A DNA stretch of 64,000 nt from Anaerosolibacter sp. (lineage in GTDB: Bacteria; Bacillota; Clostridia; Peptostreptococcales; Thermotaleaceae), in contig NZ_JARBTM010000002.1 in assembly GCF_029240175.1 (NCBI RefSeq), positions 62,001 to 126,000 of the forward strand, written 5' to 3'. The notes below the pieces were generated by a model. That model was not told the origin of the DNA. It did no database searches and worked only from the letters and a program-made list of their open reading frames with translations. The position numbers and the translations under genes were made by a program. Positions 1 through 64,000 of this stretch are shown one piece after another; the stretch's first letter is position 1, and each line of letters opens with the position of its first letter.

Positions 1-1
1 A

Positions 2-1234
2 GCTATTGCAGCAACCTTTGATGGATATCCTATGACATTGAATGGTAGAGCAGAAGCAGCATTGGCTATGTCAGCCATTGCTTCATTCATTGGAGGAACG
101 ATTGCTACGATTATCATGGTTTTTGTAGCCCAGCCAGTAGCGAAATTTGCTTTAAAGTTTGGGCCTGCAGAGTATTTTCTTCTGATGGTTTTTGCCCTAT
201 CTGCTACTGCTTCTATGTCTAAGGGCAATGTGATTAAAGGGTTTATCTCTATGATTTTGGGACTTATGATTTCTACTGTAGGTATTGATGCCCAGTCTGG
301 CGTTACGCGATTTACTTTTGGAATATTAGAGCTACAGGGTGGAATTGATTTTCTTGTAGTGATTATAGCGATGTATGCATTGGGTGAAGTATTTAGTACC
401 TTCCAATCACTAAAGGAAGGTAAAAAGAAAATGCAAACAAAGTTTGGAAGGATATGGATTACAAAAGAAGATTGGAAAAGGTGTTTTTGGCCCATTATCC
501 GAAGTACACCATTGGGCTTCTTCATAGGAGCTCTTCCAGGTGCTGGTGGAACTATGGCTTCACTTATGGCCTATAATAATGAAAAGCAGCTTGCTAAGAA
601 TCCAGATGATTTTGGAAAAGGAGAGATTATAGGCCTTGCAGCACCTGAGGCTGCTAATAATGCATCCTCTGTTGGTGCGCTGATTCCAATGCTTACATTG
701 GGAATCCCTGGTTCAGGAACAACAGCAGTTATGATGGGTGCTTTGCTGATGTTGGGATTGCAACCGGGACCTTTGTTATTCCAACAGCATCCTGATGTGG
801 CATGGGGACTGATTGCTAGTATGTTCATTGGAAATATCGTTCTAGCTGTTATCAATATTCCCATGGCTGGGGGACTGGTAAGGCTATTAGCGATTCCACC
901 AAGAATCTTATATCCGATAGTATTGGGTTTAGCATTTGTTGGTTGTTATGCAATTAGTAATAGCGTGATTGATTTCTATCTTCTCGTGATATTTGGACTT
1001 GTAGGATACTTTATGCATCAGGCCAAAATTCCTACAGCACCCCTCATCTTGGCGGTAATTGTAGGAAATAGTATGGAGCAGTCTTTTAGACAGGCGTTAA
1101 CTATTTCTAATGGTAGCTTTGCTATATTCTCGAAATCAACAGTTTCAATGGTACTTATTGTTCTAACCATTATTTCTATAGGATATCCTTTCCTAAAAGA
1201 TATGAGAAAAAAGAAAGCTACAGAAAATGCGTAA
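2..1234 (+). CDS. Tripartite tricarboxylate transporter permease TctA, 5'-truncated by window edge
   Basis: This is the large membrane subunit of a TTT-family transporter, which imports carboxylates with a periplasmic/lipoprotein binding protein and a small TctB subunit. The reading frame is open to the first bases and contains the family motif around DGYPMTLNGRAEAAL before the first ATG at 32, so the real start lies outside the window. About 410 residues are seen against about 500 for the family. Further family signatures are FFIGALPGAGGTMASLMAY (about residues 170-190), LAAPEAANNA and LTLGIPGSGTTAVMMGALL. The protein is strongly hydrophobic with many membrane segments and ends in a lysine-rich tail. 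A strong terminator follows directly. Family assignment is firm; substrate is unknown. Confidence 0.93.
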   Translation, partial: AIAATFDGYPMTLNGRAEAALAMSAIASFIGGTIATIIMVFVAQPVAKFALKFGPAEYFLLMVFALSATASMSKGNVIKGFISMILGLMISTVGIDAQSGVTRFTFGILELQGGIDFLVVIIAMYALGEVFSTFQSLKEGKKKMQTKFGRIWITKEDWKRCFWPIIRSTPLGFFIGALPGAGGTMASLMAYNNEKQLAKNPDDFGKGEIIGLAAPEAANNASSVGALIPMLTLGIPGSGTTAVMMGALLMLGLQPGPLLFQQHPDVAWGLIASMFIGNIVLAVINIPMAGGLVRLLAIPPRILYPIVLGLAFVGCYAISNSVIDFYLLVIFGLVGYFMHQAKIPTAPLILAVIVGNSMEQSFRQALTISNGSFAIFSKSTVSMVLIVLTIISIGYPFLKDMRKKKATENA

Positions 1235-1250
1235 TACAGATGAACGTTGA

Positions 1251-1285
1251 AAACGTGAATTATGATAATTCACGTTTTTATTTTT
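1251..1285 (+). terminator. Rho-independent terminator after tctA
   Basis: AACGTGAATTAT and ATAATTCACGTT form a near-perfect stem with a very small loop, followed by a T-rich run (TTTTTATTTTT). It lies 17 bases after the tctA stop. Confidence 0.85.
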
Positions 1286-1369
1286 GGAAAATATATATTG
1301 TAGATAGAGGAAAAAGGAACAAATTTGGGTTTGTACCGTCTAAATTATACGGATAAAGGAGGTCAATCT

Positions 1370-2200
1370 ATGAAAAATAAATTATTAGCATATCTTCTTG
1401 TTTGTATGACGGCCGTAACCATGTTTTCCATTACAGGTTTTGCTGATCAGCAAGTAAAAATTGAATTGGACGGAGAAGTGGTTTCCTTTGATGTTCAGCC
1501 AATAATTGAAGAGGGAAGGATACTGGTACCTGTAAGAAGCATTTTTGAGAAGATGGGTGCAGAGGTCAGCTGGAATGAAGATGAAAAGAAAGCGATTATT
1601 AACGATAAGTATAAAACCATTGAAATGCTTATTGGAAAGGAAGAAGCATTGATCTACCGAAAATATGATTTCACGGGCATTCCTGAAAAGATAGCCCTAG
1701 ACGTACCTGCTCAAATCATAAAGGATCGTACGTTGCTTCCTTTAAGATTCGTTGCTGAAGCTTTGGAAGCGGAGGTGAATTGGGATGAAGGCCGCTATAC
1801 AGCTATAATTAAGACAAATAGCCCTGGGGCAATGCCTGATGCACAACCGAATACACCAGTGCTTTATGAAGTGGTTGATTTGAAAGTAGTCAATGAAAAT
1901 AATGAATTAGCCCAATGGTATAAAGACAGGTATAAAAAAGAGGGGATTTACGCCTTGCAAATTGCTGATGAAATGTATGTACTCATCAGCGGTGGGGAAA
2001 GGCCTACAGGAGGACATGTGATCCATGTGGATGAAGTTAACATTCTAGGAAAGTCTAGGATTGCTTCTGTGAAAGCAACCCTTTATCGTCCTACACCAGA
2101 TATGATGGTAACTCAAGCAATTACCTATCCTCATACAATGATCAAAATGTCAGCAGCGAACATTGCTGTGATTCGAGGAGAAGAGATTGAATATAAATAG
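1370..2200 (+). CDS. Secreted stalk-domain (copper amine oxidase N-like) protein with PrcB C-terminal domain
   Basis: Predicted exported protein of 276 residues. The start at 1370 is chosen because AAAGGAGGTC lies just upstream and it begins a classical signal peptide (residues 1-27, hydrophobic LLAYLLVCMTAVTMFSI, cleavage near GFA-D). Residues about 30-150 hold two copies of the copper-amine-oxidase N-terminal-like stalk fold, recognisable by GRILVPVRSIFEKMGAEVSWN and RTLLPLRFVAEALEAEVNWD. The last 100 residues resemble the PrcB C-terminal domain (YVLISGGERPTGGH). Such proteins sit on the clostridial cell wall or outer spore layers; a protease-complex or protease-inhibitor role for PrcB is known only from spirochaetes. 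Monocistronic in appearance. Domain calls are good, function is open. Confidence 0.85.
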   Translation: MKNKLLAYLLVCMTAVTMFSITGFADQQVKIELDGEVVSFDVQPIIEEGRILVPVRSIFEKMGAEVSWNEDEKKAIINDKYKTIEMLIGKEEALIYRKYDFTGIPEKIALDVPAQIIKDRTLLPLRFVAEALEAEVNWDEGRYTAIIKTNSPGAMPDAQPNTPVLYEVVDLKVVNENNELAQWYKDRYKKEGIYALQIADEMYVLISGGERPTGGHVIHVDEVNILGKSRIASVKATLYRPTPDMMVTQAITYPHTMIKMSAANIAVIRGEEIEYK

Positions 2201-2303
2201 CGTATAGAAGGATTAAAATAGGTTGTAGCTTAAGATTGAAAATTGAGATGTACGTCTAAACATGATATGATTGATATAGTATAGAAAATAAAGGGGGATA
2301 AAA

Positions 2304-2714
2304 ATGGAAACAAGGTACGTGGTAATCATTCAATGTGATATTGCCCACAATCGCTGCAGTGGTTTTGCTTGCGCGGACTCTTTCTATAATCGTGTAGGAA
2401 AGTTTGAAAACTATGGAGCGGATGTGCAGTACATATCCTTTACCTGTGGCGGCTGCTGTGGAAAAAGTGTAACAGCCAAATTGGAGCATCTGTCCAATAA
2501 GCTTCGAAAGAAGACAGATATCAAAAAAGATGAGGTGACTATTCATTTAGCATCATGTGTAACCACAGATAATTATCATTATGACCGCTGCCCCCACATA
2601 GATTATATTGAAGGCATAGTTGAAAAAAGAGGTTTTCAAAATGTTGTAGAAGGTTCATATGTAAGCCAGAATGCTTCTAGGAAGCGAGAAATAGGAACTT
2701 ATAAAAGCTATTAA
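2304..2714 (+). CDS. CGGC-domain protein, putative metal binding
   Basis: Small cytoplasmic protein of 136 residues with the CGGC-domain layout: N-terminal VVIIQCDIAHNRCSGFAC, a central ISFTCGGCCGKSV and later HLASCVTTDNYHYDRCPH. The regularly placed cysteines (about residues 11, 18, 23, 49, 52-53, 85, 97) and histidines suggest metal or Fe-S binding, which is how the family is usually annotated without biochemical proof. Start is supported by AAAGGGGGATAAAA just upstream. It stands alone and is followed by a terminator. Family identity is confident, function unknown. Confidence 0.85.
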   Translation: METRYVVIIQCDIAHNRCSGFACADSFYNRVGKFENYGADVQYISFTCGGCCGKSVTAKLEHLSNKLRKKTDIKKDEVTIHLASCVTTDNYHYDRCPHIDYIEGIVEKRGFQNVVEGSYVSQNASRKREIGTYKSY

Positions 2715-2727
2715 ATGATGATTGCCA

Positions 2728-2777
2728 AAATACAGACATATCATTCCTTAAAAGGAGTGACGGGTCTGTATTTTTTT
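2728..2777 (+). terminator. Rho-independent terminator
   Basis: AAATACAGAC pairs with GTCTGTATTT across a loop of about 27 bases that can itself fold (CTTAAAAGG), and a run of seven T follows. Confidence 0.7.
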
Positions 2778-2954
2778 GCAGTAAAAAATTACTAGATACG
2801 AGGTCAATATATGCATAGAGCGTAAAATAGAAAAGAATAATCTAAAAAGTTACAGAGGCAAAACAGTATGAACTGGAGAATTTATTCATAACTTAATTTT
2901 AATAAGAAAGGTTTCCTGATGATAGGAAAACGTTTTGTAAAAAAAGAGTAAAAT

Positions 2955-2974
2955 TTTAGTAAATATTTACTAAA
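2955..2974. promoter_or_regulatory. Perfect 20-bp palindromic operator, GanR/GalR type
   Basis: TTTAGTAAATATTTACTAAA is its own reverse complement. It lies about 155 bases upstream of the mgl promoter. A second, 17/20-matching copy overlaps the -10 box at 3129-3148. TTAGTAAA...TTTACTAA half-sites are typical of GanR/LacI-family repressors of galactan and galactoside genes, and such a regulator is encoded at the end of the same gene block (13855-14856). Two spaced copies would suit DNA looping; the assignment is inference. Confidence 0.65.
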
Positions 2975-3110
2975 TAATATGATTATTATTCCCATGCCAA
3001 TGGATGAAAGAACCAATGGTGGATGAAAGTATATTTAGATTAATAGAATTTATATTCTGATTTGAAGTTTTTAGTTGGGATAAAGGCGTTTTCTGAAAAT
3101 ACAAAAGGTA

Positions 3111-3139
3111 TTGACAAAGAACTAAAAATTTAGTAAATT
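3111..3139 (+). promoter_or_regulatory. Promoter of the mgl-gal block
   Basis: TTGACA (3111-3116), 17-base spacer, TAAATT (3134-3139). The -10 is only 4/6 to consensus, in keeping with a regulated promoter. The following leader carries operator and cre-like sites before the GTG start at 3232. Confidence 0.6.
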
Positions 3140-3148
3140 TATACTAAG
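3129..3148. promoter_or_regulatory. Second GanR-type operator overlapping the -10
   Basis: TTTAGTAAATTTATACTAAG matches the perfect palindrome at 2955 in 17 of 20 positions, with an identical left half. Its position over the -10 would block RNA polymerase. Confidence 0.6.
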
Positions 3149-3162
3149 TGGAAACGCTTTCA
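3149..3162 (+). promoter_or_regulatory. cre-like catabolite control site 1
   Basis: TGGAAACGCTTTCA fits the CcpA cre consensus TGNAANCGNWNNCA at every fixed position. It lies just downstream of the mgl promoter, where CcpA binding represses in Firmicutes. Confidence 0.65.
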
Positions 3163-3182
3163 CAGAATCTATGTATGTTAAG

Positions 3183-3196
3183 CGGAAACGCTTTCA
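3183..3196 (+). promoter_or_regulatory. cre-like catabolite control site 2
   Basis: CGGAAACGCTTTCA repeats site 1 with one change, 34 bases further on; the repeat unit is AAG(T/C)GGAAACGCTTTCA. It could serve CcpA or another LacI-family protein. Confidence 0.55.
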
Positions 3197-3231
3197 TAAA
3201 TAATCAAGAAAGATTAAAGGGGGAAATACGT

Positions 3232-4284
3232 GTGAAAAAGTTTTTAGTTTTAGTACTTGCATTGGCAATGGTGCTTTCTTTAGCAGCATGCGGTGCAAAG
3301 CCACCTGCAGAACCAGCTGCGCCGGCTGAAGAGCCAGCTGCAGAAACGCCAAAGATTGGTGTAACAATCTACAAGTTTGATGATAACTTTATGTCTTTCG
3401 TACGTCGTGCAATTGAAACTGGTGCTAAGGACAAAGCAGAATTGGTATTAAATGATTCTCAGAACAATCAAGCTACACAAAATGAGCAAGTGGATATGAT
3501 GATTTCAAAAGGCGTTAAGTCTTTAGCAATCAACTTAGTAGACCCACAAGCTGCTCCTACAATCATTGAGAAGGCAAAAGCTGCTGGTCTTCCAGTAATC
3601 TTCTTCAACAAAGAGCCAGATGCAGCTGCATTAGCTAGCTATGACAAGGCTTGGTACGTAGGAACTACTTCTTCAGAGTCAGGGGTTATGCAAGGAAAAA
3701 TCGTTGCTGATTCTTGGAAAGCAAATGCAAACTGGGACAAAAATGGCGATGGTAAAATCCAATATGTATTATTAAAAGGCGAGCCAGGACATCCAGATGC
3801 TGAAGCAAGAACAAAGTTTGTTATTGATGAAGTGAAAGCTGCTGGTATCGAAGTAGAAGAGTTAGAGCTTCAAACTGGTATGTGGGATAGCGTAAAAGGT
3901 AAAGAGTTAGTAGATGCTTGGTTAGCGAAGCATGGCGACAAGATTGAGTACGTAATTGCAAACAATGATGCAATGGCTCTAGGTGCAGTTTCATCATTAC
4001 AAGCAAACGGATATTTTGCTGGAGATAAGTTTATGCCAGTTGTTGGTGTAGATGCGATTCCAGATGCATTAGAGCAAGTTAAAGCGGGTACAATGGTTGG
4101 AACAGTATTAAATGATGCGAAGAATCAAGGTGGCGCAACATTAGAATTAGCGTTAAATGCTGCAAATGGTAAAGATCCATTAGAGGGAACTCAGTGGAAA
4201 CTTGATGACAAGAAAGCTGTTCGTGTACCATATGTTGGCATCACAAAAGATAATCTTGCAATCGCTGAAGAAGCATACAAGTAA
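3232..4284 (+). CDS. mglB: Galactose/glucose-binding lipoprotein of the Mgl ABC importer
   Basis: Extracellular, lipid-anchored periplasmic-binding-protein-like receptor for galactose/glucose, feeding the MglA-MglC importer. The GTG start at 3232 follows AAAGGGGGAAA and opens a lipoprotein signal ([19 protein letters not shown], acylated Cys20); longer upstream starts would read through the cre-like sites. A Pro/Ala/Glu-rich linker follows, then the two-lobed sugar-binding fold ([14 protein letters not shown] onward). The calcium-binding loop typical of MglB is visible as DKNGDGKIQ, and sugar-contact motifs such as NNDAMALGA and [11 protein letters not shown] are present. 350 residues is normal. 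A terminator-like hairpin lies between mglB and mglA, which would favour excess receptor over transporter, as is usual for such operons. Confidence 0.92.
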
Positions 4285-4323
4285 GATTATTTAATCGATA
4301 CAAATGTTTTGATTACTATGTTA

Positions 4324-4356
4324 AACAAGGATGCATGGGCATGCATCCTTGTTTTT
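4324..4356 (+). terminator. Partial terminator between mglB and mglA
   Basis: AACAAGGATGCAT pairs with ATGCATCCTTGTT around a short loop, followed by TTTT. It probably attenuates reading into mglA, since no separate mglA promoter is obvious in the 100-base gap. Confidence 0.75.
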
Positions 4357-4386
4357 CAGATAGATATTTAGAATGGGGTGTAACCT

Positions 4387-5910
4387 ATGGATCACAATAC
4401 ACAATTGAAGAATAATGAGAATTATCTTTTAGAGATGATCAATATTTCTAAGGAATTCCCAGGCGTAAAAGCATTGGATGGTGTCCAACTGAAGGTGCGA
4501 ACAGGAACGGTTCACGCTTTGATGGGTGAAAATGGTGCTGGGAAGTCGACGTTGATGAAATGCTTGTTTGGTATATACCATGAGGATAATGGTGAAATCT
4601 ACCTAGAAGGGAAAAAAGTAAAATTTAATTCCGCAAAACAAGCTTTAGAAAATGGGGTTTCCATGGTACACCAAGAGTTAAACCAAGTACGTCAGCGTAA
4701 CATTATGGACAATATTTGGCTTGGACGTTATCCTAAAAAAGGTATATTTATCGATGAACAAAAGATGTATGAATCAACGAAGAAAATCTTTGAAGAACTG
4801 GATATACGGCTGGACCCAAGGGAAAAATCCGGAAAGCTTACGGTTTCACAGATGCAAATGGTTGAGATTGCAAAGGCAGTATCTTATAATTCAAAAGTGA
4901 TTGTTATGGATGAACCTACTTCTTCTTTGACCGAAAAAGAAGTAAATCACTTATTTAAGATTATTAATGCACTTAAGCAAAAAGGTGTAGGCATTATTTA
5001 TATATCTCATAAAATGGAAGAGATCTTACAGATTTCCGATGATGTAACAGTTATGCGGGATGGCAAATGGATTGACACGAGACCAGCTGCAGAGTTAACA
5101 ACGGATATGATTATTAGTTTGATGGTTGGCCGTGATTTAACAAATCGTTTCCCGCCTAAGGACAATGTGCCTGGAGAAACCATACTGAGAGTAGAAGATC
5201 TAACGGCAACTTATCAGCCTTCCATTCAGAATGTTGGTTTTGAATTACGGAAGGGAGAAATTTTAGGAATCGCAGGATTGGTTGGCTCCAAGAGAACGGA
5301 CATTGTAGAGGCTCTGTTCGGAATCAGACAGGTGGCATCTGGAAAAATCTATGTCCATGGAAAAGAAGTTCAGAATAGAGCTCCGCAGCAGGCGATTAAA
5401 AATGGATTTGCCTTGATTACGGAGGAACGACGTTCCACAGGAATATTTGGAATTCTTGACATAAACTTTAACTCGATTATTGCTAATCTTGATGAATACT
5501 TTAATAAATTTGGATTAGTTGATGAAGATAAATGCAAAACAGATACCCAATGGGTAGTGGACAGTATGCGTGTGAAAACGCCATCTCAGAAAACATTGAT
5601 CAGTTCGTTATCTGGTGGAAATCAGCAGAAGGTAATCATTGGTCGCTGGCTACTGACGGAGCCTGAAATCCTTATGATGGATGAGCCAACCAGAGGAATT
5701 GATGTTGGAGCAAAATATGAAATTTATCAATTAATGATTGATCTAGCAAAAAAGGATAAGGGCGTTCTGATGATATCCTCTGAAATGCCTGAGCTGCTTG
5801 GAATTACCGATAGAATTCTTGTGATGAGTAATGGACAGGTGGCTGGAATCGTAGAAACGAAGAATACAACCCAAGAAGAAATTTTACGCTTATCAGCTAA
5901 GTTCTTATAG
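4387..5910 (+). CDS. mglA: Galactose/methyl-galactoside import ATPase MglA
   Basis: Double ABC ATPase of a CUT2-type sugar importer, working on the inner membrane face with MglC. The first nucleotide-binding domain has Walker [10 protein letters not shown] (about residues 49-57), signature [12 protein letters not shown] and Walker [11 protein letters not shown]. The second has a degenerate Walker A ([10 protein letters not shown]), an intact signature [15 protein letters not shown] and Walker [15 protein letters not shown], the usual asymmetry of this family. 507 residues matches MglA/RbsA. It is preceded by GGGGTG and is followed by mglC after only 11 bases. Galactose rather than ribose is inferred from the gal genes downstream and the calcium loop of the receptor. 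Confidence 0.92.
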
Positions 5911-5921
5911 GATGAGGAGTG

Positions 5922-6995
5922 ATGAATATCATGAGTTCAGTGACAGAAAAATTAAGAAACATGACAAAAAAAGATGTAGCAGCATGGATGATGAATAATG
6001 CAATTTTTATCGTTCTAGTGGTTTTATTATTGGTAATTATTTCGATTTCTCCTGACTTTGTATCGATTAATAATTTCCGTAATATTTTGTCTCAGGCGTC
6101 TACAAGAATCATTATCGCATTGGGTGTTGGAGGCTTAATTATCACTCAAGGTACAGACCTGTCAGCGGGACGTATGGTGGGCTTGTCAGCGGTCATCAGT
6201 GCTTCCTTACTTCAGGCCCCAGGATATGCTTATAGAATGTATCCAAATCTAAATTTATTACCGATAAATCCAGATGAGCCTGCATTTCAAATTCTTTTGC
6301 CGATTTTGTTAGCAGCCTCTATAACGGCAATTTTTGGACTAATCAATGGATTTATCATTGCAAAACTAAATGTAACACCCTTTATTACTACATTGGGTAC
6401 CATGATCATTATTTATGGTGTGAATTCAATTTACTTTGACCGTCCACCTTATGGGGCCCAACCTATCGGTGGATTGGACCCAAGATATATGAAGTTTGCC
6501 CAAGGCAGCATTTATATTGGAGATTTTGCCGTTCCATATCTAGTCATCTATGCTGCCATTGTGACAGTTTTGATATGGGTGCTGTGGAACAAAACACGTT
6601 TTGGAAAAAATATATATGCAGTTGGAGGTAACCCTGAGGCAGCGGTTGTATCAGGTGTAAGCTTAGTAAAGACCTTATTAATCGTGTATACCCTTGCTGG
6701 GTTCTTGTATGGTTTTGCTGGGTCCTTGGAGGCAGCCCGTGTAGGTAGTGCCACCAACAATACTGGAAACATGTACGAACTGGATGCCATTGCAGCCTGC
6801 GTAGTAGGTGGTGTTTCCTTTAGTGGGGGTATCGGTACAGTGGCGGGTGTAGTTACTGGGGTATTGATATTCCAGGTTATTAACTATGGATTGGCATTTA
6901 TTGGCGTAAATCCATACCTTCAGTATATTATCAAAGGTTTAATCATTATCACGGCTGTGGCCATAGATACTCGTAAATATCTAAAGAAGAAATAG
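5922..6995 (+). CDS. mglC: Galactose/methyl-galactoside importer permease MglC
   Basis: Integral membrane subunit of the Mgl importer, 357 residues with about ten hydrophobic segments. Family motifs are GGLIITQGTDLSAGRMVGLS and GGNPEAAVVSGVSL, plus LDAIAACVVGGVSFSGG near the end. ATG 5922 is used because GAGGAG stands just before it; GTG 5919 or ATG 5931 are possible alternatives, the latter with a 12-base gap from the ribosome site. It is transcribed with mglA and leads directly into galK. Confidence 0.9.
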   Translation: MNIMSSVTEKLRNMTKKDVAAWMMNNAIFIVLVVLLLVIISISPDFVSINNFRNILSQASTRIIIALGVGGLIITQGTDLSAGRMVGLSAVISASLLQAPGYAYRMYPNLNLLPINPDEPAFQILLPILLAASITAIFGLINGFIIAKLNVTPFITTLGTMIIIYGVNSIYFDRPPYGAQPIGGLDPRYMKFAQGSIYIGDFAVPYLVIYAAIVTVLIWVLWNKTRFGKNIYAVGGNPEAAVVSGVSLVKTLLIVYTLAGFLYGFAGSLEAARVGSATNNTGNMYELDAIAACVVGGVSFSGGIGTVAGVVTGVLIFQVINYGLAFIGVNPYLQYIIKGLIIITAVAIDTRKYLKKK

Positions 6996-7049
6996 AAGGA
7001 TTAGTATATACCGATAAAAGAATAGATAAATCTAAGTACAGGGGTGTCT

Positions 7050-8216
7050 ATGATGAATTTAGAGATGTTGATACATGATTTTACCAATAGATTTGGAGGC
7101 GAAGAAGGGATCATGACATTCTTTGCCCCCGGTCGAGTAAATTTGATTGGGGAGCATACCGACTATAACGGAGGCCATGTTTTCCCATGTGCCCTCAGCT
7201 TTGGCACCTATGCGGTTGCCCGAAAGAGAAATGATACGAAGATTCGGTTGTTTTCCAAAAACTTTGAGGACTTTGGAACGATTGAAGTAGATATAAGCAG
7301 CTTAAGCTATAACGATGCCAATGACTGGGCAAACTATCCCATCGGCATGGTAAAAATTTTTAGGGATGCAGGGTATCAGGTTGAATCAGGGTTTGATGTG
7401 CTATATGATGGAAACATACCTAATGGTGCAGGATTATCCTCAAGTGCATCCATTGAATTGGTAACCAGCGTTCTTCTAAAATCATTATATAACCTGGATA
7501 TCGACATGATAGAAATGGTGAAAATGAGTCAGAGGGCTGAGAATCAGTTTGTGGGTGTAAATTGTGGAATAATGGACCAATTTGCCAGCGGTATGGGAAA
7601 AAAAGATCATGCCATGTTGTTGGATACCAATACGCTGAAATATGCGTATGTACCTATAAAGACGAAAGGTATCACCATCGTCATAGCCAATACCAATAAG
7701 CGTCGCAGCTTGTCGGGTTCAAAGTATAATGAACGAAGAAGTGAATGTGAAAATGCTCTAAAGGCTTTGCAGCAAGAATTGGAGATTTCGTCCCTTGGAG
7801 ACCTTACGGAGGAGCGTTTCGATGCCTATCAGCACTTGATTCAAAGTGGAATAGAGCAAAGACGTGCAAGACATGCCGTATATGAAAACCAAAGAACCCT
7901 TAAAGCTGTAAATGCACTGAATGCAGGAAATATACAATTGTTCGGTGAACTCATGAATGCGTCTCATATATCTCTTCGAGATGATTACGAGGTAACTGGT
8001 ATAGAGCTTGATACGTTGGTAGAAGCAGCCTGGGAAAACGAGGCTATCGGATCAAGAATGACAGGTGCTGGCTTTGGCGGCTGTACGGTAAGCTTGGTGC
8101 ATGAGGAGAAAGTGCATAAGTTTATTGAAAATGTAGGCAACATCTATGAGGAGAAAATAGGGTATAAAGCGGATTTTTATGTTGTTGCCATTGGTGATGG
8201 CGCGAGACAAATTTAG
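7050..8216 (+). CDS. galK: Galactokinase
   Basis: GHMP-family kinase that phosphorylates alpha-D-galactose to galactose 1-phosphate, the first committed Leloir step. The galactokinase signature GRVNLIGEHTDYNGG starts at residue 28, the ATP loop PNGAGLSSSASIE lies near residue 130, and TGAGFGGC is the third GHMP motif. 388 residues is the family length. ATG 7050 is preferred over GTG 7044 because AGGGGT has the right spacing. It follows mglC by 54 bases, so the sugar is phosphorylated as soon as it is imported. Confidence 0.96.
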   Translation: MMNLEMLIHDFTNRFGGEEGIMTFFAPGRVNLIGEHTDYNGGHVFPCALSFGTYAVARKRNDTKIRLFSKNFEDFGTIEVDISSLSYNDANDWANYPIGMVKIFRDAGYQVESGFDVLYDGNIPNGAGLSSSASIELVTSVLLKSLYNLDIDMIEMVKMSQRAENQFVGVNCGIMDQFASGMGKKDHAMLLDTNTLKYAYVPIKTKGITIVIANTNKRRSLSGSKYNERRSECENALKALQQELEISSLGDLTEERFDAYQHLIQSGIEQRRARHAVYENQRTLKAVNALNAGNIQLFGELMNASHISLRDDYEVTGIELDTLVEAAWENEAIGSRMTGAGFGGCTVSLVHEEKVHKFIENVGNIYEEKIGYKADFYVVAIGDGARQI

Positions 8217-8223
8217 TTAAATG

Positions 8224-8285
8224 CAGCAAGAGGTAGTTTCCCTCCCATATATAAAACTACCCCTTGTTGTATTATATTTTTATCC
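8224..8285 (+). terminator. Hairpin between galK and galE, possible attenuator
   Basis: CAAGAGGTAGTTT can pair with AAACTACCCCTTG (one bulge on each side) over a 14-base loop, followed by a T-rich stretch (TTGTATTATATTTTT). It may lower galE-galT-galM expression relative to transport and kinase genes. Confidence 0.5.
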
Positions 8286-8308
8286 TTAAAAATAAAGGAG
8301 GTTATTTT

Positions 8309-9298
8309 ATGGCTGTTTTGGTATGCGGGGGTGCAGGCTATATTGGTTCTCACTGCGTGTATAAATTGATAGATCAGAATGAAGAAGTAGTTGTTATAGA
8401 TAATTTACAGGCAGGGCATGGAGATGCCGTCCATGAGGCTGCCAAATTCTATCATGGCGATATTAAGGATAGTGGGTTTTTGGATAAGGTATTTAGTGAA
8501 AATAAAATTGATGCGGTCATTCATTTTGCTGCAAATTCTTTGGTAGGCGTAAGCGTAAAAGAACCCCTTACTTATTATCATAACAATGTTTATGGTTCTC
8601 AGGTTTTATTAGAAGCCATGTGTAGACATGGTATCAATAAGATGGTTTTCTCATCCACTGCAGCAGTTTATGGGGAACCTGAAAATGTACCTATTTTAGA
8701 ATCCGATAAAACAGAACCAACCAACCCTTATGGGGAAACGAAGCTGGCGGTAGAGAAAATGATGAAATGGGCAGATCAAGCCCATGGCATAAAATATATT
8801 ACCCTTCGATACTTCAACGTGGCAGGTGCCCATGAAAGTGCACGTATAGGGGAGGATCATAGCCCTGAAACCCATTTGCTGCCTTTGATCCTACAGGTAC
8901 CACTAAATAGAAGAGAACATATCACCATATTTGGTGATGATTATGATACACCTGATGGTACTTGCATCAGAGACTATATTCACGTGATGGACTTGATAGA
9001 TGCCCACATTTTGGCCCTGAAGAAATTACGTGCAGGTGCAGATAGTAATGTATACAATTTAGGAAATGGAGAAGGATTTTCTGTGAAACAGATGATTGAT
9101 GCTGCAAGAGCAGTGACAGGACATCCAATACCAGCCATCGTTGCGGAGAGACGGGCAGGGGACCCATCAAAGCTCATTGCCTCTAGTAAGAAAGCCCAAG
9201 AGGAATTAGGGTGGAAGCTAAAATACAATGGGGTGGAGGAGATCATTGCTTCCGCATGGAAATGGCATACCAGCCACCCGCAAGGCTTTGAAAAGTAG
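8309..9298 (+). CDS. galE: UDP-glucose 4-epimerase
   Basis: Short-chain dehydrogenase/reductase-type epimerase that interconverts UDP-galactose and UDP-glucose using bound NAD. Residues 1-13 carry the NAD motif (VLVCGGAGYIGSH), the catalytic Ser region is VFSSTAAVYG and the catalytic Tyr-Lys pair is in NPYGETKLAVE. The loop DYDTPDGTCIRDYIHVMDL is diagnostic of GalE. 329 residues. The ATG at 8309 follows AAAGGAGG; longer frames start inside the preceding hairpin region. galT begins 12 bases after the stop. Confidence 0.95.
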   Translation: MAVLVCGGAGYIGSHCVYKLIDQNEEVVVIDNLQAGHGDAVHEAAKFYHGDIKDSGFLDKVFSENKIDAVIHFAANSLVGVSVKEPLTYYHNNVYGSQVLLEAMCRHGINKMVFSSTAAVYGEPENVPILESDKTEPTNPYGETKLAVEKMMKWADQAHGIKYITLRYFNVAGAHESARIGEDHSPETHLLPLILQVPLNRREHITIFGDDYDTPDGTCIRDYIHVMDLIDAHILALKKLRAGADSNVYNLGNGEGFSVKQMIDAARAVTGHPIPAIVAERRAGDPSKLIASSKKAQEELGWKLKYNGVEEIIASAWKWHTSHPQGFEK

Positions 9299-9309
9299 GG
9301 GGTGGCATT

Positions 9310-10815
9310 TTGATAAATATTTATGAGGATATACAAAGACTTATTCAATATGGATTGGACAAAGGACTAATTTGCAGAGAAGATGAAATTTATGTCCGTA
9401 ATAGAATACTGGAGATATTAAAGCTTGATGAATTTGAAGAAGCAGAAGTGGCCCAGGAAAGCTTAGCGCATCCTCAACAAATTTTGGATCGAATATTAGA
9501 CTTTGCTTACGATAAGGGTATTCTTGAGGAGAACACCGTGACCTATCGAGATTTGTTAGATACAAAGATTATGGATTGCTTCATGCCTCGTCCCAGTGAG
9601 CTTCGCAGGAAATTTGAAGCTGATTATGGTATATCCCCTCAACGGGCCACAGAAAACTACTACAACCTTTCTATGGCATCCAATTATATTAGAACGGAAA
9701 GAACCATCAAAAATGTGAGTTGGAAAACACAAACAGATTTTGGTGAACTGGAAATTACCATCAACCTCTCTAAACCAGAGAAGGACCCGAAGGCAATAGC
9801 GGCAGCTAAAAATATGTCCTCGACATCTTATCCTAAATGCTTACTTTGCAAGGAGAATGAGGGATATGCCGGGCGTATAAATCATCCTGCGCGGCAGAAT
9901 CATCGGATCATTCCAATACAGCTTGGAGAAGAAGATTGGTTCTTGCAGTTTTCTCCCTATGTGTATTATCATGAGCATGCCATCATCTTTAAAGATCGGC
10001 ATGAGCCCATGAAAATCACCAAAGATACCTTTGCAAGGCTGCTGGCTTTTGTGGATCAGTTTCCCCACTATTTTATAGGATCGAATGCAGATTTACCCAT
10101 TGTAGGAGGATCGATTCTATCCCATGATCATTTTCAAGGTGGAAATTATTCCTTTGCCATGGAGCGGGCACCAATTATAAAAACTATGGAGATAAAGGAT
10201 TTTGAAGATGTAGAAGTGGGCATGGTGAAGTGGCCTTTGTCGGTCATCCGAATCCGCAGCAATCAAAGGGAACGGTTGGTAACGCTGGCAGCCATGATAT
10301 TGGAAAAATGGAAGGTTTACAGCGATGATCGCGTAGAAATATTGTATTGTACCAAGGGTGAGTCCCATAATACTATTACACCCATTGCTCGATATAAAGA
10401 TCAAAAGTTTGAGTTGGATTTGGTACTGCGAAACAATCGAACCAATGAGGAGCATCCCATGGGCATTTTTCATCCCCATAAAGATGTACATCACATCAAA
10501 AAGGAGAATATTGGCTTGATTGAGGTAATGGGTCTTGCGGTGCTTCCAGACCGACTCATCCATGAGTTAGATTTGCTGAAGGATTGCCTATTAGGATTGA
10601 AGGATATTGATGGATATGAAGAGCTGGAGAAGCATAAAGACTGGTTTAAATGTATGAAACAGCAGTATCGGGATATGACCGTAGATTATGATGAAATCCT
10701 AAAATTAGAGGTTGGAAAGATATTTGAGAGAATACTGATAGATGCTGGTGTGTTCAAGCAGGATCAAAAAGGGTTAGAAGCCTTCGAAGATTTTATGAAA
10801 ACTTTAAGTAGGTGA
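9310..10815 (+). CDS. galT: UDP-glucose-hexose-1-phosphate uridylyltransferase (Firmicutes-type GalT)
   Basis: Transfers UMP from UDP-glucose to galactose 1-phosphate. At 501 residues this is the long Firmicutes class of GalT, which shares limited similarity with the short enterobacterial form. Seen features: CLLCKENEGYAGRINHPARQNH, LPIVGGSILSHDHFQGG (the likely active-site His-x-His region) and IVWPLS-like KWPLSVIRIRS. The TTG start at 9310 is supported by AGGGGGTGG at the right distance; no ATG is available nearby. The stop overlaps the galM ribosome site. Confidence 0.92.
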   Translation: MINIYEDIQRLIQYGLDKGLICREDEIYVRNRILEILKLDEFEEAEVAQESLAHPQQILDRILDFAYDKGILEENTVTYRDLLDTKIMDCFMPRPSELRRKFEADYGISPQRATENYYNLSMASNYIRTERTIKNVSWKTQTDFGELEITINLSKPEKDPKAIAAAKNMSSTSYPKCLLCKENEGYAGRINHPARQNHRIIPIQLGEEDWFLQFSPYVYYHEHAIIFKDRHEPMKITKDTFARLLAFVDQFPHYFIGSNADLPIVGGSILSHDHFQGGNYSFAMERAPIIKTMEIKDFEDVEVGMVKWPLSVIRIRSNQRERLVTLAAMILEKWKVYSDDRVEILYCTKGESHNTITPIARYKDQKFELDLVLRNNRTNEEHPMGIFHPHKDVHHIKKENIGLIEVMGLAVLPDRLIHELDLLKDCLLGLKDIDGYEELEKHKDWFKCMKQQYRDMTVDYDEILKLEVGKIFERILIDAGVFKQDQKGLEAFEDFMKTLSR

Positions 10816-10820
10816 GAAGT

Positions 10821-11858
10821 ATGTATACTGTCAAAAAAGCTTTTGATATAGGAGATAAGGAAGCAACCCTTATTTTATTAAAAAATCAAAAAGGTATAGA
10901 ATTACAATTGCTGAACTATGGGGCAGCAATTGTGGATATTTTGATTCCTGATCATGAAGGCTGCATAGAGAGTGTCGTATTATCCTATGAAAATATTGAA
11001 GACTATATAAAAAATCCTCCGTATTTCGGCGTGACGGTAGGGAGAACCTCTGGTCGAATAGCTGGAGCTTCGTTCCAGCTGGATGGAAAGGTATACAATC
11101 TGGGGAAAAATTTTGGACCAAATCATGGACACGGGGGACCTAATGGATTTAGCTTTCAATTGTGGGATTACCAGGTGGAAGAGGTGGGAAACCAAACTAA
11201 GGTAATCTTTACGTATCTAAGTAAGGATATGGAAGAAAACTATCCTGGTAATCTTCATACCAAAGTAACCTATACATTGACGGAAGAAAACGAAATCTTT
11301 ATTGAATATGAGGGGAAAACAGATCGAAAAACACTGTGTAACTTGACGAACCACACATATTTTAATCTGTCAGGAAATTATAAGCGTAAGATTAACCAAC
11401 AGTATTTGCGCATGGAAGCCGATGGTTTCCTTCCTTTGGATGCCAATCAAATACCTACGGGAGAGATTGCACATGTGGAGGGTACGCCTATGGACTTTCG
11501 AGTGTTAAAGTCTATTGGTAAGGATATAGGGGCTGATGATGAACAGATTATCATGGCAAAAGGCTATGATCATCCATGGATACTTCAGGGTTGTGGAAAT
11601 CAGATAGAGATGCTAGATAAAGAGAGCGGAAGGAAGATGACGGTTACCACGACATACCCTTGTGTCGTAGTATATACCTACAACTATCCCAATGATGAGA
11701 AGCTAAAGCATGGTAAACTAGGACGTGCCCATGACGGCATTTGTTTCGAAACACAATATGAACCTGACGGCATTCACCATGGTCACTTTCATTCAGCCAT
11801 ACTGGATGCGGGAGAGACGTATTACGAAAGAACAACGCTTAAATTTTCAATAGTCTAG
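10821..11858 (+). CDS. galM: Aldose 1-epimerase (mutarotase)
   Basis: Converts beta- to alpha-galactose, the form galactokinase uses. Key residues are visible in the family motifs: GRTSGRIAGASFQLDG, GPNHGHGGPNGFSFQLWDY, NLTNHTYFNLSG (catalytic His region) and GICFETQYEPDGIHH (catalytic Glu region). 345 residues, cytoplasmic, no signal peptide. ATG 10821 is chosen over the overlapping GTG at 10812 because AGGTGAG lies 4-5 bases before it. Very tight coupling to galT and to the beta-galactosidase that follows. Confidence 0.93.
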   Translation: MYTVKKAFDIGDKEATLILLKNQKGIELQLLNYGAAIVDILIPDHEGCIESVVLSYENIEDYIKNPPYFGVTVGRTSGRIAGASFQLDGKVYNLGKNFGPNHGHGGPNGFSFQLWDYQVEEVGNQTKVIFTYLSKDMEENYPGNLHTKVTYTLTEENEIFIEYEGKTDRKTLCNLTNHTYFNLSGNYKRKINQQYLRMEADGFLPLDANQIPTGEIAHVEGTPMDFRVLKSIGKDIGADDEQIIMAKGYDHPWILQGCGNQIEMLDKESGRKMTVTTTYPCVVVYTYNYPNDEKLKHGKLGRAHDGICFETQYEPDGIHHGHFHSAILDAGETYYERTTLKFSIV

Positions 11859-11870
11859 GAGGCATATAAC

Positions 11871-13829
11871 GTGTATTTAGGTGTGGATTACTACCCAGAG
11901 CATTGGGATATAAATATGATGGATGAGGATATGCAGCGAATGACAGCCATGGGGGCTAATATCATTCGGATTGGTGAGTTTGCTTGGCATATGATGGAGA
12001 AAGAGGAAGGAAGCTATGACTTTTCGTTCTTTGATCATGTTATTGAAAAAGCCAAGGGATATGGATTAAAGGTGATGTTTGGAACGCCCACAGCTACTTT
12101 TCCTGCTTGGCTGGCGAAGAAGCATCCTTCGATTCTCTCGAGGGATGAATATGGGCATACCAGAGTTTTTGGTGGAAGAAGACAATACTGCTATAATTCA
12201 AAGGTGTATCGAGAATATACAATGAAAATTGTAAGACAATTGGTAAGCCATTATAAGAATGAGGAAGCCATTGTGGCTTGGCAAATCGACAACGAATTTG
12301 GTCACGAAGGCAGTGATCAGTGCTATTGTGATCAATGCCACCACGGTTTTCAACGATTTTTAGAGGCGAAGTATCAAGATATTGATCAACTTAATGAAGT
12401 CTATGGGACTATTTTCTGGGGTCAAACCTACAATGGATTTGAAGAAATTCCTATGCCCCAGCCTACGATTACCACCCATAATCCCACTTTACAATTAGAC
12501 TGGGCAAGATTTCGATCATTTTCCATTAATGATTATGGAAAACTGCAGATTGATTTGGTAAGGTCATTAAAGGGCACAGATCAGGAGATTACCCACAACT
12601 TTTATGGAGGATTTTTTGAAAAGGCCTACGATCAGAATATTATGTCAGAACATCTAGATTTTGTTTCCTATGACAACTATCCTGTGTGGGGTGGGCTAAA
12701 AGAGCCTTTAAAACCAGGACATATCGCCATGACCCATGACTATGTACGTGGATTAAAGAACAGAAACTATTGGATCGTAGAGGAACTGATGGGTGCCCAA
12801 GGCCATAACGTCATTGGATACCTGCCGAGGCCTAACCAAGCCAAAATGTGGGCTTATCAGGCTATGGCCCATGGATGTGAAAATATGCTTTTCTTTCGAT
12901 GGCGGGGAATGACCCGTGGGGCTGAACAGTTTTGTCTAGGGATTATTGATCAGGATAACGAGGATGGACGGAAGTATCAAGAGGTAAAATCCTTTATGAA
13001 GGATGTCGTGAATCATGGGACTGTGATCAAAAGTGAGATTCAATCGGATATAGCTGTATTGTATGATTATGATAATATTTGGTCTTGGTACAATCAACAA
13101 CAATCCAGTGCCTTTAACTTTACGGATGAGCTTGTTAGGTTGTATATGCCATTCTATACCCTCAATACCCATATGGATGTAATCAGTATTAGAAAAGATT
13201 TTTCTAAGTATAAGGTGATTTTGATACCTGTAATGCAAATTATCGATGAGGATTTGAGTCTGCGATTAGAGACATTTGTACAAAATGGGGGAACCATCAT
13301 CTTTAGCTTTAGGTCAGGGATTAAGGATCGAAACAATAATATTCATTTTGGACAAGTATTTCCCTGTAAAATTCGACAGATGGCAGGCATTCGTGTGAAA
13401 GAAGGAGAATCGTTACAGTTGGATCAAATGGTTGAAATTGTGGGAGAAGGAAGATATGATGGAAACAAAGGCAACTGTATGGTGTGGAGAGATTTAATCA
13501 TTCCTGAAACAGCGAAAGTACTTTATCGATATAATGATCAGTTTTACAAGGAAAATGCTTGTATTACAGAGAATCAGTATGGAAGAGGAAGTGTATATTA
13601 CGTCGGCGGCGGTGTCAATGAAGAGGTGTTAGAAGAAATAGCCAAGGAGATTGTTCAGGCTAGAAGCATTCCTTGGATTGATTCACCCAAGGGCTTGGAA
13701 GTATACAAAAGGGATTTAAATGGAGCAGAATGGTTATTTATTAATAATCATACTGACAGGGAAATTATGTACGAAGGCATGCAAATTGAGGCTTATGGAA
13801 GCAAGATTGTTAAGGGTCAAATTATGTAA
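11871..13829 (+). CDS. GH42 beta-galactosidase
   Basis: Glycoside hydrolase family 42 enzyme that removes terminal beta-galactose from short galactosides; 652 residues, no signal peptide, so it acts in the cytoplasm. Acid/base Glu142 sits in AWQIDNEFGHE, and the likely nucleophile is Glu304 in WIVEELMGAQ. A four-cysteine zinc cluster typical of many GH42 enzymes is present (Cys107, Cys151, Cys153, Cys156). The N-terminus YLGVDYYPEHWD is the family start. GTG 11871 follows CTAGGAGGC. Its place after galM implies that galactosides, probably galactan or plant oligosaccharides, are a source of the galactose handled upstream. The GanA/BgaA name would be by analogy. Confidence 0.93.
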   Translation: MYLGVDYYPEHWDINMMDEDMQRMTAMGANIIRIGEFAWHMMEKEEGSYDFSFFDHVIEKAKGYGLKVMFGTPTATFPAWLAKKHPSILSRDEYGHTRVFGGRRQYCYNSKVYREYTMKIVRQLVSHYKNEEAIVAWQIDNEFGHEGSDQCYCDQCHHGFQRFLEAKYQDIDQLNEVYGTIFWGQTYNGFEEIPMPQPTITTHNPTLQLDWARFRSFSINDYGKLQIDLVRSLKGTDQEITHNFYGGFFEKAYDQNIMSEHLDFVSYDNYPVWGGLKEPLKPGHIAMTHDYVRGLKNRNYWIVEELMGAQGHNVIGYLPRPNQAKMWAYQAMAHGCENMLFFRWRGMTRGAEQFCLGIIDQDNEDGRKYQEVKSFMKDVVNHGTVIKSEIQSDIAVLYDYDNIWSWYNQQQSSAFNFTDELVRLYMPFYTLNTHMDVISIRKDFSKYKVILIPVMQIIDEDLSLRLETFVQNGGTIIFSFRSGIKDRNNNIHFGQVFPCKIRQMAGIRVKEGESLQLDQMVEIVGEGRYDGNKGNCMVWRDLIIPETAKVLYRYNDQFYKENACITENQYGRGSVYYVGGGVNEEVLEEIAKEIVQARSIPWIDSPKGLEVYKRDLNGAEWLFINNHTDREIMYEGMQIEAYGSKIVKGQIM

Positions 13830-13836
13830 AGACTGA

Positions 13837-14855
<1,019 letters not shown>

Positions 14856-14856
<1 letters not shown>

Positions 14857-14900
14857 AGCCATGTAGTATTGACAACGATGTCAATGCTACATGGCTTTTC
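14856..14900 (+). terminator. Terminator of the mgl-gal block
   Basis: AAGCCATGTAGTATTGACA pairs with TGTCAATGCTACATGGCTT (one mismatch) around a 4-base loop, followed by TTC-ATT; it starts at the stop codon of the regulator gene. Confidence 0.8.
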
Positions 14901-14926
14901 ATTAGACAATAGCTTTTAATAGATCT

Positions 14927-15034
14927 TTACAGCCAGGAGAAAACAGTACCTAACAATAAAGATGCAATGATAAGCCATGCCAGTACTTTGGCAATGGTGT
15001 TTGTATTTCGTCTTATTTTTTCTGTTAGAAACAT
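14927..15034 (-). CDS. Single-span membrane micropeptide, 35 residues
   Basis: A short reverse-strand gene: ATG at 15034 preceded by AAGGAGGG with 6-base spacing, stop at 14927. The product starts MFLTEKIRRNTNTIAKVLAW and continues into LIIASLLLGTVFSWL, i.e. a basic, cytoplasmic N-terminus and one hydrophobic C-terminal helix. Size and layout recall small tail-anchored Firmicutes proteins such as the stressosome anchor Prli42, but I cannot establish homology. It lies convergent to the gal block. An overlapping ATG at 15038 in another frame has worse spacing and gives no sensible peptide. Confidence 0.6.
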   Translation of the reverse strand: MFLTEKIRRNTNTIAKVLAWLIIASLLLGTVFSWL

Positions 15035-15195
15035 CCATAGCCCTCCTTCAAGATAAATTCTTTTAATTCTATTCTATAGCGGATTGAACGATTAGACAAT
15101 AACCAATAACAATTTGTTGTGCTGTATAAAAAATTTGGAAGAGGACTTAGCGAATAAATATTAGTATAACAAAAAAGATAAGAAGAAAGAAAATG

Positions 15196-15222
15196 AAAAA
15201 ACCCTGAAATATCAGGGTTTTT
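15196..15222 (-). terminator. Terminator of the cold-shock gene
   Basis: AAAAACCCTGA and TCAGGGTTTTT form a compact stem flanked by T tracts on both strands, so it can act in both directions; it lies 50 bases past the csp stop. Confidence 0.8.
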
Positions 15223-15271
15223 CTTGTAGTTATATGTTCAAATATATAATGATCAATATTATATTATTCTA

Positions 15272-15472
15272 CTATAATTTAACTACATTCGCAGCTTGAA
15301 GGCCTCTGTCACCTTTAACTACTTCTAACTCAACCTTTGCACCTTCTTCAAGGCTCTTGAATCCGCCACCTTGAATTGCTGAGAAATGTACAAATACATC
15401 TTCTCCACCGTCAACTGTAATGAATCCAAAACCTTTTTCGCTGTTAAACCATTTTACTACGCCTGTTTTCAT
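15272..15472 (-). CDS. csp: Cold-shock protein (CspA/CspB family)
   Basis: 66-residue single-domain RNA chaperone. Both RNA-binding motifs are visible: KGFGFITV (RNP1, residues 14-21) and VFVHF (RNP2, residues 28-32), inside the invariant [17 protein letters not shown] start. ATG 15472 follows TTTTGGAGGT. It has its own promoter (15519-15547) and terminator, as monocistronic csp genes do. Role in translation at low temperature or general RNA unwinding is family knowledge. Confidence 0.96.
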
Positions 15473-15518
15473 TAAACAAACCTCCAAAAAAATATATTGT
15501 TGCATCTGCAATCTCCTT

Positions 15519-15547
15519 ATTCTACCATGTAATTCTAATATTGTCAA
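15519..15547 (-). promoter_or_regulatory. csp promoter
   Basis: On the reverse strand TTGACA (15547-15542), a 17-base spacer and TAGAAT (15524-15519) form a near-consensus vegetative promoter, with a leader of about 40 bases before the start codon. Confidence 0.75.
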
Positions 15548-15729
15548 TGCTATGAAAATGAATTGTTAGCGAAAAACTTATATTTTATTGAATATCCACC
15601 AAAGAAAACGTCTAAGATATTCCTATGTCAGAAAGCTTTTACGAGAAAATGAAGTTCAAATTCGATGAATCCCTTGGAAAAGGCTGTCATCAAATTTGCG
15701 AAGACCAGATGATTGGGAGAGGATAAAGC

Positions 15730-15897
15730 ATGGAAGCGACAAAGGAAGTGCTTAGAGAAATTGAAACCATGAGATATGAGATGTACGCACTTATCGACGC
15801 AGATGATCAGATGAAGAATCCTCAAATTCTTTGGGCAAGCCAAAAAGTAGATGCATTACTGTTAAGATACCATGAACTTATCCATAAGAGAGAATAG
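15730..15897 (+). CDS. Spo0E-family aspartyl-phosphate phosphatase
   Basis: 55-residue helical-hairpin protein with the family signature SQxxD (Ser37-Gln-Lys-Val-Asp41) near the start of the second helix. Spo0E-type phosphatases dephosphorylate Spo0A~P and delay sporulation; the Asp in this motif is essential in the family. ATG 15730 follows GGGAGAGGATAA. The normal size is 50-85 residues. It is too short for many gene finders. It supports an endospore-forming host. Confidence 0.85.
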   Translation: MEATKEVLREIETMRYEMYALIDADDQMKNPQILWASQKVDALLLRYHELIHKRE

Positions 15898-16035
15898 GGT
15901 AGAATTTTTTTCAAAGGCCAATCATATTTACGTCAGCATCCATTTAAATAGGAAGATTTGATTTGAATCATAGGATACCTCAATAATCTTTGATAGGATG
16001 AAAATGAATAAAACATTATTGAGGAGGATGAAAAG

Positions 16036-16224
16036 ATGAAGGGATTTGTTGATAAGGAAGCTTGCATTGGCTGTGGTATGTGTACAGCCATCTGTCCTAA
16101 GGTTTTTATCATGGATCAGGATGGATTGGCCAAGGCAAAGGACATAGATATACCAGAGGAGGACATGGAAGCAGCAAAAGATGCTGAACTACAATGTCCT
16201 GTAGAAGCGATCAAGGTAGAGTAG
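16036..16224 (+). CDS. Single-cluster [4Fe-4S] ferredoxin
   Basis: 62-residue electron carrier. Cys10, Cys13 and Cys16 in CIGCGMC plus Cys54 in QCPVEAI are the four ligands expected for one [4Fe-4S] cluster; Cys20 remains but the second ligand set of 8Fe clostridial ferredoxins is gone, as in Thermotoga-type ferredoxins. The C-terminal half is acidic. ATG 16036 follows TTGAGGAGGATG. Monocistronic; the partner redox enzymes cannot be told from context. Confidence 0.93.
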   Translation: MKGFVDKEACIGCGMCTAICPKVFIMDQDGLAKAKDIDIPEEDMEAAKDAELQCPVEAIKVE

Positions 16225-16249
16225 ATGATTGCTCTATAAAATAGTTCTG

Positions 16250-17518
16250 TTAAGTCATATGGGAAAAATCAAGCTTAGAAACACCAAGGGCATGATTTTC
16301 CCATAATGTTTTTTTGACCATTTCTAATTCGTTTTCTTCACATTCTATGATTAATACTACCTCTGATTCTTTTAGCGTCTTACTCCTATTTTTATTATGC
16401 TTCTTTGTAACCATAAGTTTGATGATGATACCCACAGCACATCCAGAGCCTAATCCAATCAATCCCCACAAGATCGGTCCCCATTCCAAGACAAAACCAT
16501 AGATACTGCCTAACAGCATAAATATAGTTCCTAAAACTGCAGCAAGATCGATTAAGCTTAATCCGTCGGAATAGTGGATGTTATCGAATAATCTTCTTTC
16601 TTCACCCCGTTTATCTAAGGGAGCAGCAAGAATCCTTTCTTTTGCTACTCCCTTCATTTGAATAGCTGTTACTGCCAGTTCTAAGTAATTGTTATAGGCG
16701 AAAGTAGCTACGATATACATGAGATCACTCCTATATGTTCCATCTTTGATGGGCATGTTAAACTTCGGGTATTGATACTGCTGTTTTAAGAACTTGGATT
16801 GCTCCCAATCATATAACTTGTTATTTTCTACGGTATTTACATAAGCATCATATACGGTAAAGCCATAAACCGATGGAACATTTAAAATCCATTGGACATC
16901 TAGAACAGATTTCGCCTGTTCAAATTGACCAAGCAGGGAAAAATGGATGGCTGGAAGCAGCTTAGAAAAATAGAGAATAACAATCCACCAAGCAATTGCA
17001 AAGGCGGCGGTAATGATTCTATGTATATAAAGCTGTCCACCACCAGGCAATAACGCAGACCACAAGAAGGCATTGATCGGTGTTTTCTTATCTAAATAGT
17101 TTATTTCCATTGCACCCATGTTAAATGAAGCTATCTCTGCATCTTCCCTTGCAGCTAACTTATACGTATTATTAAGATCAATGGTGGTTCTATAACTGTC
17201 CCATATGGCAAAAATATAGGTTGCAGCGTATAACAATATCCAGTCCTTGTCGAGCACTTCTTTTGCTTTGTCAAATTCTCCTATAAAAGAGTAATAGATA
17301 CCAAGATTGATATGGGCTTTTATATTGACAAAAACTTCCCAGATGAATAGAAAAAAACCTCTAAGATATTTAGACAGCAAAAGATGTCCCAGGCCAGGGA
17401 ATGCCGCAGACCACCAGGCGATAATCCATGGGTTTCTTAAGTGTAATTGTGTTGTACCTAATGTGCTCACATAGGCTATCTTCCTACGATTTGAATTTTT
17501 CTGATTTTGGTTTCCCAT
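16250..17518 (-). CDS. Membrane protein with internally duplicated PGxG domain, unknown function
   Basis: 422 residues, several hydrophobic spans. Residues about 31-118 and 150-240 are repeats of one another: both have W-SA-(F/L)PG-GxL, a hydrophobic pair of helices, (I/L)G(E/Q)F(D/E)(K/Q)AKxVLD, WIL, Y-F, DxYxxT and a closing N-N/NN. The PG(L/G)G(H/Q) turn between helices recalls TM2-like small membrane domains. Residues about 260-320 form a charged soluble part, then two more hydrophobic segments (ALGTIFMLLGSIYGF and WGLIGLGSGCAVGI) and a cytoplasmic tail ending EMVKKTLWENHALGVSKLDF. I do not recognise a named family for the whole protein. Start is next to GAGAACTATATCGAG, a weak ribosome site. 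Confidence 0.75.
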   Translation of the reverse strand: MGNQNQKNSNRRKIAYVSTLGTTQLHLRNPWIIAWWSAAFPGLGHLLLSKYLRGFFLFIWEVFVNIKAHINLGIYYSFIGEFDKAKEVLDKDWILLYAATYIFAIWDSYRTTIDLNNTYKLAAREDAEIASFNMGAMEINYLDKKTPINAFLWSALLPGGGQLYIHRIITAAFAIAWWIVILYFSKLLPAIHFSLLGQFEQAKSVLDVQWILNVPSVYGFTVYDAYVNTVENNKLYDWEQSKFLKQQYQYPKFNMPIKDGTYRSDLMYIVATFAYNNYLELAVTAIQMKGVAKERILAAPLDKRGEERRLFDNIHYSDGLSLIDLAAVLGTIFMLLGSIYGFVLEWGPILWGLIGLGSGCAVGIIIKLMVTKKHNKNRSKTLKESEVVLIIECEENELEMVKKTLWENHALGVSKLDFSHMT

Positions 17519-17723
17519 CTCGATATAGTTCTCCTTGTGTTCTATAAGGCCGATCAGGTGAAAAGGTAATATTTATAATGAACATCTGCCAATTTAGTTT
17601 TTACCATTGGGAAGATTATTATGAAATGAAATATAAAATATAATTATATGTCAGAGGTCGAATTGAACAGTAGAATGGGTCAAGATGTTCGTCATTCAGT
17701 TCAAAATCCATGATCAACAATTT

Positions 17724-17765
17724 TAAAAGACGAAGGCAGGGTGAAGAATATCACCCTGCCTTCGC
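17724..17765 (-). terminator. Terminator of the LarA/symporter unit
   Basis: GAAGGCAGGGTGA and TCACCCTGCCTTC form a 13-bp perfect stem around a 6-base loop; on the reverse strand it is followed by GTCTTTTAAAATT. Confidence 0.8.
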
Positions 17766-17802
17766 CAGAAGGAGAAAGAATACGATAATTATTGGAGGTA
17801 GA

Positions 17803-19095
17803 CTATAAGCCCTGAACCTTTGGAAGGGTATTGGCACCATGGGGCATGAGATAGGCTTTTACGTTAGTGCCCTTTATGGCATAGGCTATCGCTAGGGCCT
17901 CTTCCAGGGTTTTGACAATCTTGATATTTGCCATGGCCAAGGTTTCAGGTGACAGGCTAGATACCAAGATAAAGGTATGCTTTGCAGCCACTTCAGTGGC
18001 ATAATAGCCGATATATTTAGCAATAGAATAGTTCTCTCTAATTGCACGTTCCCGATGCAGCAGAGTATCATAGTTTTGAACAATTTCTTGAATTTCAGCA
18101 TTGCCAATTCCTTCGCTGCATTCACTAAGAATGATGATTACACCATTTTCTTCAACTGCTTCCTTGGCATTAATCACTGTTTTGATGGTTTGATAAAAAT
18201 TAATGTCCTTTGGATAGCCGCAGGCGGAGGCAATAACCATATCGGCCTTACTTTGAATGGAGATACCATCCATCTCATCGACGATCTGGCAGCCCCGTTC
18301 ATGGGCCTTTGCATAATCTCCAGCTACAGCATGGGCGATACGGCCCTGGGAGTCCATGATTACATTAAATATGAAAGAGGGTTTCACAAGGCCAGCGGCC
18401 TCCAACATATCGGCATGAATGGTATTATCAATGATTTTTCCGCTCCTGATTTCAGGATTGGAGCCTTTTCCAATCTCAGGGTGCAGAGACATGGCATGGT
18501 TTGCCATAATGGTTTCATAACCTGCAATCCCTGGGAGGATGGATTTTTTACCACCACCCCATCCAGCCAATAGGTGGAAAACAATGGCACCTGTTAATAC
18601 AATATGATCACAATCCATGGCAATTTTATTCACTTTTACGGGTGTGCCAAAGGTAGTATGGCCAAGATAAACAAGATTTTCTTCATCGAAGCAATCATGG
18701 TCGATAACCTTGAAGCGATCTTTTAGGGCATCGCCCAGTAATCGCTGATGCTCTTTCTCCGTTTGCTTTCTATGGGAGCCTACAGCACTGATGAAAACAA
18801 TATCTTCATCAGAAATTCCGCCTTGATGAAGTTCATCTATCAGGTAGGGGAGGTAAACATCCATTCTCTGCCATGCCCTTGTAACATCCGATATGACAAC
18901 GCATACCCTTTCCCCTGGTTTCACAATCTCTTGAAGCTTTGGCGTCCCAACAGGATTTTCTAAGGCATCTAGAATGACTGCTTCTTCGGTTTTACCATGA
19001 TCTGCGGTATTGCTTTTGATGACGCCAAAAATCTGATCTTCAGAGAGGGGTACAGATACAAGCTCTTTTCCATACTTTAGTTGAATTGTGTTCAT
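17803..19095 (-). CDS. larA: LarA-family nickel-pincer-dependent racemase/epimerase
   Basis: 430-residue member of the LarA family. LarA interconverts D- and L-lactate with a Ni-pincer nucleotide cofactor; relatives act on other 2-hydroxy acids. The residues that define the site in Lactiplantibacillus LarA are all here and at the same numbers: His108 (GSHRKQ), His174 (FHLLAGWGGGKK), the cofactor-tethering Lys184 and His200 (IMANH). The cofactor-making larB, larC and larE genes are not in this window and must be elsewhere if the enzyme is active. It is 46 bases downstream of the symporter gene, suggesting that the substrate is an imported hydroxy acid. Because LarA subgroups differ in substrate, lactate is only the default. 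Confidence 0.88.
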   Translation of the reverse strand: MNTIQLKYGKELVSVPLSEDQIFGVIKSNTADHGKTEEAVILDALENPVGTPKLQEIVKPGERVCVVISDVTRAWQRMDVYLPYLIDELHQGGISDEDIVFISAVGSHRKQTEKEHQRLLGDALKDRFKVIDHDCFDEENLVYLGHTTFGTPVKVNKIAMDCDHIVLTGAIVFHLLAGWGGGKKSILPGIAGYETIMANHAMSLHPEIGKGSNPEIRSGKIIDNTIHADMLEAAGLVKPSFIFNVIMDSQGRIAHAVAGDYAKAHERGCQIVDEMDGISIQSKADMVIASACGYPKDINFYQTIKTVINAKEAVEENGVIIILSECSEGIGNAEIQEIVQNYDTLLHRERAIRENYSIAKYIGYYATEVAAKHTFILVSSLSPETLAMANIKIVKTLEEALAIAYAIKGTNVKAYLMPHGANTLPKVQGL

Positions 19096-19141
19096 GATTC
19101 ATCCACCTTCTTTGATATATTTAGGTAATCTCTATTTGAAT

Positions 19142-20542
19142 CTAGGATTCGACTAAGTCAGGTGTTCTTACAGGATCAAGCACTGCAACACCTAGGAATG
19201 TTATAACACATACGATCCATTCAAGGTAAATCACATGGGGAACAACTCGAATGGCAGGTACAAACAGCCATAAAAGCAATACTACGATTCCAGCGACGAT
19301 GGTAACAAAGGCTGAGTTTTTTCTGCACAGACTAGGAAAGAATATAGTAAATAGGATTGTTACCGTAAAGGCTGTTGTAAGGCTTAAGAAAACAAGGAGG
19401 GTCTTCAAAATACTTACCACGGTTAAGGCAGAAATAAAGGTAACGGCACCTAATACGATAATGGTAATCTTATTCATGGCCATAAGCTTTTGATCACTGG
19501 CTTCTGGGCGAATAAAACGCTTATATATGTCTTGAACAAATAATGTAGAAGTACCTAATAAGAGGCTGCATGCAGTGGATACATCGGCTGCCCATAAAGC
19601 AGCTAAGGTGATCCCTGCGATTACAGGATTTAGGGACATGATAATGTTTGGCAGTGCCATGGTGGCACTAATATCAGGGTATGCTGCTTTGGCAGCAATT
19701 CCCATAATAGCTGCTAAGAAGCCGATAGGGAGCATCAACAATCCACCCCATATAAATCCACGCTTAGCTTGTTTTTCATCTTTAGCACCACAGGCAATTT
19801 GAACAGTGGCCTGCAATGATAAGGTTTGGGTCATCATCACAGCAAACCAACCAACGATGGCTGTTAACCCCAAACCATTTACAAGATGTAGGTATGGAAC
19901 CTCTTGGGGAAGTTTGACAGCAAGGGTAGATAATCCTCCCTGTTGGCCAAGGGTGGCAATGGCAGCCATAATAATCCCAACGTAAATCAGAATAACGTTT
20001 AGTATATTTGAAAGACCTGCAGACCACATACCCCCAACAAAGGTGATGCCTACAAATACCACTGCACTCGTGATCATACCTGTTTTCAAAGTAAAAATGT
20101 CAGGCAGTAAGGATGCTAAGATGGCACCCCCTGCGATATATTGCATAGAAGTAATGACTAAAAGAATCAGCATTTGACTGAACACACAAAGAATGCGTCC
20201 CTTGGTATCGTATAATTTTTCGATGAGTTCAGGTAGGGTGGAGATATTTAATTTTCTATACCTTGATGCAGTCACAAGACCCATAAGGATGGCGCCAGCA
20301 CCCCATGCAACGTTATACCAGCCAGCAGCCAGCCCTACAGAATATGCCTGTTCAGCAACACCAATGGTGGATGCGCCGCCAATGGCAAGACCGGTAATGG
20401 TAACGGCAATTAAAGGAGTTGTCAGCTGTCGGCCTGCTAAAATAAAGCCTTCAGACCCAGATGCGGCAAGCTTTCGCGCGTAAGCGCTAATGGCAAATAG
20501 TGCAACAATGTAAAGTACAACAATGATTAATGGAAGATTCAT
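19142..20542 (-). CDS. Sodium:solute symporter family transporter
   Basis: 466-residue SSS-type carrier with about 13 membrane helices. Family features include the N-terminal YxxxxF-like LYIVALFAISAYARK, FILAGRQLTTPLIAVTIT and GLAIGGASTIG, AGWYNVAWGAGAIL, and AALWAADVSTACSLLLGTST. Start ATG 20542 is preceded on the reverse strand by GAGGTGATAAT. It forms an operon with the LarA-family racemase, so it probably imports the monocarboxylate or hydroxy acid that enzyme handles. Several inverted repeats in its 5' region suggest control. Confidence 0.88.
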   Translation of the reverse strand: MNLPLIIVVLYIVALFAISAYARKLAASGSEGFILAGRQLTTPLIAVTITGLAIGGASTIGVAEQAYSVGLAAGWYNVAWGAGAILMGLVTASRYRKLNISTLPELIEKLYDTKGRILCVFSQMLILLVITSMQYIAGGAILASLLPDIFTLKTGMITSAVVFVGITFVGGMWSAGLSNILNVILIYVGIIMAAIATLGQQGGLSTLAVKLPQEVPYLHLVNGLGLTAIVGWFAVMMTQTLSLQATVQIACGAKDEKQAKRGFIWGGLLMLPIGFLAAIMGIAAKAAYPDISATMALPNIIMSLNPVIAGITLAALWAADVSTACSLLLGTSTLFVQDIYKRFIRPEASDQKLMAMNKITIIVLGAVTFISALTVVSILKTLLVFLSLTTAFTVTILFTIFFPSLCRKNSAFVTIVAGIVVLLLWLFVPAIRVVPHVIYLEWIVCVITFLGVAVLDPVRTPDLVES

Positions 20543-20605
20543 ATTATCACCTCATATAGATTTTTAGTGGCATATAGGAAATCTTTAATCTCCTATGCTT
20601 TGGTT

Positions 20606-20653
20606 TTGAATTGGCTGTACACACCAATTCAAAGAAAATAGGTGACATGTCAC
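20606..20653. promoter_or_regulatory. Two inverted repeats upstream of the symporter-larA operon
   Basis: TTTGAATTGG (20606-20615) pairs with CCAATTCAAA (20625-20634), and GTGACATGTCAC (20642-20653) is a perfect 12-bp palindrome. They lie 65-110 bases before the symporter start and look like operator or leader structures; no regulator is adjacent. Confidence 0.45.
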
Positions 20654-20682
20654 ATTTTAAAACTTTAAAAACTTATAAATAT

Positions 20683-20715
20683 AAAAAAGAAGACTCTTTC
20701 TACAAGAGTCTTCTT
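20683..20715 (-). terminator. Terminator of a short reverse-strand transcript
   Basis: AAGAAGACTCTT and AAGAGTCTTCTT form a 12-bp stem followed on the reverse strand by TTTTTT. It closes whatever short transcript starts near 20915, upstream of and separate from the symporter operon. Confidence 0.8.
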
Positions 20716-20743
20716 CATTAGATAACAATTAGGCGTTTATCAT

Positions 20744-20765
20744 CCAGTTCATTTTAATGAACTGG
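20744..20765. repeat. Perfect inverted repeat, 10-bp arms
   Basis: CCAGTTCATT and AATGAACTGG with a 2-base loop. It lies between the small broken gene at 20786 and the terminator at 20683; no T run follows on either strand. Confidence 0.5.
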
Positions 20766-20785
20766 TACTATAGAAGGAGAAGAAC

Positions 20786-20900
20786 TTATGAAAGAGGTAT
20801 AGCTATTTTTTGGGAAAGTAAAATAACCAGCGCTAAAATAAAAGCTCCAGTTAAAAAAGTAGCTATAAAATTTGCTGTTCTGCTCCATTGGTCTTAACAT
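20786..20900 (-). pseudogene. Probable small membrane-peptide gene with a frameshift
   Basis: On the reverse strand ATG 20900 is preceded by GAGGTGAACAC, a good ribosome site, and reads MLRPMEQ. One base out of frame the same stretch reads TANFIATFLTGAFILALVIL followed by LSQKIAIPLS and stop at 20786, a convincing single membrane helix that has no start codon of its own (its frame is stopped just upstream). A one-base shift near 20878 would join the two into a peptide of about 38 residues. The unshifted frame gives a 49-residue aromatic-rich product instead. It has its own terminator. Identity unknown; sequencing error is possible. Confidence 0.4.
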
Positions 20901-21168
20901 CGTGTTCACCTCGATTGAATATTTATAAAAAATATCAGATAAATTATTAATATGTTACAAAACTATTTGCCCATTGTCAATAGGAAATTATGAAATAGGC
21001 AATAAGATCATAAGTGTTAAAAAAATAAAGCTAACAAAAAAAGTTGTATGCCCATGGAGACAAGCAGTCAGAAAAAATAGTGCAAATTATTAGAAAAAAA
21101 GATATGTGAATAGGCACTCCATCTGCTATAATACATCTTATAAATACTTGACAGAATGGATGGGGTCT

Positions 21169-22086
21169 ATGAAAAAAACAGTGTTTTTGGCCTATGTCAG
21201 CATCATTTTTACTGCACTGATCTGGGGATTGTCATTTTTGAGTATTAAAGTAACCATTGCTGTATTTCCACCTATGACTTTGGCATTTATACGATTTGTC
21301 ATTGCTTCTCTCATCATTGGGGCCATTTTCAAAGCAAAGGAAAAGGATACAAGATTGGCGAAAGAAGATCGGTTTTTGATGGTGATGGCAGGGTTTTTAG
21401 GGATCACCGTGTATTTTTATTTTGAAAACAACGGGGTGATGCATATTTCAGCTTCCAATGCATCCATGATTATCGCCGCAATACCAATATTTACCCTGAT
21501 TTTTGAGTGTATTGTGTTTAAAACGAAATTAACGCTGCAGCAGGGTGTCAGTGTAATCATATCTTTTTTAGGGGTGTATCTCATTGTAGGTACAAACCAC
21601 GGAAGTTATGAGGGTGAATCCTGGCTGGGTTATCTGATGATGTTTGGTGCAGTTTTCTGCTGGGTAGCCTATTCTTTGATTACAAAACCCTTGTTCCAAA
21701 AGTATTCCCAGCTTGCCATTGTATATTATCAAACGATTATTGGAACCATTCTTTTTGTACCTTTTGTCTTATTCGAAAGGACAGATTGGAGTTTACTCAA
21801 TGGTAAGGTAACCCTGAATGTTTTATTTTTAGGGATCTTTTGTTCTGCCCTAGCCTACTATCTTTATGTCTATGCCATGGATATCATTGGTGTATCTGCT
21901 TCATCTTTATTCTTGAATCTTATACCTATCGTCACTGTAGTGGCCAGCTTCTTTATTTTAAAAGAAACTGTAGGTTATCTACAGATTCTAGGTGGGGCGT
22001 TGGTGGTACTTTCTGTATACCTGGTAAATTATAAAAAGATAGAGTCTGATAAGGAAACGATTATCGTAGAGCACCAAAAGGTATAA
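21169..22086 (+). CDS. EamA/DMT-family transporter
   Basis: 305-residue drug/metabolite exporter-type carrier with ten hydrophobic helices in two EamA repeats; the first shows IFTALIWGLSFLSIK and PPMTLAFIRF, the second SALAYYLYVYAMDIIG and ASSLFLNLIPIVTVV. ATG 21169 is chosen because GGATGGGGT lies just before it; an upstream ATG at 21106 has no ribosome site and adds no membrane segment. Ends in a cytoplasmic charged tail and a perfect terminator. Substrate unknown. Confidence 0.88.
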   Translation: MKKTVFLAYVSIIFTALIWGLSFLSIKVTIAVFPPMTLAFIRFVIASLIIGAIFKAKEKDTRLAKEDRFLMVMAGFLGITVYFYFENNGVMHISASNASMIIAAIPIFTLIFECIVFKTKLTLQQGVSVIISFLGVYLIVGTNHGSYEGESWLGYLMMFGAVFCWVAYSLITKPLFQKYSQLAIVYYQTIIGTILFVPFVLFERTDWSLLNGKVTLNVLFLGIFCSALAYYLYVYAMDIIGVSASSLFLNLIPIVTVVASFFILKETVGYLQILGGALVVLSVYLVNYKKIESDKETIIVEHQKV

Positions 22087-22090
22087 ATAT

Positions 22091-22127
22091 AAAAATAGCG
22101 AGCAGCTTAAGCTGCTCGCTATTTTTA
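22091..22127 (+). terminator. Terminator after EamA gene
   Basis: AAATAGCGAGCAGCTTAAGC is the first half of a perfect palindromic hairpin whose other half is GCTGCTCGCTATTT, followed by TT-TATATTT. Confidence 0.88.
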
Positions 22128-22209
22128 TATTTATATAGATCATTTCAAATAAATAAAATATTCTACTTTGAGACAAAATAAAAAATTTGAAGAAAATTAA
22201 TTAAGTGAA

Positions 22210-22238
22210 TTGACTTGAAAAAATAAACATGCTAAAAT
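22210..22238 (+). promoter_or_regulatory. Promoter of the catabolic operon
   Basis: TTGACT (22210-22215), 17-base spacer, TAAAAT (22233-22238). Operator-like dyads follow at 22244-22283. Confidence 0.75.
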
Positions 22239-22266
22239 GAAATCAAGTTCCAAATAGAGAAACTTG

Positions 22267-22283
22267 GTTCCGTACAATGGAAC
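22267..22283. promoter_or_regulatory. IclR-type operator, site 1
   Basis: GTTCCGTACAATGGAAC: perfect 5-bp arms (GTTCC/GGAAC) with a 7-base centre ending in AAT. It begins 29 bases after the -10 box. The same pattern occurs at 35987, 36007 and 60152. A further dyad CAAGTT-N11-AACTTG (22244-22266) lies between promoter and this site. Confidence 0.7.
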
Positions 22284-22345
22284 TTCGATACATAGAAATT
22301 GTTCTGAATTATAGGATGAGAAGACGGTGCAAAGGAGGGAGTAAA

Positions 22346-23287
22346 ATGCTTATAAGGAATCTAGAAAAAAACCTACAGTGGCCTGCTAAAATCGTTGTTT
22401 CAGAGGTTGGACCTAGAGATGGTCTCCAAAATGAAAAAAAGATGTTTACGATTGAACAAAAGATAGATTTGATTGAGCGTTCTGTTGAAGCAGGATCAAA
22501 AATTATAGAGATCGGTTCCTTTGTTAGTCCTAAAGCTATACCTCAAATGGCTGATACCGATGAAGTGGCCCGCCGAATAAAGCGGGTAGATGGGGTAGAG
22601 TACAGGGTATTGGTAACAAACTTACGAGGCCTAGAAAGGGCAAATGAAGCAGGAATCAAAAAAGCAAAATTAACAGTTTCTGCCAGTAGAGCCCATTCCT
22701 TAAGCAATTTAAATCGCACACCAGAGGAAGTGCTAAGAGGCTTTGCAGAGTGTGCAGAATATGCAGCAGCCCATGGCATCACCCTTTCAGGAGCTATATC
22801 CACAGCCTTTGGCTGTTCCATGGAAGGAAAGGTGCCCATAGAGCAAGTGATTACGGCCATTGACGGATTTAGAGAGATTGGCGTAAAGGAGCTGTCTCTA
22901 TCAGATACGACGGGCATGGCCAATCCACAGCAAGTCTATGAATACAGTGTAAGGGTGAAGGAACAATACCCTGATATTATTTGGAATCTCCATTTCCATA
23001 ACACAAGGGGGATGGGACTTACCAATGTGATGGCTGGAATGATGGCTGGCATTGAACGATATGACTCCTGTTTTGCAGGTTTGGGCGGGTGTCCTTTCGC
23101 TCCAGGGGCATCAGGAAATATAGCCACAGAAGACCTTATCCATATGTGTCACGAAATGGGCATTGATACAGGTTATGATTTGGATAAGATGATTTCCATC
23201 GGAAGATATGTCCAGGAGATTTTAGAAAAGGATACATCAAGCTTTGTGTTAAAGGCTGGAAAATGTAGTGACATTGTGAAAGTGTAG
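22346..23287 (+). CDS. Hydroxymethylglutaryl-CoA lyase-like enzyme
   Basis: 313-residue DRE-TIM metallolyase. The N-terminal EVGPRDGLQNE (metal and catalytic Arg-Asp) and the HMG-CoA lyase signature GLGGCPFAPGASGNIATEDL with the reactive Cys are both present, as is HFHNTRGMG with its metal-binding His residues. Family members split 3-hydroxy-3-methylglutaryl-CoA or related hydroxyacyl-CoAs into acetyl-CoA and a keto acid. ATG 22346 follows AAAGGAGGGAG. It heads an operon with a CoA-acylating aldehyde dehydrogenase and a TPP enzyme, which suggests a CoA-thioester breakdown route rather than leucine degradation. Exact substrate unknown. Confidence 0.85.
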   Translation: MLIRNLEKNLQWPAKIVVSEVGPRDGLQNEKKMFTIEQKIDLIERSVEAGSKIIEIGSFVSPKAIPQMADTDEVARRIKRVDGVEYRVLVTNLRGLERANEAGIKKAKLTVSASRAHSLSNLNRTPEEVLRGFAECAEYAAAHGITLSGAISTAFGCSMEGKVPIEQVITAIDGFREIGVKELSLSDTTGMANPQQVYEYSVRVKEQYPDIIWNLHFHNTRGMGLTNVMAGMMAGIERYDSCFAGLGGCPFAPGASGNIATEDLIHMCHEMGIDTGYDLDKMISIGRYVQEILEKDTSSFVLKAGKCSDIVKV

Positions 23288-23357
23288 AACAAACAAAGAA
23301 GATGTTGCAGCAACTGCAACCCAAAATTATCTAAAAATTTTAAGGAGGTAACATAGC

Positions 23358-24767
23358 ATGGCAACAGAGATTACATTAGAACAACAACAGGAGTTAGATG
23401 AGGTTTTTGATCGTGCTAGGAAAGCCCTTGCAATTATTGAGACATATGACCAAGAAAAGGTAGACCGTCTATGTCAGGCAGTGGCATGGGCAGTAGCAAA
23501 CAAGAAAACATTTCTTCGTTTAGTAGATATGGGGATTGAAGAGAGTGGTCTTGGAGATCCAGTGAGCAGAGAAGGAAAACGATTTAAAATTAGAGGGGTT
23601 CTTAGAGATGCCCTTCGACAAAAGAGTGTCGGTGTAATTGAAGAAATCCCGGAAAAAGGTATTGTAAAATATGCAAAGCCCGTTGGAATCATTGGATCTA
23701 TCGTTCCAACAACAAATCCAGATTTAACACCTGCAGGAACCGCAATCTATGCCATTAAAGCAAGGGACGTAGTGATATTCTCACCACATCCACGTTCCAA
23801 GAAGACTACTTTTGAAACCGTAAGATTGATGAGAGAGGCCCTTGAAAGAGAAGGGGCACCGGCAGATATCTTCCAATGCCTTACAAAAGTAAACATTCCA
23901 ATGACAAAGGCCCTGATGAGCAGAGCAGACATGGTTCTTGCTACTGGTGGACCAGATATGGTGAAATCAGCATACAGTTCCGGAACACCTGCCTATGGCG
24001 TTGGTGCTGGGAACTCTACAATGATCATTGATGAGACAGCAAACATCGAAGAAGCTGCGCGTAACACGATGCTGAGTAAAACATCGGACTTTGGATCAGG
24101 ATGTTCCGCTGATGGAAACTTGATCATAGAAGCAAGCATCTTTGACAAGATGGTAGAGCAGCTTGTCAAAGAAGGCGGCTACCTGGCAAGTGAAGAGGAA
24201 AAGGCGAAGTTAAAGGCTGTTATGTGGGACGAAGAGGGGCACAGATTATCAGATACAGTGGCCATCGCACCACAAAAACTGGCAGAAGCTGCAGGATTTA
24301 CGATTCCAGCAGATAGAAAGTTTATCATCGTTTATGGCGATGGCATTGGCAAAGAGCATTTCTTCTCCAACGAAAAATTAACAACCCTCTTAGCGGTTTA
24401 TAAATATGAAGGCTTTGAAAATGCCCTGAATATGATGAGAGCTGTTTATGAAGTGAAAGGAAAAGGACACTCCTGTGGAATTTACTCCTTCAACGATGAT
24501 CACATCCATCGTTTGGCTTTGGCTGCGCCTGTAAGTAGAATCATGGTTCGTCAGCCCCAATCCAAAGCTAATGCTGGTGCATTCAACAACGGAATGCCGA
24601 TGACGTCCAGCTTAGGCTGTGGAACCTGGGGTGGAAATATCATTTCAGAAAACGTGCATTTAAAGCACTACATGAATACGACTTGGGTATCTAAACCGAT
24701 TCCAGAAGACAGACCATCTGATGCAGAACTATTCGGAGATTTCTACGATCCTGAGTGTGAGAAATAG
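23358..24767 (+). CDS. CoA-acylating aldehyde dehydrogenase
   Basis: 469-residue NAD-dependent enzyme of the EutE/AdhE-N/SauS type, converting an aldehyde and CoA to an acyl-CoA. Visible motifs: PVGIIGSIVPTTNPDLTPA (NAD-binding), SAYSSGTPAYGVGAGN and the catalytic Cys in DFGSGCSADGN. The general resemblance is to sulfoacetaldehyde/acetaldehyde dehydrogenases (acylating), but residues around the active site (SGCSADG) are not the standard FDNTLICASEQ type, so a different aldehyde is likely. ATG follows AAGGAGGTAAC. It lies between the lyase and TPP enzyme genes. Confidence 0.85.
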   Translation: MATEITLEQQQELDEVFDRARKALAIIETYDQEKVDRLCQAVAWAVANKKTFLRLVDMGIEESGLGDPVSREGKRFKIRGVLRDALRQKSVGVIEEIPEKGIVKYAKPVGIIGSIVPTTNPDLTPAGTAIYAIKARDVVIFSPHPRSKKTTFETVRLMREALEREGAPADIFQCLTKVNIPMTKALMSRADMVLATGGPDMVKSAYSSGTPAYGVGAGNSTMIIDETANIEEAARNTMLSKTSDFGSGCSADGNLIIEASIFDKMVEQLVKEGGYLASEEEKAKLKAVMWDEEGHRLSDTVAIAPQKLAEAAGFTIPADRKFIIVYGDGIGKEHFFSNEKLTTLLAVYKYEGFENALNMMRAVYEVKGKGHSCGIYSFNDDHIHRLALAAPVSRIMVRQPQSKANAGAFNNGMPMTSSLGCGTWGGNIISENVHLKHYMNTTWVSKPIPEDRPSDAELFGDFYDPECEK

Positions 24768-24818
24768 GAGAACGGATTAGGATATCCAATCAAAAATGAC
24801 TTGAGGGGAGTATACAAA

Positions 24819-26621
24819 TTGAAAAAGCTAATTTCTTACCAATTGGTTGACTATTTAGAGAGACGAGGCGTGGAACATGTTTTCGGCCTTTGTGGACACA
24901 CAGTCATCGCAATGTTAGATGCTTTGAAAGACTCTAAATTAAATTTCGTATCTGTAAGACATGAGCAGGTAGCTGCCCACGCTGCAGATGCTTACGCAAG
25001 AATCACACAAAAAGCCAGTGTAGTTCTTTGCCACTTAGGACCAGGACTTACAAATGCAGTAACGGGTGTAGCCACTGCTTCTTTAGATGCAGTACCAATG
25101 GTTGTGATCGCTGGAGATGTCCCAAGCTATTACTATGGAAAACATCCACATCAAGAGATCAATATGCATTGTGACGGATCACAATATGATATCTATAAAC
25201 CATTCGTAAAAAGAGCTTGGAGAATTGACGTGCCAGAGTTATTTCCAGAAATTCTTGACAAGGCATTCAGACTGGCTGAGTCTGGAAGACCTGGACCGGT
25301 ACTGATCTCCGTGCCAATGGATATGTTCTCAAGAGAATTAGACCCAGCTCACTTTGAAAGAACGTATCATGATGCCCATACAACGGTGAAACCAGCATTG
25401 CCAAAGGAAACAGCTGTGGAAATTGCCAAGATGTTAATCGAAGCGAAGAACCCAGTGATCCATGGTGGTGGACAGTTAATATATACCAATGCTTCAAAGG
25501 AGCTTATAGAATTGGTTGAATTCCTAGATATTCCTGTTACGAGAACATTGATGGCACAAGGTGCTATACCAGACAACCATCCGCTACATGTGGGAATGAC
25601 AGGATTCTGGGGTACGGATTTCGTAAATGAAACATCAACAAAGGCCGATGTGATCCTTGGCGTAGGTACAAGATTTGCTGAAGCAGACAGCAGCTCCTGG
25701 TATAAGGGGGTAAGCTTCAATATTCCACCTACAAAGCTAATCCAAATCGACCTAGATCCGATCGAAATCGGTAGAAACTACCCTGTAGCTTTAGGCGCTG
25801 TAGCAGATCCTAAGCAAGCCTTAAAGGCAATCTTGGAAGCTGCCAAGGAGTTAAAGCCAGAGGGTATCGATAGACCTGAACTAAGAAAAGCTATCGCTGA
25901 ATATAGAGCTGCATTCAAAGCATCCAATGTTGCGATTTCTGAAGACAGTAGATTCCCAATGACACCTCAGAGAATTCTTAAGGATGTAAGGGAAGTATTG
26001 CCGGAGGATGCGATCATCGCCACGGATGTGGGTTGGAATAAAAATGGTGTAAGCCAACAGTTTGAAATCACAAAGCCAGGCACGATTCTTCACACAGGCG
26101 GTCTTGCAACCATGGGCTTTGGACCAGCTGCAATCCTGGGGGCAAAATTAGCGGCACCGGACAAAAAAGTAATTACATTGGTTGGTGATGGTGGTTTTGG
26201 TACAAATCCAACGGTTATGGCTACAGCAGTAGAACAGAACATTCCAGTGGTATGGGTAGTTATGAATAATGGTGCTTTTGGTACCATTGCAGGACTAGAG
26301 GCGGCACAATATCATCACTCCTTTGGTACGATCTTCAAAAAGCCCGATGGTACACCATATAACCCTGAGTGGGCTGAAGTAGCGAAGGCTTATGGTATCA
26401 AGGCGAAGAAAATTACATCGGCGGAAGAATTTAAGGCTGCATTCCAAGAGGCATTAGATTCAAATGAGCCATATTTACTAGATGTTCCAATGGAGAATAT
26501 CCCCGTACCTACAGATGGAATTTGGAATATCAATGACATCTATACGCCGAAAGAGAATGTTGTTGAAGGTAGATTGATCCATGGTGAAGCTACTCGATCT
26601 AAGCACGTAGCTACAAAGTAA
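24819..26621 (+). CDS. Thiamine-diphosphate enzyme, acetolactate-synthase-like
   Basis: 600-residue TPP enzyme with the usual three domains: N-terminal Pyr domain with activating Glu in VRHEQVAAHAADAYAR, a central domain, and a C-terminal PP domain with GDGGFGTNPTVMATAVEQN binding Mg-TPP. It differs from the true IlvB at 41271 by the insert HQEINMHCDGSQYD and by lacking a small-subunit partner, so a 2-oxo-acid decarboxylase or a specialised carboligase is more likely than acetolactate synthase. It could deliver the aldehyde used by the adjacent acylating dehydrogenase. TTG 24819 is chosen for GAGGGGAG upstream; TTG 24801 is the longer alternative. Confidence 0.82.
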   Translation: MKKLISYQLVDYLERRGVEHVFGLCGHTVIAMLDALKDSKLNFVSVRHEQVAAHAADAYARITQKASVVLCHLGPGLTNAVTGVATASLDAVPMVVIAGDVPSYYYGKHPHQEINMHCDGSQYDIYKPFVKRAWRIDVPELFPEILDKAFRLAESGRPGPVLISVPMDMFSRELDPAHFERTYHDAHTTVKPALPKETAVEIAKMLIEAKNPVIHGGGQLIYTNASKELIELVEFLDIPVTRTLMAQGAIPDNHPLHVGMTGFWGTDFVNETSTKADVILGVGTRFAEADSSSWYKGVSFNIPPTKLIQIDLDPIEIGRNYPVALGAVADPKQALKAILEAAKELKPEGIDRPELRKAIAEYRAAFKASNVAISEDSRFPMTPQRILKDVREVLPEDAIIATDVGWNKNGVSQQFEITKPGTILHTGGLATMGFGPAAILGAKLAAPDKKVITLVGDGGFGTNPTVMATAVEQNIPVVWVVMNNGAFGTIAGLEAAQYHHSFGTIFKKPDGTPYNPEWAEVAKAYGIKAKKITSAEEFKAAFQEALDSNEPYLLDVPMENIPVPTDGIWNINDIYTPKENVVEGRLIHGEATRSKHVATK

Positions 26622-26840
26622 GTGAATAAATAGTCAGAAATGAGGAAAAACTTACAAAATTTTAAAATATTAAAAGTGATTCCTTAAGTTTCCCCTAACA
26701 GTTATAATTGATGGAGAGACCTAGCACTAGGTCTCTTGCTATCAATTAAATTTCTGAATTGTCAAAACAAAAATATTGGGAAAATATGCATATAATTATC
26801 AGAAAATTTAAAATCATACAAAATAGGAAGGTGCAAAGGA

Positions 26841-27719
26841 ATGGCTCATCATTTAAATGGAAAAGCGAAGTTGGTTGGGTTACTCGGTTACCCCATATCC
26901 CATAGTTTATCTCCACAAATGCATAATACAGCATTTACTCATTTAGGATTAGGTTATGCGTATCTTACCTTTGATACAAAGGAAGATAATCTAAATGACG
27001 TTGTAAAAGCAATGCGTGTGTTGAATGTAAAGGGCTTTAATGTAACGATGCCCAACAAGGCGAATATCATCCCATTGTTAGATGAAGTATCATCTGAAGC
27101 CCAGTGGATGGGAGCAGTAAATACTGTATTAAATGACAACGGAAAGCTGATTGGATACAATACGGATGGAAGAGGATATGCTCACTCATTGAGAGAAGCC
27201 GGTATTGACTTTGAAGGAAAGAAAATCGTAGTGGCTGGAGCAGGGGGGGCTGGAAAGGCCGTATGTGTTCAGTTGGCTGTTGACGGTGCAAGGGAAATCG
27301 TTATTCTTGACATGAATGAAGAAGCGGCTGTAGCCCTTAGCAATACAATCAATGAGAAGATCCCAAACTGTAAAGCCGAGGGAATGGTTTTTAGTGATGA
27401 AAATTTAAAAGAGGCATTGAGAACAGCGGATATGTTGACCAACTGTTCACCGTTGGGTATGACTCCCCATGAAGATAAAAGTATCATTGCTGATCCAAGC
27501 GTACTTCGAAGAGATTTAATTGTATCCGATGTTGTATATAAGCCTGCCAAGACAAAACTCTTAAAGATGGCCGAGGCTGCTGGATGTAAGACGATCAATG
27601 GATTTGGCATGATGATTTGGCAGGGAGCCATGGCATTCAAGATTTGGACGGGAGAAGATATGCCGGTAGATTTAGTAAAACAAAAGTTTATGGAGACTCT
27701 AGGAATAACAGGAAAATAA
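26841..27719 (+). CDS. Quinate/shikimate dehydrogenase, YdiB-like
   Basis: 292-residue NAD(P)-dependent dehydrogenase of the shikimate dehydrogenase family. N-terminal substrate domain: GYPISHSLSPQMHN, FNVTMPNK (catalytic Lys), GAVNTVLNDNG, GYNTDGRGY (catalytic Asp). Nucleotide loop GAGGAGKAVCVQ. C-terminal INGFGMMIWQGAMAFKIWTG. The MPNK form and the C-terminal TINGFGM-WQGA-F--WTG stretch resemble E. coli YdiB more than biosynthetic AroE. With no aromatic biosynthesis genes around and a TRAP importer next to it, a catabolic quinate/shikimate role is favoured. Start follows AGGAAGGTGCAAAGG. Confidence 0.82.
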   Translation: MAHHLNGKAKLVGLLGYPISHSLSPQMHNTAFTHLGLGYAYLTFDTKEDNLNDVVKAMRVLNVKGFNVTMPNKANIIPLLDEVSSEAQWMGAVNTVLNDNGKLIGYNTDGRGYAHSLREAGIDFEGKKIVVAGAGGAGKAVCVQLAVDGAREIVILDMNEEAAVALSNTINEKIPNCKAEGMVFSDENLKEALRTADMLTNCSPLGMTPHEDKSIIADPSVLRRDLIVSDVVYKPAKTKLLKMAEAAGCKTINGFGMMIWQGAMAFKIWTGEDMPVDLVKQKFMETLGITGK

Positions 27720-27750
27720 GGCAAGAGACGAATAAATGGAGGTGAATAGA

Positions 27751-28230
27751 ATGGGTGTTTTGAAATGGCTGGATGAACACTTTGAAGAATATATTCTGCT
27801 TGTTTTACTTATTCTTATGACTTGCATCATGGGTGTTCAGGTTACAATGCGATATCTCTTTAATGCATCCCTAACATGGTCAGAAGAACTTACCCGTTAT
27901 ATGTTTGTATGGTCGTCGTTCATTAGTGTGAGCTACTGTATCAAAAAAGGTATAGCTATTCGAATAGACCAATTTACAAATATGCTGCCCGCATCAGCAC
28001 AAAAAGTGCTAGATGTAATTGCAAGAATCGTAATGTTAGTATTCTTCGCATATGTGTTTAAGTTTGCCATAGAAGTAGTGAGTGCTACTTACGCAAACGG
28101 TCAGACAAGTGCAGCGTTGGGATTGCCAATGTACTTAGTGCAAGTATCAGCTGTATTAGGCTTTGGGTTGGCTGTTGTGAGGATTCTTCAAAGCTTCTGG
28201 AATGACTTTAAGTCAGCCAAATCTGCTTAA
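27751..28230 (+). CDS. dctQ: TRAP transporter small permease, DctQ family
   Basis: 159 residues with four membrane helices. The DctQ signature is visible as MTCIMGVQVTMRYLFNASLTWSEELTRY split over residues 27-54 (with the conserved Arg and WSEE) and ISVSYCIKKGIAIRIDQF. It pairs with DctM to form the membrane part of a sodium-driven TRAP importer for an organic acid. ATG 27751 follows GGAGGTGAATAG; the ORF could begin at 27736 but that ATG has a poorer site. It lies 31 bases after the dehydrogenase gene. Confidence 0.88.
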   Translation: MGVLKWLDEHFEEYILLVLLILMTCIMGVQVTMRYLFNASLTWSEELTRYMFVWSSFISVSYCIKKGIAIRIDQFTNMLPASAQKVLDVIARIVMLVFFAYVFKFAIEVVSATYANGQTSAALGLPMYLVQVSAVLGFGLAVVRILQSFWNDFKSAKSA

Positions 28231-28318
28231 CGATCATAACGGATATAAAAGTAACACAGAGGATGGGTGTAGATTTATTCAATATAAGAGCGAAGCAATA
28301 TAGGAAGGGGGAGTTTTT

Positions 28319-29611
28319 TTGTCAGTCGGTATTTTGTTTCTTATCTTTGCAATAGGCATGGCTGCAGCCATTCCCATAAGTGCAGTACTAGGAATACTAG
28401 CCGTTCTTCCCAATGCGGTTAATCCATCATTTCCAGCAAATGCGCAGCTTATAATCCGGAGTATGCTGGGTGGTGTCGATAGTTTTCCTATCCTTGCAGT
28501 TCCCATGTTCATATTGTCGGGTATTATTATGGCTCGAGGAGGCGTATCAAAAAAGCTTTTTAATGTGTTCTCATATTTTATAGGTAATAAAACAGCAGGT
28601 ATGCCCATCGCGGTAATCGTAACTTGTCTATTCTACGGTGCCATTTCTGGTTCAGGCCCTGCTACCACAGCGGCAGTTGGATCTATGACCATTCCAATTT
28701 TGGTGAGCCTTGGCTATGACAAGGTATTTGTTACAGCATTGGTTGCTGTAGCCGGTGGATTAGGGGTTATTATCCCACCGAGTATTCCTTTCATTCTATA
28801 TGGTATGACTTCAGGGGCATCTGTAGGAAAACTATTCCTTGCAGGGGTACTGCCAGGACTATTGATTGGCGGTTGCTTAATGGCATATGCGTATTACTAC
28901 TGTCGTACAAAGGGTGAAGATAAGGAAAAGTTAAATGAGCATTATCAAGCCATCAGAAGTCAAGGTTTCATGAAAGTATTCAAAGATAGCTTTTGGGCAT
29001 TATTAACACCTGTAATTATACTAGGAAGTATCTATAGTGGTATTGCATCACCCACAGAAGCGGCTACCATTTCCGTGTTCTATTCATTAATTATCAGCTT
29101 ATTCATTTACAAGAGCTTAAAGTTTAAAGAAATTATTCCAGTATTTAAAGAGAGCATTCGCACCTTTACACCAATTATGTTCATACTAGCTGCAGCCATT
29201 GCCTTTGCCAGGGTATTGACTTTTATGCAGGCACCCCAGCAGGTGGCAGCAGCCATTACATCTGTATTTACAACAAAGTTCTCAATTTTAATGGTGATCA
29301 ATGTTCTATTGCTCTTTGTAGGTATGGTAATGGATACAAGTCCAGCGATCTTGATCTTGACACCAATTTTAGTACCAATTGTTCAGGCTGTAGGCGTTGA
29401 TCCAGTACACTTCGGTATCATCATGGTTGTAAACCTAGCTATAGGCTTTGTAACGCCGCCCGTTGGAATCAACCTGTTCGTGGGAAGTTCCTTAACAGGT
29501 ATTCCAGTGGTAGAGATTTCGAAAAAGGCAGCACCGTTTATTGTAGCTTTCATCATTGCATTGTTGGTTATTACCTTCGTACCAGAAATCAGTTTACTGC
29601 TTACGAGGTAG
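28319..29611 (+). CDS. dctM: TRAP transporter large permease, DctM family
   Basis: 430-residue main membrane subunit with about 12 helices. DctM motifs: FLIFAIGMAAAIPIS, FPILAVPMFILSGIIMARGG, GAISGSGPATTAAVGSMTIP, VIIPPSIPFILYG, SPTEAATISVFYS and GFVTPPVGINLFVG. The start is TTG 28319, preceded by AGGAAGGGGGAG with 5-base spacing; no ATG fits. Acts with DctQ and the lipoprotein DctP encoded on either side. Confidence 0.9.
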   Translation: MSVGILFLIFAIGMAAAIPISAVLGILAVLPNAVNPSFPANAQLIIRSMLGGVDSFPILAVPMFILSGIIMARGGVSKKLFNVFSYFIGNKTAGMPIAVIVTCLFYGAISGSGPATTAAVGSMTIPILVSLGYDKVFVTALVAVAGGLGVIIPPSIPFILYGMTSGASVGKLFLAGVLPGLLIGGCLMAYAYYYCRTKGEDKEKLNEHYQAIRSQGFMKVFKDSFWALLTPVIILGSIYSGIASPTEAATISVFYSLIISLFIYKSLKFKEIIPVFKESIRTFTPIMFILAAAIAFARVLTFMQAPQQVAAAITSVFTTKFSILMVINVLLLFVGMVMDTSPAILILTPILVPIVQAVGVDPVHFGIIMVVNLAIGFVTPPVGINLFVGSSLTGIPVVEISKKAAPFIVAFIIALLVITFVPEISLLLTR

Positions 29612-29735
29612 ATTTAAGATGATGTAGAAGTACAAGGATATGGTTCGAATTTTATAAGCGTTGATGTATCCTGGAAACCAGAAAAGTCAGCACTTATATT
29701 TTTAAAAATAAAAAAATGGAGAGGAATGGGAGAGT

Positions 29736-30782
29736 ATGAAAAAATTTAAAAGTATCATCGCATTAACATTGATAGCGTTAATGATGTTATCATTGGCAGC
29801 ATGTGGGGCAAAACCTGCTCAAGAAGCACAAAGTGGAGAGCAGCCAGCAGCAAGTGCAGAAGCACGTACGTTTAACTTAGCGATGGATAGCCCGGAAGAT
29901 ACTGTAACGTATCTATATGCCCAAAAGTTTGGTCAATTGCTTGAAGAAAAATCAGGCGGCAAAATGAAAGTTCAGCTTTATGCTAACGGACAAATGGGTA
30001 GTGACAAGGAAATCGCAGAAAGCGTGCAGGCAGGCAGCCTAGATTTCGTTATACAAACTACAGCTCCCCAGGTAAACTTTGTACCTAAGCTTGCAGTATT
30101 TGATATGCCAATGGTATATGGCGATGCAGCAACAGCTAGAAAAGTACTTGACGGTCCTTTCTTTGATACAATTGCCAAAGTATATGAAGAGTCTGGCTTT
30201 AAAATCCTAGGATTTGCTGACCAAGGATTCAGAACGTTAACTTCAAACAAAAAAGTTGAAACATTAGCAGATCTTAAAGGTCAAAAAATTAGAACAATGG
30301 AAAACCCAAACCACATCGAGTTCTGGAAATCATTAGGTGCAAACCCTACACCTATGGCTTGGGGTGAAGTGTATATCGGATTACAGCAAGGTGCAATCGA
30401 TGGACAGGAAAATCCTTTAGAAGTAATCGCTGCAAACAAGATTTACGAGCAGCAAAAATATGTAATCAACACAAACCATATGCTTCATACATTAACATTG
30501 ATTACAAATCCAGCCCTTTATAATGGATTATCTCCAGAAGATCAAAAAATAATGGACGAGGCTGTAGCTGAAGCTAAAGTATATGCTAGAGAGCAAGCAG
30601 ATGCTCGTTTAGCAGATAGAGCGAAAATCATCACTGACAATGGTTCTGAAATCGTTGACATTGCTCCAGAGGTACGTGCAGAAATGCAAGCGAAATCAGA
30701 AAGTGCTTATGAATTAATTCGTTCAAAAATTGGTGATGAATTGGTAGACGCGTTACTAAATGCAGTAAAAGAAGCGAAGTAA
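29736..30782 (+). CDS. dctP: TRAP transporter substrate-binding lipoprotein, DctP family
   Basis: 348-residue extracellular receptor. Signal sequence with lipobox LAAC (acylated Cys23), a Gln/Glu/Ser-rich linker, then a DctP fold. The conserved ligand-carboxylate Arg is in KGQKIRTMENPNHIEFWKSL and the following GANPTPMAWGEVYIGLQQGAIDGQENP stretch (shown in part) is the classic DctP core. It ends the dehydrogenase-DctQ-DctM-DctP unit. Ligand is a carboxylate; quinate/shikimate is an inference from the neighbours. Confidence 0.9.
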   Translation: MKKFKSIIALTLIALMMLSLAACGAKPAQEAQSGEQPAASAEARTFNLAMDSPEDTVTYLYAQKFGQLLEEKSGGKMKVQLYANGQMGSDKEIAESVQAGSLDFVIQTTAPQVNFVPKLAVFDMPMVYGDAATARKVLDGPFFDTIAKVYEESGFKILGFADQGFRTLTSNKKVETLADLKGQKIRTMENPNHIEFWKSLGANPTPMAWGEVYIGLQQGAIDGQENPLEVIAANKIYEQQKYVINTNHMLHTLTLITNPALYNGLSPEDQKIMDEAVAEAKVYAREQADARLADRAKIITDNGSEIVDIAPEVRAEMQAKSESAYELIRSKIGDELVDALLNAVKEAK

Positions 30783-30870
30783 TAAGACGTGATTCATGTA
30801 GTAACATATTAACAAATTTCAAAAGCATCACCTATATACGAATGTAACGGGTGGACTTTGAGAGCCATAG

Positions 30871-30922
30871 CCTGCGATACTTTTCGAGAATAAGCTCCTG
30901 AAAAGATATCGTAGGTTTTTTG
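30871..30922 (+). terminator. Terminator after TRAP operon
   Basis: CCTGCGATACTTTTC pairs with GAAAAGATATCGTAGG (one bulge and a G-T pair) across a loop of about 14 bases, then TTTTTT. Confidence 0.75.
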
Positions 30923-30992
30923 GCTTGATAGGGGAATTTACAAAGACACAAAACTTAAATACATGAAAATGGATGGGCAGGTTGAATCGACA

Positions 30993-32168
30993 ATGCTGAA
31001 TAAGAAGACACTGTTTTGTATCGTCACGGGGTTATTTTGGTTTTCAATGTATGCATATATCCCTCAAATGACCAATTATGCCAAGGAAATGGGTGCTTCA
31101 TATAAAATGATAGGCATCATTGCCAGTGCCTATGGATTTAGTCAGACGATCCTGAGAATACCGCTGGGAATCGTATCGGATGCATTAAATAAAAGAAAAA
31201 TATTCATTACTTTAGGACTCCTGATCATTATACTTAGTACACTGTCGGTTTTTGCCCTCCCAAACACATATACCCTATTGTTGGCTAGGCTTCTAGCAGG
31301 TGTTGCTGCAGCTACCTGGATCAACTATACAGTAATGTTCTCAAGTTACTACGAGTCATCTCAAGTTTCAAAGGCCATGGGGATTATCAATGCTACCAAT
31401 AAAGCAGGTCAGTTTGCGGCAGTATTGGCAGGCGGGTTTGTCTCTCTATATTTGGGGGTACGTTATCTGTTTTTACTCAGTGCCATTGGAGGTGCTGTGG
31501 GTTTTATATTGAGCTTATCCATATGGGAAGAAAAAAGTATGACTGGAAAAAAGCCTTTTCAACTTTCAGCTATGCTTTCTATGATTAGCAACAAAGATAT
31601 TATACATGTTTCTGTATTGGCCATATTTTCTCAAGTGATTACGTATTCCACAGCCTTTGGATTTACCCCATTGGTGGCTTCCAATTTAGGCGCAAGCAAC
31701 TTCCAGTTAAGTATGCTAGCCATTTTCTTTAATTTTCCTCAAATCGTTTTTGCAGCGTTGTCAGGCATTGTTTTTGTGAAGTATCTTGGAGAGAAAACAA
31801 CGTTGTTGATTGGTTTTGGCATAAGTTCTGTCTTGTGTATGCTTACACCATTCAGTTTAAGCTTGAAAATGCTATATACGCTTCAAATCATTAGCGGAAT
31901 CGCAAATGCCGTTACCTTCCCTTTGCTTATGGGTCTAGCTATTCATAATGTAGCATCAGACTCAAGAACGACAATTATGGGATTTTTTCAGGCAATGTAT
32001 GGCATAGGAATGATTATAGGACCAATTCTTATGGGAAGTATCGGAGACCAATTCGGACTCACTATGGGTTTCTTTGTTACAGGGTTGTTTGGAATCGCTG
32101 CTATGGTATCAATTGCATTCGTGGGCGTACATGATAGTAGAAAGATATTAAGTAAAGCAGGGAATTAA
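30993..32168 (+). CDS. Major facilitator superfamily transporter
   Basis: 391-residue carrier with 12 helices. The loop motif after helix 2 is seen as GIVSDALNKRKIF, and helix 1 begins KKTLFCIVTGLFWFSMYAYI. ATG 30993 is preferred because it starts just before helix 1 and has AGGTTG upstream; ATG 30963 adds ten residues. Lies between the TRAP operon and the first IclR gene, all on the same strand; import or export of the same compound class is possible but not shown. Confidence 0.82.
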   Translation: MLNKKTLFCIVTGLFWFSMYAYIPQMTNYAKEMGASYKMIGIIASAYGFSQTILRIPLGIVSDALNKRKIFITLGLLIIILSTLSVFALPNTYTLLLARLLAGVAAATWINYTVMFSSYYESSQVSKAMGIINATNKAGQFAAVLAGGFVSLYLGVRYLFLLSAIGGAVGFILSLSIWEEKSMTGKKPFQLSAMLSMISNKDIIHVSVLAIFSQVITYSTAFGFTPLVASNLGASNFQLSMLAIFFNFPQIVFAALSGIVFVKYLGEKTTLLIGFGISSVLCMLTPFSLSLKMLYTLQIISGIANAVTFPLLMGLAIHNVASDSRTTIMGFFQAMYGIGMIIGPILMGSIGDQFGLTMGFFVTGLFGIAAMVSIAFVGVHDSRKILSKAGN

Positions 32169-32248
32169 TACATGCAGGGTTGTATAAAAATAAAAGGAAT
32201 CTTTTTTTTATAAACAAAAATAACGATGAATATGTTGAGATACAACGG

Positions 32249-32265
32249 ATTCATCAAAATGGAAG
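32249..32265. promoter_or_regulatory. Weak IclR-type operator look-alike before iclR1
   Basis: ATTCATCAAAATGGAAG keeps ATTC, the 17-base frame and AATGGAA but has lost symmetry on the left arm. It may be an autoregulatory site; chance is not excluded. Confidence 0.3.
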
Positions 32266-32362
32266 AGCGTCAATTCTTTATTGCAGAAGAATAAATAGAA
32301 TAGTTGAATGCCTCGGAAAATAGTAAAGGCATATTTGAAAAATCAATGATAGGAGGATTGAC

Positions 32363-33160
32363 ATGGCAGAAAAATCTAGTGAGAACAGTGTGCGTTCAAT
32401 ACAAAGGGCACTAAATGTTCTACTATGCTTTACTTGGAATGAAAGGGAACTGACCTTGACAGAGATCACAGAAAGGCTAGGATTGGCGAAATCTACAATA
32501 TTAAGACTGCTAACTTCTTTAGAGCTGGAAGGATTTATTACGAAGGATCAGAAAACCAACAGATATAAACTGGGACATAATATTTATTATCTAGGATTGA
32601 TTGCTAAGGAAAGCTTAGATATTAGAAGAATTAGTCGTCCGATCATGGAGGAAATTGGTCAAGCATCTAAGGAAACGGTGAACCTATATCTATTGGATCA
32701 AAAGGATCGTATATGCTTTGAACAGGTAGAAAGTCCTCAAGCAATAAAACAGTCAGTAAGAATCGGAGAGCGTTTTGCCATATGGGCAGGGGCAACAGGG
32801 AAATCTATATTGGCACATCTAGAGGAATCTATGTGGTATGAAATGATGAATGATATAAAAGCACTTACAGATAATACAATTGTAGATCCTGATGCATTTA
32901 TTGTAGAATTGAAAAAGATAAGAGCAGCTGGATATGCTGTCAGTGTAGGAGAAAAGGATTACGAAGTAGGTTGTGTTGCTGCACCTATCTTTGATGGATA
33001 TAGGAAGACCATCGGATGTCTTTCTATATCGGGGCCAAGATTTAGATTTCCAGAAAACACAGATTTGTATAGTAAGCTGGTCATAGAGGGGGCAAAAAAG
33101 ATCTCTAGCCAGTTGGGATATTATGAAAAAAGTCTTGAATATATGGAATATACAGGGTAG
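32363..33160 (+). CDS. IclR-family transcriptional regulator 1
   Basis: 265 residues: winged helix-turn-helix at about 10-75 (VRSIQRALNVLLCF, LTLTEITERLGLAKSTILRL) and an effector-binding IclR domain from about 85 to 255 (ATGKSILAH, GYAVSVGEKDYEVGCVAAPIFD). It is a close paralogue of the gene at 34992, with almost the same first 28 residues and the same AGGAGGATTGAC leader, so a recent local duplication is likely. IclR proteins often control aromatic and quinate-type catabolism; the TTCC-N7-GGAA sites at 22267, 35987, 36007 and 60152 are candidate targets. Confidence 0.92.
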   Translation: MAEKSSENSVRSIQRALNVLLCFTWNERELTLTEITERLGLAKSTILRLLTSLELEGFITKDQKTNRYKLGHNIYYLGLIAKESLDIRRISRPIMEEIGQASKETVNLYLLDQKDRICFEQVESPQAIKQSVRIGERFAIWAGATGKSILAHLEESMWYEMMNDIKALTDNTIVDPDAFIVELKKIRAAGYAVSVGEKDYEVGCVAAPIFDGYRKTIGCLSISGPRFRFPENTDLYSKLVIEGAKKISSQLGYYEKSLEYMEYTG

Positions 33161-33174
33161 ATAGGTGATGGCAG

Positions 33175-34119
33175 GTGGAAAATTCACAGTATTCGAATGC
33201 ATTCGGTACCACAGATGTACTGTTGGTTTTGGTAACAACGATATGGGGACTAAATTATGTAGTTTCTAAGATTTCTTTGTCAGAAATGAATCCTATGGTA
33301 TTTAATAGTCTGCGATTTATTATTGGTGCGGTGATCTGCTGGATCATTTTGTTGTTTAGAGAAACGAATTTTATGGTTAGTAAAAGAGAATTGTTTCATT
33401 TGTTCATTATGGGCATTGTGGCCCATGGAATCAATCAGGTGGCTTTTGTATATGGTGTATCTAAAACTTCTGCCTCAACGGCATCCTTAATCTTGGCGGC
33501 TACCCCTATGTGTGTAGCTTTCCTTGCTGGACTACTGAAGTTAGAAAAGGCTAGCCGTAAAACCATCATAGGAATCGTGATTTCTTTCGGAGGCGTAGCC
33601 TTGGTTGTTATGGGGGCAGTTGGCGGTATTGGGATCAATGTAGAATCAAGTATAGGGAATATATTGATTGTAATCGCTACGCTGTTTTGGAGTCTGTATA
33701 CCATCATGATCCGTCTGTACTTTAAAGATATATCGATTGTAAAAGTTACAACCTATTCCATGACGATCACAGCAATTTTCTTTTCATTGATCTCCTCAAG
33801 GCAAATCATGGCAGCAAACTGGTTGGCTTATTCTGGTGCTGCTTGGGCTGGTGTGATCTATTCAGGAGTATTTGTATTTGGAATATCTTATACTCTTTGG
33901 AATATAGGAGTCCGGAAAGTAGGACCTACACGAACTTCTATTTATGCCAATCTGCCCCCCTTTGTGTCTATATTGACAGGGCGGTTGGTTCTTGGAGAAA
34001 TGATCACAAAAACTCAGATCATGGGAGGTTTGTTCATTATATTTGGATTAATTTATGCAAATCAAAAAAATCCAACTGACCAACTAGAAAAGGGCCAGCA
34101 TAAATTGTTTAAAGGGTAA
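33175..34119 (+). CDS. EamA/DMT-family transporter
   Basis: 314 residues, ten predicted helices in two EamA repeats (LVLVTTIWGLNYVVSKISL, VFNSLRFIIGAVICW; then LIVIATLFWSLYTIMIRLY and GVIYSGVFVFGISYTLWNIG). GTG 33175 is supported by AGGTGATG six bases before. It starts 15 bases after iclR1 and is followed by the dehydroquinase gene, so it is probably part of the same regulon; the direction of transport is unknown. Confidence 0.87.
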   Translation: MENSQYSNAFGTTDVLLVLVTTIWGLNYVVSKISLSEMNPMVFNSLRFIIGAVICWIILLFRETNFMVSKRELFHLFIMGIVAHGINQVAFVYGVSKTSASTASLILAATPMCVAFLAGLLKLEKASRKTIIGIVISFGGVALVVMGAVGGIGINVESSIGNILIVIATLFWSLYTIMIRLYFKDISIVKVTTYSMTITAIFFSLISSRQIMAANWLAYSGAAWAGVIYSGVFVFGISYTLWNIGVRKVGPTRTSIYANLPPFVSILTGRLVLGEMITKTQIMGGLFIIFGLIYANQKNPTDQLEKGQHKLFKG

Positions 34120-34172
34120 ATCAGCAGAAGGCTTCCCTATGAGTTTAAAGCTTAGTTTAAAAAACAAAGATT

Positions 34173-34189
34173 GATTCTATGAATGGATC
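34173..34189. promoter_or_regulatory. Weak operator look-alike before the dehydroquinase gene
   Basis: GATTCTATGAATGGATC has a 17-base frame, 7-base centre ending in AAT and four of five paired arm positions. It is a degraded match to the IclR-type sites. Confidence 0.3.
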
Positions 34190-34253
34190 AGTGGTAAGAT
34201 GAGGAGAGAAAAGCAGTATTCCAATAACTGTTAATGTTCAAAGGAGGATATTT

Positions 34254-34691
34254 ATGAAAAAGATTCTCATGCTACACGGAATAAACCATAATATGTTTGG
34301 GAAAAGAGATCCTGTCCAATACGGAACAATCACCCTTGATGAAATTAATGCCAAGATGAGTGAGTTAGGAAAAGAATTGGGCGTTGAAGTAATCAACTTC
34401 CAAACAAATCATGAAGGTGAAATGTGTGAAAGAGTACATCAGGCATTCATTGAAAAAGTTGATGCTGTGGTGATCAATGCTGGGGCATGGACCCATTATA
34501 GCTATGGCTTGAGAGATGCACTGGCAATTCTCACTGTACCAATCATTGAAATTCATATGTCTAACATCCACGCAAGAGAAGAGTTTCGTCATCATTCAGT
34601 ATTTGCTGAAATTGTTAAGGGACAGATTTGTGGATTTGGTTTGGACAGCTATCTTCTTGGCTTAAGAGCTGCTGTTGGTGCCATGGAATAA
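34254..34691 (+). CDS. aroQ: Type II 3-dehydroquinate dehydratase
   Basis: 145-residue enzyme that dehydrates 3-dehydroquinate to 3-dehydroshikimate and normally forms dodecamers. Active-site residues are all in place: Asn in HGINHNMFGKRDP, Arg and Tyr in KRDPVQYG, Asn and His in VINAGAWTHYSYGLRDAL, His in EIHMSNIHAREEFRHHS and the last Arg. The N-terminal GINHNMFG replaces the usual GPNLNLLG of biosynthetic AroQ, marking a divergent subgroup. It follows transport and regulator genes instead of other aro genes, so a catabolic role is inferred. Start after AAAGGAGGATATTT. Confidence 0.9.
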   Translation: MKKILMLHGINHNMFGKRDPVQYGTITLDEINAKMSELGKELGVEVINFQTNHEGEMCERVHQAFIEKVDAVVINAGAWTHYSYGLRDALAILTVPIIEIHMSNIHAREEFRHHSVFAEIVKGQICGFGLDSYLLGLRAAVGAME

Positions 34692-34735
34692 ATCATATTT
34701 CAAAGTAAACGAATAAAGTTTTAATCAAGAAAAGT

Positions 34736-34818
34736 TATAGGTGAGATGGATGTTTTTGTAATAGTTGCTTGTAAAAAGCAAATGTTCATGGAACGGTATC
34801 TCATCTATAGCATTTTTT
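34736..34818 (+). other. Candidate structured RNA or terminator
   Basis: TATAGGTGAGAT (34736-34747) pairs fully with ATCTCATCTATA (34798-34809; one G-U), enclosing 50 bases with an internal hairpin TTGCTT/AAGCAA (34765-34781). A run of six T begins three bases after the outer stem. It lies between aroQ and iclR2 and may be a large terminator or a small regulatory RNA. Confidence 0.45.
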
Positions 34819-34991
34819 CTATATAATGAAATTGTGAATATTATATGTCATGATTTATCAAAAAGATAGAATAAATGTCAATACTTCATTATAATAAAGA
34901 TAGATAGAGGATAATATGAAATCGAAGGAGAAATGCTTCTACAAGTTATTATTTTTCAAACAATGAAAGGCTGAATAACAGGAGGATTGAC

Positions 34992-35780
34992 ATGGCAGAA
35001 AAATCTAGCGAAAACAGCGTGCGTTCAATACAAAGGGCATTAAACATTTTATTATGCTTTACCTGGGATGAGAGGGAGTTAACCCTGACGGAGATTGTAG
35101 AAAAAATTGGTCTGGCAAAATCTACAGTTTCACGACTGTTAACGACTTTAGAATTAGAGGGATTTATTGCAAAGGATCAGAAAACCAACAGATATAAATT
35201 AGGGCATAATATTTATTATTTAGGCTTGATTGCAAAAGAAAGCTTAGATATTAGGAAAATCAGCCGTCCGATTATGGAAGAAATGGGTCAAGCGTCCCAA
35301 GAAACTGTAAATCTTTATTTATTGGATCATAGAGATCGGGTATGCTTTGAACAGGTGGAAAGTCCTCTGCCCATAAAAAAGTCAGAGAAAATTGGGGAGA
35401 GGGTATCTATATGGCAAGGTGCTACGGGAAGATCCATATTGGCCCACTTAAAAGAAAGCATCTGGCATGAAATGGTGAAGGAATTAAGGCCAATCACAGA
35501 GGATACTATAGCAGACCCTGATGCGTTTATCACAGAACTTAATCGCATAAGAGAAAAGGGTTATGCGGTGAGTATAGGTGAAAAGAATGCAGAGGTAGGT
35601 TGTGTTGCTGCACCTATTTTCGATGCCCATAGAAAGGTAATTGGATGTCTTGCTATATCAGGTCCTAGATTTAGGTTCCCTGATAATATAGACTATTACA
35701 GTAGGCTAGTGACGGAAGGTGCTAAAAAGATATCCAATCAGCTAGGGTATTTTGAAGCAAGTCCTAGCTATATGGAGTAA
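34992..35780 (+). CDS. IclR-family transcriptional regulator 2
   Basis: 262 residues with the same layout as the regulator at 32363: HTH (LTLTEIVEKIGLAKSTVSRL) and effector domain (GATGRSILAHLKES, GYAVSIGEKNAEVGCVAAPIFD). The first 28 residues and ribosome site are nearly identical to the paralogue; divergence is in the DNA-recognition helix neighbourhood (STVSRL against STILRL) and in the effector pocket, so the two may read different sites or signals. Monocistronic with its own terminator, just upstream of the chemoreceptor gene that carries tandem operators. Confidence 0.92.
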   Translation: MAEKSSENSVRSIQRALNILLCFTWDERELTLTEIVEKIGLAKSTVSRLLTTLELEGFIAKDQKTNRYKLGHNIYYLGLIAKESLDIRKISRPIMEEMGQASQETVNLYLLDHRDRVCFEQVESPLPIKKSEKIGERVSIWQGATGRSILAHLKESIWHEMVKELRPITEDTIADPDAFITELNRIREKGYAVSIGEKNAEVGCVAAPIFDAHRKVIGCLAISGPRFRFPDNIDYYSRLVTEGAKKISNQLGYFEASPSYME

Positions 35781-35820
35781 GCTAGAAGAGATATATGCAA
35801 ATGACAAATGTAAATAGATT

Positions 35821-35858
35821 AAAAATAAGGGATGATTCAAAATCATCCCTTATTTTTA
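35821..35858 (+). terminator. Terminator after iclR2
   Basis: AAAATAAGGGATGATT and AATCATCCCTTATTTT form a 16-bp perfect stem with a tiny loop, with T tracts. Confidence 0.88.
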
Positions 35859-35945
35859 ATGGTAACATACAGCAGACTTGTTGTTTGTAACTGATAATGT
35901 GATTCGCAACTATAACATAAAAATCGTGTATTTGACAAATTTTGA

Positions 35946-35974
35946 TTAACTTTTTCAATGATTCGTAGTATAAT
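35946..35974 (+). promoter_or_regulatory. Promoter of the chemoreceptor gene
   Basis: TTAACT (35946-35951), 17-base spacer, TATAAT (35969-35974). Tandem operators follow directly downstream. Confidence 0.6.
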
Positions 35975-35986
35975 TATATAAAAAAG

Positions 35987-36003
35987 ATTCCGCTGAATGG
36001 AAA
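35987..36003. promoter_or_regulatory. IclR-type operator, site 2
   Basis: ATTCCGCTGAATGGAAA: ATTCC and GGAA arms, 7-base centre ending in AAT. First of a tandem pair with a 20-base period, so both face the same side of the helix. Confidence 0.7.
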
Positions 36004-36006
36004 ACG

Positions 36007-36023
36007 ATTCCACTGAATGGAAT
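36007..36023. promoter_or_regulatory. IclR-type operator, site 3
   Basis: ATTCCACTGAATGGAAT: perfect ATTCC/GGAAT arms; differs from site 2 at only two positions. It lies 33 bases after the -10 box and 26 before the start codon. Confidence 0.72.
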
Positions 36024-36048
36024 TCTAAAAAGAACTGGGGGGCTTCAA

Positions 36049-37753
36049 TTGAGCAAGCTGAATTGGCGTGATTTAAAAATTGGATTTAAGTATGGTGTTG
36101 CGCTGTTTACGGCCATTATCCTATTTATCATTGCAGCTGGTGTTATTATTACTTCTTTGTTCGCCATAAGAGCGTCAGTAAATGATATTGAAATTAAGAA
36201 CAATCGATCCCTTGCTATAACCCAAATGAGTACCTTGTTTAAAGAAAAAGAACTAATTATTTCTGAGTATATGACTTTTAAAAAAGCTGATGTAGTAGAT
36301 AAATATATAAATGTGAAAACACAATTCGAAGCACTGGAATCTGAAATTCAACCTTACATGAATACAAAGGAATTAAATTTAGAGTTCTCCTTAATTGGAA
36401 AAAACAATCAATCAATGGATGATGCATTTATCGACAAGATGATACCTGAAATGAAAAAAATAATACTGAACAAGTTTTGTCAGGATTCATAAAAGTATCC
36501 TCTTTGAGAAATCCCACATCCATCCTCTTTGAAAATATCAGAGTGAAGATAGATGCCGAACGTAAGCAATCAGTAGATACGGCATATAAAAATATCGAAA
36601 AATCAGTTGCTATTTTAACAGCGGGTATACTTTCAGCCACAATCCTTGGTTGTATTTTGGTTTTCCTAATCAGTAGAAATATCAGTCACAATTTAAATCT
36701 AGTAGTCAAGACCACAGATAGAATTGCGAAGGGTGAACTTAACATAGAGGAAATTAAGTACCGAGGCAAGGATGAGGTGGGCCAACTATCCACTGCAATC
36801 AATCATATGACAATGAATTTACGAAGTATTATTCAGGAAATTGCAAATTCAGCAATAGAAGTAGATGAGGAGAGCAGTATACTAAAAAAATAGCAGATGA
36901 GGTGCAGCGAAGCAGTGAGCAAATAGCATTCACGATGCAGGAGATGTCTTCTGGCGCAGAAGAGCAAGCTGGATCTGCCACTGAAATTGCAAATTCCATA
37001 TTTAGTTTAACGGAAGTAATTGCGGAAGCTAATAAAAACAAAGTTTTATTAGAAGCTTCTTCAAAGGATATTCTAGAAGTGGTTCAAAGAGAAAGAACCC
37101 ATATGGAGACTTCTATTGGAAATATGTATCATATCAATGAGGTTATAAAAGAGTCGGTGACGAAGGTAAAATTATTAGATGAAAATTCAAAAAAGGTGTC
37201 TACTCTGGGACAAGTTATCAATGCCATTGCTGAGCAGACAAATCTATTGGCCCTTAACGCAGCGATCGAAGCGGCTAGAGCAGGCGAAGCAGGAAGAGGT
37301 TTTGCTGTCGTGGCCGATGAAATAAGAAAATTGGCTGAACAAGTAGGGAAGTCAGTAAATGAGATAACAGATATCGTTACAGGGATTCAAAAGGATTCAA
37401 AAAGTATGACAGCGTCATTGGTAGCAGGTTATGAAAATGTAGAAGAAAGTACCAAACAAATTAGAATTACAGGGGAAGGATTTGAAAAAATACATAATGA
37501 GGTTCTTTCTATGGTGGACAGAATCCAAGATGTATCTGCCAGTCTAGACGAAATATCTTCAAATAGTAACAAAATAAGTTTAGCTGGTGAACAGATTGCT
37601 GCGATATCTCAAGAAAATTCTGCAGGAATTGAGCAAACTGTTGCTTCTATTCAGCAGCAGAATGGTTCGATGGAAATGATTGCTAACAATACGCATTTAT
37701 TAGCAAAATCAGCAAATGACTTAAAAAGCATTGTTGATCAATTTAGATTGTAA
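36049..37753 (+). pseudogene. Methyl-accepting chemotaxis protein, interrupted by two A7 frameshifts
   Basis: Reads as one chemoreceptor of about 568 residues in three frames. Segment 1 (36049-36492) has a TTG start after GGGGGGC, a first membrane helix (FTAIILFIIAAGVIITSLF) and the start of a four-helix-bundle sensor. Segment 2 (to 36893) has the second helix (VAILTAGILSATILGCILVF) and a HAMP domain. Segment 3 (to 37753) is the signalling hairpin with the universal tip [20 protein letters not shown]. Both breaks lie on runs of exactly seven A (36454-36460 and 36884-36890); adding one A at each restores a smooth reading (MKKNNTEQV and LKKIADEVQ). This may be a pseudogene, a slippage-expressed gene or base-calling error. 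Confidence 0.85.
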
Positions 37754-37823
37754 AAAATAAGGCACATGAAGTTTGTGTATTCTGTATATAGTTTAAAATT
37801 TTCATAAAATTTAATTTATACGG

Positions 37824-37852
37824 TTGACATGAATAGATATTACGTGTAAAAT
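37824..37852 (+). promoter_or_regulatory. Promoter of the ilv operon
   Basis: TTGACA (37824-37829), 17-base spacer, TAAAAT (37847-37852), about 35 bases before the T-box leader. Confidence 0.78.
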
Positions 37853-37886
37853 TAATTTTAATATTCTAAAAATTAATACTTAAAAG

Positions 37887-38194
37887 TGATGAGGGAGAGA
37901 AAAATACCATCCTAAGACTACAGAGAGCCAACGAGTTGCTGAGAGTTGGCGTCGAAGCGGTATATAATAATCACTCCTGAACTGCCGAGTCAAAAAGCGC
38001 AGGCTGAGTAGATGACGCCGGGATTCTGTTTTAAACAGAAGTGCCACCGTTATATGGCTAGGGTTAAAAAGATATGTTCTTTCGACCTGAAGAGTCAATT
38101 CATGTGAATGAATTGTGAACTAGGGTGGTACCGCGAAGATATCCCTCGTCCCTAGAATACAAAGAATTGTATTCTAGGAACGAGGGATTTTTTA
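37887..38194 (+). ncRNA. T-box leader, ilv operon
   Basis: tRNA-sensing riboswitch. The T-box antiterminator sequence AGGGTGGTACCGCG is at 38122-38135 and a strong terminator, CCCTCGTCCCTAGAATACAA with its complement and a T run, ends at 38194; the 5' part of the terminator stem competes with the antiterminator. Stem I is seen around GAGTTGGCGTCGAAGC and the specifier is probably ATC (Ile, 37970-37972), judging from its place and the A that follows. Uncharged tRNA-Ile would turn on the branched-chain amino-acid genes downstream. T-box identity is firm, the specifier reading is less certain. Confidence 0.92.
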
Positions 38195-38217
38195 ATTTTA
38201 TCGAAGGAGGTATGTAT

Positions 38218-38511
38218 ATGAGCAGAACGTTGTTGGCATATGTGAACAATGAACCGGAAGTGTTGATGAGAGTCACAGGATTATTCAGAAGAAAGGGTTT
38301 GGATATTAAACACATTAGTATGGGAGAAAGTAAAACCCCAGCCGTTGCATACTTAGTAACAACTTTGGCTGGAGAAAATCAAGACATCAATCAAGCCATC
38401 CATCAAATGAACAAACTCATCGATGTGTATCGGGTGGATGAAATCGCATATGGGTTTAATACAGAGCAGTTTATGGCCTTTGCTGATGAAAGTATTACAG
38501 CAAAAATGTAA
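38218..38511 (+). CDS. ilvN: Acetolactate synthase small (regulatory) subunit, short ACT form
   Basis: 97-residue protein made up almost only of an ACT domain: RTLLAYVNNEPEVLMRVTGL, FRRKGLDIKHISMGES, then a second beta-alpha-beta half ending in IDVYRVDEIAYGF. It is the regulatory partner of IlvB (41271), giving feedback control by valine and raising activity. ATG 38218 is used since AGGAGG is 7 bases before it; ATG 38212 is too close. The subunit lacks the C-terminal domain of long IlvH. It comes first in the operon, straight after the T-box. Confidence 0.85.
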   Translation: MSRTLLAYVNNEPEVLMRVTGLFRRKGLDIKHISMGESKTPAVAYLVTTLAGENQDINQAIHQMNKLIDVYRVDEIAYGFNTEQFMAFADESITAKM

Positions 38512-38574
38512 ATGGAAGCTTTAGAGAAAAACTTTGAGAAAATATAAATACTGAAAAATTAAGGGGGATTTAAA

Positions 38575-39567
38575 ATGACAAAGATGTTTTATGAAAAGGA
38601 TGCTAATTTTAGTTTAATACAAGAAAGAAAGGTTGCCGTCATTGGTTATGGAAGCCAAGGCCATGCCCATGCATTGAACCTCAAAGAAAGCGGCGTGGAT
38701 GTGGTTGTGGGATTATACGAAGGAAGTAAGTCTTGGGAGAAGGCTGCCGCCGATGGTCTTACGGTAATGACCGTGGATGAGGCCGTAAAGAACAGTGATG
38801 CATTTATGATGCTAGTGCCCGATGAAAAGCAGTCAAAGCTTTATCAGGAATCGGTAAAGCCTCACTTAAAGGCAGGGGATGCCTTGATCTTTGCCCATGG
38901 ATTCAATATACACTTTAATCAAATCATACCGCCTGCAGATGTGGATGTATTCATGGTTGCACCAAAGGGACCAGGGCATTTGGTAAGAAGGCTATATGCA
39001 GAAGGTACTGGCGTACCAGCATTGATTGCAGTACATCAAGACTACACAGGAAAAGCAAAAGAAATGGCTCTAGCCTATGCCAAGGGGATTGGGGCAGTCA
39101 AAGCAGGCGTGATTGAAACGACCTTCAAAGAAGAGACAGAGACCGATTTATTTGGAGAGCAAAGCGTTCTTTGTGGCGGCGTTACAGAGCTGATTAAAGC
39201 AGGATTTGATACTTTGGTGGAAGCAGGATATCAAAAAGAAGTGGCATACTTTGAATGTCTCCACGAAATGAAGCTGATTGTAGATTTGCTTTATGAGGGC
39301 GGCATGGAGAGAATGAGATACAGTGTCAGCGATACAGCGGAATACGGTGATTATATGGTGGGTAAACGAATTATTACTGATGAAACCAGAAAGGAAATGA
39401 AGAAAGTACTCAAGGAAATCCAGGAAGGTAAGTTTGCCCAGGCTTGGATATTAGAGAATATGACGGGGCGTCCTGTGTTCAATGCCCGCAGGAACGAAGA
39501 AGTACAGCATCCAATTGTGGCGGTTGGTAAAGAACTAAGACAGATGATGACATGGTTGAAGAAATAG
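38575..39567 (+). CDS. ilvC: Ketol-acid reductoisomerase
   Basis: 330-residue class I enzyme that isomerises and reduces acetolactate or acetohydroxybutyrate with NAD(P)H. N-terminal Rossmann motif [20 protein letters not shown]; the cofactor loop after beta-2 is [11 protein letters not shown]. The C-terminal knotted domain shows the Mg ligands in [16 protein letters not shown] and [11 protein letters not shown]. Start after AAGGGGGAT. Second gene of the ilv operon; 10 bases to ilvD. Confidence 0.96.
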
Positions 39568-39577
39568 GAGGTAGCTT

Positions 39578-41242
39578 ATGAGAAGCAAAAGTGTAAAAGA
39601 GGGCGTTGAGAAAGCGCCCCATCGATCTCTATTAAAAGCATTGGGCTTAACAGATGAGGAAATGAGAAGACCATTTATTGGGATTGTCAACGCATATAAC
39701 GAAATTGTACCTGGACACAAACATTTGAGAGAAGTGGCCGAAGCAGCAAAGCGGGGGGTCATGATGGCAGGGGGCGTGCCCTTTGAATTTCCAACCATAG
39801 CTGTATGCGATGGTATCGCCATGAACCACGTTGGCATGAAGTATTCTTTAGCCAGCAGGGAAATTGTGGCTGACAGCATCGAAATCATGGTGAAGGCCCA
39901 TGGCTTTGATGGTATTGTATTGATTCCAAACTGTGACAAGGTTGTACCTGGTATGCTGATGGCTGCAGCACGACTCAATGTACCTGCTGTTGTTGTCAGC
40001 GGGGGCCCCATGTTAACAGGCCGTGTAGATGGCAAAAAAGTGGATGTAAGCACAGTGTTTGAGGCAGTAGGCGCGGTGAAAGCAGGAAAGATGACGGAAG
40101 AGGAACTATACCAACTGGAACAACATGCCTGTCCAGGCTGTGGTTCTTGCGCGGGAATGTTCACAGCGAATTCCATGAACTGTATGACGGAAGCTTTAGG
40201 ATTGGCTCTCCCAGGTAATGGAACCATTCCAGCGGTATATGCGGAAAGATTAAGGCTGGCCAAGGAATCAGGGATGAAGGTTATGGAGTTGGTAGAAAAG
40301 CAGATCCTCCCAAGGGATATCATGAATGAAGAGGGGATCCGTAATGCATTAGTGGTAGACATGGCTCTAGGGTGTTCGTCTAACACGGTACTTCATCTCA
40401 CGGCAATCGCCCATGAAGCAGAAGTGTCAGTGGATTTGGATCAAATTAATGCACTCAGCGAAGGAACACCGAATCTTTGCAGATTAAGTCCAGCAGGCAG
40501 TCACTATATGGAGGATCTTTATGAGGCAGGTGGTGTTCTGGCTGTGATGAATGAATTAGATAAAAAGGAGCTTCTTTACCGAGAAGCATTGACAGTGTCA
40601 AGAAAAACTGTAGGGGAACTGGTGAAGGGCCATCAGGTAAGGAGAAAAGATGTGATCCGTCCTATCGATGAGCCGTACAGCGCCACAGGTGGTATCGCCA
40701 TTTTGAAAGGAAATCTGGCGCCAGAAGGTGCTGTTGTAAAAAAATCAGCTGTAGATGAGGCTATGATGCAGCATCAGGGCAAGGCAAGGGTGTTTAATGA
40801 AGAAAGTGAAGCTTCAGCTGCTATTTTAAATGGACAAATCAATCACGGTGATGTGATTGTCATTCGATATGAAGGGCCTAAAGGTGGACCGGGTATGCAG
40901 GAAATGCTGACACCTACATCAGCCTTGGCAGGCATGGGGTTAGATAAGTCTGTGGCACTGATCACCGATGGAAGATTCTCGGGAGCCACAAGGGGTGCAT
41001 CCATTGGCCACGTTTCTCCAGAAGCCTATGAAGGCGGCCCTATCGCTTTGGTGGAAGAAGGAGATCAAATTGAGATTGATATTCCGAATAAAAAGTTGAA
41101 TGTGCTGGTATCCGATGAGGTATTGGAAGGAAGAAAGCAGAATTGGAGGCCAGTTGTGAAGCAGCAAAGAGGGTACTTAAGGAAGTACAAAGGGCTTGTA
41201 AGCTCTGGGGCTGATGGTGCCATCTGTAGGGTGAAAGAATAA
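39578..41242 (+). CDS. ilvD: Dihydroxy-acid dehydratase
   Basis: 554-residue Fe-S dehydratase converting dihydroxy acids to 2-keto acids for valine and isoleucine. Cluster cysteines are visible in [11 protein letters not shown] and [16 protein letters not shown]; other signatures are GGPMLTGR and [23 protein letters not shown] (shown in two parts). Start follows ATAGGAGGTAGC. Tightly spaced between ilvC and ilvB. Its cluster is usually oxygen-sensitive, fitting an anaerobic host. Confidence 0.96.
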
Positions 41243-41270
41243 AGCATTGAAATGGGAAGGAGGTTTCCAT

Positions 41271-42926
41271 ATGGAGTTAAGCGGTGCACACATCGTATTG
41301 GAATGTCTAAAGGAACAAGGTGTAGATACAATTTTTGGATACCCGGGAGGTGCCGTCATTCCATTATATGATGCCCTCTATGATAACAAGGAACATTTTT
41401 TACATGTAAGAACGAGTCACGAACAGGGAGCGGCCCACGCAGCAGACGGATATGCCCGATCAAGTGGAAAAGTGGGTGTTTGTATTGCCACCTCTGGACC
41501 AGGAGCTACCAATACAGTAACGGGCATTGCCACAGCCTATATGGACTCTATTCCTATGGTTGTCATCACTGGACAGGTAGCCTCAGGATTATTGGGAAAG
41601 GATTCTTTCCAAGAAGTAGATATTACAGGGATTACCTTGCCCATTACAAAACACAGCTTTTGCATAAAGGATATAGAGAAGATTCCAGGTGCCATTCGGG
41701 AGGCGTTTGCTATTGCCTCTTCTGGCCGACCGGGGCCTGTGTTGGTGGACATTACCAAGGATGCCTTGATGGCCAAGGGACCCTATGAAAGACAAGAAAA
41801 ATTGAAAGAACAGCAAAATGATGATTCTCTAGATGTGGCATCATGTATAGAAGCTGCGAGGCTTATCAATGAAGCCCAGCGCCCTGTAATCTATGCAGGA
41901 GGAGGGGTCAGTTATTCTGGTGGCGCAGACCAACTGCTGTATTTGGCTGTAAAAGGAGATATTCCCGTTGTAAATACACTAATGGGCCTAGGCAATTTTC
42001 CAAGAACTCATCCCTTATCTCTGGGGTTAGTGGGGATGCACGGTTTGCCGGAATCAAATATGGCAGTGACCAATAGTGATCTGGTGATTGCTGTGGGCTC
42101 TAGATTTAGTGATCGTGTCATTGGTGCTGTGAATGCCTTTGCGCCAAAAGCTAAGGTAATTCACATCGATATCGATCGAGGAGAAATTGGAAAAAACAAG
42201 GCCGTAGAGATGTCCATACTGGGAGATATTCGGGGGATACTTTTGGAGTTAGCAAAGAATATGTTTCAGAAGAATAGGAAAGATTGGCATCAAGAAATTG
42301 ATGGGTGGCGCCATGAGTTTCAATCCAGTGGACAAAGACTACATGCAAAACAGATTCTCGATTGTGCATGGGAGAAGCTTAAAGGAGATGCCATTGTGAC
42401 AACAGAGGTAGGACAGCATCAGATGTGGACGGCTCAACATTGGAAGTTTGAGTCACCAAGAACCTTCATTACATCTGGCGGGTTGGGCACCATGGGTTTT
42501 GGGTTGGGCGCTGCCATAGGGGCTCAAATTGCCTATCCTCATAGAAAGATCGTACACATTGCAGGGGATGGTAGTTTCCGAATGAACTGTAATGAGCTTG
42601 CTACGGTTGCCACCTATAAATTACCCATCATTACCCTGCTGTTTAACAATCAATCCCTTGGGATGGTACGGCAGTGGCAGCATCTTTTTAATAGCAGTAG
42701 ATATTCGGAGACAGATATCCAAGACAATGTTGATTATATGAAGCTGGTGGATGCCTATGGATTAAGAGGGAGAAAAGTAGATAACATTAAGGATTTTGAA
42801 TTGGCACTGGAAGAAGCGTTGACCGACGGCAAAGGCATGGTCATTGAATGTATGCTACATCAGGATGAAAGTGTGTATCCTATCGTACCTCCTGGGCAGC
42901 CCATTCAAGACTATATTTTGGAATAA
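41271..42926 (+). CDS. ilvB: Acetolactate synthase large subunit
   Basis: 551-residue TPP/FAD enzyme that condenses pyruvate with pyruvate or 2-oxobutyrate. Motifs: FGYPGGAVIPLYDAL, RTSHEQGAAHAADGYAR (catalytic Glu), GLLGKDSFQEVDI, and the Mg-TPP motif GDGSFRMNCNELATVATYKLP with NNQSLGMVRQWQ. ATG 41271 follows GGAAGGAGGTTTCC. Works with the ACT subunit at 38218. It is the true biosynthetic acetolactate synthase here, in contrast to the TPP enzyme at 24819. Confidence 0.95.
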   Translation: MELSGAHIVLECLKEQGVDTIFGYPGGAVIPLYDALYDNKEHFLHVRTSHEQGAAHAADGYARSSGKVGVCIATSGPGATNTVTGIATAYMDSIPMVVITGQVASGLLGKDSFQEVDITGITLPITKHSFCIKDIEKIPGAIREAFAIASSGRPGPVLVDITKDALMAKGPYERQEKLKEQQNDDSLDVASCIEAARLINEAQRPVIYAGGGVSYSGGADQLLYLAVKGDIPVVNTLMGLGNFPRTHPLSLGLVGMHGLPESNMAVTNSDLVIAVGSRFSDRVIGAVNAFAPKAKVIHIDIDRGEIGKNKAVEMSILGDIRGILLELAKNMFQKNRKDWHQEIDGWRHEFQSSGQRLHAKQILDCAWEKLKGDAIVTTEVGQHQMWTAQHWKFESPRTFITSGGLGTMGFGLGAAIGAQIAYPHRKIVHIAGDGSFRMNCNELATVATYKLPIITLLFNNQSLGMVRQWQHLFNSSRYSETDIQDNVDYMKLVDAYGLRGRKVDNIKDFELALEEALTDGKGMVIECMLHQDESVYPIVPPGQPIQDYILE

Positions 42927-42940
42927 TGGGAGGAATAAGA

Positions 42941-43861
42941 ATGCAAGACATATATGTTTTTTATCAAGGGAAGATTGTAAAGGAAAGTGAAGTACAGATC
43001 AGCATTAGGAGTAAGGCCTTTAACTATGGCCTCGGTTGTTTTGAAGGGATTCGTGCCTATTGGGATGAAGAAGCTCAGCAGCTTTACGTATTTCGATTAA
43101 AGGAGCATTTCGAAAGACTACAGGAATCTTGTAAGGCATTGTATATGAGCTTGCCTTATACGGTGGAAGAATTATGTCAGTGGACGGTAGAGCTTCTACG
43201 GAAGAATAATTTTAAAACAACAGTGTATATTCGCCCAGTGGCTTTTAAGGGATCAGATCATCTGTTTCCAACATTGTTTGATGATGACAATAGGGTACTG
43301 ATTTATTGTCAGCCCATGGGGAACTTTGCTGGAAAAGATGCTTTCCGGGCTGCTGTATCCTCATGGAGAAGAATTTCTGACACTATGCTGCCACCAAGAA
43401 CCAAGGCTACCGCTGCATATTTAAATTCAGCGCTGGCTTCTCTAGAAGCATTACAGAATGGATATGATGAGGCGATTTTATTGACAAAGGATGGCAATGT
43501 TTGTGAGGGACCTGGAGAGAATATTTTCTTAGTAAAGAAAGGCAAGCTGGTAACACCATCTCCAGCCGATGACATCCTCGAGGGGATTACTAGAGATACA
43601 GTAATGACCTTAGCCAAGGAAGAATTGGGTATGGAAGTGGTGGAAAGAAGTGTAGGCAGAACAGAACTTTACAGTGCGCAAGAGGTATTTTTTAGTGGAA
43701 CAGCCATGGAGGTAACGGCTGTGGTGGAAGTAGATAACCGAAAAATCGCCGATGGTCAACCTGGAGAGATATGCAAAAAGATCAAGGCGCTTTTCTTTGA
43801 TATAGCCCTAGGTAAGAACCAGAAATATGCCCATTACTGTACACCGGTGTATGAGAAATAG
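42941..43861 (+). CDS. ilvE: Branched-chain amino acid aminotransferase
   Basis: 306-residue fold-type IV PLP enzyme giving Val, Ile and Leu from keto acids. Conserved stretches: FNYGLGCFEGIRAYWDEE, the PLP lysine in PRTKATAAYLNSALASLEA, GPGENIFLVKKGKL, and ILEGITRDTVMTLA. ATG 42941 follows GGGAGGAATAAG, overlapping slightly the end of ilvB's frame. Last gene of the operon and followed by a terminator. Confidence 0.94.
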   Translation: MQDIYVFYQGKIVKESEVQISIRSKAFNYGLGCFEGIRAYWDEEAQQLYVFRLKEHFERLQESCKALYMSLPYTVEELCQWTVELLRKNNFKTTVYIRPVAFKGSDHLFPTLFDDDNRVLIYCQPMGNFAGKDAFRAAVSSWRRISDTMLPPRTKATAAYLNSALASLEALQNGYDEAILLTKDGNVCEGPGENIFLVKKGKLVTPSPADDILEGITRDTVMTLAKEELGMEVVERSVGRTELYSAQEVFFSGTAMEVTAVVEVDNRKIADGQPGEICKKIKALFFDIALGKNQKYAHYCTPVYEK

Positions 43862-43864
43862 TGA

Positions 43865-43890
43865 AAGGGAGACTTTGGTCTCTCTTTTAA
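43865..43890 (+). terminator. Terminator of the ilv operon
   Basis: AAGGGAGAC and GTCTCTCTT pair around TTTG, with a T tail. Confidence 0.8.
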
Positions 43891-44054
43891 TTTATAAAAA
43901 AATAATGGAATAGATGGAAAAATTTACTGAATTTTTTAATAGTTTTATGTAATGTTAACGAAGGATTATATCGAAATGTGTCGAAATATGATTTAGAAGT
44001 ATAACTTACTCAAAGATTTACAAAAGTAAATGAAAAGCAGGGAGGTTGAAGCAA

Positions 44055-45851
44055 TTGAAAAATACGAAATTTAGCATTAAGATGAAAATTTTAGCAACCT
44101 TGATTTGTGTTAGTGTAACTTTAACTTTGGCATTAACATTTACATCTTCCTATATGATGAAACAAATGGGAAATCATTCTAGGGAGCAGCTGGACCAACA
44201 GCTCCGTGAAGATTTTGACAGAATGATTAAATCCGAAGTTGAGGTAGCTGTCAGTCTATTGCAAGAACTTCATAAAAAAGCTCAAGAGGGTGAAATGACC
44301 TTAGATGAAGCAAAAGCCCTTGGTGCAGACCTCATTCGGGAACTAAGATATGGTGAAGATAATAGTGGTTATTTTTGGGTTGATACAGTAGATGGGGTAA
44401 ACGTTGTCCTTCTAGGAAAGGCAGAGGTTGAAGGGAAGAGTCGAATTGACAGCCAGGATGCAAACGGACTATTTTTAGTAAAAGAAATTATTGCAAATGG
44501 TCGGAAAGAGGGCGGCGGTTACACGGACTATTGGTTTCCAAAGGCTGGAGAGACGGAGCCCTTGCCAAAGAGGGGGTATAGTTTAGAATTTAAACCCTTC
44601 GGTTGGGTTGTAGGTACAGGTGCATATATCGACGACATTGATCAGATCGTAAAGGAAAAGGAAATAATATTAGAAGCGTATAGAAGTAAGAGCCTGTATA
44701 TGACATCGGCCATTGCCTTGATTCTTTTGCTCATTACTGCTATGGTAACCTTTTTTATGGGAAAGAGAATTACCGATCCAATTATACGATTGACAAAGCT
44801 TATTGAGAAAACAGCAGGCTTTGACCTGTGCCATGATCAATCCTTTGAGGATTTGCAAAGGAATACGGATGAAACAGGCATGATGGCGAAAGAAATGCTG
44901 GATATGAGACAAGCATTAAGGCGGATGATAGGAGATATCAGAAATCAATCTCAAACGCTGGGAACCAACGCAAGTGCCCTTTCTATCAATACAAATGAGA
45001 CAGCCCTGTCCATTGATGAAGTAGCCAAAGCCATTGAAGAATTGGCAAGCGGTTCAACAGATCAAGCGGTTGAAACCAGCGAAAGTTTATCAAAGTTGGG
45101 ACAATTGAATGAAAGAATCAATGATTTGATAGAAAGTACAATTGTTATCAGTAAACACTTGGATCAAACAAATGAAATTACAAATCGCTCTACAACCACG
45201 GTAAAAACTTTACAACACAATTTTAAGCTGAATAATCAGGTGACTGCTGAGGTTGCTGGAAATGTAAACAGTCTAGCCCAGAAATCTAATTCCATAGGAG
45301 AAATTGTTGGCGTGATTCAGGCTATTGCCGACCAGACCAATTTATTGGCACTCAATGCTGCCATCGAAGCGGCAAGGGCTGGCGAAGTTGGAAGAGGTTT
45401 TGCAGTGGTTGCAGGAGAGATAAAAAAATTAGCAGAGCAAACAGCCCAATCTACTGATCAAATTAAAAATATTACTACAGAGATACAAAAGGAGATTGAA
45501 GCTGCAAGCCATAGCATGGATCAAGCGAAGGGTGTTGTGGCGAAAGCGGATGAAGCAACTATCGAGGTAGGCAAGGCTTTTGAAGAGACCTCCAATGCAT
45601 TATTACAAATTACCCAGCAGATGGAAAAGCTAGTTGACAGTGCACACAAAGTGGATCAATACAAAGAAGGAGTTACAGCATCGATTGAGAATATTGCTTC
45701 TGTTACCCAGCAAGCATCGGCATCTACCCAAGAGGTATCTGCATCAGTGGAGGAACAAACGGCAACGATGGTTGAAATTGCTGAGATGTCTGAAAGGCTT
45801 AAGCAGTTGTCTATGGAATTAGAAGATAAAATACGTATTTTTAAGCTATAA
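44055..45851 (+). CDS. Methyl-accepting chemotaxis protein with single-Cache sensor
   Basis: 598-residue transmembrane chemoreceptor. N-terminal helix [18 protein letters not shown], an extracellular sCache_2-like domain (about 35-200: [47 protein letters not shown]), second helix [21 protein letters not shown], then the signalling domain with tip [20 protein letters not shown]. sCache_2 domains often bind small carboxylates such as propionate or lactate. TTG 44055 is chosen, 9 bases after GGGAGG; TTG 44046 is immediately beside it. Intact, unlike the receptor at 36049. Confidence 0.92.
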
Positions 45852-45867
45852 ATATATGGTTCAATAT

Positions 45868-45910
45868 AAAACCCTTGGTATGACATAAAATTATGTCATA
45901 CCAAGGGTTT
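45868..45910. terminator. Bidirectional terminator
   Basis: AAACCCTTGGTATGACATAA and its complement form a 20-bp stem around a 3-4 base loop between convergent genes; its right end overlaps the first bases of the EamA stop region. Confidence 0.85.
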
Positions 45911-46802
45911 AGATGTTTTCTTTCATTTTTTTAGGTCGAAGAAATGCCCACTTGGTTTCAGCCGTAAGGATGGCGATAAAGATAATTACACAACCCCAAA
46001 ACATCTTCATCGTGAATAGTTCCTTTAATAGTATGGTGGAAAGGATACTGCCAAATACGGATTCAAGACTCAAGATAATGGCAGCATGGGTGGGCGTTGT
46101 GTACTTTTGCGCTACATTTTGAATCATGAAAGCCAGCAATGTGCTAAACACACCAAGATACAGGACGGATAGTATCGCATCCACTGGCAAATTTTGTGGG
46201 GCTGTCTCAAGAAATAAAGAGGCAGCGAAGGATAAGACAGCAGACACCCCCAGCTGGATGATGGTTAAAACAATGGGATCATGGTGCTCTGCAAAATATC
46301 CGATTGAAACAATATGACAAGCAAAAAAGAATGCACAAATCAAAGTGAGAAAATCGCCCAGATTGATAGTAAGGCTTTCGCTTAGGGTAAGAAGGCCAAT
46401 GCCGCAAAAGCAAAGGAAGGCGGCCGTCAGGTTGTATTTATCAGGTCGAGTTTGCTTTACCATCCAGAATAAAAAAGGCACGATCACCACGTTGGTACCC
46501 GTTAGAAATGCTTGTTTACCAGCTGTTGTATATTGGAGGCCTACGGTTTGGGCGGCAAAGGCCACAAATAAAAAGAGGCCAATGATGGCTCCGGCTTTCA
46601 AATCTTGAAAGGTGCAAGCTTTTAAACGTTTATAGAAAACCATAGACATCAAAAGGAAAGCAATCGTAAATCGGAATGTCATCATATAATAGGGAGTAAT
46701 GGTATTTAAAGCATGCTTCGTTGCCACGAAACCACTGCCCCATATCAAAGCCACAAGAAGCAGGGATAAGTCCGCATAGAGATTTTTATTCTTTTCTAAC
46801 AT
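45909..46802 (-). CDS. EamA/DMT-family transporter
   Basis: 297 residues, ten helices, two EamA repeats (LLVALIWGSGFVATKHAL; LGVFSTLLAFMIQNVAQ and SLESVFGSILSTILL). Start ATG 46802 follows AAGGAGGACATC on the reverse strand. Third DMT carrier in the window but not close to the other two in sequence. Substrate unknown. Confidence 0.88.
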   Translation of the reverse strand: MLEKNKNLYADLSLLLVALIWGSGFVATKHALNTITPYYMMTFRFTIAFLLMSMVFYKRLKACTFQDLKAGAIIGLFLFVAFAAQTVGLQYTTAGKQAFLTGTNVVIVPFLFWMVKQTRPDKYNLTAAFLCFCGIGLLTLSESLTINLGDFLTLICAFFFACHIVSIGYFAEHHDPIVLTIIQLGVSAVLSFAASLFLETAPQNLPVDAILSVLYLGVFSTLLAFMIQNVAQKYTTPTHAAIILSLESVFGSILSTILLKELFTMKMFWGCVIIFIAILTAETKWAFLRPKKMKENI

Positions 46803-46905
46803 AGATGATGTCCTCCTTCAGTTTGTCAGGGATGTACCCATATCATTTTTATTATAATATAATTATATAAAGTTGTATATGAAACTTATGGAGATAATAA
46901 AGTGC

Positions 46906-46938
46906 AAAAAGTAGAGAACAGGATTTCCTGCTCTCTAC
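46906..46938 (-). terminator. Terminator of the Sec-glutaredoxin gene
   Basis: On the reverse strand GTAGAGAGCAGG pairs with CCTGTTCTCTAC around AAAT, followed by TTTTT. It begins 20 bases after the glutaredoxin stop. Confidence 0.85.
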
Positions 46939-46957
46939 AAATGATGAAGTCAATAGG

Positions 46958-47182
46958 CTATAGAATTGTGTCGAGTCTTTCCGGGTCAAAGCCGACCACG
47001 TATTCTTCATCAACCTTGATTACCGGCACGGCCATAATTCCTTTTTGCATTAATTCTTTGCGGCCTGCTGGATCAGCAGAAACATCTACCTCGTCATATT
47101 GAACACCCTTCTGCGAAAGATACTCCTTCGCTGTTACACAATGAGGTCATGTTTTTGTCGTAAATACTGTAACTTTTTTCAA
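46958..47182 (-). CDS. Probable selenocysteine-containing glutaredoxin
   Basis: Reverse-strand frame of 74 residues interrupted only by one TGA at 47149-47147. With TGA read as Sec it starts KKVTVFTTKTUPHCVTAKEY (Met from TTG 47182, GGAGG 8 bases upstream) and ends with the glutaredoxin/NrdH core GIMAVPVIKVDEEYVVGF. Sec12 replaces the first Cys of the CxxC redox motif (UPHC, Cys15). A 7-bp stem with loop AGUAU (47131-47113) lies 15 bases after the UGA and puts a loop G at +24, as bacterial SECIS elements require. It is monocistronic with its own terminator. Standard gene finders miss it. A Cys-to-stop mutation or error is the alternative. Confidence 0.85.
47113..47131 (-). promoter_or_regulatory. 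Putative bacterial SECIS hairpin
   Basis: On the reverse strand GCGAAGG-AGTAT-CTTTCGC: seven base pairs (one G-U) and a five-base loop with G in its second place. It directly follows the in-frame TGA of the glutaredoxin gene within the coding region, the usual bacterial position for SelB binding. Confidence 0.75.
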
Positions 47183-47361
47183 AATAAGCGCCTCCGTTTC
47201 AACTGTTTAATGATTGAAAAATACTTATATATTTATTATTTCTAGAATCATTTCCGTTATCCTTCTTATCTTGAGAATTCATTTGAAAGTCATAGGCAAT
47301 ACTGATATAATAATCTAGCTTTATGAAACAGATAACAGATTGAATAGGGCGGGTGAAAAAT

Positions 47362-48723
47362 ATGAAGCACATGCATTTGAAGGATCGAAATTTTTATAAA
47401 ACCATGTTGGCCATTGCACTGCCTATATCATTTCAAAATTTGATTTCATCCTCCTTAAATATGGTAGATACCGTAATGATTGGAAGACTTGGTGAAACAC
47501 AGATTGCAGCTGTAGGCTTGGCGAATCAGCTGTTTTTCTTATTCATTTTATTGATGTTTGGTATCAACAGCGGCTGTGCCATTTTTACTGCTCAATTTTG
47601 GGGGAAGAGGGATATTGCCAATATTCGCCGGGTATTGGGACTTGCCTTGGTTTCAGGCGGATCCCTTAGCTTGGTATTTGCTTCTGCTGCATTTTTTATT
47701 CCTCAGCATATTTTAAGATTGTTCACTATGGATGCTGTAGTTGTTGATTTAGGGAGTCAGTACTTGAAAATTATTTCTTTTAGTTATTTGATTACAACCA
47801 TTAGCTTTGCCTACGCTTTTGCATCTAGAAGCATAGGACAAGCAAAGCTGCCCATGGTGGTGAGTGCTATATCCCTATTGACCAATACCTTATTAAACTA
47901 TTTATTAATATTTGGAAACTTCGGGTTCCCGGCAATGGGTGTTCGTGGTGCAGCCCTTGCTACGGTCATTGCCCGCAGTGTGGAGATGATTTTTCTTTTA
48001 AGTATTATCTATAAGCAGGGAGACGTTTTGGCAGGCAAGATACGTGAGTTATTGGATTTTGGGTTTGACTTCGTGAAACGTATTTATCAAACAGCAATTC
48101 CAGTGATTTTGAATGAAGGTATTTGGGCATTGGGAATGACCATGTATTCTGTAGCATATGCCAGAATCAGTACCGATGCTGTAGCATCCATTCAAATAGC
48201 AAATACGATTCAGAATATCTTTATGGTGGTAGCTATGGGCTTAGGGAATTCTTGTGCTGTGATGCTGGGCAATGAGATTGGCGCAGGTCACAAAGAGAAA
48301 GCCATTACCTATGGAAATACATTCATCTTATTAGGCACATTATTGGGTGCTGCCATAGGCGGTCTATTGGCTTTGGTTGCGCCATTTATTCTACAGTTTT
48401 TTAATGTTTCTCAAAGTGTTTATGAGAGTGCCTATTGGATTTTGATGGTAATGGGTTTTACCATGGCGATTCGAATCTTCAATACGATACTAATCATAGG
48501 TATTTTCCGCAGTGGTGGAGATACAAAATTTTCACTGTACCTGGAAATGGGTAGTGTATGGCTAATAGGTGTTCCACTGGCTTTTCTAGGGGCTCTTGTT
48601 TGGCATCTTCCCGTTTATTGGGTGTATGGGTTAATTTCCATAGAAGAGCTGCTGAAAGCAGTTCTTGGCTTTCCAAGGGTATTATCAAAAAAATGGGTGA
48701 GAAATGTAGTTGAACATATGTAA
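47362..48723 (+). CDS. MATE-family efflux transporter
   Basis: 453-residue cation-coupled multidrug/metabolite exporter with 12 helices in two MatE repeats: LPISFQNLISSSLNMVDTVMIGRLGE and, in the second half, IPVILNEGIWALGMTMYSVAY (each shown within the N-side of its repeat). ATG 47362 follows AGGGCGGGTG. It ends in a long inverted repeat shared with the convergent chemoreceptor. Substrate unknown. Confidence 0.9.
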   Translation: MKHMHLKDRNFYKTMLAIALPISFQNLISSSLNMVDTVMIGRLGETQIAAVGLANQLFFLFILLMFGINSGCAIFTAQFWGKRDIANIRRVLGLALVSGGSLSLVFASAAFFIPQHILRLFTMDAVVVDLGSQYLKIISFSYLITTISFAYAFASRSIGQAKLPMVVSAISLLTNTLLNYLLIFGNFGFPAMGVRGAALATVIARSVEMIFLLSIIYKQGDVLAGKIRELLDFGFDFVKRIYQTAIPVILNEGIWALGMTMYSVAYARISTDAVASIQIANTIQNIFMVVAMGLGNSCAVMLGNEIGAGHKEKAITYGNTFILLGTLLGAAIGGLLALVAPFILQFFNVSQSVYESAYWILMVMGFTMAIRIFNTILIIGIFRSGGDTKFSLYLEMGSVWLIGVPLAFLGALVWHLPVYWVYGLISIEELLKAVLGFPRVLSKKWVRNVVEHM

Positions 48724-48756
48724 AGGGCGCTCTTTGGGCGCCCTTTACATATGTTC
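48712..48756. terminator. 19-bp perfect inverted repeat spanning two stop codons
   Basis: GAACATATGTAAAGGGCGC and its exact complement (48738-48756) surround a 7-base loop. It covers the MATE stop codon (48721) and reaches the stop of the convergent chemoreceptor gene (48758-48756); T-rich sequence follows on the forward strand. It likely ends transcription from both sides. Confidence 0.75.
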
Positions 48757-50468
48757 TAAATTTTAAACTGCTGTACCATTTGAGTTAATCTCTCTGCTAA
48801 CGCTGCTTGTAATCTGGATACAGATGAAATATGTTCAAGACGGTCAACTGCTTGGGAAATGTTGCTGGATATTTCTTGAGAAGCAGCAGTGGTTTCTTGA
48901 GAAGCTGCAGAAATAGATTCTATGGCAGTTCCCACCTGTTGCGTGACATGGTCGATGTTTTCAATATTGGTATTAAATTCCTTAATGAGTTCATGAATAA
49001 ACGCTGCATCCTTTCTATACTGAATACCTGTTTTTACAAGACTATCATAGTCGTGCGATACTTTTTCGTCGATAAAAAGCAATAGTTCATTGGCATTGAG
49101 GGATAAGTTCTCGAAGGCTCTATAAACTTGTTGAATCACAGACTGGATGCTGTTAACGGTTTTAGAAGACTCATCTGCCAGCTTTCTTACTTCTTCAGCT
49201 ACTACGGCAAAACCTCTTCCATGCTCTCCAGCACGGGCGGCTTCAATGGCAGCATTAAGGGCTAAAAGGTTGATTTGTTCTGAAATCGCTGAGATCCCTT
49301 GGGTCATGATCTCTATTTCTTTTACAATCTTACCTGATTCGATGGCATCAAGAATCTTGATCTGTTTTTCCTGGTAAATGCTTTCTGCAGCTGCCTTAGA
49401 CTGTTCTGCTTCTAATTTCATAAGCTCAGCTCGATTTTGGATTTCTACAGCGGATAGGGTACCTTCCCGTACTTTTTGTACTAGGCTGTTGGTGGTGTAT
49501 GTAACCTCTTGGGAGGATGCACTGACTTGTTCAAGGGCGGCACTGGCATCTTCTGTACCCTTAGAAATACCTTCTGTTGCCCCATCGACATGCTGCATTT
49601 GGATAACTACCTCGTCAATGGTAGCAGATAGTTCTTGACTTGAAGCACCCATCTCAGATGAATTTTCAACAATTTCTCGTATAAGATATTGTGTATTCAT
49701 GACAGATTTATTGAGGGCTGTGATAAGTAAACCTATTTCATCTTTACGGTCTATTTTTATCTGCTGGGTGAGGTCACCGTTTCCAAAATTCTCAGCAAAC
49801 GCCAGTCCTTCCTTTAGCGGGTTGGTAATGACCCTCGTCAGTAAAATTCCAAAGGCCACGGCAAGGATGATTGCACTGAAGATTATGATGGACATGATCT
49901 TTACGGAATTTGTATATAAATCATTACTGCTGAAATGTATTTGTTCAGCAATACTTTCATTTAGCGATACCAAGTGATCAAGGGATTGCTGGAGCTTGTC
50001 CGCAGAACGCTTAATGTTATCAAAGGCTAAAACCGCACCGCTCATGTTGTTGTTTTCCACCAGTGCTAAATATTTACTCTGGGAATAACCATATTGGGCC
50101 AAATCCCCTTTAAATGCCTGTAGCAGCTGTTCTTCCTCGGGCGTGAGCAACGTGGAAGCATATTCTTTAAGTAATGTATCATTCTCAGATGCCAGTGGTC
50201 CAATGCTGTTCTTAATCTCAGAAACAGTGGTTTTGTTTTCATACATTAGTAGACTATATAAGTGGGTGCGGATGGATGTAATGTTATTCTGTATATCTCC
50301 GAGTATTTGAATCGGTATCAATCGATCATAATACATGTTGGCAATTCCTTGATTGATATTTTGCATATTTATAATTCCAATAAGACCTACCGTGCCGATT
50401 AGAATGGATAAAATGAGAAAGCCAGAGATGATCTTAATTCCTGTCTTTAAGTTGAAATACCATTTCAT
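48756..50468 (-). CDS. Methyl-accepting chemotaxis protein with 4HB sensor
   Basis: 570 residues: helix 1 ([20 protein letters not shown]), a four-helix-bundle extracellular domain (about 35-190, with [18 protein letters not shown] typical of 4HB_MCP), helix 2 ([17 protein letters not shown]), HAMP, and a cytoplasmic signalling domain with tip [20 protein letters not shown]. Start ATG 50468 follows GAAAGGAGGCATCAC. Good sigma-A promoter upstream. Ligand unknown. Confidence 0.92.
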
Positions 50469-50510
50469 ACGTGATGCCTCCTTTCGACATTATAAAATTG
50501 TAATTTTTTG

Positions 50511-50539
50511 AATATAAAAACAATTATAACTATTGTCAA
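50511..50539 (-). promoter_or_regulatory. Promoter of the 4HB chemoreceptor
   Basis: Reverse strand TTGACA (50539-50534), 17-base spacer, TATATT (50516-50511). Confidence 0.72.
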
Positions 50540-50864
50540 GACAAATTACAACAAAAATTTTCATAACAAAGAAATACTTGTAAAAAGTTAGACATAGTTT
50601 TAGATAAAAATATTGTAGAATGTAATTTATAAAGGGATAAAGAAATGGTATGATGATAATAAGGAATTTCCAGGTAGAGGAAAGAAACTTGTAGGGTTAT
50701 AATAAAGAAAAAATTTGTCTTCCAGATCCTTCATGTGTATGAAATTTTACAGATACATCGAACAAATAGTATTGTAATAAATCACTTCTAATAAGGCTTC
50801 AGGAAGTGTATAATTATTCAATAAATCAATATAAGACAATAAATGCGGCATAAGGGGGAGAAAT
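50540..50864. other. Intergenic region without clear genes
   Basis: About 325 AT-rich bases between divergent genes. A TATAAT-like box (GTGTATAATTATT, near 50808) precedes the racemase gene; no coding frame with a ribosome site, tRNA or strong hairpin was seen. Confidence 0.5.
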
Positions 50865-51929
50865 ATGGCATATCCAAAGTTGGAAATTAATCTTTCAAAA
50901 ATCTACCATAATGGAAAGCTGTTGGTAGAAATGTGTGAAAAAAAGGGGATAGAGATTGCAGGCGTAACCAAGGTTTTTCGAGGGAATCCAGAGATCGCCA
51001 AAGTACTTGTGGACGCTGGTGTATCTATGCTGGCAGATTCAAGGATTGAAAACATAAAAAAACTCAAGGACATTGAAATTCAAAAAATGTTAATTCGGAT
51101 ACCTATGCTGAGTGAAGTTGAAGAATTGGTAGAGTATGTAGATATAAGCATTAATTCTGAACTTGAAGTAATGGACAAGATTTCTAAAGAAGCTTTAAGA
51201 AGGAACAAGGTCCATCAAATCATGTTGATGATAGATCTAGGCGATTTGAGAGAGGGTCTGTGGGAGGATGAGATAGACTCGACAGTGGAACAGGTCCTAA
51301 TGATGAGGGGCATTCAATTGGCTGGATTGGGTGCAAATTTTGGATGCTATGGAGGGATTGTTCCAGAAAGGCATACATTAGAGAAACTGATTAATATAAA
51401 GCAGGGCATAGAGAAAAAGTATAATATTTCTATACCTTATCTATCTGGAGGAAATTCTAATAGTCTTCATTTGATTTGGGAAGAACAGATGCCGGAAGGA
51501 ATCAACCATTTAAGGATAGGGTATCCCTTTGTGCTAGGCAAGGAAGATGTATATGACCAAGTGATTGAAGGCCTCTATGGTGATGCATTCCGGCTTTATG
51601 GTGAAATTGTGGAGATTAAAAATAAACCTTCGGTGCCTATTGGGAAGCGGGGGATTGATGCATTTGGAAATATGCCAGAATTTATCGATCGGGGAATCCG
51701 AAAAAAAGCGATTGTAGCCCTTGGAAGACAGGATGTTCGTTTAGAAGGAATTATGCCAAAGGATGACAATGTGACCATTCTAGGTGCAAGCAGCGATCAC
51801 CTCATATTGGATATCACCGATACGGAGACAATCTATGGGCTAGGAGATATCATGGAGTTTACGGTGAACTATGGAGCCCTATTGGCCGCCATGACATCAG
51901 ATTACGTGGAGAAGGAGATTATTAAATAA
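50865..51929 (+). CDS. orr: PLP-dependent amino acid racemase, ornithine-racemase-like
   Basis: 354 residues with the alanine-racemase N-terminal barrel: NLSKIYHNGKLLVEMC, catalytic PLP lysine in IAGVTKVFRGNPEIAK, SMLADSRIENI, GLGANFGCYGGIVP, YLSGGNSNSLHL. It lacks the usual alanine racemase C-terminal extension layout and matches the pattern of clostridial ornithine racemase (Orr), which makes D-ornithine for the oxidative/reductive ornithine pathway. The other ornithine-pathway genes are not in this window. Start after AAGGGGGAGAAAT. A YhfX-type racemase is the alternative. Confidence 0.75.
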   Translation: MAYPKLEINLSKIYHNGKLLVEMCEKKGIEIAGVTKVFRGNPEIAKVLVDAGVSMLADSRIENIKKLKDIEIQKMLIRIPMLSEVEELVEYVDISINSELEVMDKISKEALRRNKVHQIMLMIDLGDLREGLWEDEIDSTVEQVLMMRGIQLAGLGANFGCYGGIVPERHTLEKLINIKQGIEKKYNISIPYLSGGNSNSLHLIWEEQMPEGINHLRIGYPFVLGKEDVYDQVIEGLYGDAFRLYGEIVEIKNKPSVPIGKRGIDAFGNMPEFIDRGIRKKAIVALGRQDVRLEGIMPKDDNVTILGASSDHLILDITDTETIYGLGDIMEFTVNYGALLAAMTSDYVEKEIIK

Positions 51930-52039
51930 GCAGCCATTTAGCGTGATTTAGTATTGGAAAAAAATGTTGAAATGATCATCATGAAAAGCAGCGTAAAATG
52001 GTAAGACTACTGATAGGAGAGAAGGAGGATGATAAGTCT

Positions 52040-52717
52040 ATGGAGAAGGAAAAATTTGTTCCGGAGATAACCACGGAGCTTCGGAAGAATATTATTCAGA
52101 TACCTAGGGTTATTTCTATGGCTAGCGGTATTCGAATATTGGGCAAAAGGATAAAGTCCATCCTATTTTCAACGGATGTGGCAATTATCAAAAACGCCAA
52201 TGCAGATGCTATCATTGCAGTATACCCTTTTACACCACAACCTGCTATAACCCAAGCAATTTTAGAAGTAGCACCGGTTCCTGTATTTACAGGGGTTGGC
52301 GGTGGATTGACCACAGGGCAGCGTTCGATTAATATTGCCCTCCATGCGGAGTTCCAAGGAGCCATGGGCGTAGTATTAAATGCACCGACGCCCAATGATG
52401 TGATCGTGGAGATGCGGGAGAGAATTGATATACCTATTGTGGTTACCGTGGTTTCCGAGAATGATGATATTGATGGAAGAATCCGAAGCGGGGTTGCAAT
52501 CCTGAACGTTTCAGGTGCTGCTAAAACCGTGGATATAGTTAAACGAATTCGTCGAGACTATCCTCAATTCCCTATTATTGCTACAGGAGGCCCTACAGAA
52601 GAAAGCATCCTTGAAACCATCGAAGCTGGTGCCAATGCCATTACATACACACCGCCTTCAACGGCCAAGATATTTAGTCAAGTTATGAACAGATACAGAA
52701 GTATTGATGACATGTAA
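52040..52717 (+). CDS. TIM-barrel protein of unknown function
   Basis: 225 residues with alternating beta strands and helices of a phosphate-binding barrel: VISMASGIRILG, ADAIIAVYPFTPQPAITQ, GVGGGLTTGQRS, AILNVSGAAKTVDIVKRI, and FPIIATGGPTEESILETIEAGANAI (phosphate-loop-like ending, shown in part). It recalls NanE/ThiG-type barrels but I do not recognise the enzyme. ATG 52040 is used because AGGAGG lies 11 bases upstream. It follows the racemase by 110 bases on the same strand, a possible operon. Confidence 0.7.
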   Translation: MEKEKFVPEITTELRKNIIQIPRVISMASGIRILGKRIKSILFSTDVAIIKNANADAIIAVYPFTPQPAITQAILEVAPVPVFTGVGGGLTTGQRSINIALHAEFQGAMGVVLNAPTPNDVIVEMRERIDIPIVVTVVSENDDIDGRIRSGVAILNVSGAAKTVDIVKRIRRDYPQFPIIATGGPTEESILETIEAGANAITYTPPSTAKIFSQVMNRYRSIDDM

Positions 52718-52733
52718 GCAATTTCTTTCTTGC

Positions 52734-52898
52734 TTATTTCCAATGCATCAATTCATCGATATAGTCAGCATCATATTCTTGGGTAGCAAGAAAGTTGATA
52801 AGGGTTTTATCAGGGATGCTGTTAGGATCTAGCGTCCCGCGTTTGATAAATTCTGAAAGAAATTTTTGTACATTTGATGGATAACTGTTTAAATCCAT
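52734..52898 (-). CDS. Small acidic protein, 54 residues, unknown
   Basis: Reverse-strand gene too short for most gene finders: ATG 52898 with GGAGGGTTTTGT upstream, stop at 52734. The product (start MDLNSYPSNVQKFLSEF) is helical and acidic and ends EYDADYIDELMHWK; no membrane segment. It converges on the barrel gene, with AAGCAA/TTGCTT repeats between the two stops. No family recognised. Confidence 0.7.
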   Translation of the reverse strand: MDLNSYPSNVQKFLSEFIKRGTLDPNSIPDKTLINFLATQEYDADYIDELMHWK

Positions 52899-53032
52899 AC
52901 AAAACCCTCCTGTTTTTCGATTTTACTTGAAGTATTATTCTATATGAATAATATCTGGAGTACATTCAGAAAATATTCTTAGTTGATTTGTTTTCAAAAT
53001 CAAGAAAAGTATGCGGGAAAGGATGGATATAA

Positions 53033-53266
53033 ATGGAGGATAGAAGAACAGCAGAGGAAATCATTCGCCAGATAAATGGTCTAGAGAAGAATAATGCCAA
53101 TAATATCGAGTATGTGAGCAGTATCAATCTGTTGCTAACAGATGACAACAATGGAACGGTAAAGGATGCAAGGGTATCTGAGAAATTTAATGCTTTGAAA
53201 AAGACAATGGAAGAAGCTAACCAGTTAACCAAAGAATTTGTTCAGATGTTAAGACAACAAAATTAA
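53033..53266 (+). CDS. Small coiled-coil protein, unknown
   Basis: 77-residue, mostly helical, charged protein (MEDRRTAEEIIRQINGL start; KFNALKKTMEEANQLTKEF near the end). No signal peptide or cysteine. Start preceded by AAAGGATGG; terminator follows. Divergent from the 54-residue gene. Function not recognised. Confidence 0.65.
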   Translation: MEDRRTAEEIIRQINGLEKNNANNIEYVSSINLLLTDDNNGTVKDARVSEKFNALKKTMEEANQLTKEFVQMLRQQN

Positions 53267-53283
53267 AAATAGGTTTATCATGA

Positions 53284-53314
53284 AGAGCAAGGAAGATCCT
53301 TGCTCTGATTTTGT
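53284..53314 (+). terminator. Terminator
   Basis: AGAGCAAGGA and TCCTTGCTCT pair around AGA, followed by GATTTTGTTTTT. Confidence 0.82.
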
Positions 53315-53356
53315 TTTTGAACATTTTGTTAACATAATTGTAGAAAGATGGGGCAT

Positions 53357-53517
53357 AAATGCCGCAGATCAAGATCGAGATCCAGATTGAAACCCGTAGG
53401 AGCAGGATCATCCTGCCCTTCTTCTGCTGATCTCTTGGGTCTTCGGGTGGGGAAACCCGCGCCCCTACTGTCTTTACTCGATCTCAATTTTGATCTCGAT
53501 CTTACGTCGCAGCATAT
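53357..53517. mobile_element. Palindromic MITE-like element
   Basis: About 160 bases, clearly richer in G+C than the flanks, with imperfect terminal inverted repeats: ATGCCGCAG...AAGATCGAGATC on the left and, read in reverse, ATGCTGCGACG..AAGATCGAGATC on the right. Inside are further dyads, GTAGGAGC against GCCCCTAC, GCAGGATCATCCTGC and GGGTGGGGAAACCCGC. It encodes no convincing protein. It sits between the 77-residue gene and the amidohydrolase stop codon. The look is that of a dispersed, non-autonomous palindromic repeat. Confidence 0.65.
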
Positions 53518-53557
53518 ATTTATTGTGCGATTCGTACATACAATGATCAACTTCATA

Positions 53558-54721
53558 TTATTTGGTATCACGAGTAAATACGATACGACCATCGATGATG
53601 GTCATATGGTTTTTTGCATTGATATCAAAGGGATTTCCGTTAAAAATAGCTAGGTCTGCATCGAAACCCGGTGCAATTCTTCCTATACGGTCATCGCATT
53701 CCAATATTTCAGCAGGATGCAATGTGATGGTTTTCAAGGCATCTATAAGGCTCAAGCCCTCAGCTTTTGCAAGAATTGCGATTGTACGGAGCTGCTCGAT
53801 GGAATTATAAGGATGATCAGTTATTAGGGCCACTTTAACACCCGCTTCAGCAAGTTCCAAGGCAGCACTATAATGTCTTTGCCTCAATTCCATTTTTATT
53901 CTTGGAGTGAGCATAGGTCCATAAGCTACGGGGACTTTTTTCTCGACTAAGTAGTCTTTGATCAAGTGAGCCTCGGTGCCATGTTCAATAATGAGCTTTT
54001 TTATATGGAATTCTTCTGCAATTCGTATGGCTGTAATGATGTCATCTGCCCGATGAGCATGGGCTCTTAATGGAATTTTGCCCTGCAAAAGGGGAATGAC
54101 TGCTTCAAATCGCATGTTACGTTCTTTTATTTTATTTTTTTCTTTTCTAACCATATAATCTTGGGTTTTCATAAACAGTTCACGGATGAGAGATGTGATG
54201 CCCATTCGAGTAACTGGTGATTTACTGTTAACCCCATAAGTACTGATAGGATTTTCACCAAAGGAAACCTTTAGTCCAATCGGATTTTTTAAAATCATCT
54301 GATCAATAATTTTACCGAAGGTTTTAACAGCAGCACTTTGTCCCCCCACAACATTGTTGCTGCCAGGACCGCTCATAACAGCTGTAATACCAGAAGAAAT
54401 AGCATCTTTAAAAGCAATATCCAAGGGGTTGATGCCATCGATGCCTCGAAGATGAGGTGTTACTGGGTCTGAGGTTTCATTATTATCAACACCAATTTTT
54501 CCAGTACCTTCTTCAATGATCCCCAAGTGGGTATGACAATCAATAATCCCTGGAAGTACATATTTTTCTTGCAGATCAATGGTTTTATGGATATTATCTT
54601 CTATACTGATCCGATCAGAAATCGTCTTTAATTTTCCCTCGGAGATTAGTATGTCTTTTTTTTGAGTCTTTCCTGTTTCTATGTCAAATAATAAGCCGTT
54701 TGTTAATAACATCGATTGCAT
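53558..54721 (-). CDS. Amidohydrolase, imidazolonepropionase-like
   Basis: 387-residue metal-dependent hydrolase of the amidohydrolase superfamily. N-terminal small beta domain, then metal motif PGIIDCHTHLG, later HAHRADD, IIEHGTEAH, and catalytic Asp in VALITDHPYNS; C-terminal IGRIAPGFDADLAIFNGNP returns to the beta domain. These match the HutI/imidazolonepropionase-like group; the substrate is a cyclic amide or peptide-like compound, not further defined. Start ATG 54721 follows GAGGTGATAAA. Stop lies 40 bases from the palindromic element. Confidence 0.85.
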   Translation of the reverse strand: MQSMLLTNGLLFDIETGKTQKKDILISEGKLKTISDRISIEDNIHKTIDLQEKYVLPGIIDCHTHLGIIEEGTGKIGVDNNETSDPVTPHLRGIDGINPLDIAFKDAISSGITAVMSGPGSNNVVGGQSAAVKTFGKIIDQMILKNPIGLKVSFGENPISTYGVNSKSPVTRMGITSLIRELFMKTQDYMVRKEKNKIKERNMRFEAVIPLLQGKIPLRAHAHRADDIITAIRIAEEFHIKKLIIEHGTEAHLIKDYLVEKKVPVAYGPMLTPRIKMELRQRHYSAALELAEAGVKVALITDHPYNSIEQLRTIAILAKAEGLSLIDALKTITLHPAEILECDDRIGRIAPGFDADLAIFNGNPFDINAKNHMTIIDGRIVFTRDTK

Positions 54722-55090
54722 TTTATCACCTCGTATATGCTATTATATGTGGAAGCCAGAAAAATTACACAAGCCCTAATGGACGTTGAAGTTTCAAATT
54801 TATAAAACCTATAAATATTCACAAAAAATTATAATTTTCCTAAAAGCAATTGACAGCTAATGGAAATTGTAGTATAATTTTATAAACTTATCTACTTATT
54901 TCTGTTCAATTTTTATTGGTTGTATACACAGCCTTTAGATCCCGCGTCATTTCTAAACATACGAAGCTTATTAAAAATTCTAATCAAAACCTATTCTTTT
55001 TTAATCGATGAGGATCATTATAAAATAAAATTGTTTATCCGCCTTAGTAAAGGTAAATATATAAAATAAAATTCGATATTCGTTATCATG
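54722..55090. other. Long AT-rich intergenic region
   Basis: 370 bases between divergent genes. I see promoter-like AT-rich stretches (for example TTGACAGCTAATGG near 54850 followed by TATAAT-like AGTATAATTTTA) but no gene, tRNA or repeat. Confidence 0.4.
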
Positions 55091-55105
55091 TGAAAATCAT
55101 TATCA
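55091..55105. promoter_or_regulatory. Fur-like box
   Basis: TGAAAATCATTATCA matches the Fur/PerR-type 7-1-7 box TGATAATNATTATCA at all but one position; a partly overlapping GTTATCATG lies just upstream. It is about 95 bases before the GNAT gene start. Confidence 0.6.
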
Positions 55106-55198
55106 TGAAGTTAGTAAAATTTTTTACTGCTTTTATTCAAGAACTTTTGTCTTCAAGTCATTGTAGCTTTACAGGATTTTTAGAAAGGAGAGTTGAGG

Positions 55199-55948
55199 AT
55201 GTTAGAGATTTTAAAAACCAACCAATTGGCAGAGAGTCTATTACATGAGGTTCATACGACGGCATCTCTTGCGTTTCATATGGAGATGCTGGGAAAAGAA
55301 AAGATGAATGAAGTAATGAAGCTTCAGGATATTGTGTATGATTATGTAGAGAATAAGGAAACCTATCACCCCAATACCCTTGAAGAGAATTATGATATAT
55401 TAGATGCAGGGGGACATATCTTAGGTGTATATTTTAAGAGCCAGCTCGTTGCTTTTCGAATTATTGATACACCCGGACTAGGTGACCGGAATTTGGGAAA
55501 AGATTTAAACTTCTCTGAAGAAGAGCTATGGAAGGTTTCAATTTTTGACTCAACAGTGGTACATCCCGATTTTAGGGGACATGGTCTCCAATTTAAAACC
55601 CTGATGAGGAGCAAGGAAATTTTACTTCAACAAGGCTATCAACATGGTCTGGCTACAATATCTCCAAACAATCTATATAGTGTTCGAAACTTAATTAAGG
55701 CTGGTTTTGTCATTAAAGAAGTGAAAAAGAAATATGGGGCGATCGCTGATGAAATTGATGGGAAACTACGATATATTCTTTGGATGGATTTGAGGCAGAA
55801 AGCCGGAAAGCAGTACCAGCATGTTGTTCGTCTAGGAAACAGAGAAGTGGAAAAGCAGAAGCTATTTTTAAATAATGGATATGAGGGGTTTAAAATTGTA
55901 TCTCATGAGCAGATTGACAATTTTACCATTGCATATGGAAGAGTATAA
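55199..55948 (+). CDS. GNAT-family N-acetyltransferase
   Basis: 249 residues. The acetyl-CoA loop is seen in STVVHPDFRGHGLQFKTLM (Q/RxxGxG/A-like RGHGLQ) and the following LATISPNNLYSVRNLIKAGF is typical of GNAT motif B. The N-terminal 75 residues and C-terminal 60 are extra. Start ATG 55199 follows AAAGGAGAG. Possibly iron- or peroxide-regulated because of the upstream box. Acceptor substrate unknown. Confidence 0.82.
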   Translation: MLEILKTNQLAESLLHEVHTTASLAFHMEMLGKEKMNEVMKLQDIVYDYVENKETYHPNTLEENYDILDAGGHILGVYFKSQLVAFRIIDTPGLGDRNLGKDLNFSEEELWKVSIFDSTVVHPDFRGHGLQFKTLMRSKEILLQQGYQHGLATISPNNLYSVRNLIKAGFVIKEVKKKYGAIADEIDGKLRYILWMDLRQKAGKQYQHVVRLGNREVEKQKLFLNNGYEGFKIVSHEQIDNFTIAYGRV

Positions 55949-55950
55949 GT

Positions 55951-55992
55951 GAAAGGTCATAGGTGAGAAAGTATTTGCCTATGACCTTTTGT
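55951..55992 (+). terminator. Terminator after GNAT gene
   Basis: AAAGGTCATAGG and CCTATGACCTTT pair across a 14-base loop, then TTGTTGTTTT. Confidence 0.8.
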
Positions 55993-56168
55993 TGTTTTGT
56001 CATGATAGGTAAAAAGATGATTAAAAATGTTCTAATTATCTTGCATCATATGTAGTTTTGATTTTCATGGTATAGGAATTGGCTGGGAAAACAAAACTAT
56101 GAGTAATATATATTTTGCGTAGGCTTGGAATTGGAATAGAAGAATGTAATAGAATCAGGAGGAATTTT

Positions 56169-57959
56169 ATGAAGAACGTCATTGTTTTGGGAGCAGGTTA
56201 TGCAGGTATTCAAGCAGCCCTTACCCTTCACAAAGGCTTGAGGAATGAAGACGTAAATATTATAATAATTGACCGTCACGACCGCCATACCCTGCTGACA
56301 GAGCTCCATGAAGTGGCTGGGAATAGAGTAGAGGAGAGCAGTGTATGCATTCCACTTAGAGAGATTTTTCAATATACCAAGGTACAAATGATTCAAGATG
56401 AGATTGTGAACATTGACTTTGAAAACAAGGTACTCCGATCCAATGAGCATGAATTCGATTATGATTATCTTATCATAGGCTGCGGCAGTGAACCCGCTTA
56501 CTTTGGCATTGACGGAATGGAAGCCCATGGATTAACCCTTTGGTCTTTAGAGGATGCAAGAAGAATTCATAATCATATCCTACATATGTTTAGACAGGCC
56601 TCTAGGGAGACAAATCCTGAAAAGAGACAGGCTTACCTCAGCTTCGTCATTGGTGGAGGCGGGTTTACTGGCATCGAGATGGTAGGAGAGTTAATTCAGT
56701 GGGTAGATGTTCTTTGTAAAGAATATGAGATGGACCGAAAAGAAGTAAGACTCATCGTAGTGGAGGCTATGGGACGAATACTAACAGTGCTTCAGGAGAG
56801 TTTGGTTGAAAAATCGGTAAACTATTTGAAAAGGAATGGTGTAGAGATTTTCACTAATGCAGCGATTACCAAGGTTACGCCAACTCACCTAGAGATCAAA
56901 GATGGAACGATCCTTCCTACCAACACAGTAATCTGGACAGGGGGCATCAAGGCAAACAGCTTCTTAGAAAAGTTAGATTTGCCTGAGGTAAAAAGAGGTC
57001 GAATTGAAGTCAATGAGTATACCCAGTCTACCAAATATAAAGAGGTTTTCTTAATAGGAGACAATTCTTACTTCGTGACTGAAGAGAGAGAAGTATTACC
57101 ACCATTGGTTGAGTCCGCTATGCAAACCGGAAAGGCTGCTGGAAAAAATGTGATTCGGCTTATGCACGATAAACCATTAGAAAGATGCACGCCAAAGTTA
57201 CATGGAGTAATGGTCTCTATCGGAAGAAAGTATGCCGTGGCAGATACCATGGGATTTCGAACCTCTGGCATGATGGCCATGTTTATTAAACATATGGTAA
57301 ATATTCACTATCAGTTTGAAGTGGCTGGATTTGAACAGGTGATCCGATATTTAAAGCATCAATTTATCCATGAACGAAAAGATGATCATTTTTTGAAAGA
57401 CCATCTAGTACCTCGTTCCTATACTGCATTTCTAGTGATCATGCGCTTGTATCTAGGATATATGTGGCTGATGCAGGGAATAAAAAAATATCAAGAGGGA
57501 TGGCTAACCAAAACCATTATTTATGCCCAAAGAATTGGACCCGCCCTTCCCGATGCCATTGCTAACCCTAGCCCAGCAGCGGATACATCGGCAGAGGCGG
57601 TACAAAAAGGATTAAATCTAATCGGCCAGAACACACCCTATTGGTATGCTTGGATTCTAGAAAATATCATTGTGCCCAATGCACTTTTGTTTCAAAATAT
57701 GATTGTTCTAACAGAGATCGTCTTAGGTTTGGCATTTTTAACAGGAACCTTTACATTTATTGCAGCCTTGATTTCTATTGGAATGAATATTAACTTTCTA
57801 TTCTCTACTGGACTCTATGACTATTGGTATATTGTTACGTCAATAGCCTGTATGGCAGGGGCAGGAAGATCCTTTGGTGTAGATCATTATCTGATTCCAT
57901 GGCTGATGCGGCAGTGGCGATATATCGTACGAAATAGGCGATTGCGTTTGAATATATAG
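56169..57959 (+). CDS. Type II NADH dehydrogenase fused to a DoxX-like membrane domain
   Basis: 596-residue fusion. Residues 1-390 are an NDH-2 flavoprotein: FAD motif VIVLGAGYAGIQAAL, NADH motif FVIGGGGFTGIEMVGEL, TVIWTGGIKANSF and GDNSYF. Residues from about 410 are a DoxX/DoxD-type four-helix membrane domain (FLVIMRLYLGYMWLMQGIKK, EIVLGLAFLTGTFTFIAALI). NDH-2 passes electrons from NADH to quinone without pumping; DoxX domains are linked to quinone or thiol redox partners. ATG 56169 follows TCAGGAGGAATT. In an anaerobe it may serve oxygen or disulfide detoxification. Monocistronic. Confidence 0.87.
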   Translation: MKNVIVLGAGYAGIQAALTLHKGLRNEDVNIIIIDRHDRHTLLTELHEVAGNRVEESSVCIPLREIFQYTKVQMIQDEIVNIDFENKVLRSNEHEFDYDYLIIGCGSEPAYFGIDGMEAHGLTLWSLEDARRIHNHILHMFRQASRETNPEKRQAYLSFVIGGGGFTGIEMVGELIQWVDVLCKEYEMDRKEVRLIVVEAMGRILTVLQESLVEKSVNYLKRNGVEIFTNAAITKVTPTHLEIKDGTILPTNTVIWTGGIKANSFLEKLDLPEVKRGRIEVNEYTQSTKYKEVFLIGDNSYFVTEEREVLPPLVESAMQTGKAAGKNVIRLMHDKPLERCTPKLHGVMVSIGRKYAVADTMGFRTSGMMAMFIKHMVNIHYQFEVAGFEQVIRYLKHQFIHERKDDHFLKDHLVPRSYTAFLVIMRLYLGYMWLMQGIKKYQEGWLTKTIIYAQRIGPALPDAIANPSPAADTSAEAVQKGLNLIGQNTPYWYAWILENIIVPNALLFQNMIVLTEIVLGLAFLTGTFTFIAALISIGMNINFLFSTGLYDYWYIVTSIACMAGAGRSFGVDHYLIPWLMRQWRYIVRNRRLRLNI

Positions 57960-57963
57960 CTGA

Positions 57964-58001
57964 GAAACCTATAACTCTATGACAGGAGTTATAGGTTTTT
58001 T
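57964..58001 (+). terminator. Terminator after NDH-2/DoxX gene
   Basis: AAACCTATAACTC and GAGTTATAGGTTT pair around an 8-base loop, followed by TTTTA. Confidence 0.85.
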
Positions 58002-58115
58002 ATTGTCACGTAAATGTTTTATAACTGTAAAAGTATGGAAATGATTTTGTAATATGGCGTTGATATAATAGGTGGTGTAGTAAAAATACAGTTATATATG
58101 GTGAGGAGAATGTGG

Positions 58116-59498
58116 ATGATGAAGTTTAGAATACATATGATATGGCTTATGGTAACTGCTTTCGTAATAGTGTTATCAGTAAATACAACAAGGGTATTTG
58201 CTGATGAAGGTAAGCAATTCAAAGTGGTGGGATACTATTCGGAGATATTTGATGATCCCATAGACCAAACAGTGCAGTTTGATAAGTTGACCCATATTAC
58301 ATACGCATTTCTAATTCCAGCGGATGATGGGACGTTAATTGGCATCGAAAAACCTCAAAGGCTAAAGGAATTGGTAGAGAAAAGTCATAAAAATAATGTA
58401 GAGGTATTGATTGCCGTGGGGGGATGGTCTTATCAAGGTATTCCTTTGGATTCAGCCTTTGAGAAACTGGCAGCATCAGAGGATGCTAGAAATGAATTTA
58501 TTGATAATGTTTTGGAATTTGTACATGATTATGACCTAGATGGGGTAGAGATAGATTGGGAATATCCTGATGAAGGTGTATCATCTCAAAACTATGAGAA
58601 TCTAGTACTGGCATTGGGTGACGCACTGAAGGCAGATGGAAAATATTTAACAGCTGCCCTTAATGGAGCCTGGTCTAAAACGGAAGGTCCTTCTGTTTCA
58701 AGGGCGGTAACGGATGCATGCTTGAAGGCTTTTGATTGGATTAATATTATGGCCTATGATATGAATAATGAGCAGCATAGCCCCGTATGGTTTGCAGAAA
58801 CATCGATTCGGTATTGGCTGCATCGAAATGTACCTAAGGAGAAAATTGTTCTAGGAGTTCCATTTTATGCGAAGCCTAGCTGGAAGCAATATAGACATCT
58901 TGTAGCGGAGAATAGGGAAAATGCCTACTTAGATTTTGCAAAAGGGGATCCTCTAGATTCTTATTATAATGGAATTCATACAATAAAAGCGAAAACTAGG
59001 GCAGCACTTCAATATGCTTCGGGCATCATGATTTTCGATATCAATGAAGACACCACCGATGAATTAAGTCTTTTAAAGGCAATCCATGATACGAAAGAAT
59101 CGTTTTTTTCTCAAACATTTGGAGGATTTCAAGAAATCTACTTTCAATTGGAGGGAAGAGACTTAGCATTTATAGAGAAAGATGGCTTAGGTGTACCATA
59201 TGTTGACGAAAATAACAGAACGATGGTACCTGTGAGAAAGGCATTGGAGAGTATTGGAGCACAAGTTGGCTTCCAAGAAGATACAAGAACTGTTATTGCA
59301 CAGAAAGAGGGAATTATCCTAAAAATCCCCATAGATAAAAATTATATCATTTTGGACGGCATCATAGTTAATCTGGATACAAAGGCAGTTATGCGGGATG
59401 GAAGAACCTATGTACCTTTAAGATATCTGTTCGAGTCCTTTGGGTATGATGTAATATGGCATGGCGAAAGTAAGACAGTAATGATCAAGAGCCAGTAG
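58116..59498 (+). CDS. Secreted GH18 glycosidase with C-terminal stalk domains
   Basis: 460 residues with a signal peptide (hydrophobic IHMIWLMVTAFVIVLSV, cleavage near VFA-D). GH18 barrel at about 35-330: VVGYYSEIFDD, VLIAVGGWSYQG, and the catalytic DGVEIDWE (142-149, acid Glu149), INIMAYDMN. Residues 350-458 hold copper-amine-oxidase N-like stalk repeats (RTMVPVRKALESIGAQVGF, RTYVPLRYLFESFGYDVIW) like those in the protein at 1370. GH18 plus stalk domain is common in clostridial spore-coat or wall hydrolases acting on N-acetylglucosamine polymers. ATG 58116 fits GAGGAG spacing; nearby in-frame ATGs at 58110 and 58119 are alternatives. Confidence 0.88.
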   Translation: MMKFRIHMIWLMVTAFVIVLSVNTTRVFADEGKQFKVVGYYSEIFDDPIDQTVQFDKLTHITYAFLIPADDGTLIGIEKPQRLKELVEKSHKNNVEVLIAVGGWSYQGIPLDSAFEKLAASEDARNEFIDNVLEFVHDYDLDGVEIDWEYPDEGVSSQNYENLVLALGDALKADGKYLTAALNGAWSKTEGPSVSRAVTDACLKAFDWINIMAYDMNNEQHSPVWFAETSIRYWLHRNVPKEKIVLGVPFYAKPSWKQYRHLVAENRENAYLDFAKGDPLDSYYNGIHTIKAKTRAALQYASGIMIFDINEDTTDELSLLKAIHDTKESFFSQTFGGFQEIYFQLEGRDLAFIEKDGLGVPYVDENNRTMVPVRKALESIGAQVGFQEDTRTVIAQKEGIILKIPIDKNYIILDGIIVNLDTKAVMRDGRTYVPLRYLFESFGYDVIWHGESKTVMIKSQ

Positions 59499-59559
59499 TC
59501 GCTGAAGCATTTATGGTATAATTGATGTGATACGAAAGAAAGAGGAAAGGGATGAGACA

Positions 59560-59898
59560 ATGGATCGAATGACGATCAAAGATATTAAGTTCGGATCATT
59601 TTTCAAATTGATAATGGGCATTTCTTTTTCCTTTGGCGTGATTACAGGGATCTTGTTTTTGGTCATTGGACTTATGGGTGCCAATATAACGGCCAATCTT
59701 GGTGAATCAATCCTCTATGGGATGCCGGCGGCCATTGCATCTATCTTTATGTCACCCGTGGTAGCGCTTTTTCTAGGGTTGTTTGTATGTTTATTATCTT
59801 ATTTTCCTTTTAAGCTGTTTATAAAGCTTATCAATGGATTAAGAATCTTAGGCACTTTTGACGATGATAAGTATGGGCCTGGAAAAGAATATGAATAA
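59560..59898 (+). CDS. Two-helix membrane protein, unknown
   Basis: 112 residues with two long hydrophobic segments (LIMGISFSFGVITGILFLVI and MSPVVALFLGLFVCLLSYFP) and polar termini; C-terminal tail DDDKYGPGKEYE is acidic. The layout recalls DUF3566-type membrane proteins, without proof. ATG 59560 chosen over an upstream start at 59527 because AAAGGGATGAG lies before it. Possibly transcribed from the GH18 gene. Followed by a strong terminator. Confidence 0.7.
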   Translation: MDRMTIKDIKFGSFFKLIMGISFSFGVITGILFLVIGLMGANITANLGESILYGMPAAIASIFMSPVVALFLGLFVCLLSYFPFKLFIKLINGLRILGTFDDDKYGPGKEYE

Positions 59899-59911
59899 TA
59901 TACACAAGGGC

Positions 59912-59960
59912 ATCCCCCTTCAGTTTTGGTTGTAAACAAAGCTGAAGGGGGATTTTTTTA
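59912..59960 (+). terminator. Terminator
   Basis: ATCCCCCTTCAG and CTGAAGGGGGAT pair around an 18-base loop, followed by seven T. Confidence 0.88.
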
Positions 59961-59995
59961 TTTAATAGGAAAGTTCTACTTTCCTATTAAATAAA
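59957..59995. repeat. 39-base perfect inverted repeat
   Basis: TTTATTTAATAGGAAAG, loop TTCTA, and the exact complement CTTTCCTATTAAATAAA. It adjoins the terminator at 59912 but is a separate hairpin with no T run after it. Confidence 0.6.
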
Positions 59996-60094
59996 AAAAT
60001 CAGGGGTGCAGGGGAAGTACATAAAAGTAAGCTTAGCATCGATGAATACTTAACCTAAAGAAGAAGTTTAACTTATCAAAAGATAATGTAAGTA

Positions 60095-60123
60095 TTGACA
60101 ATTATCAGTAATTTAAATATAAT
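60095..60123 (+). promoter_or_regulatory. Consensus promoter before the TIM-barrel gene
   Basis: TTGACA (60095-60100), 17-base spacer, TATAAT (60118-60123): a full consensus match. Confidence 0.85.
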
Positions 60124-60151
60124 TTTCTTAGAATCCATGTGATAAAACTTA

Positions 60152-60168
60152 GTTCCGCAGAATGGTAC
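60152..60168. promoter_or_regulatory. IclR-type operator, site 4
   Basis: GTTCCGCAGAATGGTAC: GTTCC/GG-AC arms with one mismatch, 7-base centre ending in AAT. It starts 29 bases after the -10 box, the same distance as site 1 at 22267. Confidence 0.65.
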
Positions 60169-60185
60169 TTGAAAGGGGTTAAAAA

Positions 60186-61004
60186 ATGAAAAGAGAATTT
60201 TCTCTAGCACACCTTACTGTGCTTGGATGTGCACCGCCTGAAATGACCTATGTAGCCGCTATGGCTGGATATGACTATGTTAGTATACGTCCGATTTATA
60301 TGGGGTTACCTGGTGAGCCAAATTATGATTTAGCTGTAGATAAAGAGATGATGAAACAAACAAAGAAAGCCCTTGCTGATACAGGGGTCAGACTTCATGA
60401 TATCGAACTTGCCCGCATCTATGAGGGCGTGGATGTCAAAAGATATCTACCAGCCATGGAGGTTGCTGCTGAATTAGGAGGTAGGGCTGTATTGAGTAGT
60501 ATTTGGACGCCTGATCGTAGTTTCTACATTGAAAAGTTTGGTGAACTTTGCGATCTTGCGAAACAATTTGGTTTGACAGTAGACTTAGAATATGTTCCCA
60601 TTGCCAGTGTAAATACGCTGTCAAGGGCTGTAGATGTACTACGTACCGTCAATTGTGATAATGCAGGGCTTATGGTGGATACCCACCATTTCCAACGTGC
60701 TAGAGATTGTGTGGAGGATTTGAAACCGCTGCCGAAAGAATGGTTCCACTTTGCACATCTTTGTGACGCGCCTGGGGAAATTCCTACTGAGCAAGATGAG
60801 ATGACTCGTATCCTTCGCGAAGCACGTTCTTATGTTGGTGAAGGTGGTATCGATGTTGCTAGTATCATAAATAGTATGCCTGATATGGTATATTCTATTG
60901 AACTTCCAAATTTAGAAAACGTGGGTGTATTTGGTTATGCAGAGCATGCTCGACGTTGTATAGAATCTGCTAAGTCATATCTTGAAGCGAATCCACGGGT
61001 GTAG
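60186..61004 (+). CDS. Sugar-phosphate isomerase/epimerase-family TIM barrel
   Basis: 272 residues of the xylose-isomerase-like barrel fold: FSLAHLTVLGCAPPEMTYVA, ADTGVRLHDIELARIY, LTVDLEYVPIASV (metal Glu), GLMVDTHHFQRA (metal Asp/His), HFAHLCDAPGE and VYSIELPN (metal Glu). Members include isomerases, epimerases and 3-dehydroshikimate dehydratases (AsbF/QuiC type). The metal-site residues support a divalent-metal enzyme. The operator at 60152 links it with the dehydroquinase/dehydrogenase island at 22-36 kb, so dehydroshikimate or a related polyol is a reasonable guess. Start after GAAAGGGGTT. Monocistronic. Confidence 0.82.
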   Translation: MKREFSLAHLTVLGCAPPEMTYVAAMAGYDYVSIRPIYMGLPGEPNYDLAVDKEMMKQTKKALADTGVRLHDIELARIYEGVDVKRYLPAMEVAAELGGRAVLSSIWTPDRSFYIEKFGELCDLAKQFGLTVDLEYVPIASVNTLSRAVDVLRTVNCDNAGLMVDTHHFQRARDCVEDLKPLPKEWFHFAHLCDAPGEIPTEQDEMTRILREARSYVGEGGIDVASIINSMPDMVYSIELPNLENVGVFGYAEHARRCIESAKSYLEANPRV

Positions 61005-61082
61005 GTGTCAATCAAAATAGGAAAGCAATTATTCGTTCCTACTTAAGAAAATATCTTTACTTATTTTTATTTTGTATAGAAG

Positions 61083-61128
61083 AAAGACTGAAAATGAATG
61101 ATCCTTCATTTTCAGTCTTTCTTCTTTC
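61083..61128 (+). terminator. Terminator after TIM-barrel gene
   Basis: AAAGACTGAAAATGAA and TTCATTTTCAGTCTTT pair around TGATCC; T-rich tail CTTCTTTCT. Confidence 0.85.
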
Positions 61129-61392
61129 TAAAGAACTATTTGATTTCACATATAAATATTTTTTCTACCTCAGGTAGATATACCATGTTATGACAGCCTC
61201 TTTCTATGGATTTTCACATGAACAAAGCATACCAATATAAATACTGTCGAAAGTTGCGAAAAATTTAAGCAGGAATTTTGTAAAATACAGGAAATATATT
61301 GTAAAGAAAAGTTTATAAATTTGCCAAGTTTTCCGATATATTATGTACTGGTTCTATTGCTGCTTTGTAAAATTACAAAGGGGGGAAGACCT
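61129..61392. other. AT-rich leader before the histidine kinase
   Basis: No gene is supported. The kinase frame runs open from 61321 but those codons (hydrophobic FPIYYVLVLLLLC) lack a ribosome site. CTCAGGTAGATATACC near 61170 has partial symmetry only. Confidence 0.4.
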
Positions 61393-62739
61393 ATGGTGTT
61401 GGGAAAAACACAGAAGACAAAAACAGAACGACGGGGAGATGCAGTCGGACAAGCCCAGGGAGAGCTTATTCTTTATCTGAAGAACAAAACTATGGAACTG
61501 GAGCGGGAAATTCAACAAAGGAAGATCATTGAAAAAGATCTAATTGAGAGAGAATCGTTTTTAAAGCAAATTGTTGATAATACCATTGATACCATTTCTA
61601 AAATAAATTTGGAAGGTATCTTCCAATATGTGACACCTTCCCATGAGGATATTTTAGGATATGCCCCTGCCGATCTTTTGGGAAAATCTGTTTTTGAATT
61701 GATACATCCTGATGATCGAGATGCCCTTATGCATCAGTTTTCGGAAAAACTGTTGGAGGGCGGGAGGCAAAGCTGTAAGATAGAATGCAGGTATAAACAT
61801 GCAGCTGGGCATTATGTCTGGCTAGAGGCCGTGGGAAAGCTTATTTATGATCATGAACATCAGCCTATAGCCGTTATATTCTGTTCTAGGGATATTACAC
61901 AGCATAAGGAAGATGAAAAGGCACTAAAGTTGGCTGTGGAATGCGATGAGATGAAAACAGAGTTTTTTACCAACATATCCCATGAGTTGAAGACGCCATT
62001 AAATGTTATTCTAGGCTCCAATGAAATCATTGATATGATGGTTCGAGGGATGGGAGATAAGACTGATAAAGAAAAGCTGGTTAAATATACTGCCATGATC
62101 AAGCAAAATTGCTATCGACTCATTCGATTGATTAATAACTTCATTGATCGGACAAAAATTGATTCGGGTTTTATTCAAGCAGAGCGGAATAATTATGACA
62201 TTGTCAGGATTGTTGAAGACATCACCTTATCTGTGGCAGAATATATCAGAAACAAGGGTGTAAACATGATTTTTGATACGAACATAGAGGAGTGTATCAT
62301 GGCATGTGATCCAGATATGATTGAGAGAGTGATGCTAAACCTTCTGTCTAACGCCATTAAGTTTACGCCAGCTGGAGGGCAAATATATGTTGGGATTTCT
62401 GCAGAAAATGGGCATATTCATATTTCTGTGAAAGACACTGGTGAAGGAATCCCTCAAGAAAAGCAAGATATAATCTTTCGACGGTTCATTCAAGGTGAAA
62501 AGACCTTTGCAAAGAAACAGGAAGGAAGCGGGATAGGGCTATCTCTTGTAAAATCTCTGGTGGAAATGCATCATGGGCGGATTATTCTTAAGAGTGAAGT
62601 AGGTAAAGGCAGTGAATTTAAAATTGAGCTGCCTGTAGAAAACATTGAAGCGGACCAAGTAAAGGAGAAAGATACCTATTATAGCACTGGAAATATTGAA
62701 AGAATCCACATTGAGTTTTCAGATATATATGTAAAGTAA
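61393..62739 (+). CDS. PAS-domain sensor histidine kinase
   Basis: 448-residue cytoplasmic kinase. Short N-terminal coiled coil (LKNKTMELEREIQQRKIIEK), PAS domain about 55-170 with PAC end (HYVWLEAVGKLIYDH, VIFCSRDITQHK), HisKA with phospho-accepting His197 in FFTNISHELKTPLN, and HATPase about 300-432 (MLNLLSNAIKFTPAGG; DTGEGIPQEKQD; GSGIGLSLVKSLVEMHHG). ATG 61393 follows AAAGGGGGGAAGACC. No response regulator lies beside it, so it is an orphan kinase, of the kind that often feeds Spo0A in Clostridia. Confidence 0.92.
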   Translation: MVLGKTQKTKTERRGDAVGQAQGELILYLKNKTMELEREIQQRKIIEKDLIERESFLKQIVDNTIDTISKINLEGIFQYVTPSHEDILGYAPADLLGKSVFELIHPDDRDALMHQFSEKLLEGGRQSCKIECRYKHAAGHYVWLEAVGKLIYDHEHQPIAVIFCSRDITQHKEDEKALKLAVECDEMKTEFFTNISHELKTPLNVILGSNEIIDMMVRGMGDKTDKEKLVKYTAMIKQNCYRLIRLINNFIDRTKIDSGFIQAERNNYDIVRIVEDITLSVAEYIRNKGVNMIFDTNIEECIMACDPDMIERVMLNLLSNAIKFTPAGGQIYVGISAENGHIHISVKDTGEGIPQEKQDIIFRRFIQGEKTFAKKQEGSGIGLSLVKSLVEMHHGRIILKSEVGKGSEFKIELPVENIEADQVKEKDTYYSTGNIERIHIEFSDIYVK

Positions 62740-62742
62740 TTA

Positions 62743-62786
62743 CCTAAAAGGATGGCCATTTTACCATCCGTTTAGGGGCTTATTTT
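62743..62786. terminator. Terminator between kinase and recX
   Basis: CTAAAAGGATGG and CCATCCGTTTAG pair (one mismatch) around an 8-base loop; forward tail GGGGCTTATTTT. It overlaps the end of the convergent recX gene. Confidence 0.65.
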
Positions 62787-63424
62787 AACAAAACATTTAA
62801 AACTTTTTTAATGACATCATAGTCAAAGCCTTTTCTTTGCAGGAAACTGCCAAGCTTACGATACTGGGCATTTTTATCATCATTTCGATAGGTGGAATCC
62901 AGTTTCTTTCTTCCGAGATTTAGTGCTGTTTCAAGCTCATCTTCATGGTCTATCTGTTCACTGATGGCCTCTTGAATAATATTTTTATCAATTCCTTTCT
63001 GATAAAGCTCCTGCTTAATCCGCATCTTACCAAGCTTTTGAATATTTACTTTATCACGGATATAGGATGATGCAAAATCCTCATCATTAATGTAATTGTT
63101 GCTCTGAAGAAAGGCTATAGTTTTTTCAACAACAGATGCCTCATATCCTTTTTCTTTCATCTTTATTTCCATCTCTTGTTTGGTTCTTCCGCGGTAGGAC
63201 AAAAGCTTAAAGGCATAGTTGTTTGCCTTATGTTGTTCCTCCTCTAGGATGATTTTTTCCATGGCAGAAGAATCAATTTCTTTTCCTTTCAACAATCGAA
63301 ATTTAACCAATAAATCTTCGGAAATACCAAAAGCAAATTGATGATCTACATAAACAGAGTAACGGCTTTTGTTCTTTTCTTGTTGCTCAATTTTTGTAAT
63401 GATACCCTGATGATTTTCAGACAT
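62780..63424 (-). CDS. recX: RecX regulatory protein
   Basis: 214-residue helical protein that modulates RecA filaments. Family features: three-helix tandem repeats with AFKLLSYRGRTKQEMEIKM, YINDEDFASSYIRDKVN, GKMRIKQELYQKGIDKNII and FLQRKGFDYDVIKKVL. ATG 63424 is chosen for GGAGGAGGTG upstream; the frame continues to 63481 without a ribosome site. recA is not in the window. Confidence 0.92.
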   Translation of the reverse strand: MSENHQGIITKIEQQEKNKSRYSVYVDHQFAFGISEDLLVKFRLLKGKEIDSSAMEKIILEEEQHKANNYAFKLLSYRGRTKQEMEIKMKEKGYEASVVEKTIAFLQSNNYINDEDFASSYIRDKVNIQKLGKMRIKQELYQKGIDKNIIQEAISEQIDHEDELETALNLGRKKLDSTYRNDDKNAQYRKLGSFLQRKGFDYDVIKKVLNVLLK

Positions 63425-63634
63425 CGAAACACCTCCTCCACACCAGAGATTTAATAACATTGTACTATATTTTGTCCACACTAGAGAGGAAATTTCATAA
63501 AATTATAGAGGTTGTTCACAATTTATAGTTTCGCTGCAGGGAAAATAGTAAGGACAGATCAGTAGGGTTTTAAGTAATATATAAGGTAGGTGTGTTTATA
63601 ATCTTCCTGTTTAGGGAATAATTGAAATTAGAAA

Positions 63635-63663
63635 TTGATTTCTTTTATATTATTTGATACAAT
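63635..63663 (+). promoter_or_regulatory. leuS promoter
   Basis: TTGATT (63635-63640), 17-base spacer, TACAAT (63658-63663), just before the T-box leader. Confidence 0.65.
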
Positions 63664-63671
63664 ACATTCAA

Positions 63672-63908
63672 ATGAATATGAGGCAAAGAAGGGAAGTAGT
63701 AGGTTGAATCGTTGCATATAGAGAGTCATCGGTTGGTGGAAGATGACAGCAAAGAAGACTGAACTCGTCCTGGAGCTATTGGGGTGAAGAAATTAGCCCT
63801 GATCGGGTAAATCCGTTATCGTTTTTGAGAGGACAGTCGTAGGCTGTCAAGTAGAGTGGTACCGCGAGTCTTTCGTCTCTATATAGGGATGAAGGGCTTT
63901 TTTATTTT
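63672..63908 (+). ncRNA. T-box leader of leuS
   Basis: tRNA-binding leader with the T-box antiterminator GAGTGGTACCGCG at about 63854-63866 and a downstream terminator (AGTCTTTCGTCTCTATATAG / GGGATGAAGGGC with T run). The stem I specifier is probably CTC (Leu) in TGAACTCGTCCTGG, in line with the downstream gene. Uncharged tRNA-Leu would allow read-through. Confidence 0.9.
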
Positions 63909-63934
63909 TAAATTTAAAAGAGGATGTGAACAGC

Positions 63935-64000
63935 ATGAAAGAGTATAATCCAAAAAACCTTGAGAAAAAGTGGCAGGACATTTGGGATGAAAAAGGAACT
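63935..64000 (+). CDS. leuS: Leucyl-tRNA synthetase, 3'-truncated by window edge
   Basis: Only 22 codons are visible: MKEYNPKNLEKKWQDIWDEK and two more. This is the typical LeuS N-terminus (YNPKxxEKKWQxxWDE). Start follows AAAAGAGGATGTGAA. The leucine T-box in front supports the call. Confidence 0.85.
   Translation, partial: MKEYNPKNLEKKWQDIWDEKGT

Follow-up and report, generated by a model that had tools for sequence, protein, structure and literature searches.

A small glutaredoxin gene of Anaerosolibacter sp. whose in-frame UGA is in all probability read as selenocysteine

Introduction

A lone stop codon at the very place where a redox enzyme would carry its first catalytic cysteine leads one to wonder whether the gene is broken, wrongly sequenced, or decoded with selenocysteine (Sec). 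The question is raised by a short reading frame of Anaerosolibacter sp. (Thermotaleaceae; assembly GCF_029240175.1), which lies in a stretch of 64,000 nucleotides (contig NZ_JARBTM010000002.1, positions 62,001 to 126,000) that was analysed as a whole and is called here the window; positions are those of the window unless a contig is named. Sec-glutaredoxins are an established family: proteins of the UxxC type are listed in the part of a 2026 review that was available (PMC13188914), and the accessible portion of PMC1794560 tabulates glutaredoxin selenoproteins for Alkaliphilus metalliredigenes (two), Geobacter sulfurreducens and Moorella thermoacetica. The window gene thus adds to a family already described in related clostridia and is not a new class. 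With respect to selenoproteins of Anaerosolibacter itself, the literature search returned, in the portions of the texts available, work on other bacteria only.

Results

The gene occupies positions 46958 to 47182 on the minus strand, stop codon included, starts with a TTG at 47182 and encodes 74 amino acids, MKKVTVFTTKT-U-PHCVTAKEYLSQKGVQYDEVDVSADPAGRKELMQKGIMAVPVIKVDEEYVVGFDPERLDTIL, with a single in-frame TGA at codon 12 (47149-47147). This TGA sits where the first active-site cysteine is expected (TKT-U-PHC) and the second cysteine is kept, so that U would be the first residue of a UPHC motif. A Shine-Dalgarno sequence, GGAGG, was read 8 nt upstream of the start codon (47191-47195, minus strand), and a sequence scan found downstream an intrinsic terminator-like hairpin of 12 pairs followed by TTTTT (46938-46911, minus strand), which starts 20 bases past the stop codon, with 19 nt between; over the 601 bases of the scan, shuffled sequences give 0.3 hairpins of this kind. 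Upstream of the start codon, as far as 47400, the same scan detected nothing on the minus strand that resembles a sigma-70 promoter. An earlier note on this DNA had described a glutaredoxin/NrdH frame interrupted only at the first active-site cysteine and flanked by a ribosome site and a terminator, and all these elements, from the frame and the TGA of codon 12 to the UPHC motif, the stop and both flanking signals, were found again.

In profile searches, the window gene reaches 70.6 bits against Pfam PF00462 Glutaredoxin, for a gathering cut-off of 22.9 (E 1.3e-19). The closest NCBIfam model is YruB (TIGR02196), but with 86.3 bits for a cut-off of 88.55 the gene falls 2.25 bits short, and it likewise stays under the cut-off of NrdH-redoxin TIGR02194 (59.4 versus 85.75 bits). 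We class the predicted protein as a YruB/NrdH-like glutaredoxin. The nearest solved structures are PDB 7c10 and 7c12, chain 7c10_A being aligned over residues 2-74 with an E value of 3e-25; together with 7c13, we take these entries to be glutaredoxin-1 of Clostridium oremlandii (cGrx1). The part of PMC7642778 that could be consulted describes CPHC and Cys-to-Ser forms of cGrx1, which fits this identity.

The genome that holds the window (3.87 Mb, 50 contigs, 96.5% complete) possesses the Sec machinery whose absence, according to the earlier note, would have refuted a selenoprotein. On contig C24, profile searches placed selD (402 bits), selA (631 bits), selB (387 bits) and tRNA-Sec (74 bits) between positions 147140 and 155959, each over its family cut-off, and selD carries one in-frame TGA itself (SSGUAAKMG). 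Among 14 control genomes the cut-offs were passed by 1 for selA, 2 for selB, 2 for selD and 5 for tRNA-Sec, which makes the tRNA model the least specific of the four; weight is therefore placed on selA, selB and selD together with ARAGORN, which reports a tRNA-SeC with anticodon tca. Among the matches listed in the homologue search, selA is present in 43 of the 44 genomes with a TGA match versus 38 of the other 54 (Fisher p 2.9e-4); these 44 genomes were counted by eye, 38 being checked at the active-site codon and 6 by an in-frame stop in the match listing. The exception (G060) is a genome that is 79% complete.

The homologue search covered 98 genomes, the window genome included, and gave matches in 80 of them. 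We examined 90 of the matches listed, first 30 and then 60 more; one match without a stop (L096) gave no tblastn match and was left out, so that 89 aligned rows remain, among them the window gene (L029) and two paralogues from its own genome (L073 and L099). Codon 12 is TGA in 48 rows, TGT in 24 and TGC in 17, and nothing else; the alignment with Cys- and Sec-glutaredoxins that the earlier note proposed thus sets the TGA in a column that otherwise holds cysteine. The 48:41 ratio is no prevalence, since the third batch of loci was picked with a preference for TGA matches and mostly omitted weaker ones without TGA, while 8 of the 56 TGA matches among the matches listed are not included in the rows. 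Two other glutaredoxins of the same genome may be mentioned. L073 (contig C27, 22854-23072) is a paralogue of the Cys type, which lacks a TGA and has the motif CVYC. L149 (contig C26, 3754-4089) is a second Sec-glutaredoxin, whose C-terminal CxxC...CxxC tail resembles a zinc ribbon (Zn_ribbon_4, E 8.4e-6, 26.1 bits, below the cut-off of 30.3). Such tails occur in 19 of the 48 TGA rows versus 2 of the 41 Cys rows, and the combination of glutaredoxin, selenocysteine and zinc ribbon was not found in the literature searched.

The congener Anaerosolibacter carboniphilus DSM 103526 (L030, the same locus as L127) has the TGA at the same codon, and the window and this genome share the gene order methyl-accepting protein, EamA-type, glutaredoxin, MATE-type, the names being taken from reading the sequences. 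Beyond the TGA, 53 of 61 compared residues are identical between the two genes, with a dN of 0.071, a dS of 2.35, which is near saturation, and a dN/dS of 0.03; on this comparison the sequence downstream of the TGA is under purifying selection.

A hairpin, GCGAAGG-AGUAU-CUUUCGC, extends from +16 (47131) to +34 (47113) after the TGA, minus strand, and can be drawn with 7 bp and the loop AGUAU or with 8 bp and the loop GUA; its loop G lies at +24 (47123), in agreement with the geometry given in the earlier note. We regard it as a putative bSECIS on the basis of folding, of the row comparison and of the constraints in section 5 of PMC13188914, as far as that section was available: a loop of 3-9 nt, a stem of 4-16 bp, a G as first or second loop base, a distance of 16-37 nt to the UGA, and an MFE of -7.5 kcal/mol or less. 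With the loop 22 or 23 nt away, the G present, and energies of -8.3 (stem alone) and -9.8 kcal/mol (45-nt segment), both under the limit, the window hairpin lies within these bounds, as coded for our analysis with a contiguous stem. The stability of the hairpin by itself is within chance, because 37 of 200 shuffles of the 45-nt segment fold as well or better (z -0.91), and of 2500 TGA triplets on the two strands of the window, 33 (1.3%) are also followed by a structure that passes the rule at -7.5. Rfam scans of the whole window and of the gene region returned no match to a SECIS family. In the gene region the scan yielded three matches only, to the unrelated families TtnuHACA20, SNORD87 and sR11 (E 3.4-7.9). 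The only gathering-score Rfam matches of the whole window are two T-box leaders (RF00230) at 37880-38156 and 63677-63883, plus strand.

The hairpin stands out from chance by its distribution: it accompanies the TGA homologues, and most Cys homologues lack it. The mean MFE of the segment is -7.09 kcal/mol in the 48 TGA rows versus -1.32 in the 41 Cys rows, with a Mann-Whitney p of 4.5e-15 that overstates independence because the rows are related; 41 of the 48 TGA segments are distinct. In the fixed register, at least 5 of the 7 pairs are present in 38 of 48 TGA rows versus 6 of 41 Cys rows, and all 7 pairs in 12 versus none, the outermost pair (+16/+34) being formed in 17 TGA rows; several TGA rows (e.g., L040, L060, L064, L065 and L067) have the hairpin in a shifted register. 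One of the first two loop bases is a G in 38 of 48 TGA rows and also in 11 of 41 Cys rows. A bSECIS-like structure at -4 kcal/mol or less is scored in 40 TGA rows and 2 Cys rows, and after 175 of the 2500 TGA triplets used as background; at -7.5 or less, with contiguous-stem scoring, the numbers fall to 8, 0 and 33. At +17/+33 the fixed register reads C-G in 19 TGA rows, T-A in 11, G-C in 4 and G-T in 1, the remaining 13 being unpaired, and we count these substitutions as pair-keeping changes. Many Cys rows encode near-identical residues with little or no hairpin (for example, TAKEYL in L032, L036, L053 and L055), so that constraint on the protein does not by itself account for the hairpin.

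There are signs of repeated exchange between Sec and Cys in this glutaredoxin family. On a tree of the 89 short protein rows, in which the active-site column stayed (X, counted as gap, for TGA rows and C for Cys rows), parsimony requires 15 changes of the Sec/Cys label, where shuffled labels give a mean of 29.6 and none of 500 shuffles as low a number. The number of exchanges is uncertain, since no more than 3 are required by the well-supported branches and the columns are too few for a firm tree. Three Cys rows (L033, L041 and L045) keep 6 of the 7 hairpin pairs between +16 and +34 after codon 12; these look like possible relics of a former Sec state.

As for redox partners, the window genome has one MsrA match, which reads GCFWG without in-frame TGA, and seven AhpC/TSA-family matches, three of which have an in-frame TGA as the codon of the catalytic position, DFT-[FPY]-V-U: DFTFVUPTE (L151, contig C27, 33432-33806), DFTPVUGTE (L152, C4, 51628-51999) and DFTYVUPTE (L153, C1, 181795-182181). 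This fits the TxxU motif of Sec-peroxiredoxins given in the available part of PMC13188914. No match to glutamate-cysteine ligase (PF04262 or PF04107, the two families searched) was found in this 96.5% complete genome, and the thioredoxin reductase model gave 14 matches, one of them over its cut-off.

Discussion

Taken together, the Sec machinery, the column shared by TGA and cysteine codons, the hairpin that accompanies the TGA and the purifying selection beyond it bear out the selenoprotein reading of the earlier note: the gene very probably encodes a small selenoprotein glutaredoxin in which the in-frame UGA is decoded as Sec. SelB loaded with Sec-tRNA(UCA) would be recruited by the hairpin just downstream and insert Sec at the UGA, and translation would then continue to the true stop. 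The mature protein would be a thiol/selenol-disulfide oxidoreductase with a U-P-H-C site, a chemistry transferred from the characterised homologue, in which the selenolate would attack the oxidised substrate and Cys15 would resolve the bond.

Two other readings of the TGA deserve consideration. A TGA is one base from TGT or TGC, and the window hairpin alone is within chance; one may thus imagine a cysteine codon that was mutated or misread, with no functional protein behind it. This is very improbable, and we reject both the pseudogene and the sequencing error, as the identical TGA is found across species, in the congener and in 48 of 89 rows, a recurrence which makes an error unlikely, and as the codons beyond it evolve at a dN/dS of 0.03; the hairpin that tracks the TGA and the presence of the Sec machinery point the same way. 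The UGA could instead be read as another amino acid, through near-cognate suppression or a change of code, and tRNAs other than tRNA-Sec are known, in general, to read through UGA. We give this scarcely any credence for a genome that encodes SelA, SelB and a dedicated tRNA-Sec with a TCA anticodon, at a position held by cysteine in 41 of 89 rows and followed by a hairpin that fits the bSECIS constraints.

Which proteins the Sec-glutaredoxin serves is a separate matter. In C. oremlandii, according to the accessible part of PMC7642778, cGrx1, whose motif is U(or C)PXC, and cMsrA are both native selenoproteins, and cGrx1 was proposed as the reductant of cMsrA. It would be tempting to transfer this scheme to the window genome, which does encode an MsrA. 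The Sec-Sec pairing of the two enzymes is rejected here, its single MsrA being of the GCFWG type without TGA; a Cys-type MsrA could still be a client, although we think it unlikely that it is the main one. Since MsrA is a Cys enzyme and three peroxiredoxin genes carry a TGA, the partner may differ from that of C. oremlandii: our most likely candidates, at the level of a guess, are the three TGA peroxiredoxins, the glutaredoxin being fed by a donor of the thioredoxin reductase type or by another thiol. The three genes and the lack of a glutamate-cysteine ligase match suggest a selenium-based redox relay that can be tested. The fuller scenario, in which a glutathione-independent, all-selenium peroxide relay runs in this anaerobe from the Sec-glutaredoxin to the Sec-peroxiredoxins, and the catalytic residue of the glutaredoxin has switched repeatedly between Sec and Cys across the order, so that some Cys genes retain a SECIS hairpin as a relic, is put forward tentatively, and we hold it to be possible rather than probable.

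The locus adds a well-supported Sec-glutaredoxin from the Thermotaleaceae, in a gene that is likely to be cut short or missed by standard annotation, and the family appears to be a good case for following the exchange of Sec and Cys. With respect to known systems, the window protein resembles cGrx1 of C. oremlandii in the CPHC of the structure alignment, a common IMAVPVI stretch and GFD; the two differ in genus and in MsrA, the only one found here being of the Cys type. The Uxx_star family (NCBIfam NF041212) is related by profile (54 bits, E 1.5e-14), yet the window gene stays below its curated cut-off of 66 bits and is not a member. In the available part of PMC1794560, the selenoproteins tabulated for A. 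metalliredigenes include two glutaredoxins and two peroxiredoxins, a set similar to that of the window genome, which has three TGA peroxiredoxins instead of two.
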